Part shown: one piece after another, positions 1 through 55,061 of the stretch
How positions within the stretch are numbered: position 1 is the first letter of the stretch
How the letters are laid out: each line of letters begins with the position of its first letter
DNA from: a virus
Virus record (IMG/VR): IMGVR_UViG_3300021420_000042
Coordinates: 1-55,061 of that record
Length of the DNA stretch: 55,061 nt
Direction: 5' to 3' (one strand)
The notes under the pieces: model-generated
The model's input: the letters and a program-made list of their open reading frames with translations, nothing else
The model's database searches: none
Told to the model about the DNA's origin: nothing
Made by a program: the position numbers and the translations under genes

Positions 1-282
1 ATCTATACCCAGACACCTGGTCAGACCCAGGAGCAAACCGACGATACCAAAGACCGGTTTGAAAAATCCGCAAAAGATCAACTCGACCGCGTCACGGTCG
101 ATATGCCCGGCGATGTCAATATCAATCCGGTCGGCCAGTTGACGTTGTCCGGCACGCAAACCGTATTCGACACCACCTATTCGATCAAAACGGTGGTGTG
201 GCGCTACTCGGTCGAGGAAGGTTTTCGTATGACGGTGACGGCACAGAATCCGCCAGTGGCTGATGAGTTGGGCGCGGGCTAA
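1..282 (+). CDS. Baseplate hub / late control protein D, C-terminal part
   Basis: The frame is open from the left edge and ends at TAA 280-282, giving the last 93 residues of a protein that begins outside the window. The tail contains a Val-Asp-Met-Pro-Gly stretch, a short beta-rich region and the ending DELGAG. This fits the C-terminus of gpD/gp27-like baseplate hub proteins, which form the central ring that carries the spike. The main support is position: the gpV-type spike gene starts two bases later, and D followed by V is the usual P2/Mu-like order. The N-terminal domains cannot be seen, so the family call rests largely on context. Confidence 0.6.
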   Translation: MYTQTPGQTQEQTDDTKDRFEKSAKDQLDRVTVDMPGDVNINPVGQLTLSGTQTVFDTTYSIKTVVWRYSVEEGFRMTVTAQNPPVADELGAG

Positions 283-284
283 TC

Positions 285-1223
285 ATGTTTGAACAATTCA
301 TGTCGGTGATCAGGCGCGAGATCGAGCGCTCGATGCGCAAGGTGCATAAGGCGACGCGCGTCGGTTTGGTGTCGAGCTACGACAAGGTCAATCACGCCGT
401 CAAGGTCCGGATACAGCCGGAAGGCACCGAGACCGGTTGGATTCCGCTGACTGGCGTCGCGGTCGGAAACCAGTTCGGAATCATGTCGGCGCCGTTTCCG
501 ATGGACCAGGTCGAGGTGCATTTTCACGAAGGCCAGATGATGGTCGGCCGCATCGGCACGCGGTTTTTTTCCAAGGAGGATGCACCGCCGCAGATCGATC
601 CTGGCGAACATCTCATCATCCATCAAAGCGGCGCATCGACCTATTTCAAGGCTGACGGCACCGTTATTATCGGTGGCGCGTCTACCAACAAGACCGGTAA
701 ACAGGGCGGCGGCACGTCCGGCAATCTCACGACGGGCCAATCCACAGGTGCGGCAGACCAGACGCCGCCGATGAAGCAAACGCCGCAGCCGAACGCGCAA
801 CAGACCATCACGCTCAAGCCGGACGGCACCATGGTGATCAGCGTGCCGAACAACGACATGAACGTCACGGTCGGGCCGCCGCAGGCCCAGCCGTGGAGCG
901 GCGGCGGTGGTAAGCCAACCCCGGCATCGACAAGTTACAATCTGACCAGCGATCATCAAGTCAATATCACGGCGACCAACAAGGACGTGACCGTTACCGC
1001 GGGCAAGACCAAGGTCAACGTCGCGGCCAACCAGGGCATCAACCTTTCGTCATCGCAGGGCGATATCAATATTCTGGCGTCGTCCGGCAACATCAATCTG
1101 CCGGTGCCTGGCGGCAAAGTCGTGATCGCCAACGGCACCAAAAAGGTCGCCATGTTGGGCACCGTCGATACTGGCGGCTACATGGATATCGCCGCGTTGG
1201 CCGCACAGGCGTTAGTACAATGA
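285..1223 (+). CDS. Baseplate assembly protein V (spike)
   Basis: 312 residues. The N-terminus (MFEQFMSVIRREIER) and the following OB-fold-like segment, including VGLVSSYDKVNHAVKVRI and GWIPLTGVAVG, match the phage baseplate assembly protein V family. A Gly/Thr/Asn-rich beta-repeat region follows from about residue 105 to the end (for example DGTMVISVPN and GDINILASSGNINL), as in triple-stranded beta-helix spikes that pierce the outer membrane. It is longer than P2 gpV because of this C-terminal repeat. It starts two bases after the hub gene, and its TGA overlaps the next ATG. The contractile-tail assignment of the phage depends largely on this gene and J and W. Confidence 0.85.
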   Translation: MFEQFMSVIRREIERSMRKVHKATRVGLVSSYDKVNHAVKVRIQPEGTETGWIPLTGVAVGNQFGIMSAPFPMDQVEVHFHEGQMMVGRIGTRFFSKEDAPPQIDPGEHLIIHQSGASTYFKADGTVIIGGASTNKTGKQGGGTSGNLTTGQSTGAADQTPPMKQTPQPNAQQTITLKPDGTMVISVPNNDMNVTVGPPQAQPWSGGGGKPTPASTSYNLTSDHQVNITATNKDVTVTAGKTKVNVAANQGINLSSSQGDINILASSGNINLPVPGGKVVIANGTKKVAMLGTVDTGGYMDIAALAAQALVQ

Positions 1224-2095
1224 GCGACCTGAAATTTTTCATCGGCGTCAACGACGGCATCATGGCGGTCTACAACGTTGCGATGCCAATCACGATTGGC
1301 GGCGCGCTGAGCGGTCTGCAATATGTGATCTATAACGACGGCAAAGGCGAGATCGAAGCGGCGACCGGCGTTGGGATTCGCACCACGTTCGCCGATCCGT
1401 CGCCGTATCAGACCTATCTTAACAGTTGGCTTACTGCCGCAGCCGCAGCCGCGCCGGCCCTGACCCTGGCGCAGGCGCAGCAAATCAAGACAGAAATGGT
1501 CAAGGCGATTTTCGATGCCAAGCGGCAAAGCGCGCTGGCCTATACGGTTTCGGCTGGTGCCTATAGCTGGGATTGTTCCGATCAGGCCATCATCGCGCTT
1601 AACACCGCCTTTGCGGTGGCGATGCAAGGCGGCGTGACCACAGCGTTGTCAGATTTGATCACTGCCATCGATGCGGCATTGACCTTGTTGAACAGCAATT
1701 GCTTGGGCAACGATCTTGGTCTTGGCCTGGCCATCACGGTGTTATCCGCTGCGGTGTCAGCAGGCACTGTCGTGTTGGATGCCGGCAGCATTGTCCTTCC
1801 TGCCAACGTACCAGCCGCGAACCAGGCCGCCGCTGGCTTGGAAGGCAATATCGTTCGCAACAGCGCGCCATCTCTTGGCGCGGCGGACGCCGTGCCGGTA
1901 GCGATGTCGTGGACTCCGATCGGGCATGCCATCGTGTCTCTGACATCGATCGACGCCTCTGGCTTAATGTCCGCCATTGCGACGCGCCGCGCCGCGGCGC
2001 TCTTGGCCGAACAGACTCTGATCGCCAATATCGCTGCGCTGACGACGGTGGCGCAAGTTGTCGCGTTCGACGTAACGGCCGGCTGGCCGTTCTGA
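1220..2095 (+). CDS. Tail/baseplate-associated protein, DUF4376-like
   Basis: 291 residues, beginning at an ATG that overlaps the V stop (ATGA), so it is probably translationally coupled. I do not recognise the whole protein. Two Ala-rich helical segments, near residues 85-150 and 245-291, resemble the DUF4376-type module seen at the ends of phage tail-fibre and baseplate proteins: a helix with Lys-Arg, a short beta element, then a helix ending in a Trp-Pro-Phe tail. The first 60 residues look like a beta-rich accessory domain. Its place between V and W suggests a structural or chaperone role in the baseplate. Confidence 0.5.
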   Translation: MSDLKFFIGVNDGIMAVYNVAMPITIGGALSGLQYVIYNDGKGEIEAATGVGIRTTFADPSPYQTYLNSWLTAAAAAAPALTLAQAQQIKTEMVKAIFDAKRQSALAYTVSAGAYSWDCSDQAIIALNTAFAVAMQGGVTTALSDLITAIDAALTLLNSNCLGNDLGLGLAITVLSAAVSAGTVVLDAGSIVLPANVPAANQAAAGLEGNIVRNSAPSLGAADAVPVAMSWTPIGHAIVSLTSIDASGLMSAIATRRAAALLAEQTLIANIAALTTVAQVVAFDVTAGWPF

Positions 2096-2107
2096 TTTTT
2101 TCAATCG

Positions 2108-2197
2108 ATTGGTGTAGCCGTCCCGCCGCGATCTACCTTTTACAAATTCATTCAGTGTTTTTTCGACACCGCATGTTTTGCACGTTTTAGTCGTCAT
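2108..2197 (-). pseudogene. Remnant of HNH/zinc-finger homing-endonuclease-type gene
   Basis: On the opposite strand of the gap between two baseplate genes, an ATG at 2197 opens a frame reading MTTKTCKTCGVEKTLNEF then a GRSRRDGYTN stretch. This is the N-terminal zinc-knuckle signature of many phage HNH-type proteins (CxxCG..K.l.eF....DGY). The second CxxC pair and everything after it are missing. The frame then runs into the antisense of the upstream structural gene and is meaningless. The segment is AT- and Lys-rich, unlike its GC-rich neighbours, which supports a decayed insertion. It could still be expressed as a very short peptide. Confidence 0.55.
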
Positions 2198-2223
2198 TTC
2201 ATATACTTATCAGGCAATCGCTC

Positions 2224-2616
2224 ATGGCGCAAGACTTACAGCAATGGTGGGGCCAGGACCTGGCCTTGTCGCCATCCGGCGACCTCGCCACCGCCTATGG
2301 CTTGAACAAAGACAACCAGCGCATTTTTCGCAGGCTTTGCACCAACGGCTCACTGACCGGTGGGCGGGTCGGAGAATATCTGTTTCATCCAACATATGGC
2401 GGAAGCGCGCCTTGGTATGTCGGGCGCACCACCGATGAATTGCTGCTTGAGGGCATTGTGCGGTCGCAAATGTATTTGGAGGCTTCGGTCTTGCACGATC
2501 CGGAGCCTGACATCACGGCCACGCTGCATCCTGACGGCTCGTTCCAGGCGGTGATCAAATACACCAATGCTGCCGGTTTGGCGGTGCCGCCGTTGCTGTT
2601 GGAACTGACGGTTTAA
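2224..2616 (+). CDS. Baseplate protein, GpW/gp25 family
   Basis: 130 residues. The early segment DLALSPSGDLATAYG followed by NQRIFRRLCT and YLFHPTYGG matches the gp25/GpW family of contractile-tail wedge proteins, whose core is 'DL....G.l....G......l...L.T..G...y.P.YG'. These proteins sit in the baseplate wedge and nucleate sheath assembly together with the J protein, whose gene follows directly. There is no strong Shine-Dalgarno before the ATG. The 128-bp gap upstream holds a zinc-finger gene remnant, so an older overlap with the preceding gene may have been disrupted. Confidence 0.8.
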   Translation: MAQDLQQWWGQDLALSPSGDLATAYGLNKDNQRIFRRLCTNGSLTGGRVGEYLFHPTYGGSAPWYVGRTTDELLLEGIVRSQMYLEASVLHDPEPDITATLHPDGSFQAVIKYTNAAGLAVPPLLLELTV

Positions 2617-2659
2617 CTTTTCATTTTCATTTTAATTTTCTGTTTGGGGATTATTCGCA

Positions 2660-3826
2660 ATGGCATTGCCGTCTGCCCCATTTACCAAAACATTTGCGCA
2701 GATCGTCGCCGACTTCACCGCGCAGGCGCAAGCTTCATCCAACGTGCCGCTGGATTTTTCCGAAGGATCGATTTTTCTGGCGCTTGGTGAGGCGGTTGGC
2801 GGCAACGTCGATTGGCTGCAAAAGCTCTATCTGTTCGCGCTCTTGGTCGAGCGCTTGCAGACCAGTCAGGGTCCATGGGTCGATAGCTGGACCGCCGATT
2901 TCATGCCGGTTGTGCCCGGCACCAATTCGCCGCGACTGCCGGCCAGTCCGGCAGCCGGCATGGTGACATTCTCGCGCTTCGCGCCGCAGAGCCAGGTTGT
3001 TGTGCCGGTCGGCGCCCTGGTCGCGTCCTTCGATGGCAGCAAGGTTTATCAGGTCCATGTCGATCTGACCAACAGCGCCTATTCGGCCACCATCATTCCT
3101 GGCGGCGGTTACATTCTCCTTGCCGGCCAAAGCTCCCTCAATGTCGCCGTGACTGCGCTGACACCGGGATCGGGCGGCAATGTTCTGCCCAACACCATCA
3201 CGCTCATTCAATCGTCAATGGTCGGCATCGATGCTGTGACCAATCCGGCGCCTTTCGTCGTTGGACTTGATCCGGAAAGCGACGCGGCACTCAAGGCACG
3301 ATTCAAGCTGTTCATTCTGTCGTTGCGTGCCGGCACCGAAGGCGCGATCGGCTTTGCCATCACCTCGCTGCAACAGGGCCTGCAATACGTCATTCATGAA
3401 AACGTCGATCCGAACGGCGCCATCGATTACGGCGCGGTGACTGTGTACGTCGATGACGGGTCCGGCAATCCGCCTGCCACGACCGTGTCGTTGGCCAATG
3501 TTGCGGTCAACAACATTCGCGCTGCCGGCGTGCGGCCGGCCGTACTGGCCGCCACCACGTTGCTCGCCAACGTTTCGTTGAGCATTGCGATTGCTGCCGG
3601 CTATCAGCAACCGGCCGTGATCGCGGCCGTGCAGAATGCGGTCGGCGCCTATCTTGATGATCTCGGTCTGGAAACGTTGCTGCCATATACTATGATCGAG
3701 AATGTCGCCTATCAGGCATCGGCAGGTGTGACCAATGTCACATCCGTTCTGGTCAACGGCGGCACCGCCGATCTGACCCCAGGCATGGGGATTACCATCA
3801 AGGCCGGCATTCTGGCCGTGGCGTGA
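2660..3826 (+). CDS. Baseplate J-like wedge protein
   Basis: 388 residues. The typical J/gp6 features are visible: an N-terminal helical part ending with DSWTADFMPVVP, a beta-rich centre with the GSGGNVLPNTI motif, then a PESDAALKARF stretch followed by a region that ends in the GITIKAG tail. J proteins form the main body of the wedge in contractile tails, between W and the tail-fibre-binding protein I. The gene follows W after a 43-bp AT-rich spacer. Length and motif order are normal for the family, so this is one of the firmest calls in the tail block. Confidence 0.88.
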   Translation: MALPSAPFTKTFAQIVADFTAQAQASSNVPLDFSEGSIFLALGEAVGGNVDWLQKLYLFALLVERLQTSQGPWVDSWTADFMPVVPGTNSPRLPASPAAGMVTFSRFAPQSQVVVPVGALVASFDGSKVYQVHVDLTNSAYSATIIPGGGYILLAGQSSLNVAVTALTPGSGGNVLPNTITLIQSSMVGIDAVTNPAPFVVGLDPESDAALKARFKLFILSLRAGTEGAIGFAITSLQQGLQYVIHENVDPNGAIDYGAVTVYVDDGSGNPPATTVSLANVAVNNIRAAGVRPAVLAATTLLANVSLSIAIAAGYQQPAVIAAVQNAVGAYLDDLGLETLLPYTMIENVAYQASAGVTNVTSVLVNGGTADLTPGMGITIKAGILAVA

Positions 3827-3836
3827 GGGCAGCGCT

Positions 3837-5738
3837 ATGGCAACCGGCGACCAGATCGATTTCAAGCACCGCATCGCGCATCTGATTCCACCGTCGTGGT
3901 TTCATGGCGGTCAGGTGCCGGTGCGCGATCTATTGACCATGGCTGCCGGTAAGAATCTTGGCGACATTTATGCTCTTGAACAATATGTGTTGTTGCAGAC
4001 CCGCATCGCCAGTTCAAGCGGCGTTTGGCTCGATCGCATCGCCTATGATTTTTGCGGCCCGCGCTTGCCGCGTCGCAACAATGAGCCTGATGGCGCCTAT
4101 CGCATTCGCATCATCGCCGAGATTTTTCGCCCGCGCCAGACCAGGGCCGGCATCATCAAGGCGCTGACTGATCTGACCGGCAAGGTGCCGGAGCTTTATG
4201 AACTGTGGAATCCAGGCGACTGCGGCGCCTATGCGTCCGTTATCGATCAGCCGGCGCCAACGACCTGGAATCCGGCCGACAATGGCGGCGCCATTTTATC
4301 CAACGGCAATCTGACCGCAACCGGTCAGGCGAATACCTACACAACGGTGCGCTCGACCACGTCGCATGCGACCGGCAAGTGCTACGCCGAGTTGGTGTTC
4401 GGTGCAGGCGGCGGTGTCGTGGTCACTGGCTTGACCGATATCACCACAGTGCTTTCCAATTATCTTGGAGCGTCCGGCGTCGGAGCCGGGGTACAGCCCA
4501 ATCAGCCGGTGATATTGCACTCCGTCATGACGCTGCCAAGTGGCGGCAGCGACGGGTTCGGCACGCCGTCATTCGTCAATGGCGATGTCTTGCAGATCGC
4601 CGTCGATTTCGGCGCCGGCAAGATTTGGTTTGGCAAGAACGGAACGTGGGCCAACTCCGGCAATCCGGCAACCGGCGCCAATCCGACTGCCAGCTTCACG
4701 GCGCCGTTGTCGTTGTATCTTGCCGTTTCGGTCTACTTTTCCGGTGACGTTGTTACGCTGCGCACCCTGGCCTCGCAGATAACCTACACCGTGCCGACAG
4801 GATTTGTGACCTGGGATCAGGTCACGCCGTTGGCTGTGACGACGCCGATCACGTCGTTCGCCTACGACTGCGCCGGCATGTACGGCGACTTGACGCTGCG
4901 CAACCAGATTTTCATCACCGCGTTGCGCGCCGATGCCGCGACGGTTAACGGTGTCAGCGGCTACGGCAGCGTTGGCGGCGGCTACGATGTTGGCGCGCTC
5001 GAATACATCCAAGATGTTTGGGTCACCGCCCTGATCACCGATGCCGACATGTACGCGACCGTCGCGGCAACTGTCGCCGCTGGCATGACGGGATGGACAG
5101 CCATCGCTGACGTATTCAATCCGCCGCCAGTCATCACCGCACCGGTCGCGCCGCCGACCACCTGGAACGTGGCCGATGCCGGTCCGTTTATCGCGTTGTC
5201 CAATAATAATTTGACGGCAACATGCGCGCCTGGTGCGCCGTCCGGTTGGAATACGGTGCGCTCGACCACTTTTCGCGGTGCCGGCAAGCTCTATGCCGAG
5301 ATGCAGGTGGTGCGGACGAACGGTAGCATAAGCGGCCCGTTAGGCGGGTTTGCCAACATGTCGTTGCCGGTCACGGATTATATTTCACACAGCAGTGGCG
5401 CCGGTACGGCCATCACGACAAGCAACCCTACCGTTTTTGACGTTGCTATGACGACGGTCAACGGCCCGACCGGGTTTGGCACGCCGTCGTTTGTGGTCGG
5501 CGACATCATGAATTTCGCCATCGATTTCAGCCTTGGTTATATCTGGTTTGGCAAGAACGGCACCTGGGATGCATCTGGCAATCCCGCAACCGGTGCCAAT
5601 CCAAACGTGTCGTTTACGCTGGGACGAATGTTGTACCTTGCTATGTCTGGCGGGTTTCTAAGCCATGCGTTGGCGCTGCGCACCACGGCAGCACAATTCA
5701 CCAACACGGTGCCGGCCGGATTTTCGCCCTGGTACTAA
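3837..5738 (+). CDS. Tail protein I-like with inserted and appended SPRY domains
   Basis: 633 residues. Residues 1-133 and about 327-435 read as one helical tail protein resembling gpI-type wedge or fibre-attachment proteins: ALEQYVLLQTRIA, then YDCAGMYGDLTLRNQ. Between them (about 141-326) and at the C-terminus (about 441-633) lie two copies of a beta-sandwich module with the B30.2/SPRY signature, a Gly-Asp near the middle followed by IAVDFGAGKIWFGKNGTW. Both copies carry the NPATGAN motif and match at DNA level around 4626-4700 and 5551-5625, so the module was duplicated. SPRY-like domains in tail proteins are likely glycan or receptor binders. A terminator follows. Confidence 0.7.
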   Translation: MATGDQIDFKHRIAHLIPPSWFHGGQVPVRDLLTMAAGKNLGDIYALEQYVLLQTRIASSSGVWLDRIAYDFCGPRLPRRNNEPDGAYRIRIIAEIFRPRQTRAGIIKALTDLTGKVPELYELWNPGDCGAYASVIDQPAPTTWNPADNGGAILSNGNLTATGQANTYTTVRSTTSHATGKCYAELVFGAGGGVVVTGLTDITTVLSNYLGASGVGAGVQPNQPVILHSVMTLPSGGSDGFGTPSFVNGDVLQIAVDFGAGKIWFGKNGTWANSGNPATGANPTASFTAPLSLYLAVSVYFSGDVVTLRTLASQITYTVPTGFVTWDQVTPLAVTTPITSFAYDCAGMYGDLTLRNQIFITALRADAATVNGVSGYGSVGGGYDVGALEYIQDVWVTALITDADMYATVAATVAAGMTGWTAIADVFNPPPVITAPVAPPTTWNVADAGPFIALSNNNLTATCAPGAPSGWNTVRSTTFRGAGKLYAEMQVVRTNGSISGPLGGFANMSLPVTDYISHSSGAGTAITTSNPTVFDVAMTTVNGPTGFGTPSFVVGDIMNFAIDFSLGYIWFGKNGTWDASGNPATGANPNVSFTLGRMLYLAMSGGFLSHALALRTTAAQFTNTVPAGFSPWY

Positions 5739-5766
5739 AAACCATTTTCCTGACTCCAACAGATCG

Positions 5767-5789
5767 AGCCGCGCGTCGCGCGGCTTTTT
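5767..5789 (+). terminator. Rho-independent terminator after tail protein I
   Basis: AGCCGCGC (5767-5774), a 3-base loop, GCGCGGCT (5778-5785), then a T run. The perfect 8-bp GC stem with a T tract lies between the I-like gene and the tail-fibre gene, so part of baseplate transcription may end here or be reduced before the fibre. Confidence 0.8.
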
Positions 5790-5809
5790 CATTTTGAGGA
5801 CCTTCCACA

Positions 5810-8101
5810 ATGGACCGTCAAACAATCTATTCCGGCCAATTGCCGCGCACCGTCGATCTGTTGCAGACCCAGCAGAACATGATGGTCGCTTTGGCCAAGT
5901 TGAGCCAGAGCGTGCTTGGCACGCCAACCATCGTTGACGGTTTTACTTGCACGCCGACCGCGCCAACGGCGACGATGAACGTCATTCTGACGCCCGGCAC
6001 GCTTTATCAATTGGAAAACCTGGAACAATCGGCATGGTCGTCGCTGCCGGCCATCACCTCGGCATCCATTATCAAGCAAGGCATCCAGCTTGCGCCGGTT
6101 ACTCTGACGCTGCCTGGCGCGCCGTCAACGATAGGCTACAGCCAGTTCTATTTGCTTGAGCTTGCCTATCAGGATTTGGACGGCGGATCGCTGGTGCTGC
6201 CGTACTACAATGCGGCCAATCCGCAGGCGAATTTCTCTGGACCGGCCAACGATGGTCTGGCGCAAAACACCATCCGCCAAGGCGCCGTCGCCTACCAACT
6301 AAAAGCTGGCGTTGCCGCGCCGACATCGACGGCGACCGTTCCGTCCGCCGATCCAGGCTATATCGGTGTGTTCGCCATTGAATTGAGCTACGGCCAAACC
6401 ACCATTACGTCCGGCAGCATCACCAATGTGATTGGTGCGATGCCGGCGCTCCCGACCGCCAATATGCCGTTCATTCCCGTGACTCTGCCGCAAGTGCCGG
6501 TGTCGAGCCAGGCTGGCCTTTGGACCTATGCGGCGGACACGTCTCTCGGCGCTCAGTTTGCGACCTCCGGGACGACATCCACGTCGAGCGCGGTTCTGTC
6601 TCTGTCTGCTGTCACCAACATCGTGGTTGGCATGAAGGCGTTCGATATTACGACGCCTGGTGCCATTGTGAGCGCTCAGACCGTGCTGTCGATCAACACT
6701 GGCGCCCATACCGTTACGCTCAGTGCCAACGTAGACGCTGCGGTTGGCAACGGCGACACGATTGCGTTCGCCACCAACCTGTTGGTGGCCAATCCGTTCT
6801 ATCCGCCGATCTCCACGCTGATCGTCGGCATGGCGCTGCGCGTCAAGCTTGCCCACGCCAACACTGGCCCGCTGACTCTCGATGTCGGAACCGGCGCCAA
6901 TCCGGTGGTGCGTGCCAATATGTCGGCCTGCGTTGGCGGCGATTTCCCTCTCAATGCCGTGCTTGATCTGGTCTGGGATGGCTCGCATTGGCAGGTCATG
7001 AATTATTTCGGCCCGCTTGGCGGCGGTAGCTCGATCACCAACAATTACTATTCTGGCGGCGGTATTCCGTATTGTGCTGATACTTCGGTAACAGCCAACC
7101 TGATTACGGCGCCGTTCAATCCCGCCATTACCACGCCAACGGCCGGCCTTGTCGTAGTGGTCAAGCTTGCTAATACGGTGACCGGTGCGACCACGATCAC
7201 GGTCAATGCGCTTGGTGCCGTTGCGGTTGTCAATCAGTTGCTGCAGCCCCTGACCGCAGGCGTGGCGGTTGCCGGCGAAATGCTGATCATGACTTACACC
7301 GGAACGGTCTGGCAAATTTTTGTGGCCGGACTCGGTGTGGTTATTTCACCGCCTGGTTTTGCCAGCTATGTCGATCTGATCGGTTCTGCGCCCGGCAACA
7401 CCAAGACGGCCAGTTGGACCGTAGGCGAACTGATCGCCGAAAATATTCTCGGCGGCACGGCGTACAAGGGCGCCAATCTGTCGCTGTCGTTCAACGGCGG
7501 CGGGACCGGCGCCAACGGTATGGACACTGGTGCGACGCCGATCAGTGCCGACGTGTCGGTGTATGCGATCTTCAATCCAGGCACAAGCACTTGGAGTACG
7601 TTGGGCTGTGCCGGCACCACCTCGAACGGCCGCGTTTATGCCGGCGCCAATATGCCGGCCGGTTATGTCGCGTCTTGTTTGATCTGGTCTGGCAAAGCCG
7701 ATGGCTCCGGCAATTTGGGGCAATTCGTTCAGTGCAACAGCAACATCGATATCGTACCTAACCAGATTTTCAACAACGTGACTGCTCCGCTTGTCGGTGG
7801 GCAATCGACGTATGCTGGCCAAGGCATTTCTGGTGCCGTGCCGGCCAACGCACGTTTTGCCAAAGGCTTGTTGGAAAATGATTTCGGTCCGTCAACCACG
7901 CCGACCGGCGTGAGTTCGGTGCCGACCGCCTATGCCAACCCGATGGGCACCGTGTTCGTTCCAACTGGTCTGGGGGCGCAATGGGGCAACAGCGGTTTTC
8001 TGTTTTTCATCGATCTTCGGCTCGCTACGGCGCAGACCGTTTATTGGATGGGGCCTCCCGGATCGGCAAATGCGATGTGGGTTTCCGGCTATCGCATCTG
8101 A
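5810..8101 (+). CDS. Tail fibre protein
   Basis: 763 residues, the largest structural gene seen here. The N-terminus (MDRQTIYSGQLPRTVDLLQTQ) resembles the attachment end of tail-fibre proteins that follow I. The rest is Gly/Thr/Ala-rich and beta-rich, with two similar segments around residues 330-400 and 420-510 (VGMALRVKLAHANTGPLTLDVG; VVVKLANTVTGATTITVNALG). This looks like a repeated shaft module. The C-terminal 150 residues are more varied, as expected for a receptor-binding tip. No chaperone gene follows; the endolysin comes next. The GAGG-type Shine-Dalgarno at 5796-5800 supports the start. Confidence 0.75.
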   Translation: MDRQTIYSGQLPRTVDLLQTQQNMMVALAKLSQSVLGTPTIVDGFTCTPTAPTATMNVILTPGTLYQLENLEQSAWSSLPAITSASIIKQGIQLAPVTLTLPGAPSTIGYSQFYLLELAYQDLDGGSLVLPYYNAANPQANFSGPANDGLAQNTIRQGAVAYQLKAGVAAPTSTATVPSADPGYIGVFAIELSYGQTTITSGSITNVIGAMPALPTANMPFIPVTLPQVPVSSQAGLWTYAADTSLGAQFATSGTTSTSSAVLSLSAVTNIVVGMKAFDITTPGAIVSAQTVLSINTGAHTVTLSANVDAAVGNGDTIAFATNLLVANPFYPPISTLIVGMALRVKLAHANTGPLTLDVGTGANPVVRANMSACVGGDFPLNAVLDLVWDGSHWQVMNYFGPLGGGSSITNNYYSGGGIPYCADTSVTANLITAPFNPAITTPTAGLVVVVKLANTVTGATTITVNALGAVAVVNQLLQPLTAGVAVAGEMLIMTYTGTVWQIFVAGLGVVISPPGFASYVDLIGSAPGNTKTASWTVGELIAENILGGTAYKGANLSLSFNGGGTGANGMDTGATPISADVSVYAIFNPGTSTWSTLGCAGTTSNGRVYAGANMPAGYVASCLIWSGKADGSGNLGQFVQCNSNIDIVPNQIFNNVTAPLVGGQSTYAGQGISGAVPANARFAKGLLENDFGPSTTPTGVSSVPTAYANPMGTVFVPTGLGAQWGNSGFLFFIDLRLATAQTVYWMGPPGSANAMWVSGYRI

Positions 8102-8128
8102 TTTTTTCAAAACATTTTGGAGGTCGCC

Positions 8129-8977
8129 ATGGCGGCATCAAGTTATGATGATTGCTTGTCGCGTTGCTTGGTCCATGAAGGTGGCTATTGCAACGACGCT
8201 GGTGATCCTGGCGGACCAACCAATTTTGGCATCACGATCGCTGATGCAAATCTGCACGCCGCCAAGTATGGCTGGATCAAAGGTCGCAAGGTCACCATCG
8301 CCGACATGAGGGCGATGCCGCTGTCGTTTGCCAAGCTGGTCTATCGTGGCGAATACTGGGACTCGTTGCGCTGCGATGACCTGCCGGCCGGCGTAGACGA
8401 TTCGGTGTTCGATTACGGTGTCAACTCCGGCATCGGACGCAGCGGTAAAGTGTTGCGCCGGCTGATCGGCATGCCGGACACGACATACATCGTGACCGAC
8501 GCGGAGATTGCCGCGATCAACAAGCGTGATCCGATCGCGCTGTTCAATGCCATCGATGCCGAGCGGCTGACGTTCCTGCGTTCGCTTGGCCGTATGCGAA
8601 AATTTCTGCCGGGCTGGACCACGCGCGTCAACGAGGTGCGATCGTTCTCGCTGCATCTGGCCAAGGTCGCGGCCAGCGTGCCGCCGCTGCATCCGCCGCT
8701 TACGCCGACCGCACCGAGCATCGATAGTCCGATGGCCAAGGGCGCCGTGCCATCTCCGGTGACACCGGTTCGGATCGGTACGTCCGGCGCTGCCGTTGTG
8801 GGCGCAGGCACGGTTCTGGCGCAGACCACCTCCCCTGAGATCGCACTTGCCGCTGCCCTGGTGGGCGGCGGCGCGGCGCTGGCGTGGGGCTTGTGGGCGC
8901 ATCGGCGATACCTTGCCACGTTCAACGAGCAACAGGAGCGTGCCGTGTCCGTTTTTGCCGTGGTGCCTCCGGTGTAA
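8129..8977 (+). CDS. Endolysin, glycosyl hydrolase 108 family, with C-terminal membrane segment
   Basis: 282 residues. The ATG at 8129 has GGAGG at 8119-8123; an in-frame TTG at 8117 overlaps that Shine-Dalgarno and is rejected as start. Residues 1-170 match the GH108/ZliS-type muramidases: LVHEGGYCNDAGDPGGPTNFG with catalytic Glu17, followed by the YRGEYWDSL and FDYGVNSG motifs and the peptidoglycan-binding region. A Pro-rich linker leads to a hydrophobic segment near residues 215-262 that ends in Arg/Tyr. This could anchor the enzyme in the membrane or act as a signal-arrest-release element. No separate holin is recognised nearby, so the segment may matter for lysis timing. Confidence 0.85.
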   Translation: MAASSYDDCLSRCLVHEGGYCNDAGDPGGPTNFGITIADANLHAAKYGWIKGRKVTIADMRAMPLSFAKLVYRGEYWDSLRCDDLPAGVDDSVFDYGVNSGIGRSGKVLRRLIGMPDTTYIVTDAEIAAINKRDPIALFNAIDAERLTFLRSLGRMRKFLPGWTTRVNEVRSFSLHLAKVAASVPPLHPPLTPTAPSIDSPMAKGAVPSPVTPVRIGTSGAAVVGAGTVLAQTTSPEIALAAALVGGGAALAWGLWAHRRYLATFNEQQERAVSVFAVVPPV

Positions 8978-9019
8978 ACCGCACAATCTTTTTATAACAA
9001 ACAAAAGCGGAGGTCCGCC

Positions 9020-9769
9020 GTGGCAGAACTTGTCGTATTTCACTGTGGCATGCCGAGCGAACAAAAGATCATCAAGGCGGCGTTCCCCGACAACGTCGTG
9101 CTGAGCGGAACCGACAAGTTCAATCTGCCTGATCTGGTGCCGGCCGGCACGACACGGCTGGTCTCGATCGGACTGTGCGGTGGCCTTTACGGGTCGCTGA
9201 AAGTAGCCGGCGTGGCGCTGGCGAGCTTCCTGGTCGATGGCCAGGGCAACAAGTGGCCCTGTGACCGCACCTGGAACGTCAGGTTGCTGCGCTTGGCCAA
9301 GATCGCAACCGACCCGGTAGCGTCGCCGACCAATCCAGATTCTTACGACACGGTGCCGGCCGCATGGGCGGCCGGCGTCCGAACCTGTCCGTGGTATTCC
9401 TCCGGCGTCATGGATCAAGGCGATACCGTGCCGCAGCGCCAGGCGCTGTTCGCCGCAACGGGTGCCATGGCGATCGATGACGAGTCGATCTATAGCGCCA
9501 AGGAAGCCAAGCGCCGCGGCATTGCCTTCAATATCGCGCGCCCCTTGTCGGACGATGCTTCGGAAACACTGCCGTTTGCGTTGCGCGGCAGGATCATGAA
9601 CGCCAACGGGTCCGCCAATCTGCCGTATTTCCTGAGTCAGATCGCCACCGAGCCGCTGTGGCAGACGTTGCAAATTCCCAAGATCATCATGGATTACAAC
9701 GCCTCGCTGGCCGCCTTGCGTGCGTTGACGCAAGCAATGAGCGGTTCGCCGACGTTTCACAACTCGTAA
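9020..9769 (+). CDS. Nucleoside phosphorylase superfamily protein, HpnG-like
   Basis: 249 residues starting at GTG, with CGGAGG six bases upstream. The order of motifs fits the PNP/UDP phosphorylase fold and most resembles hopanoid-associated phosphorylase HpnG: LVSIGLCGGL (normally FGIAGGL), then LFAATGAMAIDDES (normally the VDMES ribose-binding site), then ARPLSDDASETLP (the catalytic Asp of the SD motif is kept), and a C-terminal helical tail ending in ALRALTQAM. The Met of the usual DMES is Asp here. The family cleaves N-glycosidic bonds of nucleosides or of adenosylhopane. The substrate is unknown. It lies between the endolysin and a nucleotide-enzyme operon, suggesting an auxiliary metabolic role. 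Confidence 0.65.
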   Translation: MAELVVFHCGMPSEQKIIKAAFPDNVVLSGTDKFNLPDLVPAGTTRLVSIGLCGGLYGSLKVAGVALASFLVDGQGNKWPCDRTWNVRLLRLAKIATDPVASPTNPDSYDTVPAAWAAGVRTCPWYSSGVMDQGDTVPQRQALFAATGAMAIDDESIYSAKEAKRRGIAFNIARPLSDDASETLPFALRGRIMNANGSANLPYFLSQIATEPLWQTLQIPKIIMDYNASLAALRALTQAMSGSPTFHNS

Positions 9770-9861
9770 GACCTTTGCGTAACCGGTCTAACTCCGGCAC
9801 GTCATTGCCCGGTGCCGGTTGCGGGTATAGAGCCGCACTATCAAACAAATAATAAACCGTT

Positions 9862-9884
9862 CGTTCCCTTGTCCAGCGATGGAG
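9862..9884 (+). promoter_or_regulatory. Shared leader element (block 1 plus Shine-Dalgarno block)
   Basis: CGTTCCCTTGTCC followed by GATGGAG, just before the ATG at 9890. It is a variant of the leader element found before five other genes. The A-to-G and C-to-U differences from the consensus still allow G-U pairing with the antisense copy at 52317-52341. Confidence 0.5.
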
Positions 9885-9889
9885 TTCAT

Positions 9890-11194
9890 ATGGCACCGCC
9901 CAACGGGAAGGCGAAGCAAGTTCTTTTGCATACGGAATCCGGCCGCTTCGGCTCGACCCTGACCGACGATGAGATCAGCAACGCAGTTGATGTACTCACT
10001 GCGCACGACGGCAACGCCTCCGCGGCGGCGCGCTCGATCGGCATGCCAGAGACATCATTCCAACGGCGCGTGAAGGCCGCGGCCGAGCGTGGCCTGCTTG
10101 GCACGATTCCGGTGCTACCTGGTTACTTTATCAAGAACACCTCGACCCAGCTTGGGCCTGACGGCGAACTGCAGCGCGAATGGATCAGGCAGGCCAAGGA
10201 GCCTGGCGAGACATTCGAGATGCCGGCCGGCCATATCATCAAGGGTATCTCGGCATTGGTCGGCGGCGACGGCCGCACCATGCAGCAATGGGTCAAGACC
10301 CGCAACGATCAGGACAACATAGACTGGGTCGAGGTTCTTAAAAACGCCTTCGCCGAATACAAGGGACGCGCCAAGCCGATCAAAGCGCCGCTGCGCGCCG
10401 ACAAAGATTTTCTCAATCTCATTCCGTGCAACGACTGGCACATCAACATGCTGACCTGGTGGCGCGAGGTCGGCGAAAGCTGGGACTTGAAGATTGCCGA
10501 GCGCGTCATTGGCGAAGCCATCGATGTCGTGATCGGCCGCACCAGGCCGGCCGGCACTGCCGTCGTGCTGGGCGGCGGCGATCTGATGCACAACGATGAC
10601 AACACCAATCGCACCGCCAAGTCGCACAACTTGCTCGACGCCGATGGGCGCCACGAAAAGGGTGTCGAGGTGGCGCAGCGCCTGATGGTCCGCACCATCG
10701 AAGCGGCACTGCGCCACAACAAAAAGGTGATCGTGCGAATCCTCAAGGGCAATCACGACGAATATTCGTCTGTTGCCATCGCGCACTTTCTCAAGGCGTG
10801 GTTTCACAACGAACCAAGGATCAAAGTCGATCTCGATGGCTCGCTGTTCTGGTGGTATCGGTTCGGGTCTGTGTTGCTTGGTGCCACGCACGGCCACACC
10901 GTCAAGATTTCCCAGATGCCTGGCATCATGGCGACGCGCCGTGCCGAGGACTGGGGCCAGACAAAATTCCGTTACGTGCATGGCTTCCACATTCACCACA
11001 AGGAAAAGATCGCCACCGAAGGCGAAGGCGTGATCTGCGAGACCCATCAAGCGCCGATCCCGCAGGACGGTTTTAATTTCGGGTCCGGTTATCTGGCCGG
11101 CCGTTCGGTGCAGACCATCACGTACCACAAGGACATCGGCGAGCATGGCCGCACGCGTGAGGCCATCATGGATGCAAGCGTGGTGGGCCGATGA
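9890..11194 (+). CDS. Calcineurin-like metallophosphoesterase with N-terminal helix-turn-helix
   Basis: 434 residues from the ATG at 9890 (GGAG five bases upstream; a longer frame to 9812 lacks a Shine-Dalgarno). Residues about 20-65 form a helix-turn-helix (TDDEISNAVDVLTAHDGNAS, then ARSIGMPETSFQRRV). The phosphoesterase domain shows all metal motifs: NDWHIN, GGGDLMH, LKGNHDE, THGH and HGFHIHH. Proteins with this architecture are common in phages of alphaproteobacteria, sometimes labelled oxidoreductase or DNA-binding. The combination suggests a nuclease or phosphodiesterase acting on DNA. Its TGA overlaps the next ATG, so it heads the operon that ends at 13863. Confidence 0.75.
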   Translation: MAPPNGKAKQVLLHTESGRFGSTLTDDEISNAVDVLTAHDGNASAAARSIGMPETSFQRRVKAAAERGLLGTIPVLPGYFIKNTSTQLGPDGELQREWIRQAKEPGETFEMPAGHIIKGISALVGGDGRTMQQWVKTRNDQDNIDWVEVLKNAFAEYKGRAKPIKAPLRADKDFLNLIPCNDWHINMLTWWREVGESWDLKIAERVIGEAIDVVIGRTRPAGTAVVLGGGDLMHNDDNTNRTAKSHNLLDADGRHEKGVEVAQRLMVRTIEAALRHNKKVIVRILKGNHDEYSSVAIAHFLKAWFHNEPRIKVDLDGSLFWWYRFGSVLLGATHGHTVKISQMPGIMATRRAEDWGQTKFRYVHGFHIHHKEKIATEGEGVICETHQAPIPQDGFNFGSGYLAGRSVQTITYHKDIGEHGRTREAIMDASVVGR

Positions 11195-11769
11195 GCAACG
11201 ACAACATCGATCGCAACTACGATTGGATTCAGACCTACAGCGGCCATCGCTTCTATCCGTTGGCGCCCGACTATCAGGATATCGAGATCATCGATATCGC
11301 CGCCGCCTTATCCAAGCTGTGTCGCTATGGCGGCCACTGCCTGCGGTTTTATTCGGTGGCCGAGCATTGCGTGTTGATGGCGCGCAAGGCGCCGGCCCAT
11401 CTGCGCCTGGCCATGCTGTTGCACGACGCCAGCGAGGGCCTGGGCCTGGTCGATATCCCGCGGCCGGTCAAGCACGCCATGCCGGAATATCTGGCGATCG
11501 AGCGCCGGCTGACTGCGGCCGTGGCGCACCGGTTCGGCCTGCCAAACCCGTTGCCGCCAGAGGTCCATCAATACGATGAGCGGATCATCGTTGATGAGCG
11601 GGCGCAAAACATGCGCGACACCGATCACTATTGGCACCACGCCCCTCCCCGCGTCCAGCCGCTTGGCGTGCGTCTGCAGTTCTGGACGCCGCAGCAAGCC
11701 AAGATCGAGTTCTTGTCGGACTGCGCCGCCGCGATTGCCGGCGAACTGATCTATGAGGCCGCAGCATGA
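11191..11769 (+). CDS. HD-domain phosphohydrolase (YfbR-like)
   Basis: 192 residues. The HD signature is clear: RFYSVAEHCVLMA gives the first His, and AMLLHDASEGLG gives the His-Asp pair with the following Glu. Proteins of this type are widespread in phages and resemble 5'-deoxynucleotidase YfbR, which dephosphorylates dNMPs; some relatives act on dATP. It overlaps both neighbours by four bases (ATGA). Next to a nucleoside 2-deoxyribosyltransferase it probably works in nucleotide salvage or pool control. The exact substrate cannot be read from sequence. Confidence 0.75.
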   Translation: MSNDNIDRNYDWIQTYSGHRFYPLAPDYQDIEIIDIAAALSKLCRYGGHCLRFYSVAEHCVLMARKAPAHLRLAMLLHDASEGLGLVDIPRPVKHAMPEYLAIERRLTAAVAHRFGLPNPLPPEVHQYDERIIVDERAQNMRDTDHYWHHAPPRVQPLGVRLQFWTPQQAKIEFLSDCAAAIAGELIYEAAA

Positions 11770-12185
11770 AGCTTTATCTCGCCGGCCCGCTTATGACGAC
11801 TGCGGAACGCATGTTCAACGCCGAACTGGCGCGGCTGTTGCGGCTCATGGGATACGAGGTGTTCCTGCCGCAGGAATCCGAACAGCAAAACACCGAGTCC
11901 AACGCGATCTTTCTGTCAGATGTCGCCGGCATCGATTGGTGCGACGTGATCGTGGCCAACATGGACGGTCCTGATCCTGACAGCGGGACCTGTTGGGAAT
12001 GCGGTTACGGGTTTCGCAAAAAATCTGTGGTGGTGTATCGCACCGACATCCGCAGCGAAGGTCAGCCGTTCGGCCCGTACAATTTGATGCTGCACCAGGC
12101 CGCTACCATGGTGCTGGATTTGCGCTGGCTTTCGGTCAACAGGATCGCCGTCGATATCGATCATGCACTGCGCACCTTGCCATGA
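11766..12185 (+). CDS. Nucleoside 2-deoxyribosyltransferase
   Basis: 139 residues. The family motifs are plain: KLYLAGPLM at the N-terminus, a central LSDVAGIDWCDVIVANMDG, then DPDSGTCWECGYG, where the Asp and Glu match the nucleophile and base region of the PF05014 family. The enzyme exchanges bases on 2'-deoxyribonucleosides. It is coupled by ATGA overlaps to the HD hydrolase before it and the glycosyltransferase after it. In the phage it could recycle host deoxynucleosides or help supply an altered base. No gene for making a modified base was recognised near it. Confidence 0.8.
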   Translation: MKLYLAGPLMTTAERMFNAELARLLRLMGYEVFLPQESEQQNTESNAIFLSDVAGIDWCDVIVANMDGPDPDSGTCWECGYGFRKKSVVVYRTDIRSEGQPFGPYNLMLHQAATMVLDLRWLSVNRIAVDIDHALRTLP

Positions 12186-13285
12186 TCACAGCCACACTTG
12201 GCGTGGCCGGTGCGCTGGTCGCAGTCAATCTCGCCTCGATTGCCATTGCGTGGCGGCGCATCAAGCCGCCGCGCGATAAGCTCACTACCAGGCTGGCGAA
12301 GATCACACTGATCCGGCCGGCGTGCGGCTGGACCGAAGATTACGAGATCAGGACACTGGCGTCGAGTTTCAAGCTCGACTACAGCAACCTGGAAATCATT
12401 TTTTGCGTTGCCGACGCTGCCGATCCTATCGTGCCGGCCATCCGTGCCTTGATCGCGGATCATCCGCTGCACAATGCCACGTTGCTGATCGGCGACGACA
12501 AGTTCTGCGCCAATCCCAAGCTCAACAACATGGACAAGGGCTGGACCGCCGCCACTGGCGATTGGGTCATCATCGCGGATTCCAACGTGTTGCTGCCGAC
12601 CGATGCGGTGTCGCAAATGATCCTGCCGATCCTGCCGCCCGGTGTCGGCCTGGTTTGTTCGCCGCCGCTTGGCGCCAAGCCGGATGGCTTCGCCGCCGAA
12701 CTGGAATGCGCGTTTCTCAATACATATCAGGCGCGCTGGCAGTTTGTGGTTGATCAATTCGGCTTTGGCTTCGCCATGGGCAAGGTGCTGGCGTTCGATC
12801 GCGACCTGTGGAACGCATGGGGCGGCATCCGCGTGCTGGCCAGCGAGATCGCCGAAGATGCCGCGGCCACCAAGGTGGTGCGAGCGCACGGCCGATCGGT
12901 GCGCCTGGTCGGCGCGCCGCTGCCTCAGTTATTGGGCAAACGGACGTTGCGCGCCGTGTTTGACCGACAAACGAGGTGGGCGAGGCTGCGCCGTGCCACG
13001 TTCCCGGCGACCTTTGCCATCGAATTGTTCTCGACCGTCGCGGTGCCGCTGGTCCTGTTGGCGAGCGGCGGCGGCCTTGCCACGCCGCTGATCATGACCA
13101 TGGCCACGTCGATCTGGTACGGCGCGGAGATGGCGCTGGCCAAGGCCAAGGGCTGGCACGTTTCATGGCGCTCGCCGTTTGCGTGCGCGTTGCGCGACGC
13201 GCTGATCCTTTGGATTTATGTCGATGCCTGGCTGCGCGATGATTTTGTCTGGCGCGGCAACAAGATGAGCGTTGGAACAGTTTGA
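12182..13285 (+). CDS. Membrane glycosyltransferase, GT21 (HpnI / ceramide glucosyltransferase-like)
   Basis: 367 residues from the ATG at 12182, which overlaps the previous stop. An N-terminal membrane helix (GALVAVNLASIAIAW) is followed by the GT21 signature in order: ADAADP, IIADSNVLLP, ASEIAEDAAATK and RQTRWARLRR (the Q/RxxRW motif). Two or three membrane segments close the protein. GT21 enzymes transfer a sugar to a membrane lipid; bacterial relatives include HpnI of hopanoid synthesis. A host-like lipid glycosyltransferase inside a tightly overlapping phage operon suggests surface or membrane modification, for example changing the receptor of the lysogen. The donor and acceptor are unknown. 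Confidence 0.75.
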   Translation: MITATLGVAGALVAVNLASIAIAWRRIKPPRDKLTTRLAKITLIRPACGWTEDYEIRTLASSFKLDYSNLEIIFCVADAADPIVPAIRALIADHPLHNATLLIGDDKFCANPKLNNMDKGWTAATGDWVIIADSNVLLPTDAVSQMILPILPPGVGLVCSPPLGAKPDGFAAELECAFLNTYQARWQFVVDQFGFGFAMGKVLAFDRDLWNAWGGIRVLASEIAEDAAATKVVRAHGRSVRLVGAPLPQLLGKRTLRAVFDRQTRWARLRRATFPATFAIELFSTVAVPLVLLASGGGLATPLIMTMATSIWYGAEMALAKAKGWHVSWRSPFACALRDALILWIYVDAWLRDDFVWRGNKMSVGTV

Positions 13286-13863
13286 TGCCAAACCACCATC
13301 GCGCCCTGTTCATGTCAGACTTGCATATGGGCGGCCGGCATTTTGATCTCGATCGTCTGGCGCATTTTTTCAAGAACAGGACCGCTGATCGGCTTTATCT
13401 GGTCGGCGATATCCTTGAAGGCATGTCGCGCGTTGCTGGCCGCGCCATTGAGGTGTTGGAAAGCGTCGCGCCCAGTGTCAGCTATATTTACGGCAACCAC
13501 GACTTTCTCCGCGCCATCAACGGCTGGACCTCGGTCGATCATGTGTTTCACGATACGGCGGATGGCAAGCGCCTGTTGGTCACTCATGGTGACAAGTTCG
13601 ATCCGCTCATGAACGGATGGCGCGTCATCTTTCATGCGCTGCCAGCGGCCGTGTTATCGCGGTTCGTGCATCAGCAATTTGTCGTGGCCGCCAAGGAGAC
13701 GGCGATTAGCCAGGGTTGTTCTGGCGTGATCTGCGGCCACTTGCATCACCCTGAGATTCATCACGAGGGCGGGTTTCTCTACATCAACACCGGCGACTTT
13801 GTCGCGAACTGCACCGCCATCGCGGAGGATGGCGACGGCCACTTCACGTTGCTTTACGGTTGA
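13285..13863 (+). CDS. LpxH-like metallophosphoesterase
   Basis: 192 residues. The start ATG overlaps the glycosyltransferase stop (TGATG). The motifs MSDLHMGG, LVGDILEG, IYGNHDF, VTHGDKFD and CGHLHHPEIH match the UDP-2,3-diacylglucosamine hydrolase type of calcineurin-like phosphoesterases (COG2908). LpxH removes UMP during lipid A synthesis. Close relatives of unknown function are often found beside glycosyltransferases. With the GT21 enzyme it forms a plausible envelope-modification pair. It is the last gene of the rightward operon; no terminator is evident in the 190 bases before the convergent genes. Confidence 0.72.
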   Translation: MPNHHRALFMSDLHMGGRHFDLDRLAHFFKNRTADRLYLVGDILEGMSRVAGRAIEVLESVAPSVSYIYGNHDFLRAINGWTSVDHVFHDTADGKRLLVTHGDKFDPLMNGWRVIFHALPAAVLSRFVHQQFVVAAKETAISQGCSGVICGHLHHPEIHHEGGFLYINTGDFVANCTAIAEDGDGHFTLLYG

Positions 13864-13870
13864 TCGGCGG

Positions 13871-14038
13871 TTAACTTTCAAATTTGATGCCGGTCATGGC
13901 CCACATACTACCGCCTGTAGATTGTCTCATGAGGCGATCTCTCGCCCTGCGGCCCGGTGGTCGAGGACGCCGACAGTTTGCGCAGTTGTCACAGCCAATT
14001 GGCTTTTGGTATCGACGCTTTCGGCGTTTCAATTTCAT
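13871..14038 (-). CDS. Small basic protein with CxxCxxC, hypothetical
   Basis: 55 residues: a very basic N-terminus (MKLKRRKRRYQKP) followed by GCDNCANCRRPRPPG. It has a clear leader, AGGACG then ATGTCGCC before the ATG, and that leader is nearly identical to the one before the gene at 29228-29434. It sits at the end of the leftward small-gene operon, 17 bases after the gene at 14055-14261. Function unknown; the Cys cluster could bind zinc or be oxidised. Confidence 0.45.
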   Translation of the reverse strand: MKLKRRKRRYQKPIGCDNCANCRRPRPPGRRARDRLMRQSTGGSMWAMTGIKFES

Positions 14039-14060
14039 GGCGACATACGTCCTGTCAGCG
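14034..14060 (-). repeat. Duplicated leader with Shine-Dalgarno, copy 1
   Basis: 27 bp with 26 identities to 29430-29456, in the same orientation relative to the downstream gene. It includes the AGGACG ribosome-binding site and the start codon. The two downstream genes are not otherwise similar. Confidence 0.7.
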
Positions 14061-14261
14061 CTTACTTCCAGGCACTGTCTCCCGAAATACGCTATCTACA
14101 TTGGGCCAGTGGCCGACGATGCACTCAACAAAGCGTTCCGCGTGCTGGCGATGACCATGGAGAATCAAGGTATCTGACGCCTTCATGCGCGTGCAGTTGC
14201 GGCCCGCATATGCCGGTGCGATAAATAGTAATGTCAGCACGATGATAGACATTTTGGTCAT
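14055..14261 (-). CDS. Small secreted protein
   Basis: 68 residues with a typical signal peptide: MTKMSIIVLTLLFIAPAYAG, cleavage expected after AYA. The mature part is about 49 residues with two Cys residues, which could form a disulfide in the periplasm. The ATG overlaps the stop of the preceding gene (ATGA), a pattern seen through this operon, which supports the start. No family recognised. A periplasmic phage protein could act in lysis, superinfection exclusion or envelope change. Confidence 0.55.
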   Translation of the reverse strand: MTKMSIIVLTLLFIAPAYAGRNCTRMKASDTLILHGHRQHAERFVECIVGHWPNVDSVFRETVPGSKR

Positions 14262-14458
14262 TGTTCGTTGAACCTGATCATCACGGCAGGGATGGTTGGG
14301 CATTTGTCATCGATCACATCTCGAATATGAAACGACGTGATCAGGATGCCGTTATCTTCGTTGCGTGGATAGATGGCGGCGACAAACTTGCCGTGATTAT
14401 CCAGCACCTCAACGATGCGCCGGCCTGTCTGTCGATGAAACGCCGTTCTGACGATCAT
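14258..14458 (-). CDS. Conserved small phage protein
   Basis: 66 residues: MIVRTAFHRQTGRRIVEVLD, then a KFVAAIYPRNEDNG stretch. This is a compact beta-hairpin-rich pattern seen in many small accessory proteins of phages of alphaproteobacteria. It begins at an ATG overlapping the stop of the gene before it and ends in an overlap with the secreted protein gene. A longer upstream frame runs antisense-like through its neighbour and is not used. Function unknown. Confidence 0.6.
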   Translation of the reverse strand: MIVRTAFHRQTGRRIVEVLDNHGKFVAAIYPRNEDNGILITSFHIRDVIDDKCPTIPAVMIRFNEQ

Positions 14459-15138
14459 TCGACGCGCCCGTTTTCGCCGATCTCTCTGGCCACGATCGCC
14501 TCGATCTGATCTGCCGGCACGCCCTTGGCGACCAACTTGGTGCGAAGCTCGGTTTCGGTCGGCTTGCGATGCGGCTCTGGATATTTGGCCGGATCGATCT
14601 CGCTGCACCAGCCCGCGAACGCCGCCTCATCGAATTTGTCCCCGGCGTAGTGCGCCGCGATTTCTCTGATCCGCTCGATCGGCACCGGTTCGCTGCCGAC
14701 ATGGTCATCATCGTGCCATTCCATATTGGTGATGCCGTGGCGCAGGATGCCGGCCGTGCGATCGGAGTCGAGCAGGAAGCCATAGGCCAGGTTGCTGGCG
14801 CGCAATTCGCGCCGCAGCGTTACGGTGCGGTGATAGTGCGCGTCGTAATATCGCGCTTCGCTGTCCTCGATCATCGGTGCGGGCGGCGCGTCCAGCATGA
14901 CGTTGGTCTGTGTTGCGACGCCGATCAGCGCCTTATAGGTGCTGGCCGCGATGGGCCGCTGTTTGGCGCGCTCGATATATTTTTGAATGTGGTTCTTTGG
15001 AATACGGCCTGCGGCAAGTTTTTGCCGCAGGCTCAATTCCTGTGTCGCGCTCAGCGCGACGTATTCCACTTTGACCCGAACATGTCTCGATTCCAATACG
15101 AGACCGGCGATGCGCGCTTTCAATTTCCATGACCTCAT
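14455..15138 (-). CDS. Hypothetical protein
   Basis: 227 residues. A good ribosome-binding site (GAGGTGAGG) precedes the ATG. The protein is mixed alpha/beta and charged, without membrane segments. Its C-terminus (TETELRTKLVAKGVPADQIE) looks like a small helical bundle, and its centre has a His/Asp-rich stretch (YYDAHYHRTVTLRREL and MEWHDDDHVG). No family recognised. It lies in a leftward set of small phage genes with overlapping stops and starts. Confidence 0.6.
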   Translation of the reverse strand: MRSWKLKARIAGLVLESRHVRVKVEYVALSATQELSLRQKLAAGRIPKNHIQKYIERAKQRPIAASTYKALIGVATQTNVMLDAPPAPMIEDSEARYYDAHYHRTVTLRRELRASNLAYGFLLDSDRTAGILRHGITNMEWHDDDHVGSEPVPIERIREIAAHYAGDKFDEAAFAGWCSEIDPAKYPEPHRKPTETELRTKLVAKGVPADQIEAIVAREIGENGRVE

Positions 15139-15156
15139 GACCTCACCTCGCGTGTT

Positions 15157-15438
15157 TCAGTAGGCGACCCACTCTGCGCCTGTTGCCAGGTCGCGGCGCC
15201 GGCCTGAATTCAAGTGTCTGTGCCAGCCTATCGGGTCTCCGGTGCCGTCCCATTGGTCGAGCGCTGTCTTTGCCAACGCCAAGGTGGCGAAGCAATATTT
15301 ATCGTCGTATCCAAACTCGTTGATATCGACGTGCATGGTCCAGTGGTACATAAGCCGCCTGATGCCACAGATTCTGCCGTTCGGCATGGTTCTGTACGCT
15401 GCATATTCGCTCTCTAAGATTTCTTGCAGCGTGATCAT
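15157..15438 (-). CDS. Conserved phage protein with GWHRH motif
   Basis: 93 residues. The C-terminal pattern DPIGWHRHLNSGRRRD followed by GAEWV recurs in small phage and prophage proteins, where the usual wording is GWHRHP..GRRR....GEE. The N-terminal half has many Tyr, Met and His residues. It overlaps the preceding gene by four bases. No biochemical role is known to me. Confidence 0.6.
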   Translation of the reverse strand: MITLQEILESEYAAYRTMPNGRICGIRRLMYHWTMHVDINEFGYDDKYCFATLALAKTALDQWDGTGDPIGWHRHLNSGRRRDLATGAEWVAY

Positions 15439-15764
15439 GGTTCGATCACCTCGGTCTCGATGCGCCGCGTGAACTGCACCAGCTTGATCGTAGTGCCGGT
15501 CAATGCCGCCGTCTTGGCGATGGCCATGGCAATGGGTCGCAGGCTTGCCAGCCTGGCCCGGTCGGCGGCGATCAGCGGCATCATGGCGCCGCCGATCATG
15601 GCGGCACAGACGCCTTCGTTGCCGTCGCGCGGATCGAGCGACACGAATGCCCAGATCGATTCGATTTTGGGCATGGTATTTTTGGGCTGCAATAGCAACG
15701 TGGCTTCCAGCGTCATATCGGCCGGGTCCTGGATGCGGTCGTAGTCCGCTCTGGCATGCTTCAT
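15435..15764 (-). CDS. Conserved hypothetical phage protein
   Basis: 109 residues. It opens with MKHARADYDRIQDP, a motif also seen at the start of other phage accessory proteins, and continues with an IWAFVSLDPRDGNEGV core and the ADRARLASLRPIAMAIAK helix. These features mark a conserved phage family without known function. It overlaps the next gene downstream by four bases. Confidence 0.6.
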   Translation of the reverse strand: MKHARADYDRIQDPADMTLEATLLLQPKNTMPKIESIWAFVSLDPRDGNEGVCAAMIGGAMMPLIAADRARLASLRPIAMAIAKTAALTGTTIKLVQFTRRIETEVIEP

Positions 15765-15769
15765 GCGCT

Positions 15770-16030
15770 TTACCGCTGCGGTGGATATGATCCGCGCGGG
15801 CCGCCTGGCGGTGTGGCCTGCGCCGCGGCCGGCTGCACCTTGCCAGGCTCGACCACGATCAGTTGGCCCTCGTCAAATATGCGGGCATCGATGATTTTGC
15901 CGTCTTTGTCGAGCGTGTCAGGCTCGATAGAAATTCGCACACAGCCGTTCAAATAGACGTGGTGTCCTGTCGCGATGCCGGTGAAGCCGGATACTCGGTC
16001 TTGAACTTTATCACCTAGATTGACGCTCAT
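15770..16030 (-). CDS. Conserved small phage protein (SH3-like)
   Basis: 86 residues from the ATG at 16030. The pattern MSVNLGDKVQDRVSGFTGIA then GCVRISIEP and DARIFDEGQL is a well-known small phage protein: a short beta-barrel (GDKV.D.vtGF.G...g....l.GC......p.......g......fDe..l). Its function is unknown. A Pro/Gly-rich tail follows. The upstream frame that adds nine residues has no better ribosome-binding site. Confidence 0.65.
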   Translation of the reverse strand: MSVNLGDKVQDRVSGFTGIATGHHVYLNGCVRISIEPDTLDKDGKIIDARIFDEGQLIVVEPGKVQPAAAQATPPGGPRGSYPPQR

Positions 16031-16053
16031 TGCAGACTCCGTTGGTTGACCAC

Positions 16054-16302
16054 TCACCCTTTGCCGTTGGTTGTCTTGCGCCGCCGAAATTTGCGGCTGG
16101 CGCGCAATTGCTTGCGTGCCATGCGTTCCAGATTGGCCTTGCGTTCCGCCATGGCGCGCTCGATCTCTTTTTCGTTGAGTTGGTGAGCCTGGATCGGCGG
16201 CGGGATGACGTAACCAAGGCCAGCCAGCACGCGAGCCACGGTCGAGTATTGCGGGCGCTTGGTGCGGCCGGTTTCCCAGTTGTGAAGCGGGCCAGCATGG
16301 CG
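16054..16302 (-). pseudogene. XRE-type HTH fragment in frame behind an amber codon
   Basis: The frame directly follows the TAG of the gene at 16303-16725 and stays open for 82 codons to TGA at 16054. It encodes LHNWETGRTKRP, then a VARVLAGLGYVIPPP stretch and a basic, helical C-terminus. LHNWETG...P...VA is the second half of an XRE helix-turn-helix domain, so the first half is missing. There is no ATG; a GTG at 16239 could start a shorter product. It may be a remnant of a regulator or a read-through extension of the upstream gene. Confidence 0.45.
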
Positions 16303-16725
16303 CTACACCTTTTCGGTTGTTGCAGCCAAGGCTTTTTTGCCGGCAGGCGCCATGACGTATTTGCCGATGCCTACTCTTTTGAGCAGCCTGTCTTTGGCCA
16401 TGTATGACAGCATCTGACCGGCCGCGGTGGTTGATTGGCCTGTGCTTTTTGACAATGTCGCGCTGGTGACTGGGACTTTCAGATTGTTGATAAAGGTCAG
16501 GGCTTGCATGGTGCGCAGTTTGCCGTTGCCGCGTGACGCGACTGTGTCGTCTGCCACCATTGCGATCTCCGGCTCAATGCCCCTTCTTTTGAGTATGGCC
16601 ACGGCATCGCCCAGCTTGTCGGCCGGCGAATCGACGCTCACCGAGTAGTCGAGGCCGATGGCGCGCAGGTCGCGAATGGCTTGTGTTACTGAATGAGATG
16701 TGAAGCGTAATCGAAACATCGGCAT
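16303..16725 (-). CDS. Winged-helix-like protein
   Basis: 140 residues. AAGGAG precedes the ATG at a good distance. The C-terminal 65 residues (ALTFINNLKVPVTSATLSKS, then GQMLSYMAKDRLLKRVGIGK) have the layout of a winged helix: helix, turn, recognition helix, then a wing ending in YVMAPAGK. The N-terminal 60 residues are a separate alpha/beta unit. It is transcribed divergently from the XRE gene at 16897, so it may be a local regulator. It ends in an amber codon followed in frame by HTH-like sequence. Confidence 0.55.
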   Translation of the reverse strand: MPMFRLRFTSHSVTQAIRDLRAIGLDYSVSVDSPADKLGDAVAILKRRGIEPEIAMVADDTVASRGNGKLRTMQALTFINNLKVPVTSATLSKSTGQSTTAAGQMLSYMAKDRLLKRVGIGKYVMAPAGKKALAATTEKV

Positions 16726-16896
16726 GTCTGGTTATCTCCTTGGCACCGGTTTGGCGCAGTGGCGCCCACACCTGCAATGCCTCGTTTAGCAGTCTAGGGC
16801 CAAACGGGTGCCGGTTGCAAGATAATCCTTGACGGTTGTGTGCGTATCGGGCAAATATACGTGTCCTTATACGTTCAACCACGAGGGGTAACCGGA
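16726..16896. promoter_or_regulatory. Divergent control region between 16725 (-) and 16897 (+)
   Basis: 171 bases without a gene between two divergent starts. It contains a TTGACG at 16829-16834 followed by an AT-rich stretch AAATATACG (16853-16861) and a second TATACG (16868-16873). These match half-sites of the operator element found at the other early promoters. Each flanking gene has its own Shine-Dalgarno. Exact start points cannot be fixed from sequence. Confidence 0.5.
16742..16812. repeat. 14-bp inverted repeat with 43-base spacer
   Basis: Left arm GGCACCGGTTTGGC at 16742-16755, right arm GCCAAACGGGTGCC at 16799-16812. The arms are complementary with one mismatch. They lie in the divergent control region, upstream of the XRE regulator, and could be a dimer-binding site or a cruciform. 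Confidence 0.6.
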
Positions 16897-17304
16897 ATGA
16901 TCGCGCAGAAGAAACCGAACGCCGTGGATGTCCATGTTGGTAACAAACTCAGGCAAGCTCGCTTGATGGGCAGCATGTCGCAAACCGATCTGGCCAACGG
17001 CGTAGGGCTTACGTTTCAGCAGATTCAGAAATACGAAAAAGGCACCAATCGTATCGGCGCGTCACGGCTGCAACAGTTTTGTCATATACTGAAAGTGCCG
17101 CCTGGATATTTTTTCGAGGGTTCGCCTGTGGCCACTCCCAAGAGCAATGACCCTGATGTGGCGATCACTGCGTTTTTGTCCACCAGTACCGGCTTGGCGA
17201 TCGTCCAGACCGCCATGAGGCTGGATGCAAAAGCGCAAAAGGCGGTTGCGGAATTTCTCAATCAGTGGGTTTTGTTCACGCGGCGTGCCGCGTTTAACGA
17301 ATGA
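16897..17304 (+). CDS. XRE-family transcriptional regulator
   Basis: 135 residues, ATG at 16897 with GAGGGG upstream. The HTH is at about residues 15-70: VGNKLRQARLMGSMSQTDLA, then LTFQQIQKYEKGTNRIGASR and a VPPGYFFEG stretch. This wording is typical of alphaproteobacterial XRE regulators, including rhizobial ones. The C-terminal 50 residues form a helical dimerisation region. It heads a five-gene operon joined by four-base overlaps, and diverges from the winged-helix gene. It may be an early switch acting beside the S24-type repressor. Confidence 0.85.
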   Translation: MIAQKKPNAVDVHVGNKLRQARLMGSMSQTDLANGVGLTFQQIQKYEKGTNRIGASRLQQFCHILKVPPGYFFEGSPVATPKSNDPDVAITAFLSTSTGLAIVQTAMRLDAKAQKAVAEFLNQWVLFTRRAAFNE

Positions 17305-17834
17305 ATGATCCAGCCATATTTGCCGCGCTATCGGACAATCGGTGTCCGGATTGCAACGGATCGAATTGGCGCCCCGGTCCGCGCGGCGGCCTGGCTCAGA
17401 ATATCGAATGCCGCAGTTGTCTGGCTCGCTTCAACGTCACGCGGTTTGACGGCACTCTGGTCTTTGCCGAACGTATAACAAAACACTCCGATGGCGGCCC
17501 GGCGTGGTCTGACCTGGCGATCAGGTCGGCCGCCAACATTACCGCCAAGGTGCTTGAACTGGCCAGCGCCATTGCCGATCGGACATCGGCCTCGCTGGCG
17601 GCGCAAGGCGCTCCGGTTACGCGTGACGTTTGCAAACACGTCGTGAGGGAACAGGCGAGCAATGTTCTGTTGATGTGGCTGTTGGGCGAAAAGCTAGACC
17701 TGCCGAGCTATGTCTTGGCCGATGACGGTTCCTCGATCACCTGTCTGGTCTGCGGCACGACCAGCTACAACGTTAACGATGTCGAGAAAAAATATTGCGG
17801 GCGCTGCCATCGGTTTCATGAGGCTGCCGCATGA
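17301..17834 (+). CDS. Protein with two zinc ribbons
   Basis: 177 residues. The N-terminal site is CPDCNGSNWRPG...C.SC, and the C-terminal site is ITCLVCGTTSYNVNDVE then YCGRCHRFHE. The latter alone is a common small zinc ribbon in phages and bacteria; here it is fused to a helical middle region (residues about 75-135). Zinc ribbons of this type often bind nucleic acid or protein. The gene overlaps both neighbours by four bases. Confidence 0.6.
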   Translation: MNDPAIFAALSDNRCPDCNGSNWRPGPRGGLAQNIECRSCLARFNVTRFDGTLVFAERITKHSDGGPAWSDLAIRSAANITAKVLELASAIADRTSASLAAQGAPVTRDVCKHVVREQASNVLLMWLLGEKLDLPSYVLADDGSSITCLVCGTTSYNVNDVEKKYCGRCHRFHEAAA

Positions 17835-18040
17835 GCGCGCCGCGCACTCTGGAACAACGCTGGCCGGCGCTGCCGTGGCGCGTGCCGCTTCATGTCACCT
17901 GGCCCGACGCTCAATTCTATGCCTGCCGGCTTTGCATCGGCCTGCACGGTCTGACACGAAATTCGCCGCACCAATGGGCGACTGAGATCGAAGCCCAACG
18001 CCATATCGATAGCGAGCATCCGCAGGGACCGATGCAGTGA
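17831..18040 (+). CDS. Small C2H2-like zinc-site protein
   Basis: 69 residues: YACRLCIGLHGLTRN, later HIDSEHPQG. The spacing CxxC....His...H resembles the single C2H2 finger of small phage proteins. It begins at ATG overlapping the stop before it, and its own stop overlaps the next gene's GTG start. Confidence 0.5.
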   Translation: MSAPRTLEQRWPALPWRVPLHVTWPDAQFYACRLCIGLHGLTRNSPHQWATEIEAQRHIDSEHPQGPMQ

Positions 18041-18462
18041 CGTTACGCAATGGCAAGCCGCTGATTGTTGCGAAAGTGCCGTGCGGGTCCTGTCCTTATC
18101 GCAAGGACGTGCCGTCAGGTATCTGGGCGCGCAGCGAATACGACAAGCTGTCGCTGTACGATGGCCCGACTTGGGCGCAACACCACGCGCTTTTCCTGTG
18201 TCACCAGCGCGACGGTTGTTTATGTGCTGGCTGGTTGGCGTGCCACGATCCAGGTGAGTTGTTGGCGCTTCGCTTGCACAGCCGTACTGGATCAACGCGC
18301 ATTGACCCTGCGGTCTATGATTACAAAACAAACGTGCCAGTGTTTGCATCCGGTGCAGAGGCCCGCGCGCACGGCATCAAGGATATTCGCCGTCCTAAGC
18401 TCAAGGCCCGCAAAATGATTCTTGGCGTCTTGCATACCATCGGGAGGGCACGTCGCAGATGA
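18037..18462 (+). CDS. DUF6283-type cysteine-rich protein
   Basis: 141 residues beginning at GTG (AGGGA upstream, overlap GTGA with the preceding stop). The pattern PCGSCPYRKDVPSGIW, then a LSLYDGPTWAQHHALFLCHQ segment and GCLCAGWLACH matches the DUF6283 family: one CxxC pair, a conserved Tyr-Asp, then a CH...C.C.GW site. It probably binds a metal. Its function is unknown, but it is common in actinophages and prophages. Confidence 0.65.
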   Translation: MTLRNGKPLIVAKVPCGSCPYRKDVPSGIWARSEYDKLSLYDGPTWAQHHALFLCHQRDGCLCAGWLACHDPGELLALRLHSRTGSTRIDPAVYDYKTNVPVFASGAEARAHGIKDIRRPKLKARKMILGVLHTIGRARRR

Positions 18463-18638
18463 AACGCACCGACCATTGCGCTCAGTGCCAGTTTTTTTGG
18501 GGCACCGTCTATGAGCCTGGACAAGATGCGCGCCCAAACTCGGAGCTTGAGTTGAGGTATGGCGAGTGCCGACGCTTTCCAGCTTGGGTCCAGCGGCGAC
18601 CGAAGGATTGTTGCGGTGAATTCACAATACGAGAGTGA
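18459..18638 (+). CDS. Small zinc-finger-like protein (59 residues)
   Basis: MKRTDHCAQCQFFWG, later ELRYGECRRFPAW and KDCCGEF. The C..C.F...GxCRRFP....CCGEF pattern is well known in small phage proteins. The ATG overlaps the stop of the gene before it, as with the other four genes of the operon, which supports translation. Function unknown. Confidence 0.6.
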   Translation: MKRTDHCAQCQFFWGTVYEPGQDARPNSELELRYGECRRFPAWVQRRPKDCCGEFTIRE

Positions 18639-18866
18639 TCACCAGTCCTGATCTGGCGCCAACTCGCGGACGGTCCAGCGGCCGTCTCGGCCAACGGTAA
18701 CCCATGCATAAGCAACGCCGTCCTTGCTGATTTTCTCGACAATGGCCTTTGGCATTGTGCTGCGCAGCGAACGTGTTTGTATGATGCGTGCGCGGTCGCG
18801 CATCACATAATAATCTTCGTTCTTTGTGATCTTGATGACGACTCGCGGTTTGGCTGGGACGTTCAT
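18639..18866 (-). CDS. Small hypothetical protein
   Basis: 75 residues from the ATG at 18866 (GGAA upstream; an in-frame TTG further up is less likely). It reads as a short beta-rich domain: VVIKITKNEDYYVMRDRARI, then AYAWVTVGRDGRWTVREL. It converges with the rightward operon, with stops directly adjacent (18638/18639). No family recognised. Confidence 0.5.
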   Translation of the reverse strand: MNVPAKPRVVIKITKNEDYYVMRDRARIIQTRSLRSTMPKAIVEKISKDGVAYAWVTVGRDGRWTVRELAPDQDW

Positions 18867-18881
18867 GATTGTGGATTCCAA

Positions 18882-19016
18882 AGGTAAGACAACCGGTTGC
18901 CGTGGAGCAACCGGCGTCTCCCGTATGACTTGTTCATGCTTTGATAAGGTCTGACTGATCCACCATGATCAGTCGTGGTCACATGGCACGTCTCCCTGGT
19001 CGTTGATAGGAAACCG
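18882..19016 (-). promoter_or_regulatory. Gap with two perfect hairpins after dnaB
   Basis: No gene is seen. Two perfect 8-bp stems lie here: CCGGTTGC/GCAACCGG (18893-18914, 6-base loop) and GACTGATC/GATCAGTC (18953-18974, 6-base loop). Neither has a strong T tract on the minus strand, so they are more likely RNA-processing or regulatory hairpins than simple terminators. Confidence 0.45.
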
Positions 19017-20453
19017 TCATCCGCCGACTCCGGCATAAGGCTCGCCGCGCGGTGCGGCGAGATTGGAGAACCGTGTCAATGCGGACTCAAATTGCAATTC
19101 CAGCGTTCCGGTCGGACCGTGGCGCTGCTTGGCGATGATCAGTTCGGCTTTGCCAACCACGCGGTTGCCATCGGCAAGCCATTGCGTGAACTTGTCGCTG
19201 TTCTGTTCCGATGGCTTGCGCATCAAGTGGTAGTATTCCTCGCGAAACACGAACAGCACCACGTCGGCATCCTGCTCGATCGATCCTGACTCGCGAAGAT
19301 CGGCAAGCTGTGGGCGCTTGTCGTCGCGGCTCTCGACCTGGCGCGACAGTTGCGCGACGGCGAGGATCGGAATGTCGAGGTCCTTGGCCAGCGTTTTCAG
19401 TCCGGTGGTGATCTCGGTTACCTCCATGACTCGGTTCTCGTTCTGCCGGCGTACCGAGCCGTGCATCAATTGCAGATAATCGATCACCAAGAGTGACAGC
19501 CCGTGCTGGCGTTTCAAGCGTCTGGCGCGGGCCGTGACCTGTGCGATGGACAGGCCGCCAGCTTCATCGATGTAGAGCGGCAGCCCAGCCAAACGTTCCG
19601 ACGCGTCGCGGATGCGGTGAAATTCAGGTTCCTCGAATGACCCGCGCCGGATCAGGTTCGACGGAATGCCGGTCTGTTCGGCGATGATGCGAGTCGCCAG
19701 TTGCTCGCGTGACATTTCCAACGAGAAAAACCCAACTCCTTCGCGCTCCTTTCCTTCGTCACGGCACGCTTGTGCGACGTAGTAGGCAATGTTTGTCGCA
19801 AGCGCGGTCTTGCCCATGCCTGGCCGGCCGGCCAGGATGATCAGGTCCGATTTTTGTAACCCGCCCATTTTCCCGTCGAGGTCGATCAAGCCTGTGGCAA
19901 GACCCGACAGGCCGCCGTCACGCTGATAGGCTCTGGCCGCGAGATCGACCGCCTCGGCCAGCGCCATATCGAACTGCACAAAGCCGTCGCCGTACCGCGA
20001 GGTTTCGGCGAGGTGATAAAGCTTGCTTTCCGTTTGCTCGATCAGTTCGTCCGGGTCTTGCGCCATGGCGTGCCGGGCTTGCTGATTGAGATCGTCGCTG
20101 ATCTCGATCAGGCCGCGGCGTGTCGCGAGGTCGCGAATGAGCCGGCCGAAATCGACGGCATTGAAAATCGTGGTGGCCTCTGCGGCCAGGTGCGCCAGAT
20201 ATTGGTTGACCGTGAGGTCTAAATTCTCGAACTGCGGTAGCTGATCCTTGATGGTGACCGGAGTGACGGCGCGGCCGGCGCGGATCATGCGCGCCATCAC
20301 CTCGAATATCTTGCCGTGCATTGGTTCGTAGAAATGCTGCGGCTGTAGAAAATCCGACACGCGATCGAAGGCGACGTTGCTGATCAGGATGGCGCCGAGC
20401 AAGCCCTGTTCGGCTTCCAGTGAAAACGGGTCTGGCAGCACGTCGTCGGTCAT
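19017..20453 (-). CDS. dnaB: Replicative DNA helicase DnaB
   Basis: 478 residues. The N-terminal DnaB domain (PFSLEAEQGLLGAILI) is followed by the RecA-like ATPase with Walker A AGRPGMGKTA, FFSLEMS, the LLVIDYLQLM Walker B, then VAQLSRQVE and the LADLRESGSIEQDADVV arginine-finger region. It unwinds DNA at the phage fork. Length is normal. It starts seven bases after the RlpA stop, so the two share a transcript from the promoter near 20985. A loader was not identified with certainty; the DnaD/O-like protein at 49303 is a candidate partner. Confidence 0.92.
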   Translation of the reverse strand: MTDDVLPDPFSLEAEQGLLGAILISNVAFDRVSDFLQPQHFYEPMHGKIFEVMARMIRAGRAVTPVTIKDQLPQFENLDLTVNQYLAHLAAEATTIFNAVDFGRLIRDLATRRGLIEISDDLNQQARHAMAQDPDELIEQTESKLYHLAETSRYGDGFVQFDMALAEAVDLAARAYQRDGGLSGLATGLIDLDGKMGGLQKSDLIILAGRPGMGKTALATNIAYYVAQACRDEGKEREGVGFFSLEMSREQLATRIIAEQTGIPSNLIRRGSFEEPEFHRIRDASERLAGLPLYIDEAGGLSIAQVTARARRLKRQHGLSLLVIDYLQLMHGSVRRQNENRVMEVTEITTGLKTLAKDLDIPILAVAQLSRQVESRDDKRPQLADLRESGSIEQDADVVLFVFREEYYHLMRKPSEQNSDKFTQWLADGNRVVGKAELIIAKQRHGPTGTLELQFESALTRFSNLAAPRGEPYAGVGG

Positions 20454-20459
20454 GGCACG

Positions 20460-20957
20460 TCACAGCACCGCTAGACGCACCGGACAGGTTCCTGATCCGA
20501 TCATGCCCAGCGCTCGCGCCGCCGCGATCGAGACATCGATGATCCGGCCGCGAATAAACGGACCGCGGTCATTGATCGTGACGGTGACCGATCGGCCGTT
20601 GCGGGTATTGGTGACCTCGACGCGTGATCCGAATGGCAGGGTCCGGTGCGCCGCCGTCATGCCACCGCCGCGTCCGCCGTACCATGAGGCCATGCCGGTG
20701 TTGGTGGTGTACGGCAACGACGTTTTGCCGCGGCATTGCTGCCACCATTGCGGAGTTTGTTGCGCGCGACTCGGCGGCACTTGGCACCATGACCAAGGCG
20801 CGGTCTCACGGATATCGCCAAGCATGTGCAGCAAGCCGATGCCCAGCGCTGCGACCATGGGATGGACGCGATGCGTGGTGTGACCGGCCAGCGCCGGCTT
20901 GGCGGGCGACAGCACGACGATGCAGGCGGCCAGTGCTGCCGCGGTGGCGATACGCAT
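20460..20957 (-). CDS. Secreted RlpA-like double-psi beta-barrel protein
   Basis: 165 residues with a signal peptide (IATAAALAACIVVLSPAKPALAG shortened here; cleavage after ALA). The RlpA core is complete: TGMASWYGGRGGGMTAAHRT, LPFGSRVEVTN, NGRSVTVTINDRGPF and GRIIDVSIAAARALGM. RlpA proteins are lytic transglycosylases or septal-ring proteins acting on peptidoglycan denuded of stem peptides. In a phage it may help lysis or DNA entry. It is odd that it lies directly upstream of dnaB rather than with the lysis genes. GGAG precedes the ATG. Confidence 0.8.
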   Translation of the reverse strand: MRIATAAALAACIVVLSPAKPALAGHTTHRVHPMVAALGIGLLHMLGDIRETAPWSWCQVPPSRAQQTPQWWQQCRGKTSLPYTTNTGMASWYGGRGGGMTAAHRTLPFGSRVEVTNTRNGRSVTVTINDRGPFIRGRIIDVSIAAARALGMIGSGTCPVRLAVL

Positions 20958-20981
20958 ATTGAGGACTCCGGTTACGCCCGC

Positions 20982-21095
20982 TCACGTATATTTAACCGCG
21001 TCGGGACCGGCGTCGTCAAGGGGCCTGAATTGGAACTCCGTCGCGCCAGTGTTGGTTTGGATGCCCCACTGAGAAAAGTCAGGTGCGGTCCGCAT
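20982..21095 (-). CDS. Possible 37-residue small protein
   Basis: MRTAPDFSQWGIQTNTGATE, then FRPLDDAG. The composition is protein-like and the TEFQFRPL stretch recalls small phage proteins of the kind at 21879. It would lie just upstream of RlpA. The ATG follows GGAG with almost no spacing, and the operator overlaps its last codons, so it may be a chance frame. Confidence 0.3.
   Translation of the reverse strand: MRTAPDFSQWGIQTNTGATEFQFRPLDDAGPDAVKYT
20985..21019 (-). promoter_or_regulatory. Leftward promoter with operator for rlpA-dnaB
   Basis: On the minus strand: TTGACG (21019-21014), an 18-base spacer, TTAAAT (20995-20990). The operator variant CGGTTAAATATACG (20998-20985) covers the -10 region. 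This places rlpA and dnaB under the same control as the other early units. From 21096 to 21280 I see no gene. Confidence 0.55.
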
Positions 21096-21280
21096 CTCCG
21101 CAGTGAAGGCCCGGCTATCCGTTGGCCTTATTCCTGGTCATTTAGCGCCGCAGACTTGCTCCCAGGTCGGACTGATCTACTTTCCGCCGTGGGCATTGCC
21201 GCCCATATTTCGCTCACGGTACATTCAATCGATCCGCTGCTTTCGACACCCGGCTGGCGCCGGGGTCGCACCCGATTCAG

Positions 21281-21523
21281 TTATTCCAGAACGACGCGAT
21301 CGGCTTGCTCGATCTGGTCGCGCAACGCGTCGGCAGCTTCGGACTGCCGGTCAAATTGTTCGGCCAGCCGCTCCCAGCCGGGTTCGCCGTCCTTTTCCAG
21401 TTTGCTAGCGGCCTTGCGGTATTCATCGGCCGCAGTGAATAGCGCCGTGGTCAGCGTGGTGCGCTGATCCTCGGTGAGTGCCGGGTAGTTGGCCCGGCGC
21501 AGTTCTCTCAGTCCTTGCACCAT
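21281..21523 (-). CDS. Small helical hypothetical protein
   Basis: 80 residues from the ATG at 21523 (AAGGAAGG upstream). Almost entirely charged alpha helix: LRELRRANYPALTEDQRTTL, then ADEYRKAASKLEKDG and LAEQFDRQSEAADALRDQIE, consistent with a small coiled coil. Function unknown. It is the last gene of the leftward 27.2-21.3 kb operon. Confidence 0.6.
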   Translation of the reverse strand: MVQGLRELRRANYPALTEDQRTTLTTALFTAADEYRKAASKLEKDGEPGWERLAEQFDRQSEAADALRDQIEQADRVVLE

Positions 21524-21525
21524 TG

Positions 21526-21789
21526 TCAGATTCCTTCCTTTGCTTCGCGACAGGCGCGGTCGCACGCTTCATAATCCCGCGCCCGCATCTGGCCGCCGAT
21601 CAATGCAGCGTCGCCCGCTTTGCAGATGTAGGCGAGTTGATGGACCATAAGCCGCACCGCAGGATCGGCGCAGACATCGCCGCGTTCCTGGCGGACCTCG
21701 CGGCACGCCTCGATGATCGAGTGCGCGATGCCACTTGGATTACAGGCGCCCGTTTGAATCATGAGCGCGTCGGCGTGACGTTTAGCCAT
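21526..21789 (-). CDS. Conserved phage protein
   Basis: 87 residues. The pattern HADALMIQTGACNPSGIAHS, then DPAVRLMVHQLAYIC recurs in many phages and prophages of proteobacteria. It has several Cys and His residues that may bind a metal. Function unknown. The leader contains the repeated hairpin at 21808-21848 followed by GGGAG. Confidence 0.6.
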   Translation of the reverse strand: MAKRHADALMIQTGACNPSGIAHSIIEACREVRQERGDVCADPAVRLMVHQLAYICKAGDAALIGGQMRARDYEACDRACREAKEGI

Positions 21790-21807
21790 TGTTGTCTCCC
21801 GTGATTG

Positions 21808-21848
21808 GATTGCACTGTGACGCGGCGGGACCTACCGCCGCGCTCAGT
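21808..21848 (-). repeat. Intercistronic hairpin repeat, type A copy 1
   Basis: 41 bp, 38 identical to 22626-22666. It forms CGCGGCGG/CCGCCGCG with a 6-base loop. The outermost pair is C-G here and G-C in the other copy, a compensatory change that argues for selection on the RNA stem. Confidence 0.7.
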
Positions 21849-21878
21849 GGAATCGCTTTAAGTACCGCAATGCGGTGG

Positions 21879-21980
21879 TTAAGATTTCTCGACATTTTCG
21901 TCAATCCATTCGCGGCCGGCATCGGTGAGCGGCGTGAACGTGAACACGCTGCCGTGGTTGGATACTATGACATCTGCCAT
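21879..21980 (-). CDS. Small 33-residue conserved protein
   Basis: MADVIVSNHGSVFTFTPLTD, then GREWIDENV. It matches the start of a widespread small phage protein (usually MA.iiv.n.Gtif...PLT..areWi.e.v), which is normally 55-65 residues. Here the product stops early at TAA, so it may be a shortened version. AAAGGGAG lies before the ATG. Confidence 0.55.
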   Translation of the reverse strand: MADVIVSNHGSVFTFTPLTDAGREWIDENVEKS

Positions 21981-22000
21981 GGTGGTTTCTCCCTTTGGTT

Positions 22001-22237
22001 TCAACGTGCGCGCCATGATGCCCCTCGCTGTGCATTGTAGCGAAATTCGATGACTGAGGCGTCCTTATAGTGCGCTTCCAAGAACGTTACACGTCCGCTT
22101 GCATTGCGACGCTCGCCAACGATTCGCGCCGGCTCGAACAGCTTGCGCGGGGTATTGCGATACATGGCATAGCCGCCCGTCAAGGTGACGGCGCTGGCGT
22201 CGGCGACCAACGCGATGATTTTTTTAGCGGTTGTCAT
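22001..22237 (-). CDS. Small hypothetical protein
   Basis: 78 residues. The ATG overlaps the stop of the gene before it (ATGA). The N-terminal 27 residues (TTAKKIIALVADASAVTLTG) are hydrophobic enough for a signal or membrane anchor; the remainder is basic and beta-rich. No family recognised. Confidence 0.5.
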   Translation of the reverse strand: MTTAKKIIALVADASAVTLTGGYAMYRNTPRKLFEPARIVGERRNASGRVTFLEAHYKDASVIEFRYNAQRGASWRAR

Positions 22238-22605
22238 CGCGGGAACCCCGCTGTCATCCGCGCCCACTCGGCATCGGAATAGTTTTTCTGGATTTCGGAT
22301 TCCTTTGGCGTGGCGCGCGTGCCAAGGATGAACTCGACATCGACCACGTCGCCGTCTTTCAGTTCTGCCCAGTGTGTTTTGACGTAGTGATGTGCGACCT
22401 GTCTGGTGTGGCTTTTCTGCCGCTCCGGATTGTAGCCGCCTTCCCAGTCGTGAGCGCCGACCAGCACCACGTAGCGGTCTGGACAATCGCCATAGCCGGC
22501 GTGCCGTAGTACGGCGCGCTGGGCCTCGTTGTCGGCGGTCGGTTTGATCGCCAGCATCGAGATCGTTGTGCCTTCGTCGCGAATTTCAAGACATTTGATT
22601 TCCAT
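22234..22605 (-). CDS. Conserved phage protein
   Basis: 123 residues from the ATG at 22605. MEIKCLEIRDEGTTISMLAI, later HYVKTHWAELKDGDVVDVEF then ILGTRATPKESE matches a common phage protein whose C-terminal part reads 'eHWdeL.dGdVVDVeFilGEt..PK.se'. Its role is unknown. The hairpin repeat at 22626-22666 lies in its leader. Confidence 0.65.
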   Translation of the reverse strand: MEIKCLEIRDEGTTISMLAIKPTADNEAQRAVLRHAGYGDCPDRYVVLVGAHDWEGGYNPERQKSHTRQVAHHYVKTHWAELKDGDVVDVEFILGTRATPKESEIQKNYSDAEWARMTAGFPR

Positions 22606-22625
22606 CACAGTCTCCCGTTTGGTTT

Positions 22626-22666
22626 GATTGCACTGTGAGGCGGCGGGACTTACCGCCGCCCTCAGT
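22626..22666 (-). repeat. Intercistronic hairpin repeat, type A copy 2
   Basis: Partner of 21808-21848. Stem GGCGGCGG/CCGCCGCC with a 6-base loop, then a shared TCACAGTGCAATC flank and a GGGAGAC ribosome-binding site on the minus strand. Confidence 0.7.
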
Positions 22667-22670
22667 CCAG

Positions 22671-24191
22671 TCAGTGGGCACCAACGTCAAGGCCGGGCGC
22701 TCCCCATGGCGCGTTGGCGAGATACCCGCGCACCTTGTCGGGGTAGCCGTGCGCCGCGAACAGCACCGGCATTGAAGGCTCTGGACCGTTGTGTTCCAAA
22801 TCTTCAAACTCCATGTCGGTGAAGCAAACGACCAGCGACGCGTCCGGGGCGTTTTCCTCGACCCAGTTGAACAAGGGTCGCATCCGCGTCCCGCCGCCGC
22901 CCTTCGGATCGAACTCGATCTCATCGCCAGCGTGGTATTCGTCAACCCGCGTGACCCGCGTGTCGCCGTACACCACCACGACCTGATCAAGCACGCCATC
23001 ATCCAATGCCGCCTGCGCTTCCTCGTTGACGCATTGTAGCGCTTTGGCATCGCACGATGCAGAGGTATCGACCAGGAACACGCCCTTGTTGATACCGTCG
23101 CGTTGATTGCCCGGCAGGATCAGACCCTGGCCGGCAAAGCGCCGGTTGGGTCGGTTCCAGGTCTGGCTGACCAGCGCGCCTTGATCGAACCATGCCCGCA
23201 ATGTTTCGCGCCAGTCTTGTTTGCCGGCGTTCATGCGCTCGATCTCGCGGGTCATGTAGCCCGGCAGGTCGCCACGCGCTTTGGCCAATGACACGGCCTG
23301 CCGCGTGATCACGTCCCACTTGGCGTCCTGTTCGGCGATCTCTGCCGCGTCGGGCGCCGCGTCCAAAACCTCGCCGCACTGGCCCGCATCATTGCCGCCT
23401 TTCGGTGGCTCCGCTTGGCCCGCGTCGCTGTCCTGGTCGCCGGGTTGGTCGCCAGCGCTCGCGCCGTCGCCATCGGAAGGCTTGTCGCCTTCGTCATGGT
23501 CGCCGTCGCCGTTGCCGGCTTCCGCGTCGGCCTCGCGTTCGGCCTGTTCGCCGTCCGCATGGCCTTCGGCTTCCTCGTCCGGCTCATCGCCGGGTTTGGA
23601 TTGCTCGCTAGCATCGTCGGCGCCCGATTGATCGTCTCCGGATTCGTTGTCCGCTTCGGCATCGCCGTCGCCCGATTCTTGTTCGGACTGGCCCGGTTTG
23701 TTTTCGGGCTGGCCCTGGACGGGCTGTTGCTGGTCTTGCTGTTCTTTCTCGCGATTGGCTCGATCGAGTTCGCGGCAGCGGTAGATATCTTCCGCCGACA
23801 TACCCTTGTAATTGGGCTTCCAGTTTTCCGACAGCCACACCATGTGCGTCGCCGGCAGCTTGAAACCCTCGCCAAGAATATCTTGGTCGAGCGCGAGATC
23901 GCACGCCGCATTCCATTCCTTCGGATCACGCGCGCCGCGCCGTGTCGAGTGGTGCCGCGCGTCGTGTTCGCTTTCGTGAACCTGTGTCCCTTCGATTTCG
24001 GCTTGGGGCAGGCTCATTACAAAATCGGGATTCCAGTAGTGATGTTTGCTGTCGGTGCCTGCGGTCTTGACCGATCGTGACATGATCGGCACGACGTTGG
24101 CGACCAAACAACCGTAGAATGGCCGACTTGCAATGACCGCGGCTCGCGCCTTTTGGACGCGCTCCGCTGCCAGTTTTTCAAGGTTTTCCAT
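22671..24191 (-). CDS. Putative metallopeptidase fused to VWA domain (CobT-like)
   Basis: 506 residues. N-terminal domain (about 1-140): a zinc metallopeptidase motif HESEH at residues 72-76 and WNAACDLALDQDI, typical of the DUF2201 family. Then a very acidic, Gly/Ser-rich linker (about 165-280). C-terminal domain (about 290-506): a VWA-like fold with a MIDAS motif DTSAS at 375-379 and GGGGTRMRP. This matches the metallopeptidase-VWA proteins that pair with MoxR-type ATPases; phage versions are often labelled CobT-like. The partner ATPase is two genes upstream. It may load or remodel a protein target. Confidence 0.8.
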   Translation of the reverse strand: MENLEKLAAERVQKARAAVIASRPFYGCLVANVVPIMSRSVKTAGTDSKHHYWNPDFVMSLPQAEIEGTQVHESEHDARHHSTRRGARDPKEWNAACDLALDQDILGEGFKLPATHMVWLSENWKPNYKGMSAEDIYRCRELDRANREKEQQDQQQPVQGQPENKPGQSEQESGDGDAEADNESGDDQSGADDASEQSKPGDEPDEEAEGHADGEQAEREADAEAGNGDGDHDEGDKPSDGDGASAGDQPGDQDSDAGQAEPPKGGNDAGQCGEVLDAAPDAAEIAEQDAKWDVITRQAVSLAKARGDLPGYMTREIERMNAGKQDWRETLRAWFDQGALVSQTWNRPNRRFAGQGLILPGNQRDGINKGVFLVDTSASCDAKALQCVNEEAQAALDDGVLDQVVVVYGDTRVTRVDEYHAGDEIEFDPKGGGGTRMRPLFNWVEENAPDASLVVCFTDMEFEDLEHNGPEPSMPVLFAAHGYPDKVRGYLANAPWGAPGLDVGAH

Positions 24192-24212
24192 TGGTGACTC
24201 CTAAAGAGTAAA

Positions 24213-24259
24213 AATCGCACGACACCGCGCCGGGCCTCACTCCGGCGCGATAGCTTGCG
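24213..24259 (-). repeat. Intercistronic hairpin repeat, type B copy 1
   Basis: 47 bp, 43 identical to 25184-25230. Perfect 8-bp stem CGCGCCGG/CCGGCGCG with an 8-base loop, followed on the minus strand by GTGTCGTGCGATT and a GGAGTCACC ribosome-binding region for the VWA gene. Confidence 0.7.
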
Positions 24260-24262
24260 ATG

Positions 24263-25162
24263 TCAGGCCATGAACTTGGACATGTCCCGCATGATCGACT
24301 CGGCGGATTTCTGCACCACCGCGCGAACGTTGTCATCCTCGCGCAGCTTTGCAGTTTCCTCGACGCACAATTCGTCTTTGATCCGCTTGGCGATCTTGGC
24401 CAGTTTCGGATCATCGGTCAGATTGAACGCCGGCAGCCGTGCCGCCAGTTCGCGAACATTCGGCACCAGCGAGTCGAGAAAGAACTTGCGTCCCTTCAAG
24501 CCAGTTTGCGGTTCCGATTTGAACTCGGCCAGCTTTTTGACCATGTGTCCGACCACGTCGCGGATTTGTTTCGCCGTGTCCTGCATCGCGACATCGACCG
24601 CGTTTTTCGACGTGGCCTTGATCTCCGCGCGCATTTCCTCGGCGATTTCATCCTCGACATCGGCGCGAAAGTCCGTTGCATCGGGGAACGGCATCAAGAC
24701 CAGATCAAGCTTGAACTTGCCTCTGATCTCGCTCGCTTCCGGATAGTCCGATTGTTTGAACAGTCCGTTCAGCGCTACTTTGCGTTCCTCGACAAACTTG
24801 GGATAATCGCGACAAAAATCGTCGGCTGCTTGGGCAAAGTCCCGTTTCAAAACGCGGAACTTATTCGCGAACTCGCCGTAGAGAACGTTCGGCAGAATTC
24901 GCGGCCCTTCATCGGCCCACGGTTTGGTCAGTTTGTGGTGCAGGTCGCGCGCATGTGATACCAGCTTGTTGATCTCTTTGAGGCGATCGGCCTCGATCAA
25001 CAGCTTGTTGTATCGGCCGGCGTCCTTTGCGGCGCCGTGCGCCTCGTTGACTTCGTCCGTTACGCGCCGATCCAGCTTGCGCGCCGTCCATTGCGAAATG
25101 TTGACGGCGACCAGCACGGCCTTGCGCGAAAGCGGCGATGCCACTGTCTTTGCTCTTGCCAT
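24263..25162 (-). CDS. DUF3150-like protein
   Basis: 299 residues, mostly helical. It opens with VNISQWTARKLDRRVTDEV, then the ADRLKEINKLVSHARDLHHK and GPRILPNVLYGEFANK stretches, as in DUF3150 proteins that lie between MoxR-like and VWA genes in phages. The whole protein looks like an extended coiled coil. It may be a structural adaptor of the ATPase-VWA pair. Its leader carries the type B hairpin at 25184-25230. Confidence 0.65.
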   Translation of the reverse strand: MARAKTVASPLSRKAVLVAVNISQWTARKLDRRVTDEVNEAHGAAKDAGRYNKLLIEADRLKEINKLVSHARDLHHKLTKPWADEGPRILPNVLYGEFANKFRVLKRDFAQAADDFCRDYPKFVEERKVALNGLFKQSDYPEASEIRGKFKLDLVLMPFPDATDFRADVEDEIAEEMRAEIKATSKNAVDVAMQDTAKQIRDVVGHMVKKLAEFKSEPQTGLKGRKFFLDSLVPNVRELAARLPAFNLTDDPKLAKIAKRIKDELCVEETAKLREDDNVRAVVQKSAESIMRDMSKFMA

Positions 25163-25183
25163 TGTTGTCTCCTATGTGTGCGG

Positions 25184-25230
25184 AATCGCACGACACCGCG
25201 CCGGGTCTCAATCCGTCGCGGTAGCTTGCG
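25184..25230 (-). repeat. Intercistronic hairpin repeat, type B copy 2
   Basis: Partner of 24213-24259. The stem has one mismatch (CCGTCGCG instead of CCGGCGCG). Downstream on the minus strand: AGGAGACAACA before the ATG of the DUF3150-like gene. Confidence 0.65.
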
Positions 25231-25234
25231 TTTC

Positions 25235-26275
25235 TTATTGGACAAGCACATCCTGATTGGCGCAGGCCCATGCGCCATAGGCGCTTACGTTTGCGAGCGC
25301 TGGATCACGACGAACAGCGTCAGTCACCGTCAACACCTCAAATTCGCGGCGCGGATTTGGCTGTTCGCTGCCAATTCGCTTGGCGTAAGTGATGAGTGAT
25401 GGCATAGTTTTTCGAGTTGCTATCGTCGCTAGGCCAGTGCAAACCGCGTAGCGCTCAGACGGCTCTGTCGGTATCTTGGCCGTCGTAGGATTGGTCAAGA
25501 TATCGTCCAGCGTGCCGAGCGATCGATACAGCCCGATAAACGCGTCCAGTTCGCCGGCAACTTGTTCGCCGACCAGTCCAGCAAACAACAATTGCCGGAT
25601 CGCGTCTGGCGCACCGACGTGCTTGCTGCACTTAGTGAGGGTTCGCGGTGTCGGAAACGCATCTTCGTCGCCCTTCGGCATGATATGCAAAAGTTCGCGA
25701 CGAAACCTGACGAACGCGATGATCTCTGGCGCCACGTTGTTTTGCACCGCCCAAAGGCACCACGCTTCAACGTCTGGAATGACGTTAATGTGGCCGAACC
25801 GATTTCGGTTCGCGGTCGGTGTTCGCACCGTGGCCGTTCTGTCGGTCATCTTGTTGCCGGTCGCCACGACCTCCCAGTTTCCAGGGGTGCCGAGTTTTCC
25901 AGGCAAGATGTATTCGCCGATCTTGCCCTCAAGTGCGAGGCCAAGACACGCATTCATGACCTGTTGCGTTCCGGTATTGAATTCGTCCAGCAACAGAATA
26001 CCGCGCTCGCCGTCGCGTTTGATTTGCGGCAGTTCGCCCGGCACTAGCCAACGCGTCGTTCCTGTTTTCAGATCGGGCACTGGAATGCCGTGAAAATCGA
26101 CGGTGTCTCGAATGTTGGTCAGAATCGTAATGACATTACGTTCCTGTTTTTTTCCAACTTGATGCACCAATTCAGTTTTTCCGATTCCAGGTGACCCGTG
26201 AATCCAGGATGACTGGCCAGCCCCGATGTAGTGTTCGAGTAGCTGTTCAGCCTTGTCCATGGTTACGTCTGTCAT
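25235..26275 (-). CDS. MoxR-type AAA+ ATPase (CobS-like)
   Basis: 346 residues from the ATG at 26275 (AAGGAG upstream). Walker A is HGSPGIGKTE, Walker B ILLLDEFN, then WEVVATGNKMTDRT (sensor 1) and TANRNRFGH (arginine-finger region). These are the hallmarks of MoxR/CobS-like AAA+ proteins. In phages they are encoded next to a DUF3150 protein and a VWA protein, as here, forming a chaperone-like complex of unknown target. No cobalamin genes are present, so a role in B12 synthesis is unlikely despite the family label. Confidence 0.82.
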   Translation of the reverse strand: MTDVTMDKAEQLLEHYIGAGQSSWIHGSPGIGKTELVHQVGKKQERNVITILTNIRDTVDFHGIPVPDLKTGTTRWLVPGELPQIKRDGERGILLLDEFNTGTQQVMNACLGLALEGKIGEYILPGKLGTPGNWEVVATGNKMTDRTATVRTPTANRNRFGHINVIPDVEAWCLWAVQNNVAPEIIAFVRFRRELLHIMPKGDEDAFPTPRTLTKCSKHVGAPDAIRQLLFAGLVGEQVAGELDAFIGLYRSLGTLDDILTNPTTAKIPTEPSERYAVCTGLATIATRKTMPSLITYAKRIGSEQPNPRREFEVLTVTDAVRRDPALANVSAYGAWACANQDVLVQ

Positions 26276-26305
26276 AGTGACTCCTTTCGATTGATCATAT
26301 CGTGA

Positions 26306-26323
26306 CGCGCCGCGAACGGCGCG
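26306..26323 (-). repeat. Intercistronic hairpin before the ATPase gene
   Basis: CGCGCCG, loop CGAA, CGGCGCG. It is followed on the minus strand by TCACGATATGATC and AAGGAG. The layout matches the type A and B hairpin leaders although the sequence differs. Confidence 0.55.
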
Positions 26324-26334
26324 CTTCGATAGGG

Positions 26335-26745
26335 TCAGAAACACCGAATTGAATTGGAAAGTTTTTGTGTGAGGCCGTATTCCGAAATCGTGCTGATATC
26401 GATTGCGGTCGGCGCTAACGAGACTTTATTTTCCCGTTCGATAGCGTCTTGAACGCCGGCCGCAGCGGCAGCATTTAGCTTCGCTTCAAACGCCTTGGAA
26501 CCGCGCGGAATTTCAGCAGATGATCGCGTTGTCATTTTTTGGTCCTTTCCAAAATTGAACGTGTCGTTCCATTTGGCCTTATTGACGTGAACCTTGCCGG
26601 CCGCGTGGTCGGCAACAAATTGATTGGCGCGCACCATCGCCAACTCGGCCTCTGCCTCGTTGGTGAAAGGAAACACGATATCGAACAAGGTGCCGTCCTT
26701 ACATTTGGCCATGACGGCATCGGCCAGCGTGACGATTGCAAACAT
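26335..26745 (-). CDS. Hypothetical protein with strong internal start
   Basis: 136 residues, ATG at 26745 with GGAGG. The first 65 residues (IVTLADAVMAKCKDGTLFDI, then FTNEAEAELAMVRANQFVAD) are alpha/beta. At codon 71 lies a second ATG (26535) preceded by AAAGGACC at ideal spacing, giving a 66-residue product that begins MTTRSSAEIPRGSKAFEAKL. Either two genes were fused in frame or one reading frame makes two proteins. It is upstream of the MoxR-type gene in the same operon. No family recognised. Confidence 0.55.
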   Translation of the reverse strand: MFAIVTLADAVMAKCKDGTLFDIVFPFTNEAEAELAMVRANQFVADHAAGKVHVNKAKWNDTFNFGKDQKMTTRSSAEIPRGSKAFEAKLNAAAAAGVQDAIERENKVSLAPTAIDISTISEYGLTQKLSNSIRCF

Positions 26746-26748
26746 TTG

Positions 26749-26895
26749 TCAGTCCTCCATTGTTGTGAATAGGTTTGAACCGTCGCACTCACTGCCCTCC
26801 ACCGGGTACTCCCACTCTGTGGTTTTTGCCGGGGGGCAATGGATTGGCCGAACTGTGCGACGGTCCAAATTGGTGACGGCATCCAAGATTGTCAT
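26749..26895 (-). CDS. Small hypothetical protein, start uncertain
   Basis: 48 residues from the ATG at 26895: MTILDAVTNLDRRTVRPIHC, then KTTEWEYPVEGSE. The frame stays open and protein-like for about 20 more residues upstream (HTNRRGILVKESGYVW) to a TGA, without an ATG, so a CTG or other start is possible. The 3' end lies just before the next gene's Shine-Dalgarno. No family recognised. Confidence 0.5.
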   Translation of the reverse strand: MTILDAVTNLDRRTVRPIHCPPAKTTEWEYPVEGSECDGSNLFTTMED

Positions 26896-26948
26896 CCAAA
26901 CGTATCCGGACTCTTTGACCAGGATGCCGCGTCTATTGGTGTGATCCG

Positions 26949-26996
26949 CCCCGGCTCAAAGTGTCCGGGGCCGGCCGCAGGTAGCTCTCACTGCGG
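26949..26996 (-). repeat. Double GC hairpin in leader
   Basis: CCCCGG/CCGGGG (26949-26970, 10-base loop) next to CCGCAG/CTGCGG (26975-26996, 10-base loop), just upstream of the small gene at 26749-26895. It continues the series of hairpin leaders in this operon. Confidence 0.5.
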
Positions 26997-27049
26997 TAGA
27001 GTCGCGCGATGAATTTCGTGACGGCGCCCGTGAGCGCCGCTGGCGAAAG

Positions 27050-27205
27050 TCATTTGAACCAAGCAAGAATGGTTGCGCAAAATGGGCAGTTGACCCATTT
27101 TACAGACGCCGTAAATCGCTCGGTTTCCTCCGCTTCCATATAAGCTTGCGAAGCGGCGTAGCCTTGTGCGAATTCAGCGTGGATGGCGGTCATTGACGCG
27201 GTCAT
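27050..27205 (-). CDS. Small hypothetical protein (51 residues)
   Basis: MTASMTAIHAEFAQGYAASQ, then YMEAEETERF and a C-terminal CPFCATILAWF. The helical first half and the terminal CxxC look like a small protein with a metal or membrane-touching end. It appears to be the first gene of the leftward operon that runs to 21.3 kb. Function unknown. Confidence 0.5.
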   Translation of the reverse strand: MTASMTAIHAEFAQGYAASQAYMEAEETERFTASVKWVNCPFCATILAWFK

Positions 27206-27277
27206 TGTGTAGTGCCCCGTTGAGTAGCGATGAATTTACTTTTTGAACGGCCAAGTCAGGTCGAATTTCCAAGACAT

Positions 27278-28100
27278 GACGATCTCCCTTGTTGTGTGGT
27301 TTTTTAGTTCATCGAAAACAGGATCAGGCGACCGCCAAGCCATGCCGCGATATGCGCCGCGCGGCGCTGCCAAATCCGGGGCATGAACGTCGATCCGCTT
27401 CCGGCCCGGCACCGTGATGGCTGGGCTTACTTGACGGCTGATCCGTTTTTCGATGAACTTTGTTGGTGGCACGGCTGCCGAAACGATCAGCAGACGTGTC
27501 ACCAAAAAGCTTTTCTCAGTGGGCCATCCATCCGCAGGGCATTCCAGCCTACAACCGCGCGAGCCACGTACCGGACCATATGAGGCGAGGGAGGCCGTAT
27601 TCGGCTTCATTCCCGGACCATGTTAAGGCGCTGAGCGCCAAGGGCGGCTGCAATGAGAGAGGCATGTCCACCGCCCCACCGGGGCCGGCACGTCTTGGTC
27701 TCTCCTGCCCCACTAAGATGGGGAGCTTATGGTGGTCCACAAGTGTGCCAAGGCAAAATAGTTCTGTGTGTTTTCAATTGGTTATAAGATTGTCGGTTTG
27801 GCAAGTCTGGCGAGATATGGGGCGATTTGACCAGATTGGACCGAGTTCCGGCCGGGAACCTGGTGATTTCAGGGCATAGGCCCGCAAAGGGCCAGAGAAG
27901 CCCCGTGGTAAGCCTATTTCTGAGGGGATGGCAGGTAGCGGCCAGGTCCGGCGCCGTCACGGGCGAGGCCGCGGCCAGGCCGGTTACGGCCGGGACCGCA
28001 TAAATACCCGGACCTGGTCGGAACCTATACGTTGGAACACGGTTATATCGTTGGCGCGGGGCATTCCGCCCATGCTCGCCACCACGTCAAGGAGAACGCA
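27278..28100. other. Long interval without a convincing gene
   Basis: About 820 bases. Open frames on both strands are mutually overlapping and lack good starts. A 13-codon frame with a good ribosome-binding site (MSWKFDLTWPFKK, 27236-27277 minus) lies at the left end; a longer frame running into it from 27610 is doubtful. Near 27937-27984 there are GC-rich near-direct repeats (GCGGCCAGG...CCGG), then AT-rich TAAATA and TTATAT patches. It may contain the promoter of the leftward operon, the promoter of the gene at 28101, or an origin-like region. Confidence 0.4.
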
Positions 28101-28292
28101 ATGTCAAGCAATCATTTCGCCCCACTGATCACCGCAGTCGAAGCGGCACCGCCGAATCAACGGACCGAAAAGCTGATCACCGGGATTGCCACGCAGATGC
28201 AGCAATCCAGCGTCTCGCAGGTACAGCAACTCGGCCAGGACCTGCAAAGCATCGTGCCGCAGTTGGTCAGGGCTTGCCAGCAGCAAGGCTGA
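28101..28292 (+). CDS. Small stand-alone protein (moron candidate)
   Basis: 63 residues, ATG at 28101 with AAGGAGA upstream. The sequence is Gln/Ser-rich and helical: SNHFAPLITAVEAAPPNQRT, then TQMQQSSVSQVQQLGQDLQS. It is the only rightward gene in a 22-kb leftward stretch and is followed directly by its own terminator at 28313-28343. That layout is typical of morons, genes expressed from the lysogen. Anti-restriction, anti-CRISPR or host-control roles are possible but cannot be read from sequence. Confidence 0.6.
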   Translation: MSSNHFAPLITAVEAAPPNQRTEKLITGIATQMQQSSVSQVQQLGQDLQSIVPQLVRACQQQG

Positions 28293-28312
28293 GCGAGCAG
28301 TCGGAAACGTTG

Positions 28313-28343
28313 AACCCCCGGTGCGTCGCGCGCCGGGGGTTTT
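28313..28343 (+). terminator. Rho-independent terminator of the 28101 gene
   Basis: AACCCCCGG (28313-28321) pairs with CCGGGGGTT (28333-28341), 11-base loop, then TTTT. Strong, and oriented for the rightward small gene. Confidence 0.85.
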
Positions 28344-28376
28344 GATTCAGGAGGCCACTAAGGGACGGGTATGTGC

Positions 28377-28532
28377 CTATTTTCGTTTTGAATAGTAGGC
28401 GATCACTTCGGCTGCGATTATCTTGTAGATTGGCGAATTGACAAGCGGACCATATCTCCGCTCAAGGTGCCGCACGAGCTTTCGCCATTCGGCCCGTTCC
28501 CGTTTTTCTTTGGCTGGCATTCGTTTGGTCAT
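28377..28532 (-). CDS. Small basic helical protein (51 residues)
   Basis: MTKRMPAKEKRERAEWRKLV, then RHLERRYGPLVNSPI and a Tyr/Lys tail. Strongly basic and helical, so it may bind nucleic acid. It starts seven bases after the stop of the cupin-like gene, with no strong Shine-Dalgarno. It is AT-richer than its neighbours. No family recognised. Confidence 0.45.
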   Translation of the reverse strand: MTKRMPAKEKRERAEWRKLVRHLERRYGPLVNSPIYKIIAAEVIAYYSKRK

Positions 28533-28538
28533 CGGCGG

Positions 28539-28970
28539 TTAGTGCCCGTTTTCCAGTACCGTATTCGGCGCGCGAAACGTCTGCTCCATTTTGTGCCAGC
28601 CATCGCCGCGCAAATAGACCTTCGCGCGCTTCCGAAACCTGATCCAGAGCGAATATGATGATCGCTTATAGATGCGCGCAATTCGGTGCGATAGCTCGGG
28701 TCGCACCAAGCCAATGCGTCCCGGTTTCCATATCGCAACGTTTCTGATCGGTACGCCGTAGGGCGTCGTGCGGTCGCCTTCGAGTTCTTCGAGGTAGCCG
28801 CCCCACAGTATGACCCGAATGGCGTAGGCTGGATGCGTGTGAAAGCACTCGGCGTCGTCAGGACCGACCATCTTGTGCAGATCGATGTGGTAGCCGCGCC
28901 CGCAAAGCAGATGCTTGACCCAAAGCGTAGGCCGCCCGTCCATTGTGCCACGCCATTCATCCCACTGCAT
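28539..28970 (-). CDS. Cupin-like phage protein
   Basis: 143 residues from the ATG at 28970 (GGAAGG upstream). The motif ECFHTHPAYAIRVILWGGYL followed by a long beta region, RPELSHRIARI, then YSLWIRFRKRAKVYLRG is the layout of a small cupin found in phages and mobile elements, with HxHP as metal ligands. The substrate is unknown. An upstream extension to 29045 is possible but its start is weak. Confidence 0.6.
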   Translation of the reverse strand: MQWDEWRGTMDGRPTLWVKHLLCGRGYHIDLHKMVGPDDAECFHTHPAYAIRVILWGGYLEELEGDRTTPYGVPIRNVAIWKPGRIGLVRPELSHRIARIYKRSSYSLWIRFRKRAKVYLRGDGWHKMEQTFRAPNTVLENGH

Positions 28971-29002
28971 TTCAACCTTCCTGCTTTGGACGGGTATGTC
29001 GG

Positions 29003-29215
29003 CTACTTGGTGAGTTCTACAATTTTTTCCAATGCATCGCGCCAAACGACTGCGCCTTCTTCGGCTGATGTGCGCAAGCCCTTTTGCGCGACGCGGCGAA
29101 CTGCTGCGATCGCTTTATTTGCTCGATGATTTTCCATCGCAACTTCTCCACAGCGACGGAAAAGAACATCGGCAACGTCTTTTGTTGGCGCTCGTCGCAT
29201 TCTGATAGTCTCCAT
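29003..29215 (-). CDS. Small hypothetical protein
   Basis: 70 residues, helical and charged (RRAPTKDVADVLFRRCGEVA, then WRDALEKIVELTK). The start at 29215 is 12 bases after the preceding stop; an internal ATG four codons later is also possible. No family recognised. Confidence 0.5.
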   Translation of the reverse strand: METIRMRRAPTKDVADVLFRRCGEVAMENHRANKAIAAVRRVAQKGLRTSAEEGAVVWRDALEKIVELTK

Positions 29216-29227
29216 GCTGTTCGGCGG

Positions 29228-29434
29228 TTAACTGGTGAGTGCCGAACGCCCGAGCGATGTTAGCTCGCGCCAGCGACCAGATGCGGACGGTCCGCCATCC
29301 CGAAAGAAACCGCGATCCGTTAAAGAGTGGATGACGATATTGCACGGCTCATTTTCCAGCATAGTCACAAAGTTGCTGCCGTGGTTGCGTTCGGCGTATT
29401 TCAACTCCCGAAGTTCGGCATCTGTTAGGTTCAT
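29228..29434 (-). CDS. Small hypothetical protein
   Basis: 68 residues: MNLTDAELRELKYAERNHGS, then FVTMLENEPCNIVIHSLTDR. It begins in the duplicated leader described at 29430-29456. The upstream open frame beyond this start is the antisense of neighbouring genes. Function unknown. Confidence 0.55.
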   Translation of the reverse strand: MNLTDAELRELKYAERNHGSNFVTMLENEPCNIVIHSLTDRGFFRDGGPSASGRWRELTSLGRSALTS

Positions 29435-29456
29435 GGCGACATTCGTCCTGTCAGCG
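29430..29456 (-). repeat. Duplicated leader with Shine-Dalgarno, copy 2
   Basis: Partner of 14034-14060; 26 of 27 bases identical. Contains AGGACG and the ATG of the gene at 29228-29434. Confidence 0.7.
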
Positions 29457-29459
29457 GCG

Positions 29460-29675
29460 TCACGCGTCCAGCGCGGCGCACTCGTTGCAGCAATAGACCG
29501 AGACGTGATCTGGTGGAATTGGTTTGCAGCACTCCATCCGAAAGCAATAGCGCCCCCGCGCGGCGTTGTCATGAGGCAACCAGCCTCGGCGCTGGCAGTG
29601 TCGGCAGCCGTGCCCGCCGCACGCGTCGCACTGGACCGCGCCGGCCGGCCAGGGCTTAACCTTGGGGATGTCCAT
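29460..29675 (-). CDS. DnaJ-like zinc-finger protein
   Basis: 71 residues from the ATG at 29675. CDACGGHGCRHCQRRGW is a CxxCxGxG..C..C zinc motif like the DnaJ cysteine-rich region, and ECCKPIPPDHVSVYCCNECA adds a second Cys cluster. Small phage proteins with this pattern are common; the partner is unknown. It overlaps the gene before it by one base. Confidence 0.6.
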   Translation of the reverse strand: MDIPKVKPWPAGAVQCDACGGHGCRHCQRRGWLPHDNAARGRYCFRMECCKPIPPDHVSVYCCNECAALDA

Positions 29676-30130
29676 CACTGTATCAGTTCATCGATCCGGC
29701 GCTGTTCTTTCGCGGCAGTGACGATCTCGGCGAACGTTGGCTTGCGGCCTTTGGCCAGTTCCAGCTTTTTGTATTCCTCGACCGCCATGTCCATTTCGGC
29801 GCGTTCGGCGTTGGAAAAAAACGCCCTGTTTTCTGGTGACGGCATGAAGCCGGTTCGGACGTAGATATAGACCAGGGCCGGAGATTGGTCGCCAGCGCCG
29901 CACGCTTCCATGGCTTTTAATATTTCCGTTTCCACTTTGTCGGCGTTCATTGCGACCGGCGTGTTGCCAGGTGCGTCAGGATCGAACATGACCGGTTCGC
30001 CAGGCAAGGGGTCGCGGCCAAAGCGCTTTTTGAAACGCTTGTGACTGGCGTCCAGCGCCTTTTGTAGACGCGGGTGATCGGACCCCGGAATGATACGCCC
30101 CATGGCGTCGCGTAAGTCGATTTTGTTCAT
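29675..30130 (-). CDS. Hypothetical protein
   Basis: 151 residues. DHPRLQKALDASHKRFKKRF followed by GRDPLPGEPVMFDPDAPG, a helical middle with PALVYIYVRTGFMPSPEN, and EYKKLELAKGRKPTFAEIV. The ATG overlaps the integrase stop region, so it is cotranscribed with integrase. No family recognised. Confidence 0.55.
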   Translation of the reverse strand: MNKIDLRDAMGRIIPGSDHPRLQKALDASHKRFKKRFGRDPLPGEPVMFDPDAPGNTPVAMNADKVETEILKAMEACGAGDQSPALVYIYVRTGFMPSPENRAFFSNAERAEMDMAVEEYKKLELAKGRKPTFAEIVTAAKEQRRIDELIQ

Positions 30131-31290
30131 TGCACTATTCCTTCAATATGTGCGGCGAGCTTGTCGAGCGCCGCGCGTTTTTCGTCGGCGTATTCATATA
30201 GGTCATAAACGCCACGGACGCCACCGATAACGTGTCCGATCACGCGTTCGGCAATGTCCGGCGTAGCATAGCGCGACATGACGCTGCGCGCGGTGCGGCG
30301 CAGATCGTGTAACGTCCAGTGCGGCATTGGCCGCTTACGTCCGCGCAAGTCCGCGAGTGTCTTGTCCAGTGCCTTCTTGGCCTTGCTGTATCCGCTGAAC
30401 GGCGTCTTGCCGTCATCGCTGGAAAACAAGAAGCCACGACGATTGCCGAATAGGCGTTGTAAGGCTGACGTGATCGGAACGAGATGCGGCTTTTTGTGTT
30501 TCATGCGGGACCCTGGAATGACCCACTGGTCTCCCGCAATTTCCTCGCGATGAATGTGCGACACGTTGGTGCGGCGTTGACCGCTCAATAGCAACGCCCG
30601 GATAAAAGCGGGATAGCTGGCCGGCACCTGATCGCCAACCAGGTCGAGCGCTGCCCACAGATCGCGGATTTCTTGATCGTTCAAAAAGCGAGCGCGCTGG
30701 CGTTCGCTGGGTTTGGTCCTGGCTTTGATCATTGGCGGTCGGAAATCGTCGTCGCGATCGGCGTGCCAGCGAAACGCGGCGCGTATATAGGCCAACGCTC
30801 TGTCGGCCATCACTGGTCCGCTGTCATCGGTGATGTCATCGTGCAGGCCAGCAAGGTCGGATTTTTTCAAATCATAAATCGAGCGCTTGCCAAGTTTCGG
30901 GCGCACCAACCGATCAAAGGCGCTGGCGATAGCTGGCGCGCTCCGCAACGCACGGCCGTGGACCTCGCGTTTGATGTAGTTGTCGAGCAGCGCGTTGACG
31001 GTGTTTTCGGCAGCGGTTTCTTGCTTGGCGCGCTCTGCGATAGGGTCGCGATTGTCGGCGATTTCGCCGCTGCGCTTTTTGGCCAGGACACGCGCCTCAT
31101 CCGCCGTGATTGATCCGTGTCGGCCAAGCCGATAAGGTCTGCGCTGACCGTCGCCGTTGCGGTAGCGCAGATCATACACGACCGCGCCGCTGGCCAAGCA
31201 GCGGGCGCGAAAGCCGATGATCTCGGTATCGGCGATGGTCTGTCCAGGCTGCAAGGCGTCGATGAAACGCTTGGAAATTCGGGCTTTCAT
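30127..31290 (-). CDS. int: Tyrosine-type phage integrase
   Basis: 387 residues from the ATG at 31290 (an upstream frame to 31377 has no better start). The N-terminal arm-binding region (ISKRFIDALQPGQTIADTEI) and the AP2-like YRNGDGQRRPYRLGRHGSIT stretch are followed by a core-binding domain and the catalytic domain: Arg near 240 (LLLSGQRRTN), HDLRRT at 328-333, the GHVIGGVRG His near 353, and Tyr near 362 (GVYDLYEY). It recombines attP with a host tRNA-Lys gene; the tRNA fragment lies just upstream of its start. Confidence 0.92.
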   Translation of the reverse strand: MKARISKRFIDALQPGQTIADTEIIGFRARCLASGAVVYDLRYRNGDGQRRPYRLGRHGSITADEARVLAKKRSGEIADNRDPIAERAKQETAAENTVNALLDNYIKREVHGRALRSAPAIASAFDRLVRPKLGKRSIYDLKKSDLAGLHDDITDDSGPVMADRALAYIRAAFRWHADRDDDFRPPMIKARTKPSERQRARFLNDQEIRDLWAALDLVGDQVPASYPAFIRALLLSGQRRTNVSHIHREEIAGDQWVIPGSRMKHKKPHLVPITSALQRLFGNRRGFLFSSDDGKTPFSGYSKAKKALDKTLADLRGRKRPMPHWTLHDLRRTARSVMSRYATPDIAERVIGHVIGGVRGVYDLYEYADEKRAALDKLAAHIEGIVQ

Positions 31291-31298
31291 CAAACCAT

Positions 31299-31319
31299 CC
31301 GTGGTCCCGCTGTGGTCCC
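31299..31319 (+). repeat. Predicted arm-type integrase site, left arm
   Basis: GTGGTCCC-GCT-GTGGTCCC preceded by CC. The identical 21-bp sequence occurs at 31563-31583 in the same orientation, on the other side of the core. Each contains two direct GTGGTCCC units, as arm-type sites often do. Confidence 0.65.
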
Positions 31320-31412
31320 AGTCTGGCGGTATTCGCGAGATTTTTGGGTAACAGCAAGTAACCAGGAAGATAACCATAAAGTTCCATTTTTCAATAGCTT
31401 ACGTCAAACACC

Positions 31413-31496
31413 GAGCGCTCTCAGTGAGTTGTTAAAAAAGCCTTAAAGCGACTTTTAATCACGGGGTCGTGGGTTCGATCCCCACCGCGCTCACCA
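31413..31496 (+). other. attP core: 3' half of tRNA-Lys(TTT) with degenerate 5' half
   Basis: From about 31450 to 31496 the sequence is the anticodon loop CTTTTAA (anticodon TTT), 3' stem, T arm GTGGG-TTCGATC-CCCAC, acceptor strand CGCGCTC and ACCA. The matching 5' half is wrong: upstream GAGCGCT pairs six of seven with the acceptor end, but the D arm and the anticodon 5' strand do not pair. This is a phage attachment site that rebuilds the host tRNA on integration, not a functional tRNA gene. Confidence 0.8.
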
Positions 31497-31540
31497 AAAA
31501 TCAAATAAAAATCAGCTATTTACAGGAGATGTTGGGAGCG

Positions 31541-31771
31541 CTAATGCTTTTTGCCTGGCTTGCCGTGGTCCCGCTGTGGTCCCGGATTGGTGCTTTCGGA
31601 CGTGGTGCGGCGTTTGCTGGCCTCGATCCACGCGTCCAGATCGTTGGTGTCATAGAGGACCCGACCGGCCGGTTTGCTGTAGGCCGGGCCACCGCCAGTG
31701 ACGCGCAAGTTATTTAGCGTGCTGACCCCGCAGGGGATGTAGGCTGCCGCTTGGTGAACGTTCAATCGCAC
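31541..31771 (-). CDS. xis: Excisionase-like HTH protein
   Basis: 76 residues. RLNVHQAAAYIPCGVSTLNN, then GGGPAYSKPAGRVLYDTNDL and DAWIEASKRR form the winged helix-turn-helix of MerR/AlpA/Xis-like proteins. Its place 45 bases past attP and close to integrase makes directionality control the natural role. The right arm-type site at 31563-31583 lies within its 3' end. Confidence 0.75.
   Translation of the reverse strand: MRLNVHQAAAYIPCGVSTLNNLRVTGGGPAYSKPAGRVLYDTNDLDAWIEASKRRTTSESTNPGPQRDHGKPGKKH
31563..31583 (+). repeat. Predicted arm-type integrase site, right arm
   Basis: Second copy of the 21-bp sequence at 31299-31319. The two copies flank the tRNA-derived core about 130 and 70 bases away. 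Confidence 0.65.
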
Positions 31772-31789
31772 GATGCTTACTCCTACTCT

Positions 31790-32011
31790 TTACGCCGCCT
31801 TGCCCCGCGCCGCTGCCACCGCGATGGCATCGAGCCTGGCGCGGACCTCGACGTGCCGTCCGGCCTTGATCGCACCGTAAGGCGTGACGCCGCCGAACGC
31901 GGGGTTGCCGGTGAGCAGCCACGCCGACGCATCGACCGCTCCCATGATGACGACCGCCTCGTTATAGATGTCAGCCCGGTGCTGGGCGTTCTTGAAGATC
32001 AGAAACGCCAT
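31790..32011 (-). CDS. Stand-alone DUF2384 (MbcA/ParS/Xre antitoxin C-domain) protein
   Basis: 73 residues from the ATG at 32011. IYNEAVVIMGAVDASAWLLT, then GNPAFGGVTPYGAIKAGRHV matches the toxin-binding domain of Xre/MbcA/ParS antitoxins (A..WL.tpNp..GG.tP...l..G...V...L). The HTH half is absent and no RES-type toxin gene is next to it. It may neutralise a host toxin or be a remnant. Confidence 0.6.
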   Translation of the reverse strand: MAFLIFKNAQHRADIYNEAVVIMGAVDASAWLLTGNPAFGGVTPYGAIKAGRHVEVRARLDAIAVAAARGKAA

Positions 32012-32420
32012 TCTCTCTCGCCTTCCTTCGTTCCGCATTGAGCCGGTCGCGCACCGTGATCCGGCGTAGCAGGCCAAACCGCAGGCCGGCCGTATCCTCT
32101 GGCGCCCGCGCCGACGCCTCGTTGACCGCTTCCTGGCAGTCCTCGATCGCGTTGCCGTAGGCGTAGCACAGACAGGGAACATTGTTCTTGGTCCAGGTGA
32201 TGATGTCAACGCAACGCTCGCAAGTTTTAATGGTCGTGAGATCGCCGTCCCATTTGCCGCGGACATGTTCGTATTGCTCGCCTGGCTTAATCTCACCGCC
32301 GCACTCGCCGCACTTGTGCAGCTTCCTGGCGCGGCGGATTTCACGATGGAAAAACTCTGGCGCGTCGTAGTCGCAGTAGCAAGAATCCGCCATCTCGTTC
32401 CAGGCGTCGCTGTGGGTCAT
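31971..32420 (-). CDS. Zinc-binding hypothetical protein
   Basis: 149 residues from the ATG at 32420. It has an N-terminal ADSCYCDYDAPEFFH segment and a zinc site HKCGECGGEIKPGEQYEHVR ... TCERC. The C-terminus (about 40 bases) overlaps the DUF2384 gene. Proteins of this kind occur in many phages without known role. Start supported by its position next to the gene at 32417. Confidence 0.6.
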   Translation of the reverse strand: MTHSDAWNEMADSCYCDYDAPEFFHREIRRARKLHKCGECGGEIKPGEQYEHVRGKWDGDLTTIKTCERCVDIITWTKNNVPCLCYAYGNAIEDCQEAVNEASARAPEDTAGLRFGLLRRITVRDRLNAERRKARENGVSDLQERPAPG

Positions 32421-32911
32421 AATTGACTGTCCAGCACTTTTGCGAACTGGTCGTCTGACAATAGTTCCGATACCGTCATTGTATCGCGGGTCGGTTGACC
32501 GTTGCGCAGGCTTGCCTCTTTGAGTCTGCGACACATACTGCCCTCTTTGTCGCGCACATCGAGTTCATACCAAGCGATGGTGCCCCATGGGACACCGTCG
32601 CTGGTGAATGTTTTGAACACCAAGCGGACGCTGCGAAGATCGTCTTTTGCGTCACTCAAATCCTTGTCGCTCACGCCGGTTGGCGGATGATCTTTTGTCA
32701 CGCGCATTTTCGGCGGTACAATTTTTTTTACATCGGCTAAGAGCGCCCGTTCGATGGCGTGTTTGTTCAAAGCGTTTCTGAGTGTGTCCTTAGCAACGCG
32801 GGTTGAAAAAATAGCGTACAGATCGCAGTTGCGATTCTCGGCCAGCTTGGCGGCAAGGTCTTTGATGATGGCGTTGTATGTGTCAATGACGATGCGTCGT
32901 TTGTCGCTCAT
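32417..32911 (-). CDS. Hypothetical protein
   Basis: 164 residues. The N-terminal half is helical (DTYNAIIKDLAAKLAENRNC); the second half, DLRSVRLVFKTFTSDGVPWG then TIAWYELDVRD, is beta-rich. The region is lower in GC than most of the window. Overlaps its neighbours by four bases on both sides. No family recognised. Confidence 0.55.
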   Translation of the reverse strand: MSDKRRIVIDTYNAIIKDLAAKLAENRNCDLYAIFSTRVAKDTLRNALNKHAIERALLADVKKIVPPKMRVTKDHPPTGVSDKDLSDAKDDLRSVRLVFKTFTSDGVPWGTIAWYELDVRDKEGSMCRRLKEASLRNGQPTRDTMTVSELLSDDQFAKVLDSQL

Positions 32912-33006
32912 GGTGCTACTCCAACCATCGCCGATTTTAGATCAGCGATTTCTTTTATCAAAGTTTTTATCTGTTGATTTCTTTCATGCTTATCCGGTTT
33001 AGACAC
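32908..33006 (-). CDS. Small coiled-coil protein (32 residues, GTG start)
   Basis: SKPDKHERNQQIKTLIKEIA, then DLKSAMVGVAP. A GTG start preceded by AGGG and a stop overlapping the next ATG support it. The product is one amphipathic helix. No family recognised. Confidence 0.4.
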   Translation of the reverse strand: MSKPDKHERNQQIKTLIKEIADLKSAMVGVAP

Positions 33007-33025
33007 ACAGCCCTATATCTTGTGG

Positions 33026-33121
33026 TCACTCAAATCCCAGCGCAGCAAGTCGGCGGCACCAAGAGATAGAGCCAGAGATCAACGGCGAGCGACCAAATGT
33101 TTGTCCTGTGAGGTCAATCAT
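33026..33121 (-). CDS. Short frame matching N-terminus of a phage zinc/HNH-type protein
   Basis: 31 residues starting MIDLTGQTFGRSPLISGS. 'DLTGQ.FGRL.V' opens a large family of phage proteins with zinc-binding and HNH or AP2 domains, but here the frame stops soon after. The ATG overlaps the stop of the DUF1643 gene. It is likely a truncated relic, possibly still translated. Confidence 0.4.
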   Translation of the reverse strand: MIDLTGQTFGRSPLISGSISWCRRLAALGFE

Positions 33122-33711
33122 GGATACGGCTCAAGCTTGGTGTCGCCGGCTAGAAAAAGCGGATGCTTGGGTTTTTTCAGGAGCGTTTTGCCAAGGCAAA
33201 ACATCCGGCTCAGATAGCCGGCATCGATCAGCGCTTGCTTCGCTTCATCGCCGTAGTGCGCCAACGTTTTAGCCGGTGCCAGAATGCCATGACACATGAT
33301 GATTTTGTCGGCGTGGTGCGCAAAGCGCAGGATCGTTTCCATGTTGCGGTCGGAGCGCGGCGTCACGGCCAGAAGATCGTTGGGATGGGTGGCGCGATAA
33401 TCCATCACGTTGCAGATTACCGCGTGCGAGTAGCCCCATGATTTTGAAAATCCTATGATGCGCGTGACGGTCGGATCGTTGACCTCCGCGGTCGCAGTCG
33501 ATGGATTCATGCCAATCCATAACAGATAAGGCGAGGCGTGGTCGCCGGCATCCCAGAGCCGGCGCAGCCACAGCCGGTATTGTTCCTTGTCGCCGTAGTA
33601 TTCCGCGGCGCCAGTGACACCCTTGGGCAGTGCGGTCGAGACCTTGCCGCCAGGATCGTGACGCGGCGGACCTGGATCGGCAAACCAGCCTTGGTCAAGT
33701 CGGCAGTTCAT
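33118..33711 (-). CDS. DUF1643 family protein
   Basis: 197 residues from the ATG at 33711. The family pattern is clear: YRLWLRRLWD, then LLWIGMNPSTATAEVNDPTV, then the FSKSWGYSHAVICNVMDYRA stretch and a C-terminal KKPKHPLFL. DUF1643 proteins are common in phages and prophages and may be nucleotide-processing or DNA-modification-linked, but no activity is established to my knowledge. Overlaps the gene upstream by four bases. Confidence 0.8.
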   Translation of the reverse strand: MNCRLDQGWFADPGPPRHDPGGKVSTALPKGVTGAAEYYGDKEQYRLWLRRLWDAGDHASPYLLWIGMNPSTATAEVNDPTVTRIIGFSKSWGYSHAVICNVMDYRATHPNDLLAVTPRSDRNMETILRFAHHADKIIMCHGILAPAKTLAHYGDEAKQALIDAGYLSRMFCLGKTLLKKPKHPLFLAGDTKLEPYP

Positions 33712-33977
33712 GCCACATCCCAATTGTCTTTGGTGGCGAATTCCATCGTCAGGCCACCGGTCCGCTCCGAGATGATTTCGTTCTCGAACTCATGACGGTT
33801 TTGCAGCCGCCAGTCTTTGCCGAGTTGTTTTTTGGTTTCTGCCAGCGACGCTGCTACGGCCTTTTCGATGGCGTCTTTGGTTGGGTAAATCCCGACTGGC
33901 AATGAATAGGTAGACATGGCGCTGCGTTCGCCATCGGTCAGACGAATTTTCAATTCGATTTCAAACGGTCCGTTCAT
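33708..33977 (-). CDS. Small hypothetical protein
   Basis: 89 residues from the ATG at 33977: FEIELKIRLTDGERSAMSTY, then IYPTKDAIEKAVAASLAETK and GKDWRLQNRHEFENE. An alternating beta-alpha unit. It overlaps its neighbours by four bases (ATGA pattern). No family recognised. Confidence 0.55.
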   Translation of the reverse strand: MNGPFEIELKIRLTDGERSAMSTYSLPVGIYPTKDAIEKAVAASLAETKKQLGKDWRLQNRHEFENEIISERTGGLTMEFATKDNWDVA

Positions 33978-34174
33978 GTGTGATCGCCCCAGCCGTTGGC
34001 GCCTTCCCAGTGGGCCAGCCACAGCGTGACAAAGATCACGACCGGCAGGATGGCGAAATGAACCATGAAGCTTGCGATGGTTGGCGCGCCCATGAAGCCG
34101 GCAGTGCCCCAGATGGCGAAGCCCAGAATGGTGGATGGCTTGCGGTGCAGGTGTGGCATTGATGGTAGTGTCAT
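33974..34174 (-). CDS. Small membrane protein
   Basis: 66 residues from the ATG at 34174 with two hydrophobic segments: ILGFAIWGTAGFMGAPTIAS and FMVHFAILPVVIFVTLWLAH. The short charged ends suit an inner-membrane protein. It could be a holin-like or superinfection-exclusion protein, but it is far from the endolysin, so the role is open. Confidence 0.55.
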   Translation of the reverse strand: MTLPSMPHLHRKPSTILGFAIWGTAGFMGAPTIASFMVHFAILPVVIFVTLWLAHWEGANGWGDHT

Positions 34175-34187
34175 GGGCGCGCCTCGT

Positions 34188-34655
34188 TTATTGCGTGACT
34201 CGCTGGCGAAGCTGCACGATGGTGCCGCTTTTGAGGTGCCAAAATTGCAGCCCGGCAAGGCCGCAAATGACGATCGACAACAACATCCATGCCAGCGATG
34301 CCATCGACAATGCGCCGGTCGATGCTTTGTTGATCGCGTGCATGAAATAGGTGTTGGCGGCGGCGTAAAGGCACAGCGTGGCGCAGTACAGATATTCCAG
34401 CGAACTGACGTTCTCGAATCCGATCACGTCGTCGCCGCTTTGAACACGCTCTTGTGCGGTTGCGTGGTGTGCGGTCTGGGCGCGAAACAACTGCGAGACG
34501 GCGATGGCGGCCAGTCCGGCATCGAGGATGAACTTGTAGAGGTAGTAGTCAGACATCGCGCCTGACACCATCGAGTTGCAGACGAAATCGATCAGCGCCA
34601 TCGGTATCAGATAGATGGCGACGATTAGATTGAAGCCGAATCTGTTGAGGTGCAT
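34188..34655 (-). CDS. Membrane protein with about four helices
   Basis: 155 residues. Hydrophobic segments at roughly residues 8-28, 44-58, 86-106 and 116-138 (for example FNLIVAIYLIPMALIDFV and MASLAWMLLSIVICGLAGLQ). No family recognised. With the small membrane protein next to it, it may form a pair expressed in the early leftward transcript. Confidence 0.6.
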   Translation of the reverse strand: MHLNRFGFNLIVAIYLIPMALIDFVCNSMVSGAMSDYYLYKFILDAGLAAIAVSQLFRAQTAHHATAQERVQSGDDVIGFENVSSLEYLYCATLCLYAAANTYFMHAINKASTGALSMASLAWMLLSIVICGLAGLQFWHLKSGTIVQLRQRVTQ

Positions 34656-34693
34656 GTTGGTTCTCCTACGTGTTGCCCATCACCATTTCAATT

Positions 34694-35374
34694 TCAGTGA
34701 AGCGCGATCGGCGGGTCAGACACATGCAGCGTGCGTCGTGCGCGCAGTTGTCGGCACACCGCTGCGATCTGTTCATCCCAGGTCAGCCGCAGCATGATCT
34801 GGACCAGCTTGGCGTGGTTGGCGCTCTTTGGTGTTGACATGCCGGCGCGTTGCGCCTCATCGATCAGTTCGGCTTTCCACAATAGCGACAGCGTTGCTTC
34901 CGGGATTGGCTGATCCCAGATCGCTTGGTTGCGTTCAACGATGTCGAGTTGATCTGGCAGCGGGCCATAAGGGTTGGGCGGCCGATCAACAAGACCGATG
35001 CCGACCGAGATTATATTGTGGCGGACGCATTCTGCATCCTTGATGTGCCGGTGCGGTGAGATGATCCACAATTCGGGGACCGCCATGCGGAACATGTTGA
35101 TCTGGTGAACGAGGCGCTTGGTATCGTCGCGATCGGATTTGATTTCGATGGCGATGATGTTGGCTGGTTCGATAAAGGCGATGTCGGCGCGAGCCGTGCC
35201 GCGATCAAAGACCAGTTCGTGCAGCACGCGGGCGGTTGGCCACTTGGGCCGGCCCCAGCGCTCGACCGCTTCGCGGATCATAATTTCCTGATCCGAGCGA
35301 TACACGTTTCGCCAGCCTGGTAACAGGACGGCCCGCGCCGCGGCGTCAGGTGTGGTTTCGTGGATCAGGCCCAT
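34694..35374 (-). CDS. PD-(D/E)XK nuclease-like protein, sce7726 type
   Basis: 226 residues from the ATG at 35374. After an N-terminal helix (REAVERWGRPKWPTARVLHE) comes ARADIAFIEPANIIAIEIKS: Asp, then Glu-Ile-Lys of the PD-(D/E)XK core, followed by KRLVHQINMFRMAVPELWII. This matches the sce7726/MmcB-like nuclease fold. The C-terminal 90 residues are a helical domain with an HTH-like segment (LRLTWDEQIAAVCRQLRARR). A role in DNA repair, recombination or defence is plausible. Confidence 0.65.
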   Translation of the reverse strand: MGLIHETTPDAAARAVLLPGWRNVYRSDQEIMIREAVERWGRPKWPTARVLHELVFDRGTARADIAFIEPANIIAIEIKSDRDDTKRLVHQINMFRMAVPELWIISPHRHIKDAECVRHNIISVGIGLVDRPPNPYGPLPDQLDIVERNQAIWDQPIPEATLSLLWKAELIDEAQRAGMSTPKSANHAKLVQIMLRLTWDEQIAAVCRQLRARRTLHVSDPPIALH

Positions 35375-35583
35375 CACGCAGCCCTCTCGACGCGCACTGG
35401 CACGACGCGCCAGCCGGCTTTGCGCGCTCGCAACCACATTGATTTCGGCCGGTTGTCGAGGTTTGCCCCATCGCGCTCGCGGAATAATTCGCTGATCAAC
35501 ACGCGCACCGTGTCGGCGCGGAATCCGATATGGCTTGGTTGGATGTCGCCATATAATTCGCCGCAAAACATTCGGATACCCAT
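35374..35583 (-). CDS. Small hypothetical protein
   Basis: 69 residues from the ATG at 35583: FCGELYGDIQPSHIGFRADT, then VRVLISELFRERDGANLDN. Basic C-terminus. It shares its last base region with the start of the nuclease gene. No family recognised. Confidence 0.5.
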   Translation of the reverse strand: MGIRMFCGELYGDIQPSHIGFRADTVRVLISELFRERDGANLDNRPKSMWLRARKAGWRVVPVRVERAA

Positions 35584-35804
35584 CACAGCACCTTCACGTC
35601 GGCGCATTCCAGAACGAGGCGGGCGCCGCATTTCATGAACGGCTTGCGGTGATAGACCAGCTTGGCCGGCCCGATGATCTCGACTTGGTGCGCATAGACC
35701 GGCTTGGCATCGGCGCGCGTTCGCGCGATGCGGATCGGCGGTTCATCGGTGCCGGTCACCGCGTTCTTGCGGATTGTCGAGGCGTTGATGCTGATCAGTT
35801 TCAT
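35583..35804 (-). CDS. Small beta-rich hypothetical protein
   Basis: 73 residues from the ATG at 35804: MKLISINASTIRKNAVTGTD, then PPIRIARTRADAKPVYAHQ and a C-terminal CGARLVLECADVKVL. Looks like one small beta-barrel. Overlaps both neighbours by one to four bases. No family recognised. Confidence 0.5.
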   Translation of the reverse strand: MKLISINASTIRKNAVTGTDEPPIRIARTRADAKPVYAHQVEIIGPAKLVYHRKPFMKCGARLVLECADVKVL

Positions 35805-36211
35805 CCGATGTTTAGCGACGCGTAGCGCGGCATGCCGTTCTTGTCCGGTGCGCAAGTCTCGATTGCCACCGGACACGTTGCGTTCGGCCGCAGTGATCGC
35901 GGCGTGCCATCGCTGCGCTTGCCATAAGCCAGATTGTTGTAACGATGCCATGCGGTGGTTTGGCCGGTATCGAACACGACGCGCACCATGGGGTGGCGAT
36001 AGTCCGGCAGGAACACGCCGTTGCGCGTCATGCTGGTGAATTCGTCGGCGTCGAAATTGAGCGGCATCCGCGTCATCGGCGCCAGCTTGTCCATGGCGTC
36101 GGCCGCTGCCGTCGCCGGCACGCCAAGCAATGCGGCAAGACCGGCCGCGATATGGCGGCGATTGAGGATCAACTTGGCTGGTCGTTCGCGATAGCCGATC
36201 AGGTCGTTCAT
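35801..36211 (-). CDS. Hypothetical protein
   Basis: 136 residues from the ATG at 36211. An early hydrophobic stretch (RRHIAAGLAALLGVPATAAA) could be a membrane anchor. The rest includes HPMVRVVFDTGQTTAWHRYN and two Cys residues (CPVAIETC). The upstream extension is antisense-like. Function unknown. Confidence 0.5.
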   Translation of the reverse strand: MNDLIGYRERPAKLILNRRHIAAGLAALLGVPATAAADAMDKLAPMTRMPLNFDADEFTSMTRNGVFLPDYRHPMVRVVFDTGQTTAWHRYNNLAYGKRSDGTPRSLRPNATCPVAIETCAPDKNGMPRYASLNIG

Positions 36212-36693
36212 GCTGCGCTCCGTAGCAGTTGCCGTGGCAGGCCCATGGTTTTCAGGTCGGTGATGGTTTCGTGCGCGGACCTGTGCGTAATCCAAGTGCC
36301 GCCCTTGGCGACCCAAAGGTCGCGATATTTATCCCAGTCATCGATCAGCACATCACCAGGCTGGCAATACGAACTCTTGTCGCGCGATCGACAACAGATG
36401 ATCGGAACGTGGCTGCCGATATGGCGCACGGCCCATTCTGTTTTGTTGCGCGTTGCTTCCTCTGCGATCGAATCCGGGATGCCGGTCAGAATTGTCGGAT
36501 GGAACGGCGCGATGAAATTCCACAGCGTCCACATGTCCGGCATCTGCGGAATGCCGGCGTAGAAATTCTTTTCCAGCCGCACCGCGCGCCAGTCCACGTT
36601 GTCGTCTACCTTGCTGCACTTGATGCCGAACGTCGCGAAATAATGCGCGTCGAAATCCGCCAGCACGCCGTCCTGATCGACAAAGAGGTGCAT
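36208..36693 (-). CDS. 5'(3')-deoxyribonucleotidase (HAD family)
   Basis: 161 residues; the ATG at 36693 overlaps the stop of the gene before it. HAD motif I is FVDQDGVLADFD, motif II lies in PTILTGIPDS, and motif IV is DVLIDDWDKY. This matches 5'-nucleotidases of the NT5C type, which dephosphorylate dNMPs. With the HD hydrolase, deoxyribosyltransferase and dATP/dGTP diphosphohydrolase it adds to the phage's nucleotide enzymes. Confidence 0.75.
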   Translation of the reverse strand: MHLFVDQDGVLADFDAHYFATFGIKCSKVDDNVDWRAVRLEKNFYAGIPQMPDMWTLWNFIAPFHPTILTGIPDSIAEEATRNKTEWAVRHIGSHVPIICCRSRDKSSYCQPGDVLIDDWDKYRDLWVAKGGTWITHRSAHETITDLKTMGLPRQLLRSAA

Positions 36694-37658
36694 CACGCGG
36701 CCATCATTTCTCGTTGTGTGTTTGGCACGTCAACGCAGCGCGCTTCGACCGTCATCGCCGCGGCGGCCGACCATGGATTACTGCGAATACCGCGTCGTGG
36801 CGGGCGCGCCAGCACGGCGCCTTTGATCGTGCGGTCGAGGATCGGATTACCGATCCGACAGGCGCTCAGTACCGTGGTGTGGTCGGTGCGCTCGAACTGT
36901 TGCGCGATCCGGAAAAATGAAAGTCCGGTGAAGCGGCAGGCCAGCGCCATGGCGATGATGCGCGGGATGGCGATGTGCGCGATACATCTGCGGCTCAAGA
37001 TGTCTGCCGGCGTGATACCGTAAGTCCTGGCCGTGATCGCGCATATTTGCCTGATGCTGGGCCGCAGCAATATATTGCCGGTCTCTCTGGCGATCGTATG
37101 GCGCGCCAGGACCATGGCGACGGCATGGTGCGCGAGATCGAACAGCATTTTGCGCTTCTTTTGTCGTTTGATGCGCTGCAGTACCAAAAGTTCCTGCCGA
37201 TGCGACAGCCAATCTGGCCGTTGCGGTTGCGCGCGCCGCGGTCGGCGTGCCGGGCCATCACCAAAGACCTCATCGATCAACGGATCGTATCTGTCACAGG
37301 CCGCAGTCACCGTATCTTCCACAATCCGATTGAAACGGGTCGCGATATCGATCATGGGCACTTTGGTGAGGCGGCAGGCCAGCGCCATGGCGACGCGACG
37401 CGCGGCGACAAATTCAAGCCGGTTCGACTGGCCCGCCATTTCGTTAAGCGTGACCTTGAAGATGTGACCGACATACTCGCTGATTTCCTCGACACTCAGT
37501 TGTGCCGGTTCGGCCGCTGGCAGCGCGTGCGCGTTTTTTAACGGCCACTCCTTGGTCATGTTTTGATGCCGGCATTTGACCACGACGACGGCCAACTTGG
37601 TGGCAGCACGGATGTGCTGTCGCCGTTTGGCCCATTGCCGTTTGCTCAGAGGTTTCAT
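36693..37658 (-). CDS. Protein with two DnaA domain-IV-like modules
   Basis: 321 residues from the ATG at 37658. Near residues 230-300 lies a good DnaA domain IV: ICAITARTYGITPADILSRR, then IPRIIAMALACRFTGLSFFR and the signature DHTTVLSACR. A weaker copy is at about 75-145 (RRVAMALACRLTKVPMIDIA), without the conserved DHTTV. No AAA+ domain is present. Domain IV binds DnaA boxes, so this could mark or regulate the phage origin, or titrate host DnaA. The N-terminus is basic. Confidence 0.65.
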   Translation of the reverse strand: MKPLSKRQWAKRRQHIRAATKLAVVVVKCRHQNMTKEWPLKNAHALPAAEPAQLSVEEISEYVGHIFKVTLNEMAGQSNRLEFVAARRVAMALACRLTKVPMIDIATRFNRIVEDTVTAACDRYDPLIDEVFGDGPARRPRRAQPQRPDWLSHRQELLVLQRIKRQKKRKMLFDLAHHAVAMVLARHTIARETGNILLRPSIRQICAITARTYGITPADILSRRCIAHIAIPRIIAMALACRFTGLSFFRIAQQFERTDHTTVLSACRIGNPILDRTIKGAVLARPPRRGIRSNPWSAAAAMTVEARCVDVPNTQREMMAA

Positions 37659-37915
37659 GCGGCCTGATCCATGCGTTCCAGTATCAGTTCGATCAGGGCG
37701 GCAGACGGCGGCGGATAGCGCTTCGCCAAATCGGCGAGCGGGACGTGATCGAATTCTGACTGGAATATTTTGTGCGCGACCAGCACGTTGGTGCTCTGCC
37801 ATTGCTTCGATGCGTCGCCAAGCGACATGGTCGCCCATTTTTGTCCGATCGGTCCGCGCAGTCCTTTGATCCAAACAAAGAACGGCCCATCTTCGATGTG
37901 ATCAAGCGCGTTCAT
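37655..37915 (-). CDS. Small hypothetical protein
   Basis: 86 residues from the ATG at 37915: NALDHIEDGPFFVWIKGLRG, then NVLVAHKIFQSEFDHVPLAD. The PPPSAALIELILERMDQAA end is helical. It overlaps both neighbours by four bases. Function unknown. Confidence 0.55.
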   Translation of the reverse strand: MNALDHIEDGPFFVWIKGLRGPIGQKWATMSLGDASKQWQSTNVLVAHKIFQSEFDHVPLADLAKRYPPPSAALIELILERMDQAA

Positions 37916-38160
37916 GCGATGTCCTTTTTGCGCGCGGCACATGCCGCGGTCATTGTCAGATAATCCGGATCGTTTTTTTCGATGCCGAGGTTGAGGCGGA
38001 CGATGGCTTGGTCGCGCCACCACTGTTCCAGATCGGCCACGGTCTGAGCGTAGCTGGCCGCCAGACACGCAAGTCGTACATAAGCGTCGCGCTGTGCGGC
38101 GAGGGCGTCGATCTCTTGGTCGGTCGCTTCCGCGATGAGCGCCGTTATAAATCCGATCAT
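37912..38160 (-). CDS. Small hypothetical protein
   Basis: 82 residues from the ATG at 38160. Helical: FITALIAEATDQEIDALAAQ, then YVRLACLAASYAQTVADLEQ. The start overlaps the stop of the frame at 38157-38366. No clear Shine-Dalgarno. Function unknown. Confidence 0.45.
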   Translation of the reverse strand: MIGFITALIAEATDQEIDALAAQRDAYVRLACLAASYAQTVADLEQWWRDQAIVRLNLGIEKNDPDYLTMTAACAARKKDIA

Positions 38161-38366
38161 GGGCGCCAACGATGGAGCGTAAGTGCGGCCGGCAACGGCG
38201 AGCCAGTCTGACGGACACAACGGACTGGGGGAGGCGTGTCAAGCCGGGGCGTCTTACAGATGCCGGCCGCAACGCGTCCATACCCGCAAGGCCGCTTCGA
38301 TATGGAAACCAAACATCTGATCGACGGGGGGACGATCAGGGTTGTGCAGTTGTTCACATCAAGCAT
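38157..38366 (-). CDS. Possible first gene after the 38.4-kb promoter
   Basis: 69 residues: MLDVNNCTTLIVPPSIRCLV, then a Cys/Pro/Arg-rich tail. It is kept because its stop overlaps the next ATG (ATGA), the pattern of the rest of this operon. The composition is unusual and the ribosome-binding site weak, so it may be chance. Confidence 0.3.
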   Translation of the reverse strand: MLDVNNCTTLIVPPSIRCLVSISKRPCGYGRVAAGICKTPRLDTPPPVRCVRQTGSPLPAALTLHRWRP

Positions 38367-38412
38367 TGGACGCGTTTGGGTGTGGTCTCCGATGCGCGCT
38401 ATTGACGATGTA

Positions 38413-38444
38413 CGTATAATTAACCGTCTCCTATTCCCTGTCAA
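38413..38444 (-). promoter_or_regulatory. Leftward promoter with operator
   Basis: On the minus strand: TTGACA (38444-38439), 17 bases, AATTAT (38421-38416). The operator CGGTTAATTATACG (38426-38413), identical to the one at 44372, overlaps the -10 region. It would drive the genes from 38.2 kb leftwards. Confidence 0.65.
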
Positions 38445-38968
38445 GCCCCTCTGCGCATCGGCCGATGGCCGCGGTCAAAACCGCGTGACTGGATCGTCGG
38501 GTTGGACCTGATTTTCTTTTTCGGCTTGAGCCGGCGTTTCGGCACCGCCGCGAGAATGAGCGCGGCATCTTTGTAGCGGCCCTGCTTGCTGGCGATCTTG
38601 GCGCGGTGGATGGCGTCGCTGGCCTGAATATCCCTGACCCGCGCCGCCTCGCCAGTGTCGCTGTCGCGTGTCGTTACCGTGATCGCGGCGCCAGGTTTGC
38701 GGCCGAACGTTTTCAGATCGTGATCCGGCTTGCGGATAGCGAACAGATAATCGAGAGAGTTCTGCGGCGGAATGAAATCGCCAGCGATGGTGTCGTAGTT
38801 ACGAAATTCCAGTGCCGGATCGTGATCGTATTCGATCCGCACGCCGGGACCGAACGGCACGCCGTCCGGATCGGCATCGCGTTGCTGCGCCAGCACGGCA
38901 CGCTTGATCGGCTTCGGCGTCGCCTTGCGATAAAGCCCTACAAGGAACGAGCCGGCTTTCAGGATCAT
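38441..38968 (-). CDS. Hypothetical protein
   Basis: 175 residues. KATPKPIKRAVLAQQRDADP, then a FRNYDTIAGDFIPPQNSLDY segment and a basic C-terminus (KRRLKPKKKI). The basic tail suggests nucleic-acid contact. It overlaps the MGEAKRR-type gene. The promoter at 38444 lies at its 3' end. Function unknown. Confidence 0.5.
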   Translation of the reverse strand: MILKAGSFLVGLYRKATPKPIKRAVLAQQRDADPDGVPFGPGVRIEYDHDPALEFRNYDTIAGDFIPPQNSLDYLFAIRKPDHDLKTFGRKPGAAITVTTRDSDTGEAARVRDIQASDAIHRAKIASKQGRYKDAALILAAVPKRRLKPKKKIRSNPTIQSRGFDRGHRPMRRGA

Positions 38969-39570
38969 GCTGCGGCCTGCGGCACAAGCGGCGGCACTGG
39001 CGCGATCAGCCGCTCAAACCATGCGGCAATCCGGCGCGCAAAGGCGTGTCCCGGCAGCGCTGCGTTGATGGCATTGGCGTCGGCGCGAGCCTCGCGCTTT
39101 TTGATGCCGCGTTTGGATTGATCTGGCGCGGTGCGCTTTTCCGACAGTCCGGCCGCTTCGCTGGCCTGTTCGATCAGCGAGGTCGAGCGCCAGTTCTTTT
39201 CCTTGGCGGACGGCGTGCGAAAGCCGTTCGGATTGATCTGCGCCAATGCCAGCGCGTGGTCGGCGAATTCGGTGCGGTCAAGCTTGCGGCCGACAACGAG
39301 GCGAACCTGGCGTATCTGTTTTGGTTGCATCGTTGGTGCCGCGGCGAACTGCACCGTGGTGGCCTTGATGCCGACCTGATGCGCGAATTTCGGGCCGGCC
39401 TTGGCGGCGTCCGTGATACCTTCTCGCAACGCTGCGGCGCGTGCTGCCGCGTTCTTAAAGTGCATCACCGGCATGGTGCCCAGCGGTTTGATCTGGCGCA
39501 CCAGGTGCGGCGTGCGTGGCTTGGTCTTGATGGTTTCGATCTCGGCCTGTCGGCGTTTGGCTTCGCCCAT
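38965..39570 (-). CDS. Hypothetical protein with MGEAKRR start
   Basis: 201 residues. The start MGEAKRRQAEIE is a recurring beginning of phage-encoded proteins. The middle (AAPTMQPKQIRQVRLVVGRK, then DHALALAQINPNGFRTPSAK) contains no recognised domain. The gene overlaps both neighbours. Its place upstream of the annealing protein operon suggests a DNA-related role. Confidence 0.5.
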   Translation of the reverse strand: MGEAKRRQAEIETIKTKPRTPHLVRQIKPLGTMPVMHFKNAAARAAALREGITDAAKAGPKFAHQVGIKATTVQFAAAPTMQPKQIRQVRLVVGRKLDRTEFADHALALAQINPNGFRTPSAKEKNWRSTSLIEQASEAAGLSEKRTAPDQSKRGIKKREARADANAINAALPGHAFARRIAAWFERLIAPVPPLVPQAAA

Positions 39571-40204
39571 GGGCGGCTCCATCCAGTAGGGGTTGCGCAG
39601 GCGGTCCTGCGGTATGTTTCAGTTTGTCCTTGCCTTGTTTGATCAGTTCATCGACCGGGTATCCGGCCTTGCGTAATTCTCCCATGGCGCGATCAAAGTA
39701 GACGCGGAATTCGCTTTGATCCATTTTGTCAAGTGCGATCGAGCCTGGCATCACGATGGTGTCGCCGACGTGTTCGCCTAGCTCCATGCACAGTTTGAAC
39801 GCCTGATCGAGAAATTCCTTGGCCCACCACGGCAAGCCGTCGTGTTTTAGAATCTTGACGATCAGCGCGGCCAGTCTGGTCAGGATCAGATGTCCTGGCC
39901 CCACGTCCAACATCCGGATTTTATGGGTATAGCCGAGCGCGATTTTGAGCGCGTCGTGCAGGTCGGTGGTGCGGCCGTATTTGTTTTCAGAATTCTCGAC
40001 ACAGCCGTGCAGCACGCACCAATACAGCGCCAGGTGTTCCGGCGATCGGGATTGCCAGAACTGCGCCTCGATTACCGCGCCGATCGAATAGTGCATGAGT
40101 TGTTCGGCGACCCACGGCGCCGCTGGCTCAAAGCCGGCCAGCGTGCGCCGCAGTAGCACCTTGGGATGTTCGGCGCCGCGTTTGGTCTTGACTGACCGCG
40201 TCAT
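39455..40204 (-). CDS. DUF1367-like phage protein
   Basis: 249 residues as read; the last 38 overlap the next gene in another frame. The centre resembles DUF1367-type phage proteins: VIEAQFWQSRSPEHLALYWC, LHDALKIALGYTHKIRML, and IALDKMDQSEFRVYFDRAMG. DUF1367 genes lie in recombination or replication regions of lambdoid phages, and this one lies directly after the annealing protein gene. Overlap with it is four bases. Confidence 0.5.
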   Translation of the reverse strand: MTRSVKTKRGAEHPKVLLRRTLAGFEPAAPWVAEQLMHYSIGAVIEAQFWQSRSPEHLALYWCVLHGCVENSENKYGRTTDLHDALKIALGYTHKIRMLDVGPGHLILTRLAALIVKILKHDGLPWWAKEFLDQAFKLCMELGEHVGDTIVMPGSIALDKMDQSEFRVYFDRAMGELRKAGYPVDELIKQGKDKLKHTAGPPAQPLLDGAAHGRSQTPTGRDRNHQDQATHAAPGAPDQTAGHHAGDAL

Positions 40205-41364
40205 TGCACCAACTCGAATCCGTCATCCACTTTGGCGACGGCTTGCTGGCCGTTGCCGTTCGGTTGCTTGAGTCCTTTGGCGATGCAATCGATCTCAGCT
40301 TTGACATCAAGCGCGTCGGCTTTGTGCATGGCCCAGAACCGGGTCATGCCTTCTCTGTTGCGCAACTGCATCGATGCCAGTTCATCTAGCGTCGAAGCAT
40401 TGCGTGCCGCGGTCAGGACGGTGTCGCCGTAAGCGCCGGCCGCAACAAAGACCAGCGTGCCTTGGTGATCGACCCAAGGATATTCGTCCTTGGACATGCC
40501 GACCGCTTTGGCGCGGCGTTCCGATTGCTCGATCTCGATCATCTCGGCTGCGGTCCAATCCGACGCGATGGTTTTGGCCATCGTTTCCTCGGTCTCGACG
40601 CCGGCCCAATGCTCTGGCCAGCCTGCCGTCAGGCCGCGCACCGTGGCGCATTTTGACAACATGACGCGCGCCATCTTGCCCCACTGTCCCGACGTATCGA
40701 GGATCATGTGGTCGGCCGGATTCATGCCTTCCTTGAGTTGCCGCCTATTGATGGCCTTGCCGGAATCCTCGTAGACCTCGCCAGTTGGCACCCATTCATA
40801 AATATTCGGGTCCGCCTTGAGCGGAGCAAACTCGGTCCAGAACGCTTCGCCAGCGACCGGCTCGCCGCCCTTGTAAAGCTTGGTCTCGACTTTGAGCAGG
40901 CCGGCCGGGTTGTTCGGATCGGCCGGCATGTTGTCGTTGAACTCTTGCGTGAGCGCTGAGCGCATGTCTTTGGCGAACACGCATGCGATCTCGCCAAGCT
41001 TTTTCTGTCGGGCCAGTTCATAGGCCGTGTACGTGTAGACCGTGTCGCCGGGTTTGGCCGGATGATAGTCGCCGCAGCGCGCCGCCAGCACGCGCTGGCC
41101 GGCCTGGGTTGTGATGATGGTCGGCTTGCGGCGCTTGGGCGCCTCGCCTTGCTTGCGGCGTTTGTTCTCGTCGCCGTACACGATCATGATCAGGTGACCG
41201 AGAAACGGATCGAGTTGCTTGGCGATGGCATACTGAATGAACATCTCGAATTCAGAATCCGTCGCGTCCGGACAGATGGTCCGGCGCATGGTCTCAAGCT
41301 GGCGCGGTTGCCAGTGGCCAAGCCGCAGGCTTGCGGCTTCGACGCGGGTCAATTGCTGGTTCAT
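40201..41364 (-). CDS. Bet/RecT-type single-strand annealing protein
   Basis: 387 residues from the ATG at 41364; an in-frame TTG further up sits on the Shine-Dalgarno. The Bet pattern is clear: TMRRTICPDATDSEFEMFIQ, then AIAKQLDPFLGHLIMIVYGD, and later KMARVMLSKCATVRGLTAGW followed by PEHWAGVETEETMA. It anneals complementary single strands in phage recombination. No matching exonuclease was recognised in the window; SSB is the likely partner. Its leader carries the shared element at 41389-41399. Confidence 0.85.
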   Translation of the reverse strand: MNQQLTRVEAASLRLGHWQPRQLETMRRTICPDATDSEFEMFIQYAIAKQLDPFLGHLIMIVYGDENKRRKQGEAPKRRKPTIITTQAGQRVLAARCGDYHPAKPGDTVYTYTAYELARQKKLGEIACVFAKDMRSALTQEFNDNMPADPNNPAGLLKVETKLYKGGEPVAGEAFWTEFAPLKADPNIYEWVPTGEVYEDSGKAINRRQLKEGMNPADHMILDTSGQWGKMARVMLSKCATVRGLTAGWPEHWAGVETEETMAKTIASDWTAAEMIEIEQSERRAKAVGMSKDEYPWVDHQGTLVFVAAGAYGDTVLTAARNASTLDELASMQLRNREGMTRFWAMHKADALDVKAEIDCIAKGLKQPNGNGQQAVAKVDDGFELVQ

Positions 41365-41373
41365 TGTTTTTCG

Positions 41374-41399
41374 TAGCTCCAATTCGAGGTAAGGGAACG
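41374..41399 (-). promoter_or_regulatory. Shared leader element before the annealing protein gene
   Basis: On the minus strand CGTTCCCTTACC (41399-41388), then CGAATTGGAG (41385-41376) carrying the Shine-Dalgarno. Both blocks match the complement of the putative RNA at 52317-52341 (11 bases, then CGAAT and TGGAG). Confidence 0.55.
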
Positions 41400-41415
41400 C
41401 GTGTTTTGTTGTTTG

Positions 41416-42138
41416 TTATTTGCGGCGGACGATCAGATTCTTGCCTCCGCTTTCGATGCGAGCGCCCGGTATCAGCGGGAAGCGCGCCAGGATTTTTTCG
41501 ATCGCCGCGAGCGCCGCGTCCGGATCGTTGATGCCGTTCAGTTCGGCGACCGCCAGATCACGGTCGTTATGATGCGGCAATGCCGGATCGGTCAGGATCG
41601 ATTTCAGTTCGGCGACGCGCGCCGTGACATCGCCAAGCCTGTTGGCCGTGGCGACGCGGTCGCGCAATGCCTTGAGCGCTTTGCCCAGTTCGGTCTTGAC
41701 CAGCACCGGATCGGGGCGCTTCCAGAATTGCGACGGGATGGCGGACTCGTCATCGATCACGATCTTGTCGGCGGCATCCGCCAGCGAGATGGTGCCGAGC
41801 GGGGTTTCCTGCTTTTTCCATTCCGCCACCGTCATGGCCTGTTCGATCATGCCGCGGCGCGACGCGACGCGTTTGGTCAAGCGGGCCTGACGGCCGGCAA
41901 GTTCGGTAACGCGCGCCTGGATACCGGTGATCAAAATCAAATCTTCATCTTCGGCACCGAGCGCCTTGGTCAATTCCAGTTCCAGCGTGGTTTCGCCGTC
42001 GAACGAGTCTTGCAGGACTCGTTCATCGTCCGGCGACAAGGGTTCGCCGGCTTCGCTGCGGACCATTTTGGCGATGTTGAGGCGCAGCGTTTTTGCCGCC
42101 TCGATGGCGCGATGCAGATTCTGCGGTTCGGCAGACAT
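41416..42138 (-). CDS. Gp157-like phage protein
   Basis: 240 residues from the ATG at 42138 (GGAG upstream). The second half carries the Siphovirus Gp157 pattern: SLADAADKIVIDDESAIPSQ, then FWKRPDPVLVKTELGKALKA and the end IPGARIESGGKNLIVRRK. An extra segment (about 180-215) separates the two parts. Gp157 proteins have been linked to phage resistance and early DNA functions, and often lie next to annealing proteins, as here. Confidence 0.75.
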   Translation of the reverse strand: MSAEPQNLHRAIEAAKTLRLNIAKMVRSEAGEPLSPDDERVLQDSFDGETTLELELTKALGAEDEDLILITGIQARVTELAGRQARLTKRVASRRGMIEQAMTVAEWKKQETPLGTISLADAADKIVIDDESAIPSQFWKRPDPVLVKTELGKALKALRDRVATANRLGDVTARVAELKSILTDPALPHHNDRDLAVAELNGINDPDAALAAIEKILARFPLIPGARIESGGKNLIVRRK

Positions 42139-42144
42139 GTTGAC

Positions 42145-42170
42145 TCCATCATTAGTCGTGTAAGGGAACG
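42145..42170 (-). promoter_or_regulatory. Shared leader element before the Gp157-like gene
   Basis: On the minus strand CGTTCCCTTAC (42170-42160) and TAATGATGGAGT with the Shine-Dalgarno, a few bases before the ATG at 42138. It has the longest second-block match to the antisense copy at 52317-52341 (AATGATGGAGT, 11 bases). Confidence 0.6.
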
Positions 42171-42270
42171 GGTCGTTTTTTAGCGTTGTGATGTTGGTAT
42201 AGATGTAAGCCACAAGTGCCGCGGGTTCAAGTGCGCCGCGGCAATTTCCGGTGCCCGCAACTTGCCGGCG

Positions 42271-42468
42271 TTATGCGCCGACTTGTCGCGGTTCGAGGGC
42301 GGCGATCTCGGCTGGCGTCAAATCGGCCAGCGTCTTGAGACCATGCGGCGTCAAGACATGGTGCGCGTCATTGATCCAATAGCGGTTGCAGGTCGGCGTT
42401 GCCTCCCAGATCGCGGCCAGCCTGGGATTGCTGGGCGCCTGGCGCCTGGCCTTGTGATCGAGCGTCAC
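42271..42468 (-). CDS. Small hypothetical protein, GTG start
   Basis: 65 residues starting at GTG that overlaps the preceding TGA. LAAIWEATPTCNRYWINDAH, then HHVLTPHGLKTLADLTPAEI. It may be a compact helical domain. The 100 bases downstream (42171-42270) hold no gene that I can see. Confidence 0.55.
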   Translation of the reverse strand: MTLDHKARRQAPSNPRLAAIWEATPTCNRYWINDAHHVLTPHGLKTLADLTPAEIAALEPRQVGA

Positions 42469-42845
42469 TGCCGCTCTGCGTTCAGTGGGGCGAGATCGAT
42501 GATCAGGGTGTCACCGATCCAGCGGTGCGGCAGTGCCACTTGGACAGCGAGCCGCGTGGCGTGCGGCAAGGTCTCGCGCCGCAGATTGATGCCAACCTTG
42601 TTGCCCTCGCGGTGCGTGAAAGCGCAGGCGGTAGACCTGGCGTTGGCACGCATGACGCGTAACGTGCCGTGGTCAACGCCCTCGCCCAGCGCGATCTCGA
42701 CCGTACCGGAAAAGCCCAGACCGAGCCGGTCTACCACGTCACCAGACAGCATGACGGCAATGACCTTCGGCCCGTCGCCGCAGGCGGTCACAAGGTCTTG
42801 GTGCGGCGGTCGGCCGCGTGGATTCTTGATCGCTTGAAATGACAC
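42465..42845 (-). CDS. Hypothetical protein, first gene of a leftward early operon
   Basis: 126 residues. GPKVIAVMLSGDVVDRLGLG, then GTVEIALGEGVDHGTLRVMR and VQVALPHRWIGDTLIIDL: a beta-rich fold. It lies directly downstream of the promoter/operator at 42883-42910, so it is the first gene of the leftward transcript that includes the Gp157-like and annealing proteins. Function unknown. Confidence 0.55.
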   Translation of the reverse strand: MSFQAIKNPRGRPPHQDLVTACGDGPKVIAVMLSGDVVDRLGLGFSGTVEIALGEGVDHGTLRVMRANARSTACAFTHREGNKVGINLRRETLPHATRLAVQVALPHRWIGDTLIIDLAPLNAERQ

Positions 42846-42882
42846 CAGGACCCGGCTTTCTCGGTTGCAGGTGTGTCTGGCG

Positions 42883-42910
42883 TATATAGCACGTATAATT
42901 ATACGGTCAA
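42883..42910 (-). promoter_or_regulatory. Leftward early promoter with palindromic operator
   Basis: On the minus strand TTGACC (42910-42905), 16 bases, TATATA (42888-42883). The spacer holds the perfect 14-bp palindrome CGTATAATTATACG (42892-42905), the clearest of the operator elements. It lies near the repressor gene and would silence the recombination operon in a lysogen. Confidence 0.65.
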
Positions 42911-42924
42911 GGACCTGGGGATTT

Positions 42925-43347
42925 TTAATGAGTTGGGGGACAGACCAGCGGCTTGACGGCAGCGAGCGCGCTTTGGTGCAGCGCAGGCGGCAGTGCTGGC
43001 GATGCGATCGTGGCGACCAGCAGCGCTGCGCCGGTCACCGCGCCAACCGTAAAGATGAACAGCATGCCGCGCCAGCGCGGGCGCTTGGTCAATGCCATCT
43101 TGATTTCGTGATAGCGCTCCACCGGAACGAAAATGCAGTTTTTCCAGGGGTTCAAGTCAACATGAAAATGATGCATCCGGATCGTGATGGTTCCGGTGTC
43201 CGGGTCCTTATCGACAATCTGGCCGCCCTCGCCGGCTGCGATCTCGGTGTTGCACTGCCGGACCAAAATGATGTGCGCCGCTTCGATATGGTCGCCAACC
43301 TTGTACGCTTGCGTCACGCAACACCAGACCTTTCCGCCCCACGCCAT
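42925..43347 (-). CDS. Membrane-anchored hypothetical protein
   Basis: 140 residues from the ATG at 43347 (GGGGG upstream). Residues 1-85 are beta-rich and include QCNTEIAAGEGGQIVDKDPD and TITIRMHHFHVDLNPWKNCI. One membrane helix lies near 105-125 (GMLFIFTVGAVTGAALLVAT). Placed between the repressor and the early promoter, it may be a lysogen-expressed exclusion protein. A TTG start at 43389 is possible. Confidence 0.5.
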   Translation of the reverse strand: MAWGGKVWCCVTQAYKVGDHIEAAHIILVRQCNTEIAAGEGGQIVDKDPDTGTITIRMHHFHVDLNPWKNCIFVPVERYHEIKMALTKRPRWRGMLFIFTVGAVTGAALLVATIASPALPPALHQSALAAVKPLVCPPTH

Positions 43348-43440
43348 TCGTACCCCCGTATAGGTCACCGATCCCCATCTGGTGACCAAAGCAAACGGTT
43401 AGGTGCGGGTATTTAAGGGCGAAAAAACGCAGGCCGGCAA

Positions 43441-43458
43441 ATGTTCGGTAGCGAACAT
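43441..43458. repeat. Perfect inverted repeat behind the repressor gene
   Basis: ATGTTCG-GTAG-CGAACAT. It lies between the repressor stop and the membrane protein start; on the minus strand a T run follows at 43429-43424. It may be part of a terminator or a second regulator's binding site. Confidence 0.45.
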
Positions 43459-43494
43459 TGGTGGACATCTGTGCGTCAGAACGTCGCAGTATGG

Positions 43495-44304
43495 TTAGTG
43501 TATCGCGCGATATTGCGCGATGACGATGGCGACGATCTCGGTGATTTCGCCGCTGCCATTGCCGACCACCAGCGTTTTTTGGACGTTGCTCCGCTGATCG
43601 TCGGACTCGCTAGTCAACAACCATCGCGACTTGGTGCTGGGCTTGGTCGGCGTCTCAACGAGGCGCCGCACCGTGCTTTCGCGCGAGCCGTCCGACTTTT
43701 TTGTTCTGGTGACAAAGACCAGATCGTTGGGGCGTGGCTTGAGCTTGGACGCGCGCAAATCCACGGCGATCAGGAAATCGCCAGGCTGGGCGAAGCGATT
43801 GACCGAGGTGTCCGCCACCGCAATGGCGTATTGATATTTCGGCGGGTAGCGCGGATCACACGGCACCTCTGGGCCGGCAGGCGGCACTTGATCGACCTCG
43901 CGCCACACGCCGGCTTCGGCAATTTTCAGGACCGGAATGTGCGATGCGGTTACGGCATAGCCGTTCTTGACCCGCTTATGCAGCGCGGCCTTCGGATCGA
44001 TTTGTTCTGGCCCGACGCCCGACATCAGCCATTCCGGCGTGGTGAGTAGCGTGACGGCCAAGCGCGACAGGGTGCGGTCGGTAATGCCTTTTTGCGTTCC
44101 TTCCTTGAACTGGCGGAACGTCGTGTAGAGCATGTCGGCCGAAAAGCCTGCCGCCAGCGAAGCGCTGCGCTTTGACATGTCGAGGGCTTCGAGCCGCCGT
44201 TCGATGCGTTTCAAGATCGCGCCAAGGCCAGCCTTCTGGCGCGGCGCGGCGACCGATGCAGCGGTGGGGGTTGGGCGAAAGTCGGCCATCTGTTTGTAGA
44301 CCAT
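43495..44304 (-). CDS. S24-type phage repressor
   Basis: 269 residues. N-terminal HTH at about 28-90 (LGAILKRIERRLEALDMSKR, then SLAAGFSADMLYTTFRQF). The C-terminal LexA-like fold has an Ala-Gly before WREVD that resembles a cleavage site, DTSVNRFAQPGDFLIAVDLR with the expected nucleophile Ser, and ESTVRRLVE where the catalytic Lys of S24 proteins is normally found. Here that position appears to be Arg. The operators at 44372 and 42892 flank its surroundings, fitting a lambda CI-like role. The start could also be the ATG at 44289. Confidence 0.8.
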   Translation of the reverse strand: MVYKQMADFRPTPTAASVAAPRQKAGLGAILKRIERRLEALDMSKRSASLAAGFSADMLYTTFRQFKEGTQKGITDRTLSRLAVTLLTTPEWLMSGVGPEQIDPKAALHKRVKNGYAVTASHIPVLKIAEAGVWREVDQVPPAGPEVPCDPRYPPKYQYAIAVADTSVNRFAQPGDFLIAVDLRASKLKPRPNDLVFVTRTKKSDGSRESTVRRLVETPTKPSTKSRWLLTSESDDQRSNVQKTLVVGNGSGEITEIVAIVIAQYRAIH

Positions 44305-44362
44305 TCTAGCTGGGTTTAATCGTGGTGTTGAGCGGCGTAATCAATGGCACGTCGGCAGCCAC

Positions 44363-44391
44363 TTGACAGCACGGTTAATTATACGCATATT
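44363..44391 (+). promoter_or_regulatory. Rightward early promoter with operator
   Basis: TTGACA (44363-44368), 17 bases, CATATT (44386-44391). The operator CGGTTAATTATACG (44372-44385) fills the spacer. It would drive the operon 44660-52102. From 44392 to 44646 I see no supported gene; the leftward frame at 44341-44544 has no ribosome-binding site. Confidence 0.65.
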
Positions 44392-44646
44392 GGCTGGTCT
44401 GGACGCACATGGCGCTGGCGATGCCGGCGCATGGTGGAATGCGACAGGTCCTGCAACTGTAAATCTAAATACTCCGCTGCTAATGTCAAGTAGCATTTCG
44501 GCGCACCCTCTAGCATTCAAGGTATAGCGTTTACCTGTGTTCATCGTGTGTGTTCAAAAGAGAACAGGAGATTTTGCCGGCTAAACCGGCCGCGCGCACA
44601 TTACCAGATTCGTTACGTTCTAGTCAAAAATACAAAAAACTCAATA

Positions 44647-44667
44647 GGTTCCCTTGCTCATGATGGA
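44647..44667 (+). promoter_or_regulatory. Shared leader element overlapping the start of the DnaA-IV-like gene
   Basis: GGTTCCCTTGCTC then ATGATGGA, which is the start codon region itself. Differences from the consensus (A to G, C to U) keep pairing with the antisense copy through wobbles. Confidence 0.5.
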
Positions 44668-45019
44668 TCAGATAACGGCACGCCCAGCCGGGCGTGATCC
44701 CTTGCTCGACCGCTTGTATCAGACCCATGCCGCGCCAGCCGCTGCGGTGCTGGCACCGCGCGCCGCGCCGGCCGTGACCGCTGCGCAGCGCATCATCGAT
44801 GCCGAGTGTCGGCGCTGCGACATCAGCTTCGCCGAACTCGTGTCGCATTACCGTGGCCGGCGCATCGTGATGGTGCGGCGCGAGATCGCCTATCGGCTGC
44901 GTATCGAATTGGACATGTCGTTGCCTCGTATCGGCGCTGCGCTGCACCGCGAAGCATCCTCGATCATGGGCCTGCTCGGCAAACGCAAACCACAACATTT
45001 GGACGCCCCTGATGCCTAA
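44660..45019 (+). CDS. DnaA domain-IV-like protein
   Basis: 119 residues. RIIDAECRRCDISFAELVSH, then YRGRRIVMVRREIAYRLRIE and SLPRIGAALHREASSIMGLL is the layout of DnaA domain IV (helix, basic loop, helix, signature helix), although the DHTTV signature is changed to REASS. No ATPase domain. It is the first gene of the rightward early operon and may act at the phage origin together with the replication protein at 49303. Start ATG at 44660 or 44663. Confidence 0.6.
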   Translation: MMDQITARPAGRDPLLDRLYQTHAAPAAAVLAPRAAPAVTAAQRIIDAECRRCDISFAELVSHYRGRRIVMVRREIAYRLRIELDMSLPRIGAALHREASSIMGLLGKRKPQHLDAPDA

Positions 45020-45443
45020 TCAAATGGACGGCGCGAACGGCGACCACATTGCCATCCGCGAATTCTCGACCGGCGCCAATCGCAATGCCGAGACCGGCAA
45101 GTACGACTACGACGGTTTTCTATCGCCGCTCGCCATCGAAGCGTTCGGCGCCTACATGCACTTTAACAGACATCTTGATGACGGCACCATACGCGATTCC
45201 GATAATTGGCAAAAAGGTATCCCGCTTGACGTGTATAGAAAAAGTTTGTGGCGCCACTTTCTGGATACATGGCGCAGCCTGCGCGGCATCTCGATTCCAG
45301 AGGGGATCATCTGGGCCTTGTGTGGCATTTTGTTCAATGTCCAAGGCTTGCTGCACGAACTGTTGAAGGAAAATCCGAGTCTGCTCCCCGCTTCGATTCG
45401 TGACGCCGAAGCGCGTCGTGCCGTGCGTCTGCACAAATCATGA
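45012..45443 (+). CDS. dATP/dGTP diphosphohydrolase N-domain family protein
   Basis: 143 residues. IREFSTGANRNAETGKYDYD, then GFLSPLAIEAFGAYMHFNRH and NWQKGIPLDVYRKSLWRHFL match the family named for dATP/dGTP diphosphohydrolase, found in phages. The C-terminal helix (GIIWALCGILFNVQGLLHEL) completes the domain. It may control the dATP/dGTP pool. The enzyme activity is inferred from the family. There is no PurZ-like gene, so a diaminopurine genome is not supported. Confidence 0.7.
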   Translation: MPNQMDGANGDHIAIREFSTGANRNAETGKYDYDGFLSPLAIEAFGAYMHFNRHLDDGTIRDSDNWQKGIPLDVYRKSLWRHFLDTWRSLRGISIPEGIIWALCGILFNVQGLLHELLKENPSLLPASIRDAEARRAVRLHKS

Positions 45444-45691
45444 CCGCATCAGCAAACCTCATCACCGCCCCATTCTGGGGCGCGCCGAAATTCCAGCCCG
45501 ACATGGCGGACGTGGCGCGGCTCCTTGGCGTGATTCGCGAACTGACGGACGATCAGGGCGACACCCGCACCTTGCAGATCGCAACGTCGGCCGCGTTCGC
45601 CATCTGCGGCTTTATCGAAAACCGTTTTGGTCCGCGTGAGGTGTTGGCGTTGCTTGATGGTTTGCGTGATCAGATCAAGGCGCTGCAATGA
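45440..45691 (+). CDS. Small hypothetical protein
   Basis: 83 residues; helical: PDMADVARLLGVIRELTDDQ, then ATSAAFAICGFIENRFGPRE and a leucine-rich end. Overlaps both neighbours by four bases. Function unknown. Confidence 0.5.
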   Translation: MTASANLITAPFWGAPKFQPDMADVARLLGVIRELTDDQGDTRTLQIATSAAFAICGFIENRFGPREVLALLDGLRDQIKALQ

Positions 45692-46173
45692 CTACTATCA
45701 TGGGAATCGATCCTGGCTTGTCCGGCGCACTGTCCTATCTGGATCGCGGCGTTCTCAAGTTGTTTGATATGCCGACCACTGGCGCCGGCAAGAAACGTGC
45801 GGTCAATGCTGATGCCGTTGCCGAAATCATCGAGAACATCGGTGCTGCGCCGGATGACAATGATCGGCCGGATGCGGCGTTCCTGGAACACGTTCATGCG
45901 ATCCATGGCGTCGATGCTGGTTCGACATTCCGGTTCGGTGAATCGTTTGGCGTGATCCGCGGAATCGTCGCTGCGCTACGCATTCCGATCTTTCTGATCC
46001 CGCCGAAGCTTTGGAAAAAGGCGCTGGGTCTGCCGGCCGACAAGGAAGCGGCGCGCGGCCTGGCCATCGATCTGTTCCCGAAATTTGCGGCGCTGTTCGC
46101 CCGCAAGCTCGATCATAACCGTGCCGAAGCGGCGCTGCTCGCCTGGTACGGCAACAGGATGCTTGGACGATGA
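45688..46173 (+). CDS. RuvC-like Holliday junction resolvase
   Basis: 161 residues. The start TTIMGIDPGLSGALSYL gives the first catalytic Asp, DAAFLEHVHAI the Glu, and DHNRAEAALLA the final acidic pair. These are the RuvC motifs. Phage RuvC-like enzymes process branched DNA before packaging. It belongs to the rightward early operon, next to the deoxynucleotide hydrolase and a set of short genes. Confidence 0.8.
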   Translation: MTTIMGIDPGLSGALSYLDRGVLKLFDMPTTGAGKKRAVNADAVAEIIENIGAAPDDNDRPDAAFLEHVHAIHGVDAGSTFRFGESFGVIRGIVAALRIPIFLIPPKLWKKALGLPADKEAARGLAIDLFPKFAALFARKLDHNRAEAALLAWYGNRMLGR

Positions 46174-46841
46174 AACAACAATCAACCGCATTGGCTGTGA
46201 TCGATCTGACGCCAGACATCAAAGAGGTTAACGCGTCGTTTGATTCCTCTCAGACCCAATCCAAGATGGCGAAAGATCGTTTGCAGACGACATGCTGTCA
46301 ATTGGCCGCGTTGCGCAAGAAGGCGGATGCAAACCACGTCAAGTGGAACACTTTGTTCGGTGATGGTCCTGACAAAATTAAATTCAGCGAACGATATGCG
46401 CGCACGCTTTTAGGGGTCGGCAAGGATGGCAAAACTGTCGGCGATCTTCGGTTCGATGTTACTGAACGTGTCAAAAAACACAGGACCAAGAAAAAAGCGG
46501 CGTTACAGCCGCCTTGTAACGCCGCTTCCGATGATGCCGCGCAAACCGCCGCTGAGACCGAACTTGGCATTAAGGACAAGCCACAGGGTTTGCCAGCATG
46601 TGATTACGATTGGTCCCAGCCCAAGGCATCGGACTTTGGTGATCCGACCGAAATGTATCGGGCACAGGCCGAGCATTATCGCGACGAAAGCATTCATTTT
46701 GCTGCCGCGTATCCCCTGCTCGCACCCGGCGTGAACGTGAAGGTTATCACAAAATCTGAAATTCAAGCTGCGCAGTGTGTGGTGGATGCGTGGCTCGACG
46801 TTGTGCGCAAACTCACCACTCTCGGAGGTTCCTCGAAATGA
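46170..46841 (+). CDS. Hypothetical protein
   Basis: 223 residues. The first half is helical and basic (TQSKMAKDRLQTTCCQLAAL; VKKHRTKKKAA). The second half starts at ACDYDWSQPKASDFGDPTEM and is helical again. No family recognised. The region is AT-richer than its surroundings. Confidence 0.5.
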   Translation: MKQQSTALAVIDLTPDIKEVNASFDSSQTQSKMAKDRLQTTCCQLAALRKKADANHVKWNTLFGDGPDKIKFSERYARTLLGVGKDGKTVGDLRFDVTERVKKHRTKKKAALQPPCNAASDDAAQTAAETELGIKDKPQGLPACDYDWSQPKASDFGDPTEMYRAQAEHYRDESIHFAAAYPLLAPGVNVKVITKSEIQAAQCVVDAWLDVVRKLTTLGGSSK

Positions 46842-47452
46842 AGATCAGTCAGAAACATCTGGAATCGCTACCGACTGTTCGTCTGAAATACCATGACGAC
46901 GACCACTATATAACGGTGCCGTATATCAACGCCACCAATGATGTGGATGTGCCACTGCGGTTGGATCACTTTACGCGTAAGGGACGCGGCATTGGGTGGG
47001 AATGTGGCATCAGCAACGCTGTTTTGGAATCGCGCGATCTGTTCGACCATCCGGTACTTTATGTTCACACCATCGGCAGCGCCACGTACATTCTCGTTAT
47101 GACCAATCCAGGCGGCAGCGCAAAGCTTGCCATGAGATACAGTCATACGATGATTGCGTTGCTTGATGCTTATGACAAGTCGCGCGCCAATCCACACAAA
47201 TGGAAACCTATTTTTGAATCGTTGCTTGCCAAAACGCCAGTTGCTCATCTGCATCCTGGGCGATCTGAGGCTGGTATCCAGCGAGACCACGATCCAAACA
47301 ACAACGGCGGTTCTCATTCTGTGCGCCATCAAAGTTTGAGCGCCAACGCCAGACGCATGGCCAACGCCAAGTTGATTCCGGCAGTATTTGCCGAGCGCCC
47401 CAAGGGCACGCGGCGGTCACACAAACCGGTTCGTGTGTTGGAAGCGGCATGA
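46838..47452 (+). CDS. Hypothetical protein
   Basis: 204 residues from the ATG at 46838, overlapping the stop before it; GGAGG lies upstream. The N-terminal 120 residues are beta-rich (VRLKYHDDDHYITVPYINAT; VLYVHTIGSATYILVMTNPG). The C-terminus is basic. No family recognised. Confidence 0.5.
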   Translation: MKISQKHLESLPTVRLKYHDDDHYITVPYINATNDVDVPLRLDHFTRKGRGIGWECGISNAVLESRDLFDHPVLYVHTIGSATYILVMTNPGGSAKLAMRYSHTMIALLDAYDKSRANPHKWKPIFESLLAKTPVAHLHPGRSEAGIQRDHDPNNNGGSHSVRHQSLSANARRMANAKLIPAVFAERPKGTRRSHKPVRVLEAA

Positions 47453-47700
47453 AAATCATCCGCGATGATTTCGCCGATCGAGCGGTGTTGCTTGACACGG
47501 TATGGAGCGCGCGGCTTGCCGCGCCTCCATCTGATTACAGCTACGCTTGCGGCATGGCCGCTGTCAGGTCGCAACAGTGCCGCTGGGTGATCGGCGCTGA
47601 TCACGGCCTCGATACCTGGTTATGCGGCGCGCCGTCTGAATCTCTCACGATCAGCTACTGTCCCTATCACGCCGGCCTGGTGTTTCAGCGCGATGAATGA
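47449..47700 (+). CDS. GcrA-like zinc-domain protein without the HTH
   Basis: 83 residues. The C-terminal half QQCRWVIGADHGLDTWLCGA, then SYCPYHAGLVFQ matches the C-terminal zinc region of GcrA, the alphaproteobacterial cell-cycle regulator (CRWPiGD......fCG.......YC..H). The GcrA HTH is replaced by an unrelated 40-residue segment. It directly precedes a DNA methyltransferase gene. GcrA acts with methylated promoters, so it could compete with or redirect host GcrA. Confidence 0.6.
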   Translation: MKIIRDDFADRAVLLDTVWSARLAAPPSDYSYACGMAAVRSQQCRWVIGADHGLDTWLCGAPSESLTISYCPYHAGLVFQRDE

Positions 47701-49306
47701 AGCGGAGCTATTCCACGGCGGCCGTGTCACGCTATGGCGTGGCGATTGTCTGGCAGAGATGGCTGGACTCGCCGCGGATTCCATCGACGCTTGCGTGACC
47801 GATCCGCCGTATCACCTGACCAGCATCGTCAAGCGGTTCGGTGCGGAGAATGCGGCGCCATGTCGGCCCTTCAAGTCGAACCTCGTTCGTGACCCTGACA
47901 CCTTGCAGCCGATCACCGGTAAGCAAAGCCAAAGCCAATATGGTCGCTTGTCTACCGGCTTCATGGGTAAACAATGGGATGGCGGCGACATCGCGTTTCG
48001 TTCCGAGGTCTGGCGCGAGGTCTACCGCGTTCTCAAACCCGGCGCGCACTTGCTCGCGTTCGGTGGCACGCGGACCTCTCACCGCATGATCTGCGCCATC
48101 GAAGATGCCGGGTTTGAAATCCGCGACTGCATCCAATGGCTTTATGGTTCTGGATTCCCGAAATCGCATGACGTGAGCAAAGGGATTGATCGAAATCACC
48201 ATGCCGACAAAATTGGGTGGTTCGGCAAATGGCTACGACAGGAACGAGCGACGCGCGGCATCAGTCAAAAAGAACTTGCTGAGCGTGGCGGATTTTTTGA
48301 CAAGATCAATCATGGCGGTTTAGTCGCAAATTGGGAATTGGGGTATGGTATTCCAACCGCCGAAGATTTCAATAAGGTCTGCAAGATTCTGGCGGTCGAT
48401 TTTCCGCCGATTGAGGAATTTAAGCGAGAGGTTGTTGGCCGCCGCAAGGTCAATGCTGGCGTAGCTTTCACATCTGATGGGCCAACCGAACTTGACATTA
48501 CGGTGCCGTCGAGCGACGCCGCCCGTCAATGGGAAGGCTGGGGCACCGCACTAAAGCCCGCGTGCGAACCAATCGTCCTGGCCCGCAAGCCGCTCAGTGA
48601 AGGCACTGTTGCCGCCAACGTCCTGAAATGGGGAACGGGGGCACTCAATATCGATGGGTGCAGAGTTGGAATTGATGAAGCGGAGCGTGATGTAATCGAC
48701 CATCGCAGCGGCGCAGGAGAATCAACGGAAGGATGGGGCCATATTGGCAATCGCGCCGAAGGTCAGCGATATAAGTCGAACACATCAGGCCGTTGGCCCG
48801 CCAACGTCATCACCGATGGCAGCGATGAAGTAGTTGGGGCGTTTCCGCAGACAACAAGCGGGACGTTCAATGGCCATCGCAATAAGCCAAAGACCAGAGA
48901 GGTGTTTGGTAAATTTCAATTACATGATGAGCGCGGTCATCATGGCGATAGTGGTTCTGCATCGCGATTTTTTTATACCGCGAAAGCCGACGCCGATGAC
49001 CGGCTTGGCTCGAAGCATCCGACCGTGAAGCCGCTCGATCTGATCCAGTATCTGATCCGGCTGGTCACGCCGCCGCATGGAACGGTGCTGGACCCGTTCG
49101 CCGGCACCGGCACCACGGGTGAGGCAGCATTGCGCGAAGGCATGGGCGCCGTCCTGATCGAGCGTGAAGCCGAATACCAAGCCGATATCGTGCGCCGCAT
49201 GGGATTGGTCGGCGCCAGCAAAGCCGAGCGCAAGCGCGTCGCGCTGGCGATCAAAGCGGCCAAGGACGTTCAAGCTGTCGGGCCGTTATTCGGGGCTGCC
49301 GCATGA
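47693..49306 (+). CDS. DNA methyltransferase with embedded HTH-like insertion
   Basis: 537 residues. The catalytic motif DPPYHLTS lies early (about 37-45), and the SAM-binding DPFAGTGTTGEAALREG near the C-terminus (about 480), an N4/N6 amino-methyltransferase of beta type. Between them, at about residues 175-240, is an XRE-like unit: KWLRQERATRGISQKELAER, then VANWELGYGIPTAEDF. The DNA for this part is AT-richer. It may be the target-recognition region or an inserted domain. Other parts (SGRWPANVITDGSDEVV) match phage and prophage methylases. Confidence 0.8.
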   Translation: MNEAELFHGGRVTLWRGDCLAEMAGLAADSIDACVTDPPYHLTSIVKRFGAENAAPCRPFKSNLVRDPDTLQPITGKQSQSQYGRLSTGFMGKQWDGGDIAFRSEVWREVYRVLKPGAHLLAFGGTRTSHRMICAIEDAGFEIRDCIQWLYGSGFPKSHDVSKGIDRNHHADKIGWFGKWLRQERATRGISQKELAERGGFFDKINHGGLVANWELGYGIPTAEDFNKVCKILAVDFPPIEEFKREVVGRRKVNAGVAFTSDGPTELDITVPSSDAARQWEGWGTALKPACEPIVLARKPLSEGTVAANVLKWGTGALNIDGCRVGIDEAERDVIDHRSGAGESTEGWGHIGNRAEGQRYKSNTSGRWPANVITDGSDEVVGAFPQTTSGTFNGHRNKPKTREVFGKFQLHDERGHHGDSGSASRFFYTAKADADDRLGSKHPTVKPLDLIQYLIRLVTPPHGTVLDPFAGTGTTGEAALREGMGAVLIEREAEYQADIVRRMGLVGASKAERKRVALAIKAAKDVQAVGPLFGAAA

Positions 49307-50262
49307 GCCGCATCCGCACCATCAAGCCGGAGTTCGTGCAGTCCGAATCCACGGGCAACCTGTCGCGCGACGCGCGGCTATTGTTCATCCTGATCTGGAC
49401 CATCGCCGACGATGTCGGGAGGACTCGCGCGGCCTCGCGAATGCTCGCGAGCGTTTTGTATCCCTACGACGACGACGTTCCGGACCTGATCGACGGCTGG
49501 CTCGACGAATTGGAGCAACGCGCGTGCATCCGCCGTTACGACGTTAATGGGGCACGTTATCTTGAAGTGGTCAACTGGTTGAAACATCAGAAGATTGATC
49601 ATCCGTCGCCGTCGCGGCTGCCGGCGTTTTCGGCCGGCCTCGCGAAGGTTCGCGAAGCCTCGCGAAGCCTCGCGCCTGACCTGGACCTTGGACCTGGACC
49701 TGGACCTCAAGACTCTCGGTCGGTCGCTGTCGCGACGCGACCACCCGATGAGATTTTTGAAGCGTTCTGGTCGGCCTACCCAAAACGGGAAGGATCAAAC
49801 CCAAGGAAGCCGGCGCGCACCAAGTTCCTATCGCTGTGCCGTGAGGGTGCCGATCCACTGGCCATCATCGCTGGCGTCAAGCGTTACGCCGAACAGGAAG
49901 CCAAGAACGTCGGCACGCCGTACATCAAGCGCGCCGTGCATTGGTTGAACCAATGGTCGCCGGAGGATGACGCGCCCTCGCCTGCCTTGACTGCGGCCAA
50001 GTCTGCCAAGTTCTTTGTTCACTTGGGCACGCCGGAATGGACGGCATGGGATAAATTTTTCCGCGCCACCAAAGGCGTCGGTCCGCCGCAGACCGACATC
50101 CGTTGGCCGGACCAGGATTCACCGCTGCGCCGCGGCTACATGTTCGACTCGCAATATCCACCAAACCAAAAACAAACGAACGTTCCCTTACCCAACGAAA
50201 GGACAAGTGATGGCGTCATTCAATCAAGTCATGCTGATCGGCAACCTGGGACAGGACCCTGA
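49303..50262 (+). CDS. Phage replication protein, O/DnaD-like
   Basis: 319 residues. The N-terminal winged helix begins MSRIRTIKPEFVQSESTGNL, then ARLLFILIWTIADDVGRTRA and SRMLASVLYPYDDDVPDLID, a standard start of phage replication initiators. A repetitive linker (GPGPGP, encoded by GGACCT repeats) leads to a DnaD-like helical domain, FEAFWSAYPKREG then KRYAEQEAKNVGTPYIKRAV. It probably recruits DnaB to the origin. The last 50 bases overlap the SSB gene. Confidence 0.75.
   Translation: MSRIRTIKPEFVQSESTGNLSRDARLLFILIWTIADDVGRTRAASRMLASVLYPYDDDVPDLIDGWLDELEQRACIRRYDVNGARYLEVVNWLKHQKIDHPSPSRLPAFSAGLAKVREASRSLAPDLDLGPGPGPQDSRSVAVATRPPDEIFEAFWSAYPKREGSNPRKPARTKFLSLCREGADPLAIIAGVKRYAEQEAKNVGTPYIKRAVHWLNQWSPEDDAPSPALTAAKSAKFFVHLGTPEWTAWDKFFRATKGVGPPQTDIRWPDQDSPLRRGYMFDSQYPPNQKQTNVPLPNERTSDGVIQSSHADRQPGTGP
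50181..50203 (+). promoter_or_regulatory. Shared leader element before the SSB gene
   Basis: CGTTCCCTTACCC then AACGAAAGGA. Twelve bases (GTTCCCTTACCC) match the complement of the RNA candidate at 52329-52340. It lies in the 3' end of the upstream gene, so it is under two constraints. Confidence 0.55.
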
Positions 50263-50683
50263 GACCAAGGCGATGCCGGACGGCTCGCGCCTGTGCAACA
50301 TGTCGATCGCGACATCAGAGCATTGGAAGGACAAGACGACGGGCGATAAACGCGAGCGCACCCAGTGGCATCGCATTGTGGTCTGGGACGGCCGCATGAT
50401 CGAGAATCTGATCGAGCCTTATCTACACAAGGGCGACTCGATCATGGTGATTGGACAGCTTGAAACCCGCAAGTGGCAGGATCAATCCGGTGCCGATCGT
50501 TTCATGACTGAGGTCGTGCTGCGGCCATTCACGTCGAAACTGCAGATCATGCGTTCCAAGAGTCGTCACGACGGCAACGGCGCCGATGCCGGTCCGGCCG
50601 GTGATGACATGCCTGATACCACGGCGGCGCGCAAGCCGGCCGCAGCCGCTGGCGCCAAGCTTGACGACGAAATCCCGTTCTGA
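50210..50683 (+). CDS. ssb: Single-stranded DNA-binding protein
   Basis: 157 residues. The OB fold is complete: FNQVMLIGNLGQDPETKAMP, then NMSIATSEHWKDKTTGDKRE and QWHRIVVWDGRMIENLIEPY, followed by a disordered linker and the acidic tip DDEIPF that binds replication partners. AAAGGA precedes the ATG. It works with DnaB, RuvC-like and annealing proteins. Confidence 0.92.
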   Translation: MASFNQVMLIGNLGQDPETKAMPDGSRLCNMSIATSEHWKDKTTGDKRERTQWHRIVVWDGRMIENLIEPYLHKGDSIMVIGQLETRKWQDQSGADRFMTEVVLRPFTSKLQIMRSKSRHDGNGADAGPAGDDMPDTTAARKPAAAAGAKLDDEIPF

Positions 50684-50698
50684 CCGGAGCAAACAAAC

Positions 50699-51028
50699 AT
50701 GAAAACCCATCCCAGCGTCTTGATGGCGCCAGACGCGTTTACCAATTTTCTCGCCGAAGCTCATGCCGGCTGCAAGTGCCTGTATCACACCGGGCACTTG
50801 AGCAACGATCGCGGCGATCCGCAGGACATCAATACCGGCGCCCGCGATACCGAGCGCTACACAGTCAATCAGGTGGCCACGCTGGCGTTGCAGGCGGCCG
50901 ATGCCGGACTTGTCGCGCTCACGCAGCGTCGCCATGGCGAGGACGATTACGATTACATGGCGACGCGCACCTACAAGCCCTATACGGCGCTGCCGGCGAT
51001 CGAGGAAACTGTACAGATGGCGGCATGA
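50699..51028 (+). CDS. Hypothetical protein
   Basis: 109 residues: SVLMAPDAFTNFLAEAHAGC, then DTERYTVNQVATLALQAADA. No family recognised. It begins 15 bases after SSB, in the same operon. Confidence 0.5.
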   Translation: MKTHPSVLMAPDAFTNFLAEAHAGCKCLYHTGHLSNDRGDPQDINTGARDTERYTVNQVATLALQAADAGLVALTQRRHGEDDYDYMATRTYKPYTALPAIEETVQMAA

Positions 51029-51032
51029 CATC

Positions 51033-51614
51033 ATGGTGGAACCGGTCAAGTATTGGAAAGATGATGACGAACGCCGCGTCGCAGCCGCGTTGGGGCAGGC
51101 GCGCGATGCTTGGTTTGTGCGCGTCAAGAGCCTGCCTGACGGTCATGATCTGGTATTCCGGGTGATACAAAACGTGACGGATATTCATCGCCGCTCCAAA
51201 ATGAAAGGCGGCCCTGCCGGCAACCGATCGTGCTGGCCAGACTACGTCCACACTTGGGACGAACGCGAGGAAATGGCCAAGCAACAACGTATCGCCGAAG
51301 CCGCAGGCGAGGACCCTGATCTGATATTGGGTTTTGTGGTGGCACCTGGTCCGCAAGAGATTGCGATGATGGATTCGGTCAATCTGGTTTTTGAGTCTTG
51401 TTTGATCGGCGATAAACAGCCGCGTGACTGGAAACTTTTGCAGCGTTTCGCCGCTGGATTGACCGCAAAGCAAATCGCCAAGGAACTCCATATTAGTCAC
51501 AGTCGCGCGACTGATCGTAAGACGGTGCAGTGTCTGGCGATATGGCGCCGTGTCGATCGGCTCTTGCCGGCCGTCGCGCCGGCCTCGATCGTGTTGTGCG
51601 ACGAGGCGGCCTGA
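51033..51614 (+). CDS. HTH protein, DUF6362-like
   Basis: 193 residues from the ATG at 51033. Layout as in DUF6362 proteins: an N-terminal GQARDAWFVRVKSLPDG helix, a CWPDYVHTWDEREEMAKQQR stretch, PGPQEIAMMDSVNL, and a C-terminal HTH with RFAAGLTAKQIAKELHISHS. Probably a DNA-binding regulator near the end of the early operon, which could control late genes. Confidence 0.55.
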   Translation: MVEPVKYWKDDDERRVAAALGQARDAWFVRVKSLPDGHDLVFRVIQNVTDIHRRSKMKGGPAGNRSCWPDYVHTWDEREEMAKQQRIAEAAGEDPDLILGFVVAPGPQEIAMMDSVNLVFESCLIGDKQPRDWKLLQRFAAGLTAKQIAKELHISHSRATDRKTVQCLAIWRRVDRLLPAVAPASIVLCDEAA

Positions 51615-52102
51615 TGTCCAGGCATATCGGTTCGCCGTTTCGCAACAACGATATGCTCACGGCGATCAAAGACGAGTCTGTTGTGTTCTGCGCCATCTAC
51701 GGCATCGGCAAGCCGCATGGTCAAGGACCGGTGTGCATCGGTTATGTTGGCCACGACCACGATCGGGCAAGAGGCGAGCATGGCGGCGAGCGTGCCTTGG
51801 CCAATACGCTCAGTGCGTTTGATGGCGAGATCGCATTGGCGATAGCATGGGCTGTTGATTGGAAGCTAGCCAGAAGGGTCGTCAAGCGTTGTTACCAGCT
51901 TTTGAAAAGCGCCGGCAAAACCTCACATGATGGCTGGTACGCGATCAACAGATCGTGGGCCAAACGCGTTATCGCGACGGCCGCGGCGCTGGAACACATA
52001 CCGATCTATTCCAGCGGCGATCTCGATCGGTTGCGTGTCAGCAGGGCCGACTGGCATGAACGCGCGTTGCGCAAAAAGGCCGGCCTTGTGGCACCCCGTT
52101 GA
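51614..52102 (+). CDS. Hypothetical protein
   Basis: 162 residues. DESVVFCAIYGIGKPHGQGP, then CIGYVGHDHDRARGEHGGER, then a helical second half (LARRVVKRCYQLLKSAGKTS). The ATG overlaps the previous stop (TGATG). It is the last gene of the rightward early operon; the terminator at 52157 follows. Confidence 0.5.
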   Translation: MSRHIGSPFRNNDMLTAIKDESVVFCAIYGIGKPHGQGPVCIGYVGHDHDRARGEHGGERALANTLSAFDGEIALAIAWAVDWKLARRVVKRCYQLLKSAGKTSHDGWYAINRSWAKRVIATAAALEHIPIYSSGDLDRLRVSRADWHERALRKKAGLVAPR

Positions 52103-52133
52103 CTTAGTCTGCCTGAAAGCGTATAAATAACCG
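52099..52133 (+). promoter_or_regulatory. Rightward promoter with operator, no ORF behind it
   Basis: TTGACT (52099-52104), exactly 17 bases, TATAAA (52122-52127), overlapping the operator variant CGTATAAATAACCG (52120-52133). Transcripts would start near 52134 and meet the terminator at 52157 at once. Confidence 0.6.
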
Positions 52134-52156
52134 CATAATCACAGGCGTTCCGCACG

Positions 52157-52176
52157 CGGCCCAACGGGCCGTTTTT
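52157..52176 (+). terminator. Rho-independent terminator of the early operon
   Basis: CGGCCC, loop AAC, GGGCCG, then TTTTT. A perfect 6-bp GC stem with a T tract, 55 bases after the last gene of the operon. Confidence 0.8.
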
Positions 52177-52193
52177 CTTTATGCAGGAAGCAC

Positions 52194-52222
52194 TTGCGTA
52201 AACTGTTTTGGTTTCCTATATA
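52194..52222 (+). promoter_or_regulatory. Promoter-like sequence for the small-RNA candidate
   Basis: TTGCGT (52194-52199), 17 bases, TATATA (52217-52222). The spacing is ideal but the -35 is weak. It follows the operon terminator and points into the gene-free interval. Confidence 0.4.
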
Positions 52223-52228
52223 GAGCGC

Positions 52229-52382
52229 CTTACCTGATGTTGTTTGTCGAGTTGGATGTGAGCCACCCTGTGGGTTTAACCTTTTCCCACACAGGGGAGT
52301 GCCCCCAAACTTCTCTACTCCATCATTCGGGTAAGGGAACCAACTTGAACGGGGCGTCCGTCATGGACTGCCCCGTTTTTTT
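52229..52382 (+). ncRNA. Candidate trans-acting small RNA with anti-leader sequence
   Basis: About 154 bases without a supported gene, from a promoter-like start to a strong terminator. Visible parts: an imperfect hairpin CCCTGTGGG...CCCACACAGGG (52266-52296); the anti-leader block ACTCCATCATT (52317-52327) and GGGTAAGGGAAC (52329-52340); then the terminator stem (52348-52377). The two anti-leader blocks are the antisense of the leader shared by six phage genes and would cover their ribosome-binding regions. The frame at 52237 runs through the terminator and is not taken as a gene. An alternative is that this is an inverted relic of a leader from a lost leftward gene. Confidence 0.45.
52348..52382 (+). 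terminator. Strong terminator ending the small-RNA candidate
   Basis: AACGGGGC-GTCC, loop GTCAT, GGAC-T-GCCCCGTT, then TTTTT. Rightward orientation: the T run is on the plus strand, so it does not mainly serve the leftward genes that end at 52388. Confidence 0.8.
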
Positions 52383-52387
52383 GCGCG

Positions 52388-52633
52388 CTATTCGGCCGCG
52401 ATGCGGAACTCTGCCGGAACCGGCCACACCGGGCCGTGCTGGCGCGCCGCGCGGCGATTGGCCAGGACGCGGTCCTGATTGGTGCCAAGCCAATAGCGCC
52501 ACAGCGATAGCTCGTGCCGGGCTTGCGCTTGGACGTGGCGCACGATCCCGTCGCGGGTAGTCCAATAGTCCCAGTCCGGAATATCGAGCGTGCGGGCCAG
52601 CACGTCGCGGCAGACCGCGGCCTGATCGATCAT
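52388..52633 (-). CDS. Small hypothetical protein
   Basis: 81 residues from the ATG at 52633, overlapping the preceding stop (ATGA). MIDQAAVCRDVLARTLDIPD, then HELSLWRYWLGTNQDRVLAN. Helical, Trp/Arg-rich. An upstream extension of the frame is antisense-like. Function unknown. Confidence 0.5.
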   Translation of the reverse strand: MIDQAAVCRDVLARTLDIPDWDYWTTRDGIVRHVQAQARHELSLWRYWLGTNQDRVLANRRAARQHGPVWPVPAEFRIAAE

Positions 52634-52758
52634 GACAGCGGCCGGCGTGATGGCCAGCAACGGAAGGCCCGCGCCGGCATCACGGTGCCGATCGCGGCCG
52701 TGGCCCAAGCCCGATAGGCGACGCGGTAGCGCCAGCCGGAGCAATTGATCGGGGTCAT
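52630..52758 (-). CDS. Small hypothetical protein (42 residues)
   Basis: MTPINCSGWRYRVAYRAWAT, then a short Arg/Pro-rich tail. It starts in an ATGA overlap with the XRE gene stop and ends in an ATGA overlap with the next gene, so it fits the operon structure although the sequence alone is weak evidence. Confidence 0.4.
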   Translation of the reverse strand: MTPINCSGWRYRVAYRAWATAAIGTVMPARAFRCWPSRRPLS

Positions 52759-52991
52759 GTGTACGGCTCCAAGTCTGAGAACAAGGCCGAACAGGCCAGC
52801 GCGACATAGAGCGGCGCGCCTTCGCGCTCATAGCCGATCAGCGCGGTGCGCGACATCCCCAATGCCTTGGCGGCATCGCGTTGCGACAGACCCATGTTGC
52901 GGCGCCACTTGCGTATTGCCTTGGCCGGTATCGGTCGCTCCATGGTCCAGCCCTTGCCGCGGCGATTGATCCTTGGCGGTTTCTTGCTCAT
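52755..52991 (-). CDS. Small XRE-family regulator
   Basis: 78 residues from the ATG at 52991 (GAGGAA upstream). Basic N-terminus (KKPPRINRRGKGW), then an HTH: AKAIRKWRRNMGLSQRDAAK, then MSRTALIGYEREGAPLY. It may act as a Cro-like or local regulator. It ends in an overlap with the next small gene. Confidence 0.75.
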   Translation of the reverse strand: MSKKPPRINRRGKGWTMERPIPAKAIRKWRRNMGLSQRDAAKALGMSRTALIGYEREGAPLYVALACSALFSDLEPYT

Positions 52992-53557
52992 TGTTTGGTT
53001 CCTCGTTGGGGAAGCATGCCGACCAAGCGGCCTTCCCATGCGCCGCCGCTCATTGTTGACCCATCATCGGTATCGAAGATCAGCGGACCAAGTTTGGCCT
53101 TGCCGCGTTGCGGCCGGATGATGTCGCGGTGTGCCATGGTGAGGCCGGTTTGATCCTCTGCAGTGAACACTACGATTTCGACGCGATCCGGATGTTCGCT
53201 AATGCCGGCGCTGAAAATCTTGTCGGCTTCCTCGCGTGTCTGCGGCAGTTTATCTTTTGGCAAGGTCCAGGCTTCGTCCATATGGACGTAAGCCACGGCG
53301 TTGAGGTGCTGCATCAACATACGGGCCAGCTTGGCCAGCAAGTCAGGATCGTCAAGTGGTGGCATCGGCACGACGTAGTGTTCGCCAGTGTCGGCGACGA
53401 TATGGTACATCTTGCTGATCTTCCCGACATTCTTGAAGCGTGTTGCCATCGCGCCGGATGTGCATTCGATCAGCATGCGGACCGTCATTGACTTGCGTTT
53501 GCCAATCCTGACAATCGGGCTAAGCATCAAGGTGCGTAGTTGATCGTCGGTGATCAT
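52988..53557 (-). CDS. Hypothetical protein
   Basis: 189 residues. MITDDQLRTLMLSPIVRIGK, then CTSGAMATRFKNVGKISKMY; later VEIVVFTAEDQTGLTMAHRD. Mixed alpha/beta. Overlaps both neighbours by four bases. No family recognised. Confidence 0.5.
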   Translation of the reverse strand: MITDDQLRTLMLSPIVRIGKRKSMTVRMLIECTSGAMATRFKNVGKISKMYHIVADTGEHYVVPMPPLDDPDLLAKLARMLMQHLNAVAYVHMDEAWTLPKDKLPQTREEADKIFSAGISEHPDRVEIVVFTAEDQTGLTMAHRDIIRPQRGKAKLGPLIFDTDDGSTMSGGAWEGRLVGMLPQRGTKQ

Positions 53558-53775
53558 TGGCGTCGTCTATTGTCTTGGAGAACCGTGTAGGCTGCGCGCC
53601 AGCCATGAAATTTCAGACACAAGCCATCGGCTTCGATTTGGTTGGTCAGGGCTTCCAAAGCGTTCAGCGCCTGACTGAGCCGGTGTTCGGCGACGATCTT
53701 GTCGTTGTGCGGCTTGACGATCGCCACGACATCGTCAAGCGTGAACGGCGGCATCATGGGGTTGTCTCTGGTCAT
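53554..53775 (-). CDS. Small helical hypothetical protein
   Basis: 73 residues: FTLDDVVAIVKPHNDKIVAE, then HRLSQALNALEALTNQIEAD. Probably a coiled coil. Overlaps both neighbours by four bases. Confidence 0.5.
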   Translation of the reverse strand: MTRDNPMMPPFTLDDVVAIVKPHNDKIVAEHRLSQALNALEALTNQIEADGLCLKFHGWRAAYTVLQDNRRRQ

Positions 53776-53930
53776 TCCTCGACCTCCGTCACCACGATCT
53801 TGTCGCCGTCATCGAAATAAGCGATGCCATCGGCGATATCCAAAACCGCGGTGCGTGTTTCCTCTTGGGTATCGACAACGCGCACGTCAAGCTTGCCGCC
53901 TTTGCCGTACAGTGTGACGCGGTATTTCAT
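53772..53930 (-). CDS. Small beta-rich hypothetical protein
   Basis: 52 residues from the ATG at 53930: MKYRVTLYGKGGKLDVRVVD, then EETRTAVLDIADGIAYF. The upstream extension to 54068 is unsupported. Function unknown. Confidence 0.5.
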   Translation of the reverse strand: MKYRVTLYGKGGKLDVRVVDTQEETRTAVLDIADGIAYFDDGDKIVVTEVEE

Positions 53931-53949
53931 GGTTATTCTCCCTGTTGTG

Positions 53950-54423
53950 TTACGCCGCCTGTCGTGTTGGCTCGCGCAAGCCTTGTCGTTCAAGCGCCAA
54001 TTTAAGCGCGTATGGCTGTTGCGCGTGTTTGGATTCCATAGCTTCCTCGTATAGTTCTTGCCAGACATGTGGCCAGCGTAGGCGCCGCTCGCTGGCCGCG
54101 CAATTGAGCAGCGCGTTGCGTTGCTGGCGTCGTACCGCTTCGTGGATGTCGGCGCCGTCAGGATATGGCGTGCCAGAGGCGCAATTGCATTTGGGGTTGA
54201 TGGGAGGCAGGCCGGATTTCATGGCGCTGCGTTGCATGGCCAGGATGGATTTTTCGACCGCGTCGCCGTAGGCGTGAACGTGGGTCTTGTCCCAAGATTT
54301 GAGGCCGCCGCTGCGGCGTGCGTTGCGCCGGAATTTCTCGACCGCGACGCCCAGCGACACCGGATAAAGCGGGCCGAATGGGGCGAGTATTTCAGGTGCT
54401 TGAATTTCCTTTTGCTGAAACAT
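53950..54423 (-). CDS. Hypothetical protein
   Basis: 157 residues from the ATG at 54423. PEILAPFGPLYPVSLGVAVE, then GGLKSWDKTHVHAYGDAVEK and a zinc-like INPKCNCASGTPYPDG; the C-terminus is helical (WPHVWQELYEEAMESKHAQQ). Its leader carries the shared element at 54438-54448, placing it in the same putative post-transcriptional group as SSB and the annealing protein. Confidence 0.5.
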   Translation of the reverse strand: MFQQKEIQAPEILAPFGPLYPVSLGVAVEKFRRNARRSGGLKSWDKTHVHAYGDAVEKSILAMQRSAMKSGLPPINPKCNCASGTPYPDGADIHEAVRRQQRNALLNCAASERRLRWPHVWQELYEEAMESKHAQQPYALKLALERQGLREPTRQAA

Positions 54424-54607
54424 TTTCAACTCCATTGGTAAGGGAACGAGGTTTCATTTTTTTGTTTGGTAGCGACTTGATGACGGTTTCGGCGATCATG
54501 CGCGCCAGCAACAATCGGGTTGGTGCATAGCCGCACATCCGATCAGGCCCGGTCGAGTTATAGCTAAAGCCGTCCGGATGTTCGCTGATCGTGATGGTGA
54601 TCGGCAT
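54392..54607 (-). CDS. Small hypothetical protein
   Basis: 71 residues: MPITITISEHPDGFSYNSTG, then LLLARMIAETVIKSLPNKKM. The last 32 bases overlap the next gene, and the shared leader element lies within them. Function unknown. Confidence 0.5.
   Translation of the reverse strand: MPITITISEHPDGFSYNSTGPDRMCGYAPTRLLLARMIAETVIKSLPNKKMKPRSLTNGVENVSAKGNSST
54425..54448 (-). promoter_or_regulatory. Shared leader element before the 54423 gene
   Basis: On the minus strand CGTTCCCTTACC (54448-54437), then AATGGAGT with the Shine-Dalgarno, a few bases before the ATG at 54423. It lies in the coding 3' end of the upstream small gene. Confidence 0.55.
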
Positions 54608-54676
54608 CGAGGCTCCCGCCCATGTTGGCTCATATGTGAGCCTTGATGCGACACCGAGTCAAGCTGATTGTTGCGG

Positions 54677-55060
54677 TTATGCATTGGCCTCCCTGGCGCG
54701 CCGCGTGATCCAGGCGCGCTGTTGCGGCGACAGGCCAGCGGCCTTGGCCTTCTTGGCCTTGGCTTTGGTCCGGCGTGTCGCCAAGCGGACGGCCCTGACC
54801 TTGGCGTCGGCCTTGGCTTTTTTCTCGGCCTCAAGCTGCGGATGATACCAGCGCGCCCGTCGCAAATCCCATATCGAGCCGGGCAACCATGTGCCGTTGC
54901 GCGCCTTGCCTTCCTTTTTGGTTTTCTTGTGCGCCACGATCTTGGCCTCGCGATCGGCGAGGATGGCGAGCGCTTCCGGCGTGACGTTGCGCGGCAGATA
55001 GGATTGCGCGATCGGTCGCGCGGGCGGCGGTGCCCAGGCATCGCGGCCGGCCTGCCCCGC
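54677..55060 (-). CDS. Hypothetical protein, N-terminus beyond the right edge
   Basis: 127 residues visible. The frame is open to the edge of the window: PPPARPIAQSYLPRNVTPEA, then ADREAKIVAHKKTKKEGKAR and GTWLPGSIWDLRRARWYHPQ, then an Ala/Lys-rich coiled region. A GTG at 54937 could be mistaken for the start, but the sequence before it is in the same frame and protein-like. Function unknown. Confidence 0.5.
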   Translation of the reverse strand, partial: AGQAGRDAWAPPPARPIAQSYLPRNVTPEALAILADREAKIVAHKKTKKEGKARNGTWLPGSIWDLRRARWYHPQLEAEKKAKADAKVRAVRLATRRTKAKAKKAKAAGLSPQQRAWITRRAREANA

Positions 55061-55061
55061 G

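Follow-up and report, generated by a model that had tools for sequence, protein, structure and literature searches.

A candidate trans-acting small RNA in a temperate phage and its predicted pairing with a leader shared by six phage genes

The virus record IMGVR_UViG_3300021420_000042, analyzed here over its full 55,061 nt (the window), contains a leader sequence that stands, always in mRNA sense, before six unlinked genes, mostly of DNA metabolism, together with an antisense copy that shows strong and specific complementarity to these leaders and is accompanied by promoter, operator-like and terminator signals. We consider it fairly probable (about 0.7), judging from these sequence features, that the phage encodes a trans-acting RNA of about 155–160 nt (52227–52386, plus strand) that pairs through positions 52317–52341 with the six leaders and represses translation. 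This appears to be the best-supported of the readings we weighed, the rivals predicting neither the pairing nor the promoter and terminator signals.

The gene content of the window is that of a temperate tailed phage, with an integrase (30127–31377, minus strand), a CI-like repressor (43495–44304, minus strand), and genes for baseplate, endolysin, a DnaB-like helicase, a RuvC-like resolvase, a DNA methylase, a replication protein, SSB, a RecT-like annealing protein, a Gp157-like protein and a NinB/Orf-like protein. Because the relatives of its proteins often come from alphaproteobacterial phages, for example, those of Rhizobium and Sinorhizobium, the host is probably an alphaproteobacterium. 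No near nucleotide relative of the phage was found among phage records.

The leader, GTTCCCTTACC or a near variant, lies directly 5' of the ribosome-binding site at six gene starts (9890, 41364, 42138, 44660, 50210 and 54423). Exact copies of the core occur at 41388–41398 (-), 50182–50192 (+), 54437–54447 (-) and 52330–52340 (-), and variant cores at 42159–42169 (-), which ends in ACA, at 9863–9873 (+), with TTGTC, and at 44648–44658 (+), with TTGCT. A matrix built from the leaders scores these seven sites at 15.7–19.3 bits and everything else in the window at 11.1 or below; the core alone, with two mismatches allowed, yields 12 matches against 6.3 expected, modestly above chance. What carries the signal is that the copies are exact or nearly so, that they precede start codons and that an A-rich, G-poor tract lies directly 5' of all six leaders. 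These tracts hold 14–16 A per 30 nt, a content reached in at most 0.6% of windows, compared with an average of 6.6 A at 28 other starts, and ARN triplets in the tracts of all leaders exceed those at other gene starts (p = 2e-4). Given that the tract precedes every leader, the cassette consists of the A-tract, the core, placed within about 35 nt 5' of the start, and then the Shine-Dalgarno sequence or start. The antisense copy, with 5 A per 30 nt, has no such tract and abuts a terminator stem instead.

Among the individual leaders, that of the DNA repair exonuclease-like metallophosphoesterase (9863–9892, +; phrog_704, E 4.7e-96) is composed of the core GTTCCCTTGTC followed by GATGGAGT and the ATG at 9890, whereas that of the Gp157-like protein (42136–42169, -) joins the core to an 11-nt second block, AATGATGGAGT. 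The leaders of the RecT-like annealing protein (41362–41398, -) and SSB (50182–50212, +) are intra-operonic, occupying a short spacer or the overlap with a coding end; the SSB leader lies within the final part of the upstream replication gene. This placement fits an element that acts at the mRNA level. The remaining two precede the first gene of the right operon, which encodes a DnaA domain IV-like protein (44648–44662, +), and the uncharacterised gene 53950–54423 (54421–54447, -). Both direct reading of the sequence and the matrix scan confirm the positions and mRNA-sense orientation that a first-pass annotation had reported for the six leaders and the antisense copy. That annotation also described a second block around ATGGAGT, including the Shine-Dalgarno sequence, in most leaders; at 44660, however, the block (ATGATGGA) is the start codon region rather than a Shine-Dalgarno sequence, the SSB leader has a diverged AAAGGAC in place of ATGGAGT, and the core of the Gp157 leader is mismatched at its end (ACA).

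The reverse complement of the core plus the ATGGAGT block has a single occurrence in the window, as previously claimed, on the plus strand at 52317–52341 (ACTCCATCATTCGGGTAAGGGAACC), where 52317–52325 complements the second block and 52330–52340 the core. This candidate seed falls within the proposed RNA, which probably starts near 52228, 6–7 nt after the -10 box of a putative promoter, P2 (CTTGCG-N17-CTATAT; 52193–52221, +), and which is flanked by two plus-strand terminators. Upstream of P2, the terminator scan detected one at 52156–52172, following the last gene of the preceding rightward operon, ORF 51530–52102. The other, a GC-rich stem followed by 7 T at 52348–52382, was recognized by direct reading and its predicted stem, is absent from the list of the simple terminator scan, and ends a few bases short of the end of a convergent ORF. 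The promoter-like start and strong plus-strand terminator that had been proposed for this interval are accordingly present, and the promoter and intrinsic terminator expected of a trans-encoded base-pairing small RNA are both represented by sequence signals (at 52193 and 52099, and at 52156 and 52348, respectively).

The 160-nt RNA has a predicted folding energy of -62.7 kcal/mol (z -3.63), with none of 200 shuffles as stable, and in the predicted full-length fold nearly all of the seed core is base-paired to the 5' end of the same RNA. We rejected the idea that this 5'-end closing stem is a selected switch, as 397 of 2000 random 20-mers from the window did as well. In a covariance-model search with the proposed RNA, no Rfam family reached or approached its cut-off; the best plus-strand match, suhB/mmgR, reached 14.1 bits against a cut-off of 41 and mainly covered the terminator. 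Identity with 6S or another known RNA, considered for the long hairpin, was rejected given the lack of an Rfam match, and an ORF in the same interval (52237–52560, +) was dismissed as a protein gene, having neither a Shine-Dalgarno sequence nor a family match, crossing the terminator and overlapping a gene on the opposite strand. Elsewhere in the window, a sub-threshold match to the Rfam COG2908 motif lies at 52871–52907 (-) (26 bits, cut-off 58.7, E 0.0023), and the strongest predicted RNA structure for base composition, near -4 sd, at 14881–15120 (+).

P2 matches the alphaproteobacterial sigma-70 consensus, in Sinorhizobium meliloti CTTGAC-N17-CTATAT (PMC2873474), at 10/12, a score that also arises by chance at 5.9 sites expected per shuffled window. 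That this consensus suits the phage is indicated by a 12/12 match at the expected left early promoter (CTTGAC-N16-CTATAT; 42884–42911, -) and 10/12 matches both at the right early promoter (CTTGAC-N17-GCATAT; 44362–44390, +) and at its divergent partner (44490, -). The left early promoter, predicted to drive the Gp157 and RecT genes, carries a perfect palindrome, CGTATAATTATACG, in its spacer (42892–42905), and the right one, which would drive the genes from DnaA-IV to SSB, an operator-like CGGTTAATTATACG (44372–44385). A similar palindromic site, CGTATAAATAACCG (52120–52133), overlaps the -10 box of a second promoter-like site upstream of the proposed RNA, P1 (TTGACT-N17-TATAAA; 52099–52127, +; 10/12 to TTGACA/TATAAT). 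Including 20985–20998 and 38413–38426, the palindrome CGKWTAATTATACG occurs in five places, and its pattern has 8 matches in the window against 0.46 expected, a number reached by none of 100 shuffles. The copies lie at or near promoters, among them both early promoters and a position upstream of the helicase operon, and are probably the operators of the repressor. On the plus strand downstream of P1, past the 52156 terminator, there is only the proposed RNA, so that, provided that this terminator is read through, the operator-linked P1 supports a regulated transcription unit.

The complementarity itself was evaluated in several ways. An unbiased duplex scan that covered ~11,000 windows from both strands placed the leaders at ranks 1 (44660), 2 (9890), 3 (42138), 5 (50210), 18 (41364) and 43 (54423). 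Pairing of the antisense stretch with the six leaders ranged from -28.9 to -38.4 kcal/mol, compared with -22.1 for the best of 33 other gene starts, and the observed sum was reached by 0 of 2000 dinucleotide shuffles of the antisense sequence; the comparison with shuffled controls that had been suggested for the leaders came out in favor of the pairing. Because the shared core would by itself give pairing, the second block was tested separately; it averaged -13.5 versus -7.9 at other starts, which may also carry Shine-Dalgarno sequences (p = 0.001; 0 of 1000 shuffles). Thus, the antisense copy matches the leaders in two independent parts, and on the phage's own mRNAs the predicted pairing covers the Shine-Dalgarno sequence or the start codon. 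Trans-encoded small RNAs typically pair with unlinked mRNAs through short, imperfect matches at their ribosome-binding regions, and matches of this kind exceed the controls here. When self-structure is counted, the net gain falls, although five of the six leaders remain among the best 0.6% of 3650 windows; the 54423 leader then becomes unremarkable, with 253 background windows as good, and is the weakest predicted target. The earlier argument that variant leaders preserve G-U pairing stands insofar as 4 of the 5 core substitutions retain a wobble pair; since each of these four is a transition, however, the pattern lends weak support to conserved pairing.

The proposal that a trans-acting RNA tunes the DNA-metabolism genes is hence favored by the pairing, promoter and terminator, and weakened by a seed that is largely hidden in the predicted fold. 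This masking also fits the rival that fares best, although we regard it as unlikely, namely, that the cassette is a translation or mRNA-stability element recognized by ribosomes or by a protein such as S1, Hfq or a phage RNA-binding repressor, while the copy at 52330 is the relic of a lost minus-strand leader and has no function as an RNA. The succession of A-rich tract, pyrimidine core and Shine-Dalgarno sequence does resemble an unstructured translation enhancer or Hfq site, and in another phage (L033, below) the identical 21-mer is a real minus-strand leader. However, the minus-strand copy here lacks the A-rich tract and opens a reading frame that ends after three codons (ATG ATG GAG TAG); furthermore, it sits 3' of a promoter and just 5' of a strong plus-strand terminator, and its complementarity extends independently to the second block, none of which a relic would predict. 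Somewhat less likely still is an RNA that is real and acts otherwise, as an activator or stabilizer, as a sponge whose leader-like 5' end captures a partner, by premature termination, or mainly on mRNAs of the host or competing phages. The 5' end, CCUUACCUGAUG, does resemble the leaders, and the longest perfect complement, 21 nt, falls on the leader of the other phage; against this, the 5'-end stem does not outperform random 20-mers, and in the phage's own genes the pairing covers the Shine-Dalgarno sequence or the start codon, the usual geometry of translational repression. That the shared sequence acts as DNA, whether as a promoter element or as a site bound by a protein close to gene starts, is very improbable: it is a repeated non-coding motif in a window that holds other repeated DNA sites, but it is always in mRNA sense, within ~35 nt before the start and between A-tract and Shine-Dalgarno sequence, some copies lie inside operons or overlap a coding end, it is neither palindromic nor similar to sigma-70 hexamers, and the likely repressor operator is a different sequence.

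Under the preferred reading, a trans-acting repressor RNA, the target cassette before six genes in several operons would comprise the A-rich tract, GUUCCCUUACC and then the Shine-Dalgarno or start region. By pairing over the core and ribosome-binding site, the RNA would prevent translation and probably also destabilize the mRNAs, so that the DNA-metabolism genes of both early operons would be lowered together. The ARN-rich tract is probably a landing site for host Hfq or ribosomal protein S1. The small RNA is probably Hfq-assisted, of which the U7 tail and the ARN-rich target tracts are indirect signs, and, as we looked for an Hfq gene in the phage genome and found none, the host's Hfq would serve. 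From the signals described we infer transcription of the unit, its use of Hfq, repression rather than activation, and the timing of action, for which two uses can be envisaged: P2, which has no operator, might keep leaky early transcripts silent in the lysogen, and P1, with its operator, might shut off replication and recombination genes later in infection.

The proposed RNA has no sequence relation to any Rfam family and shares its organization with Hfq-dependent trans-encoded small RNAs, such as AbcR/MmgR of rhizobia, VpdS and PreS, which likewise have their own promoter, a seed and a rho-independent terminator with a U-tail, and whose targets carry A-rich tracts near the ribosome-binding sites, as do the six leaders. 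The C4 antisense RNA of P1 and P7 is, similarly, a phage RNA that controls phage genes through short antisense blocks. C4 pairs in two blocks at the ribosome-binding site and acts on one linked downstream operon, unlike the RNA proposed here, which would have six unlinked targets, spread over several operons and as far as about 42 kb away. In P1, C4 controls ant (PMC8201110), and the P22 sar and lambda OOP RNAs block translation or destabilize phage mRNA (PMC12197685). Each of the latter two is antisense to one linked gene, whereas the proposed RNA is trans-encoded, with short partial pairing to several. Trans-acting phage small RNAs are already known (VpdS, PreS and 24B_1), and VpdS and PreS have been reported to act mainly against host RNAs or against both host and phage RNAs (PMC12197685); in the present case, one RNA would face a near-identical leader repeated before six phage genes. 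In the open-access literature we found no description of a single phage RNA directed at a leader that recurs before several unlinked genes of the same phage. For most characterized phage antisense RNAs the target is one linked gene, and recent trans-acting ones have been studied mainly for host effects. The proposal, if true, would mean that phages build RNA-level regulons comparable to the operators of a repressor; it makes a prediction for six genes at once and suggests a search for repeated phage leaders whose complement occurs once before a terminator.

The early region, the proposed RNA and the 9890 upstream region were used in nucleotide searches for near and distant relatives among phage and plasmid records, and SSB, Gp157, RecT and the exonuclease in protein-based scans; neither approach found a phage carrying both leader and antisense copy. 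The motif is missing in relatives with homologous Gp157 or RecT genes, and k-mer counts detected no repeated leaders of different sequence in related phages. Pattern scans of 2.9 million viral contigs yielded one real further leader, L033, in a 54.5 kb phage (G001) otherwise without detectable relation to this one. Of the 32 contigs from a first 15-mer scan, a number about that expected by chance, L033 alone holds a real leader. Also discarded were L186, leader-like in appearance but probably a chance match, and 29 leader-pattern matches in bacterial genomes, scattered over phyla as is consistent with chance. The L033 leader (aaaaaaacaaaagttgGTTCCCTTACCcgaaCGGAGT...ATG, minus strand) has its own A-tract, and its 10638–10658 is a 21-mer identical to the complement of window 52326–52346, a perfect match longer than any between the proposed RNA and the phage's own leaders. 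In addition, a 42-bp block 5' of the G001 leader is shared with window 9770–9811, 5' of the 9863 leader (blastn E 5e-8); a search of G001 detected no antisense copy. With the two phages otherwise unrelated, these shared sequences suggest that the cassette moves between phages. As a broader and distinctly tentative idea, the RNA and a transplantable leader cassette may form a post-transcriptional regulon of the phage's own that coordinates separate operons and might also silence competitors using the cassette, the latter suggested by the 21-nt match to another phage's leader. A 25-bp block, GACCTTTGCGTAACCGGTCTAACTC, is common to window 9770–9794, L033 10720–10744 (-) and a third, otherwise unrelated phage (L149, around 1589–1613, -); in the last, it lies inside an HNH endonuclease-like gene, with a terminase small subunit-like ORF nearby, a context suggesting that the block may be a packaging or other DNA site.
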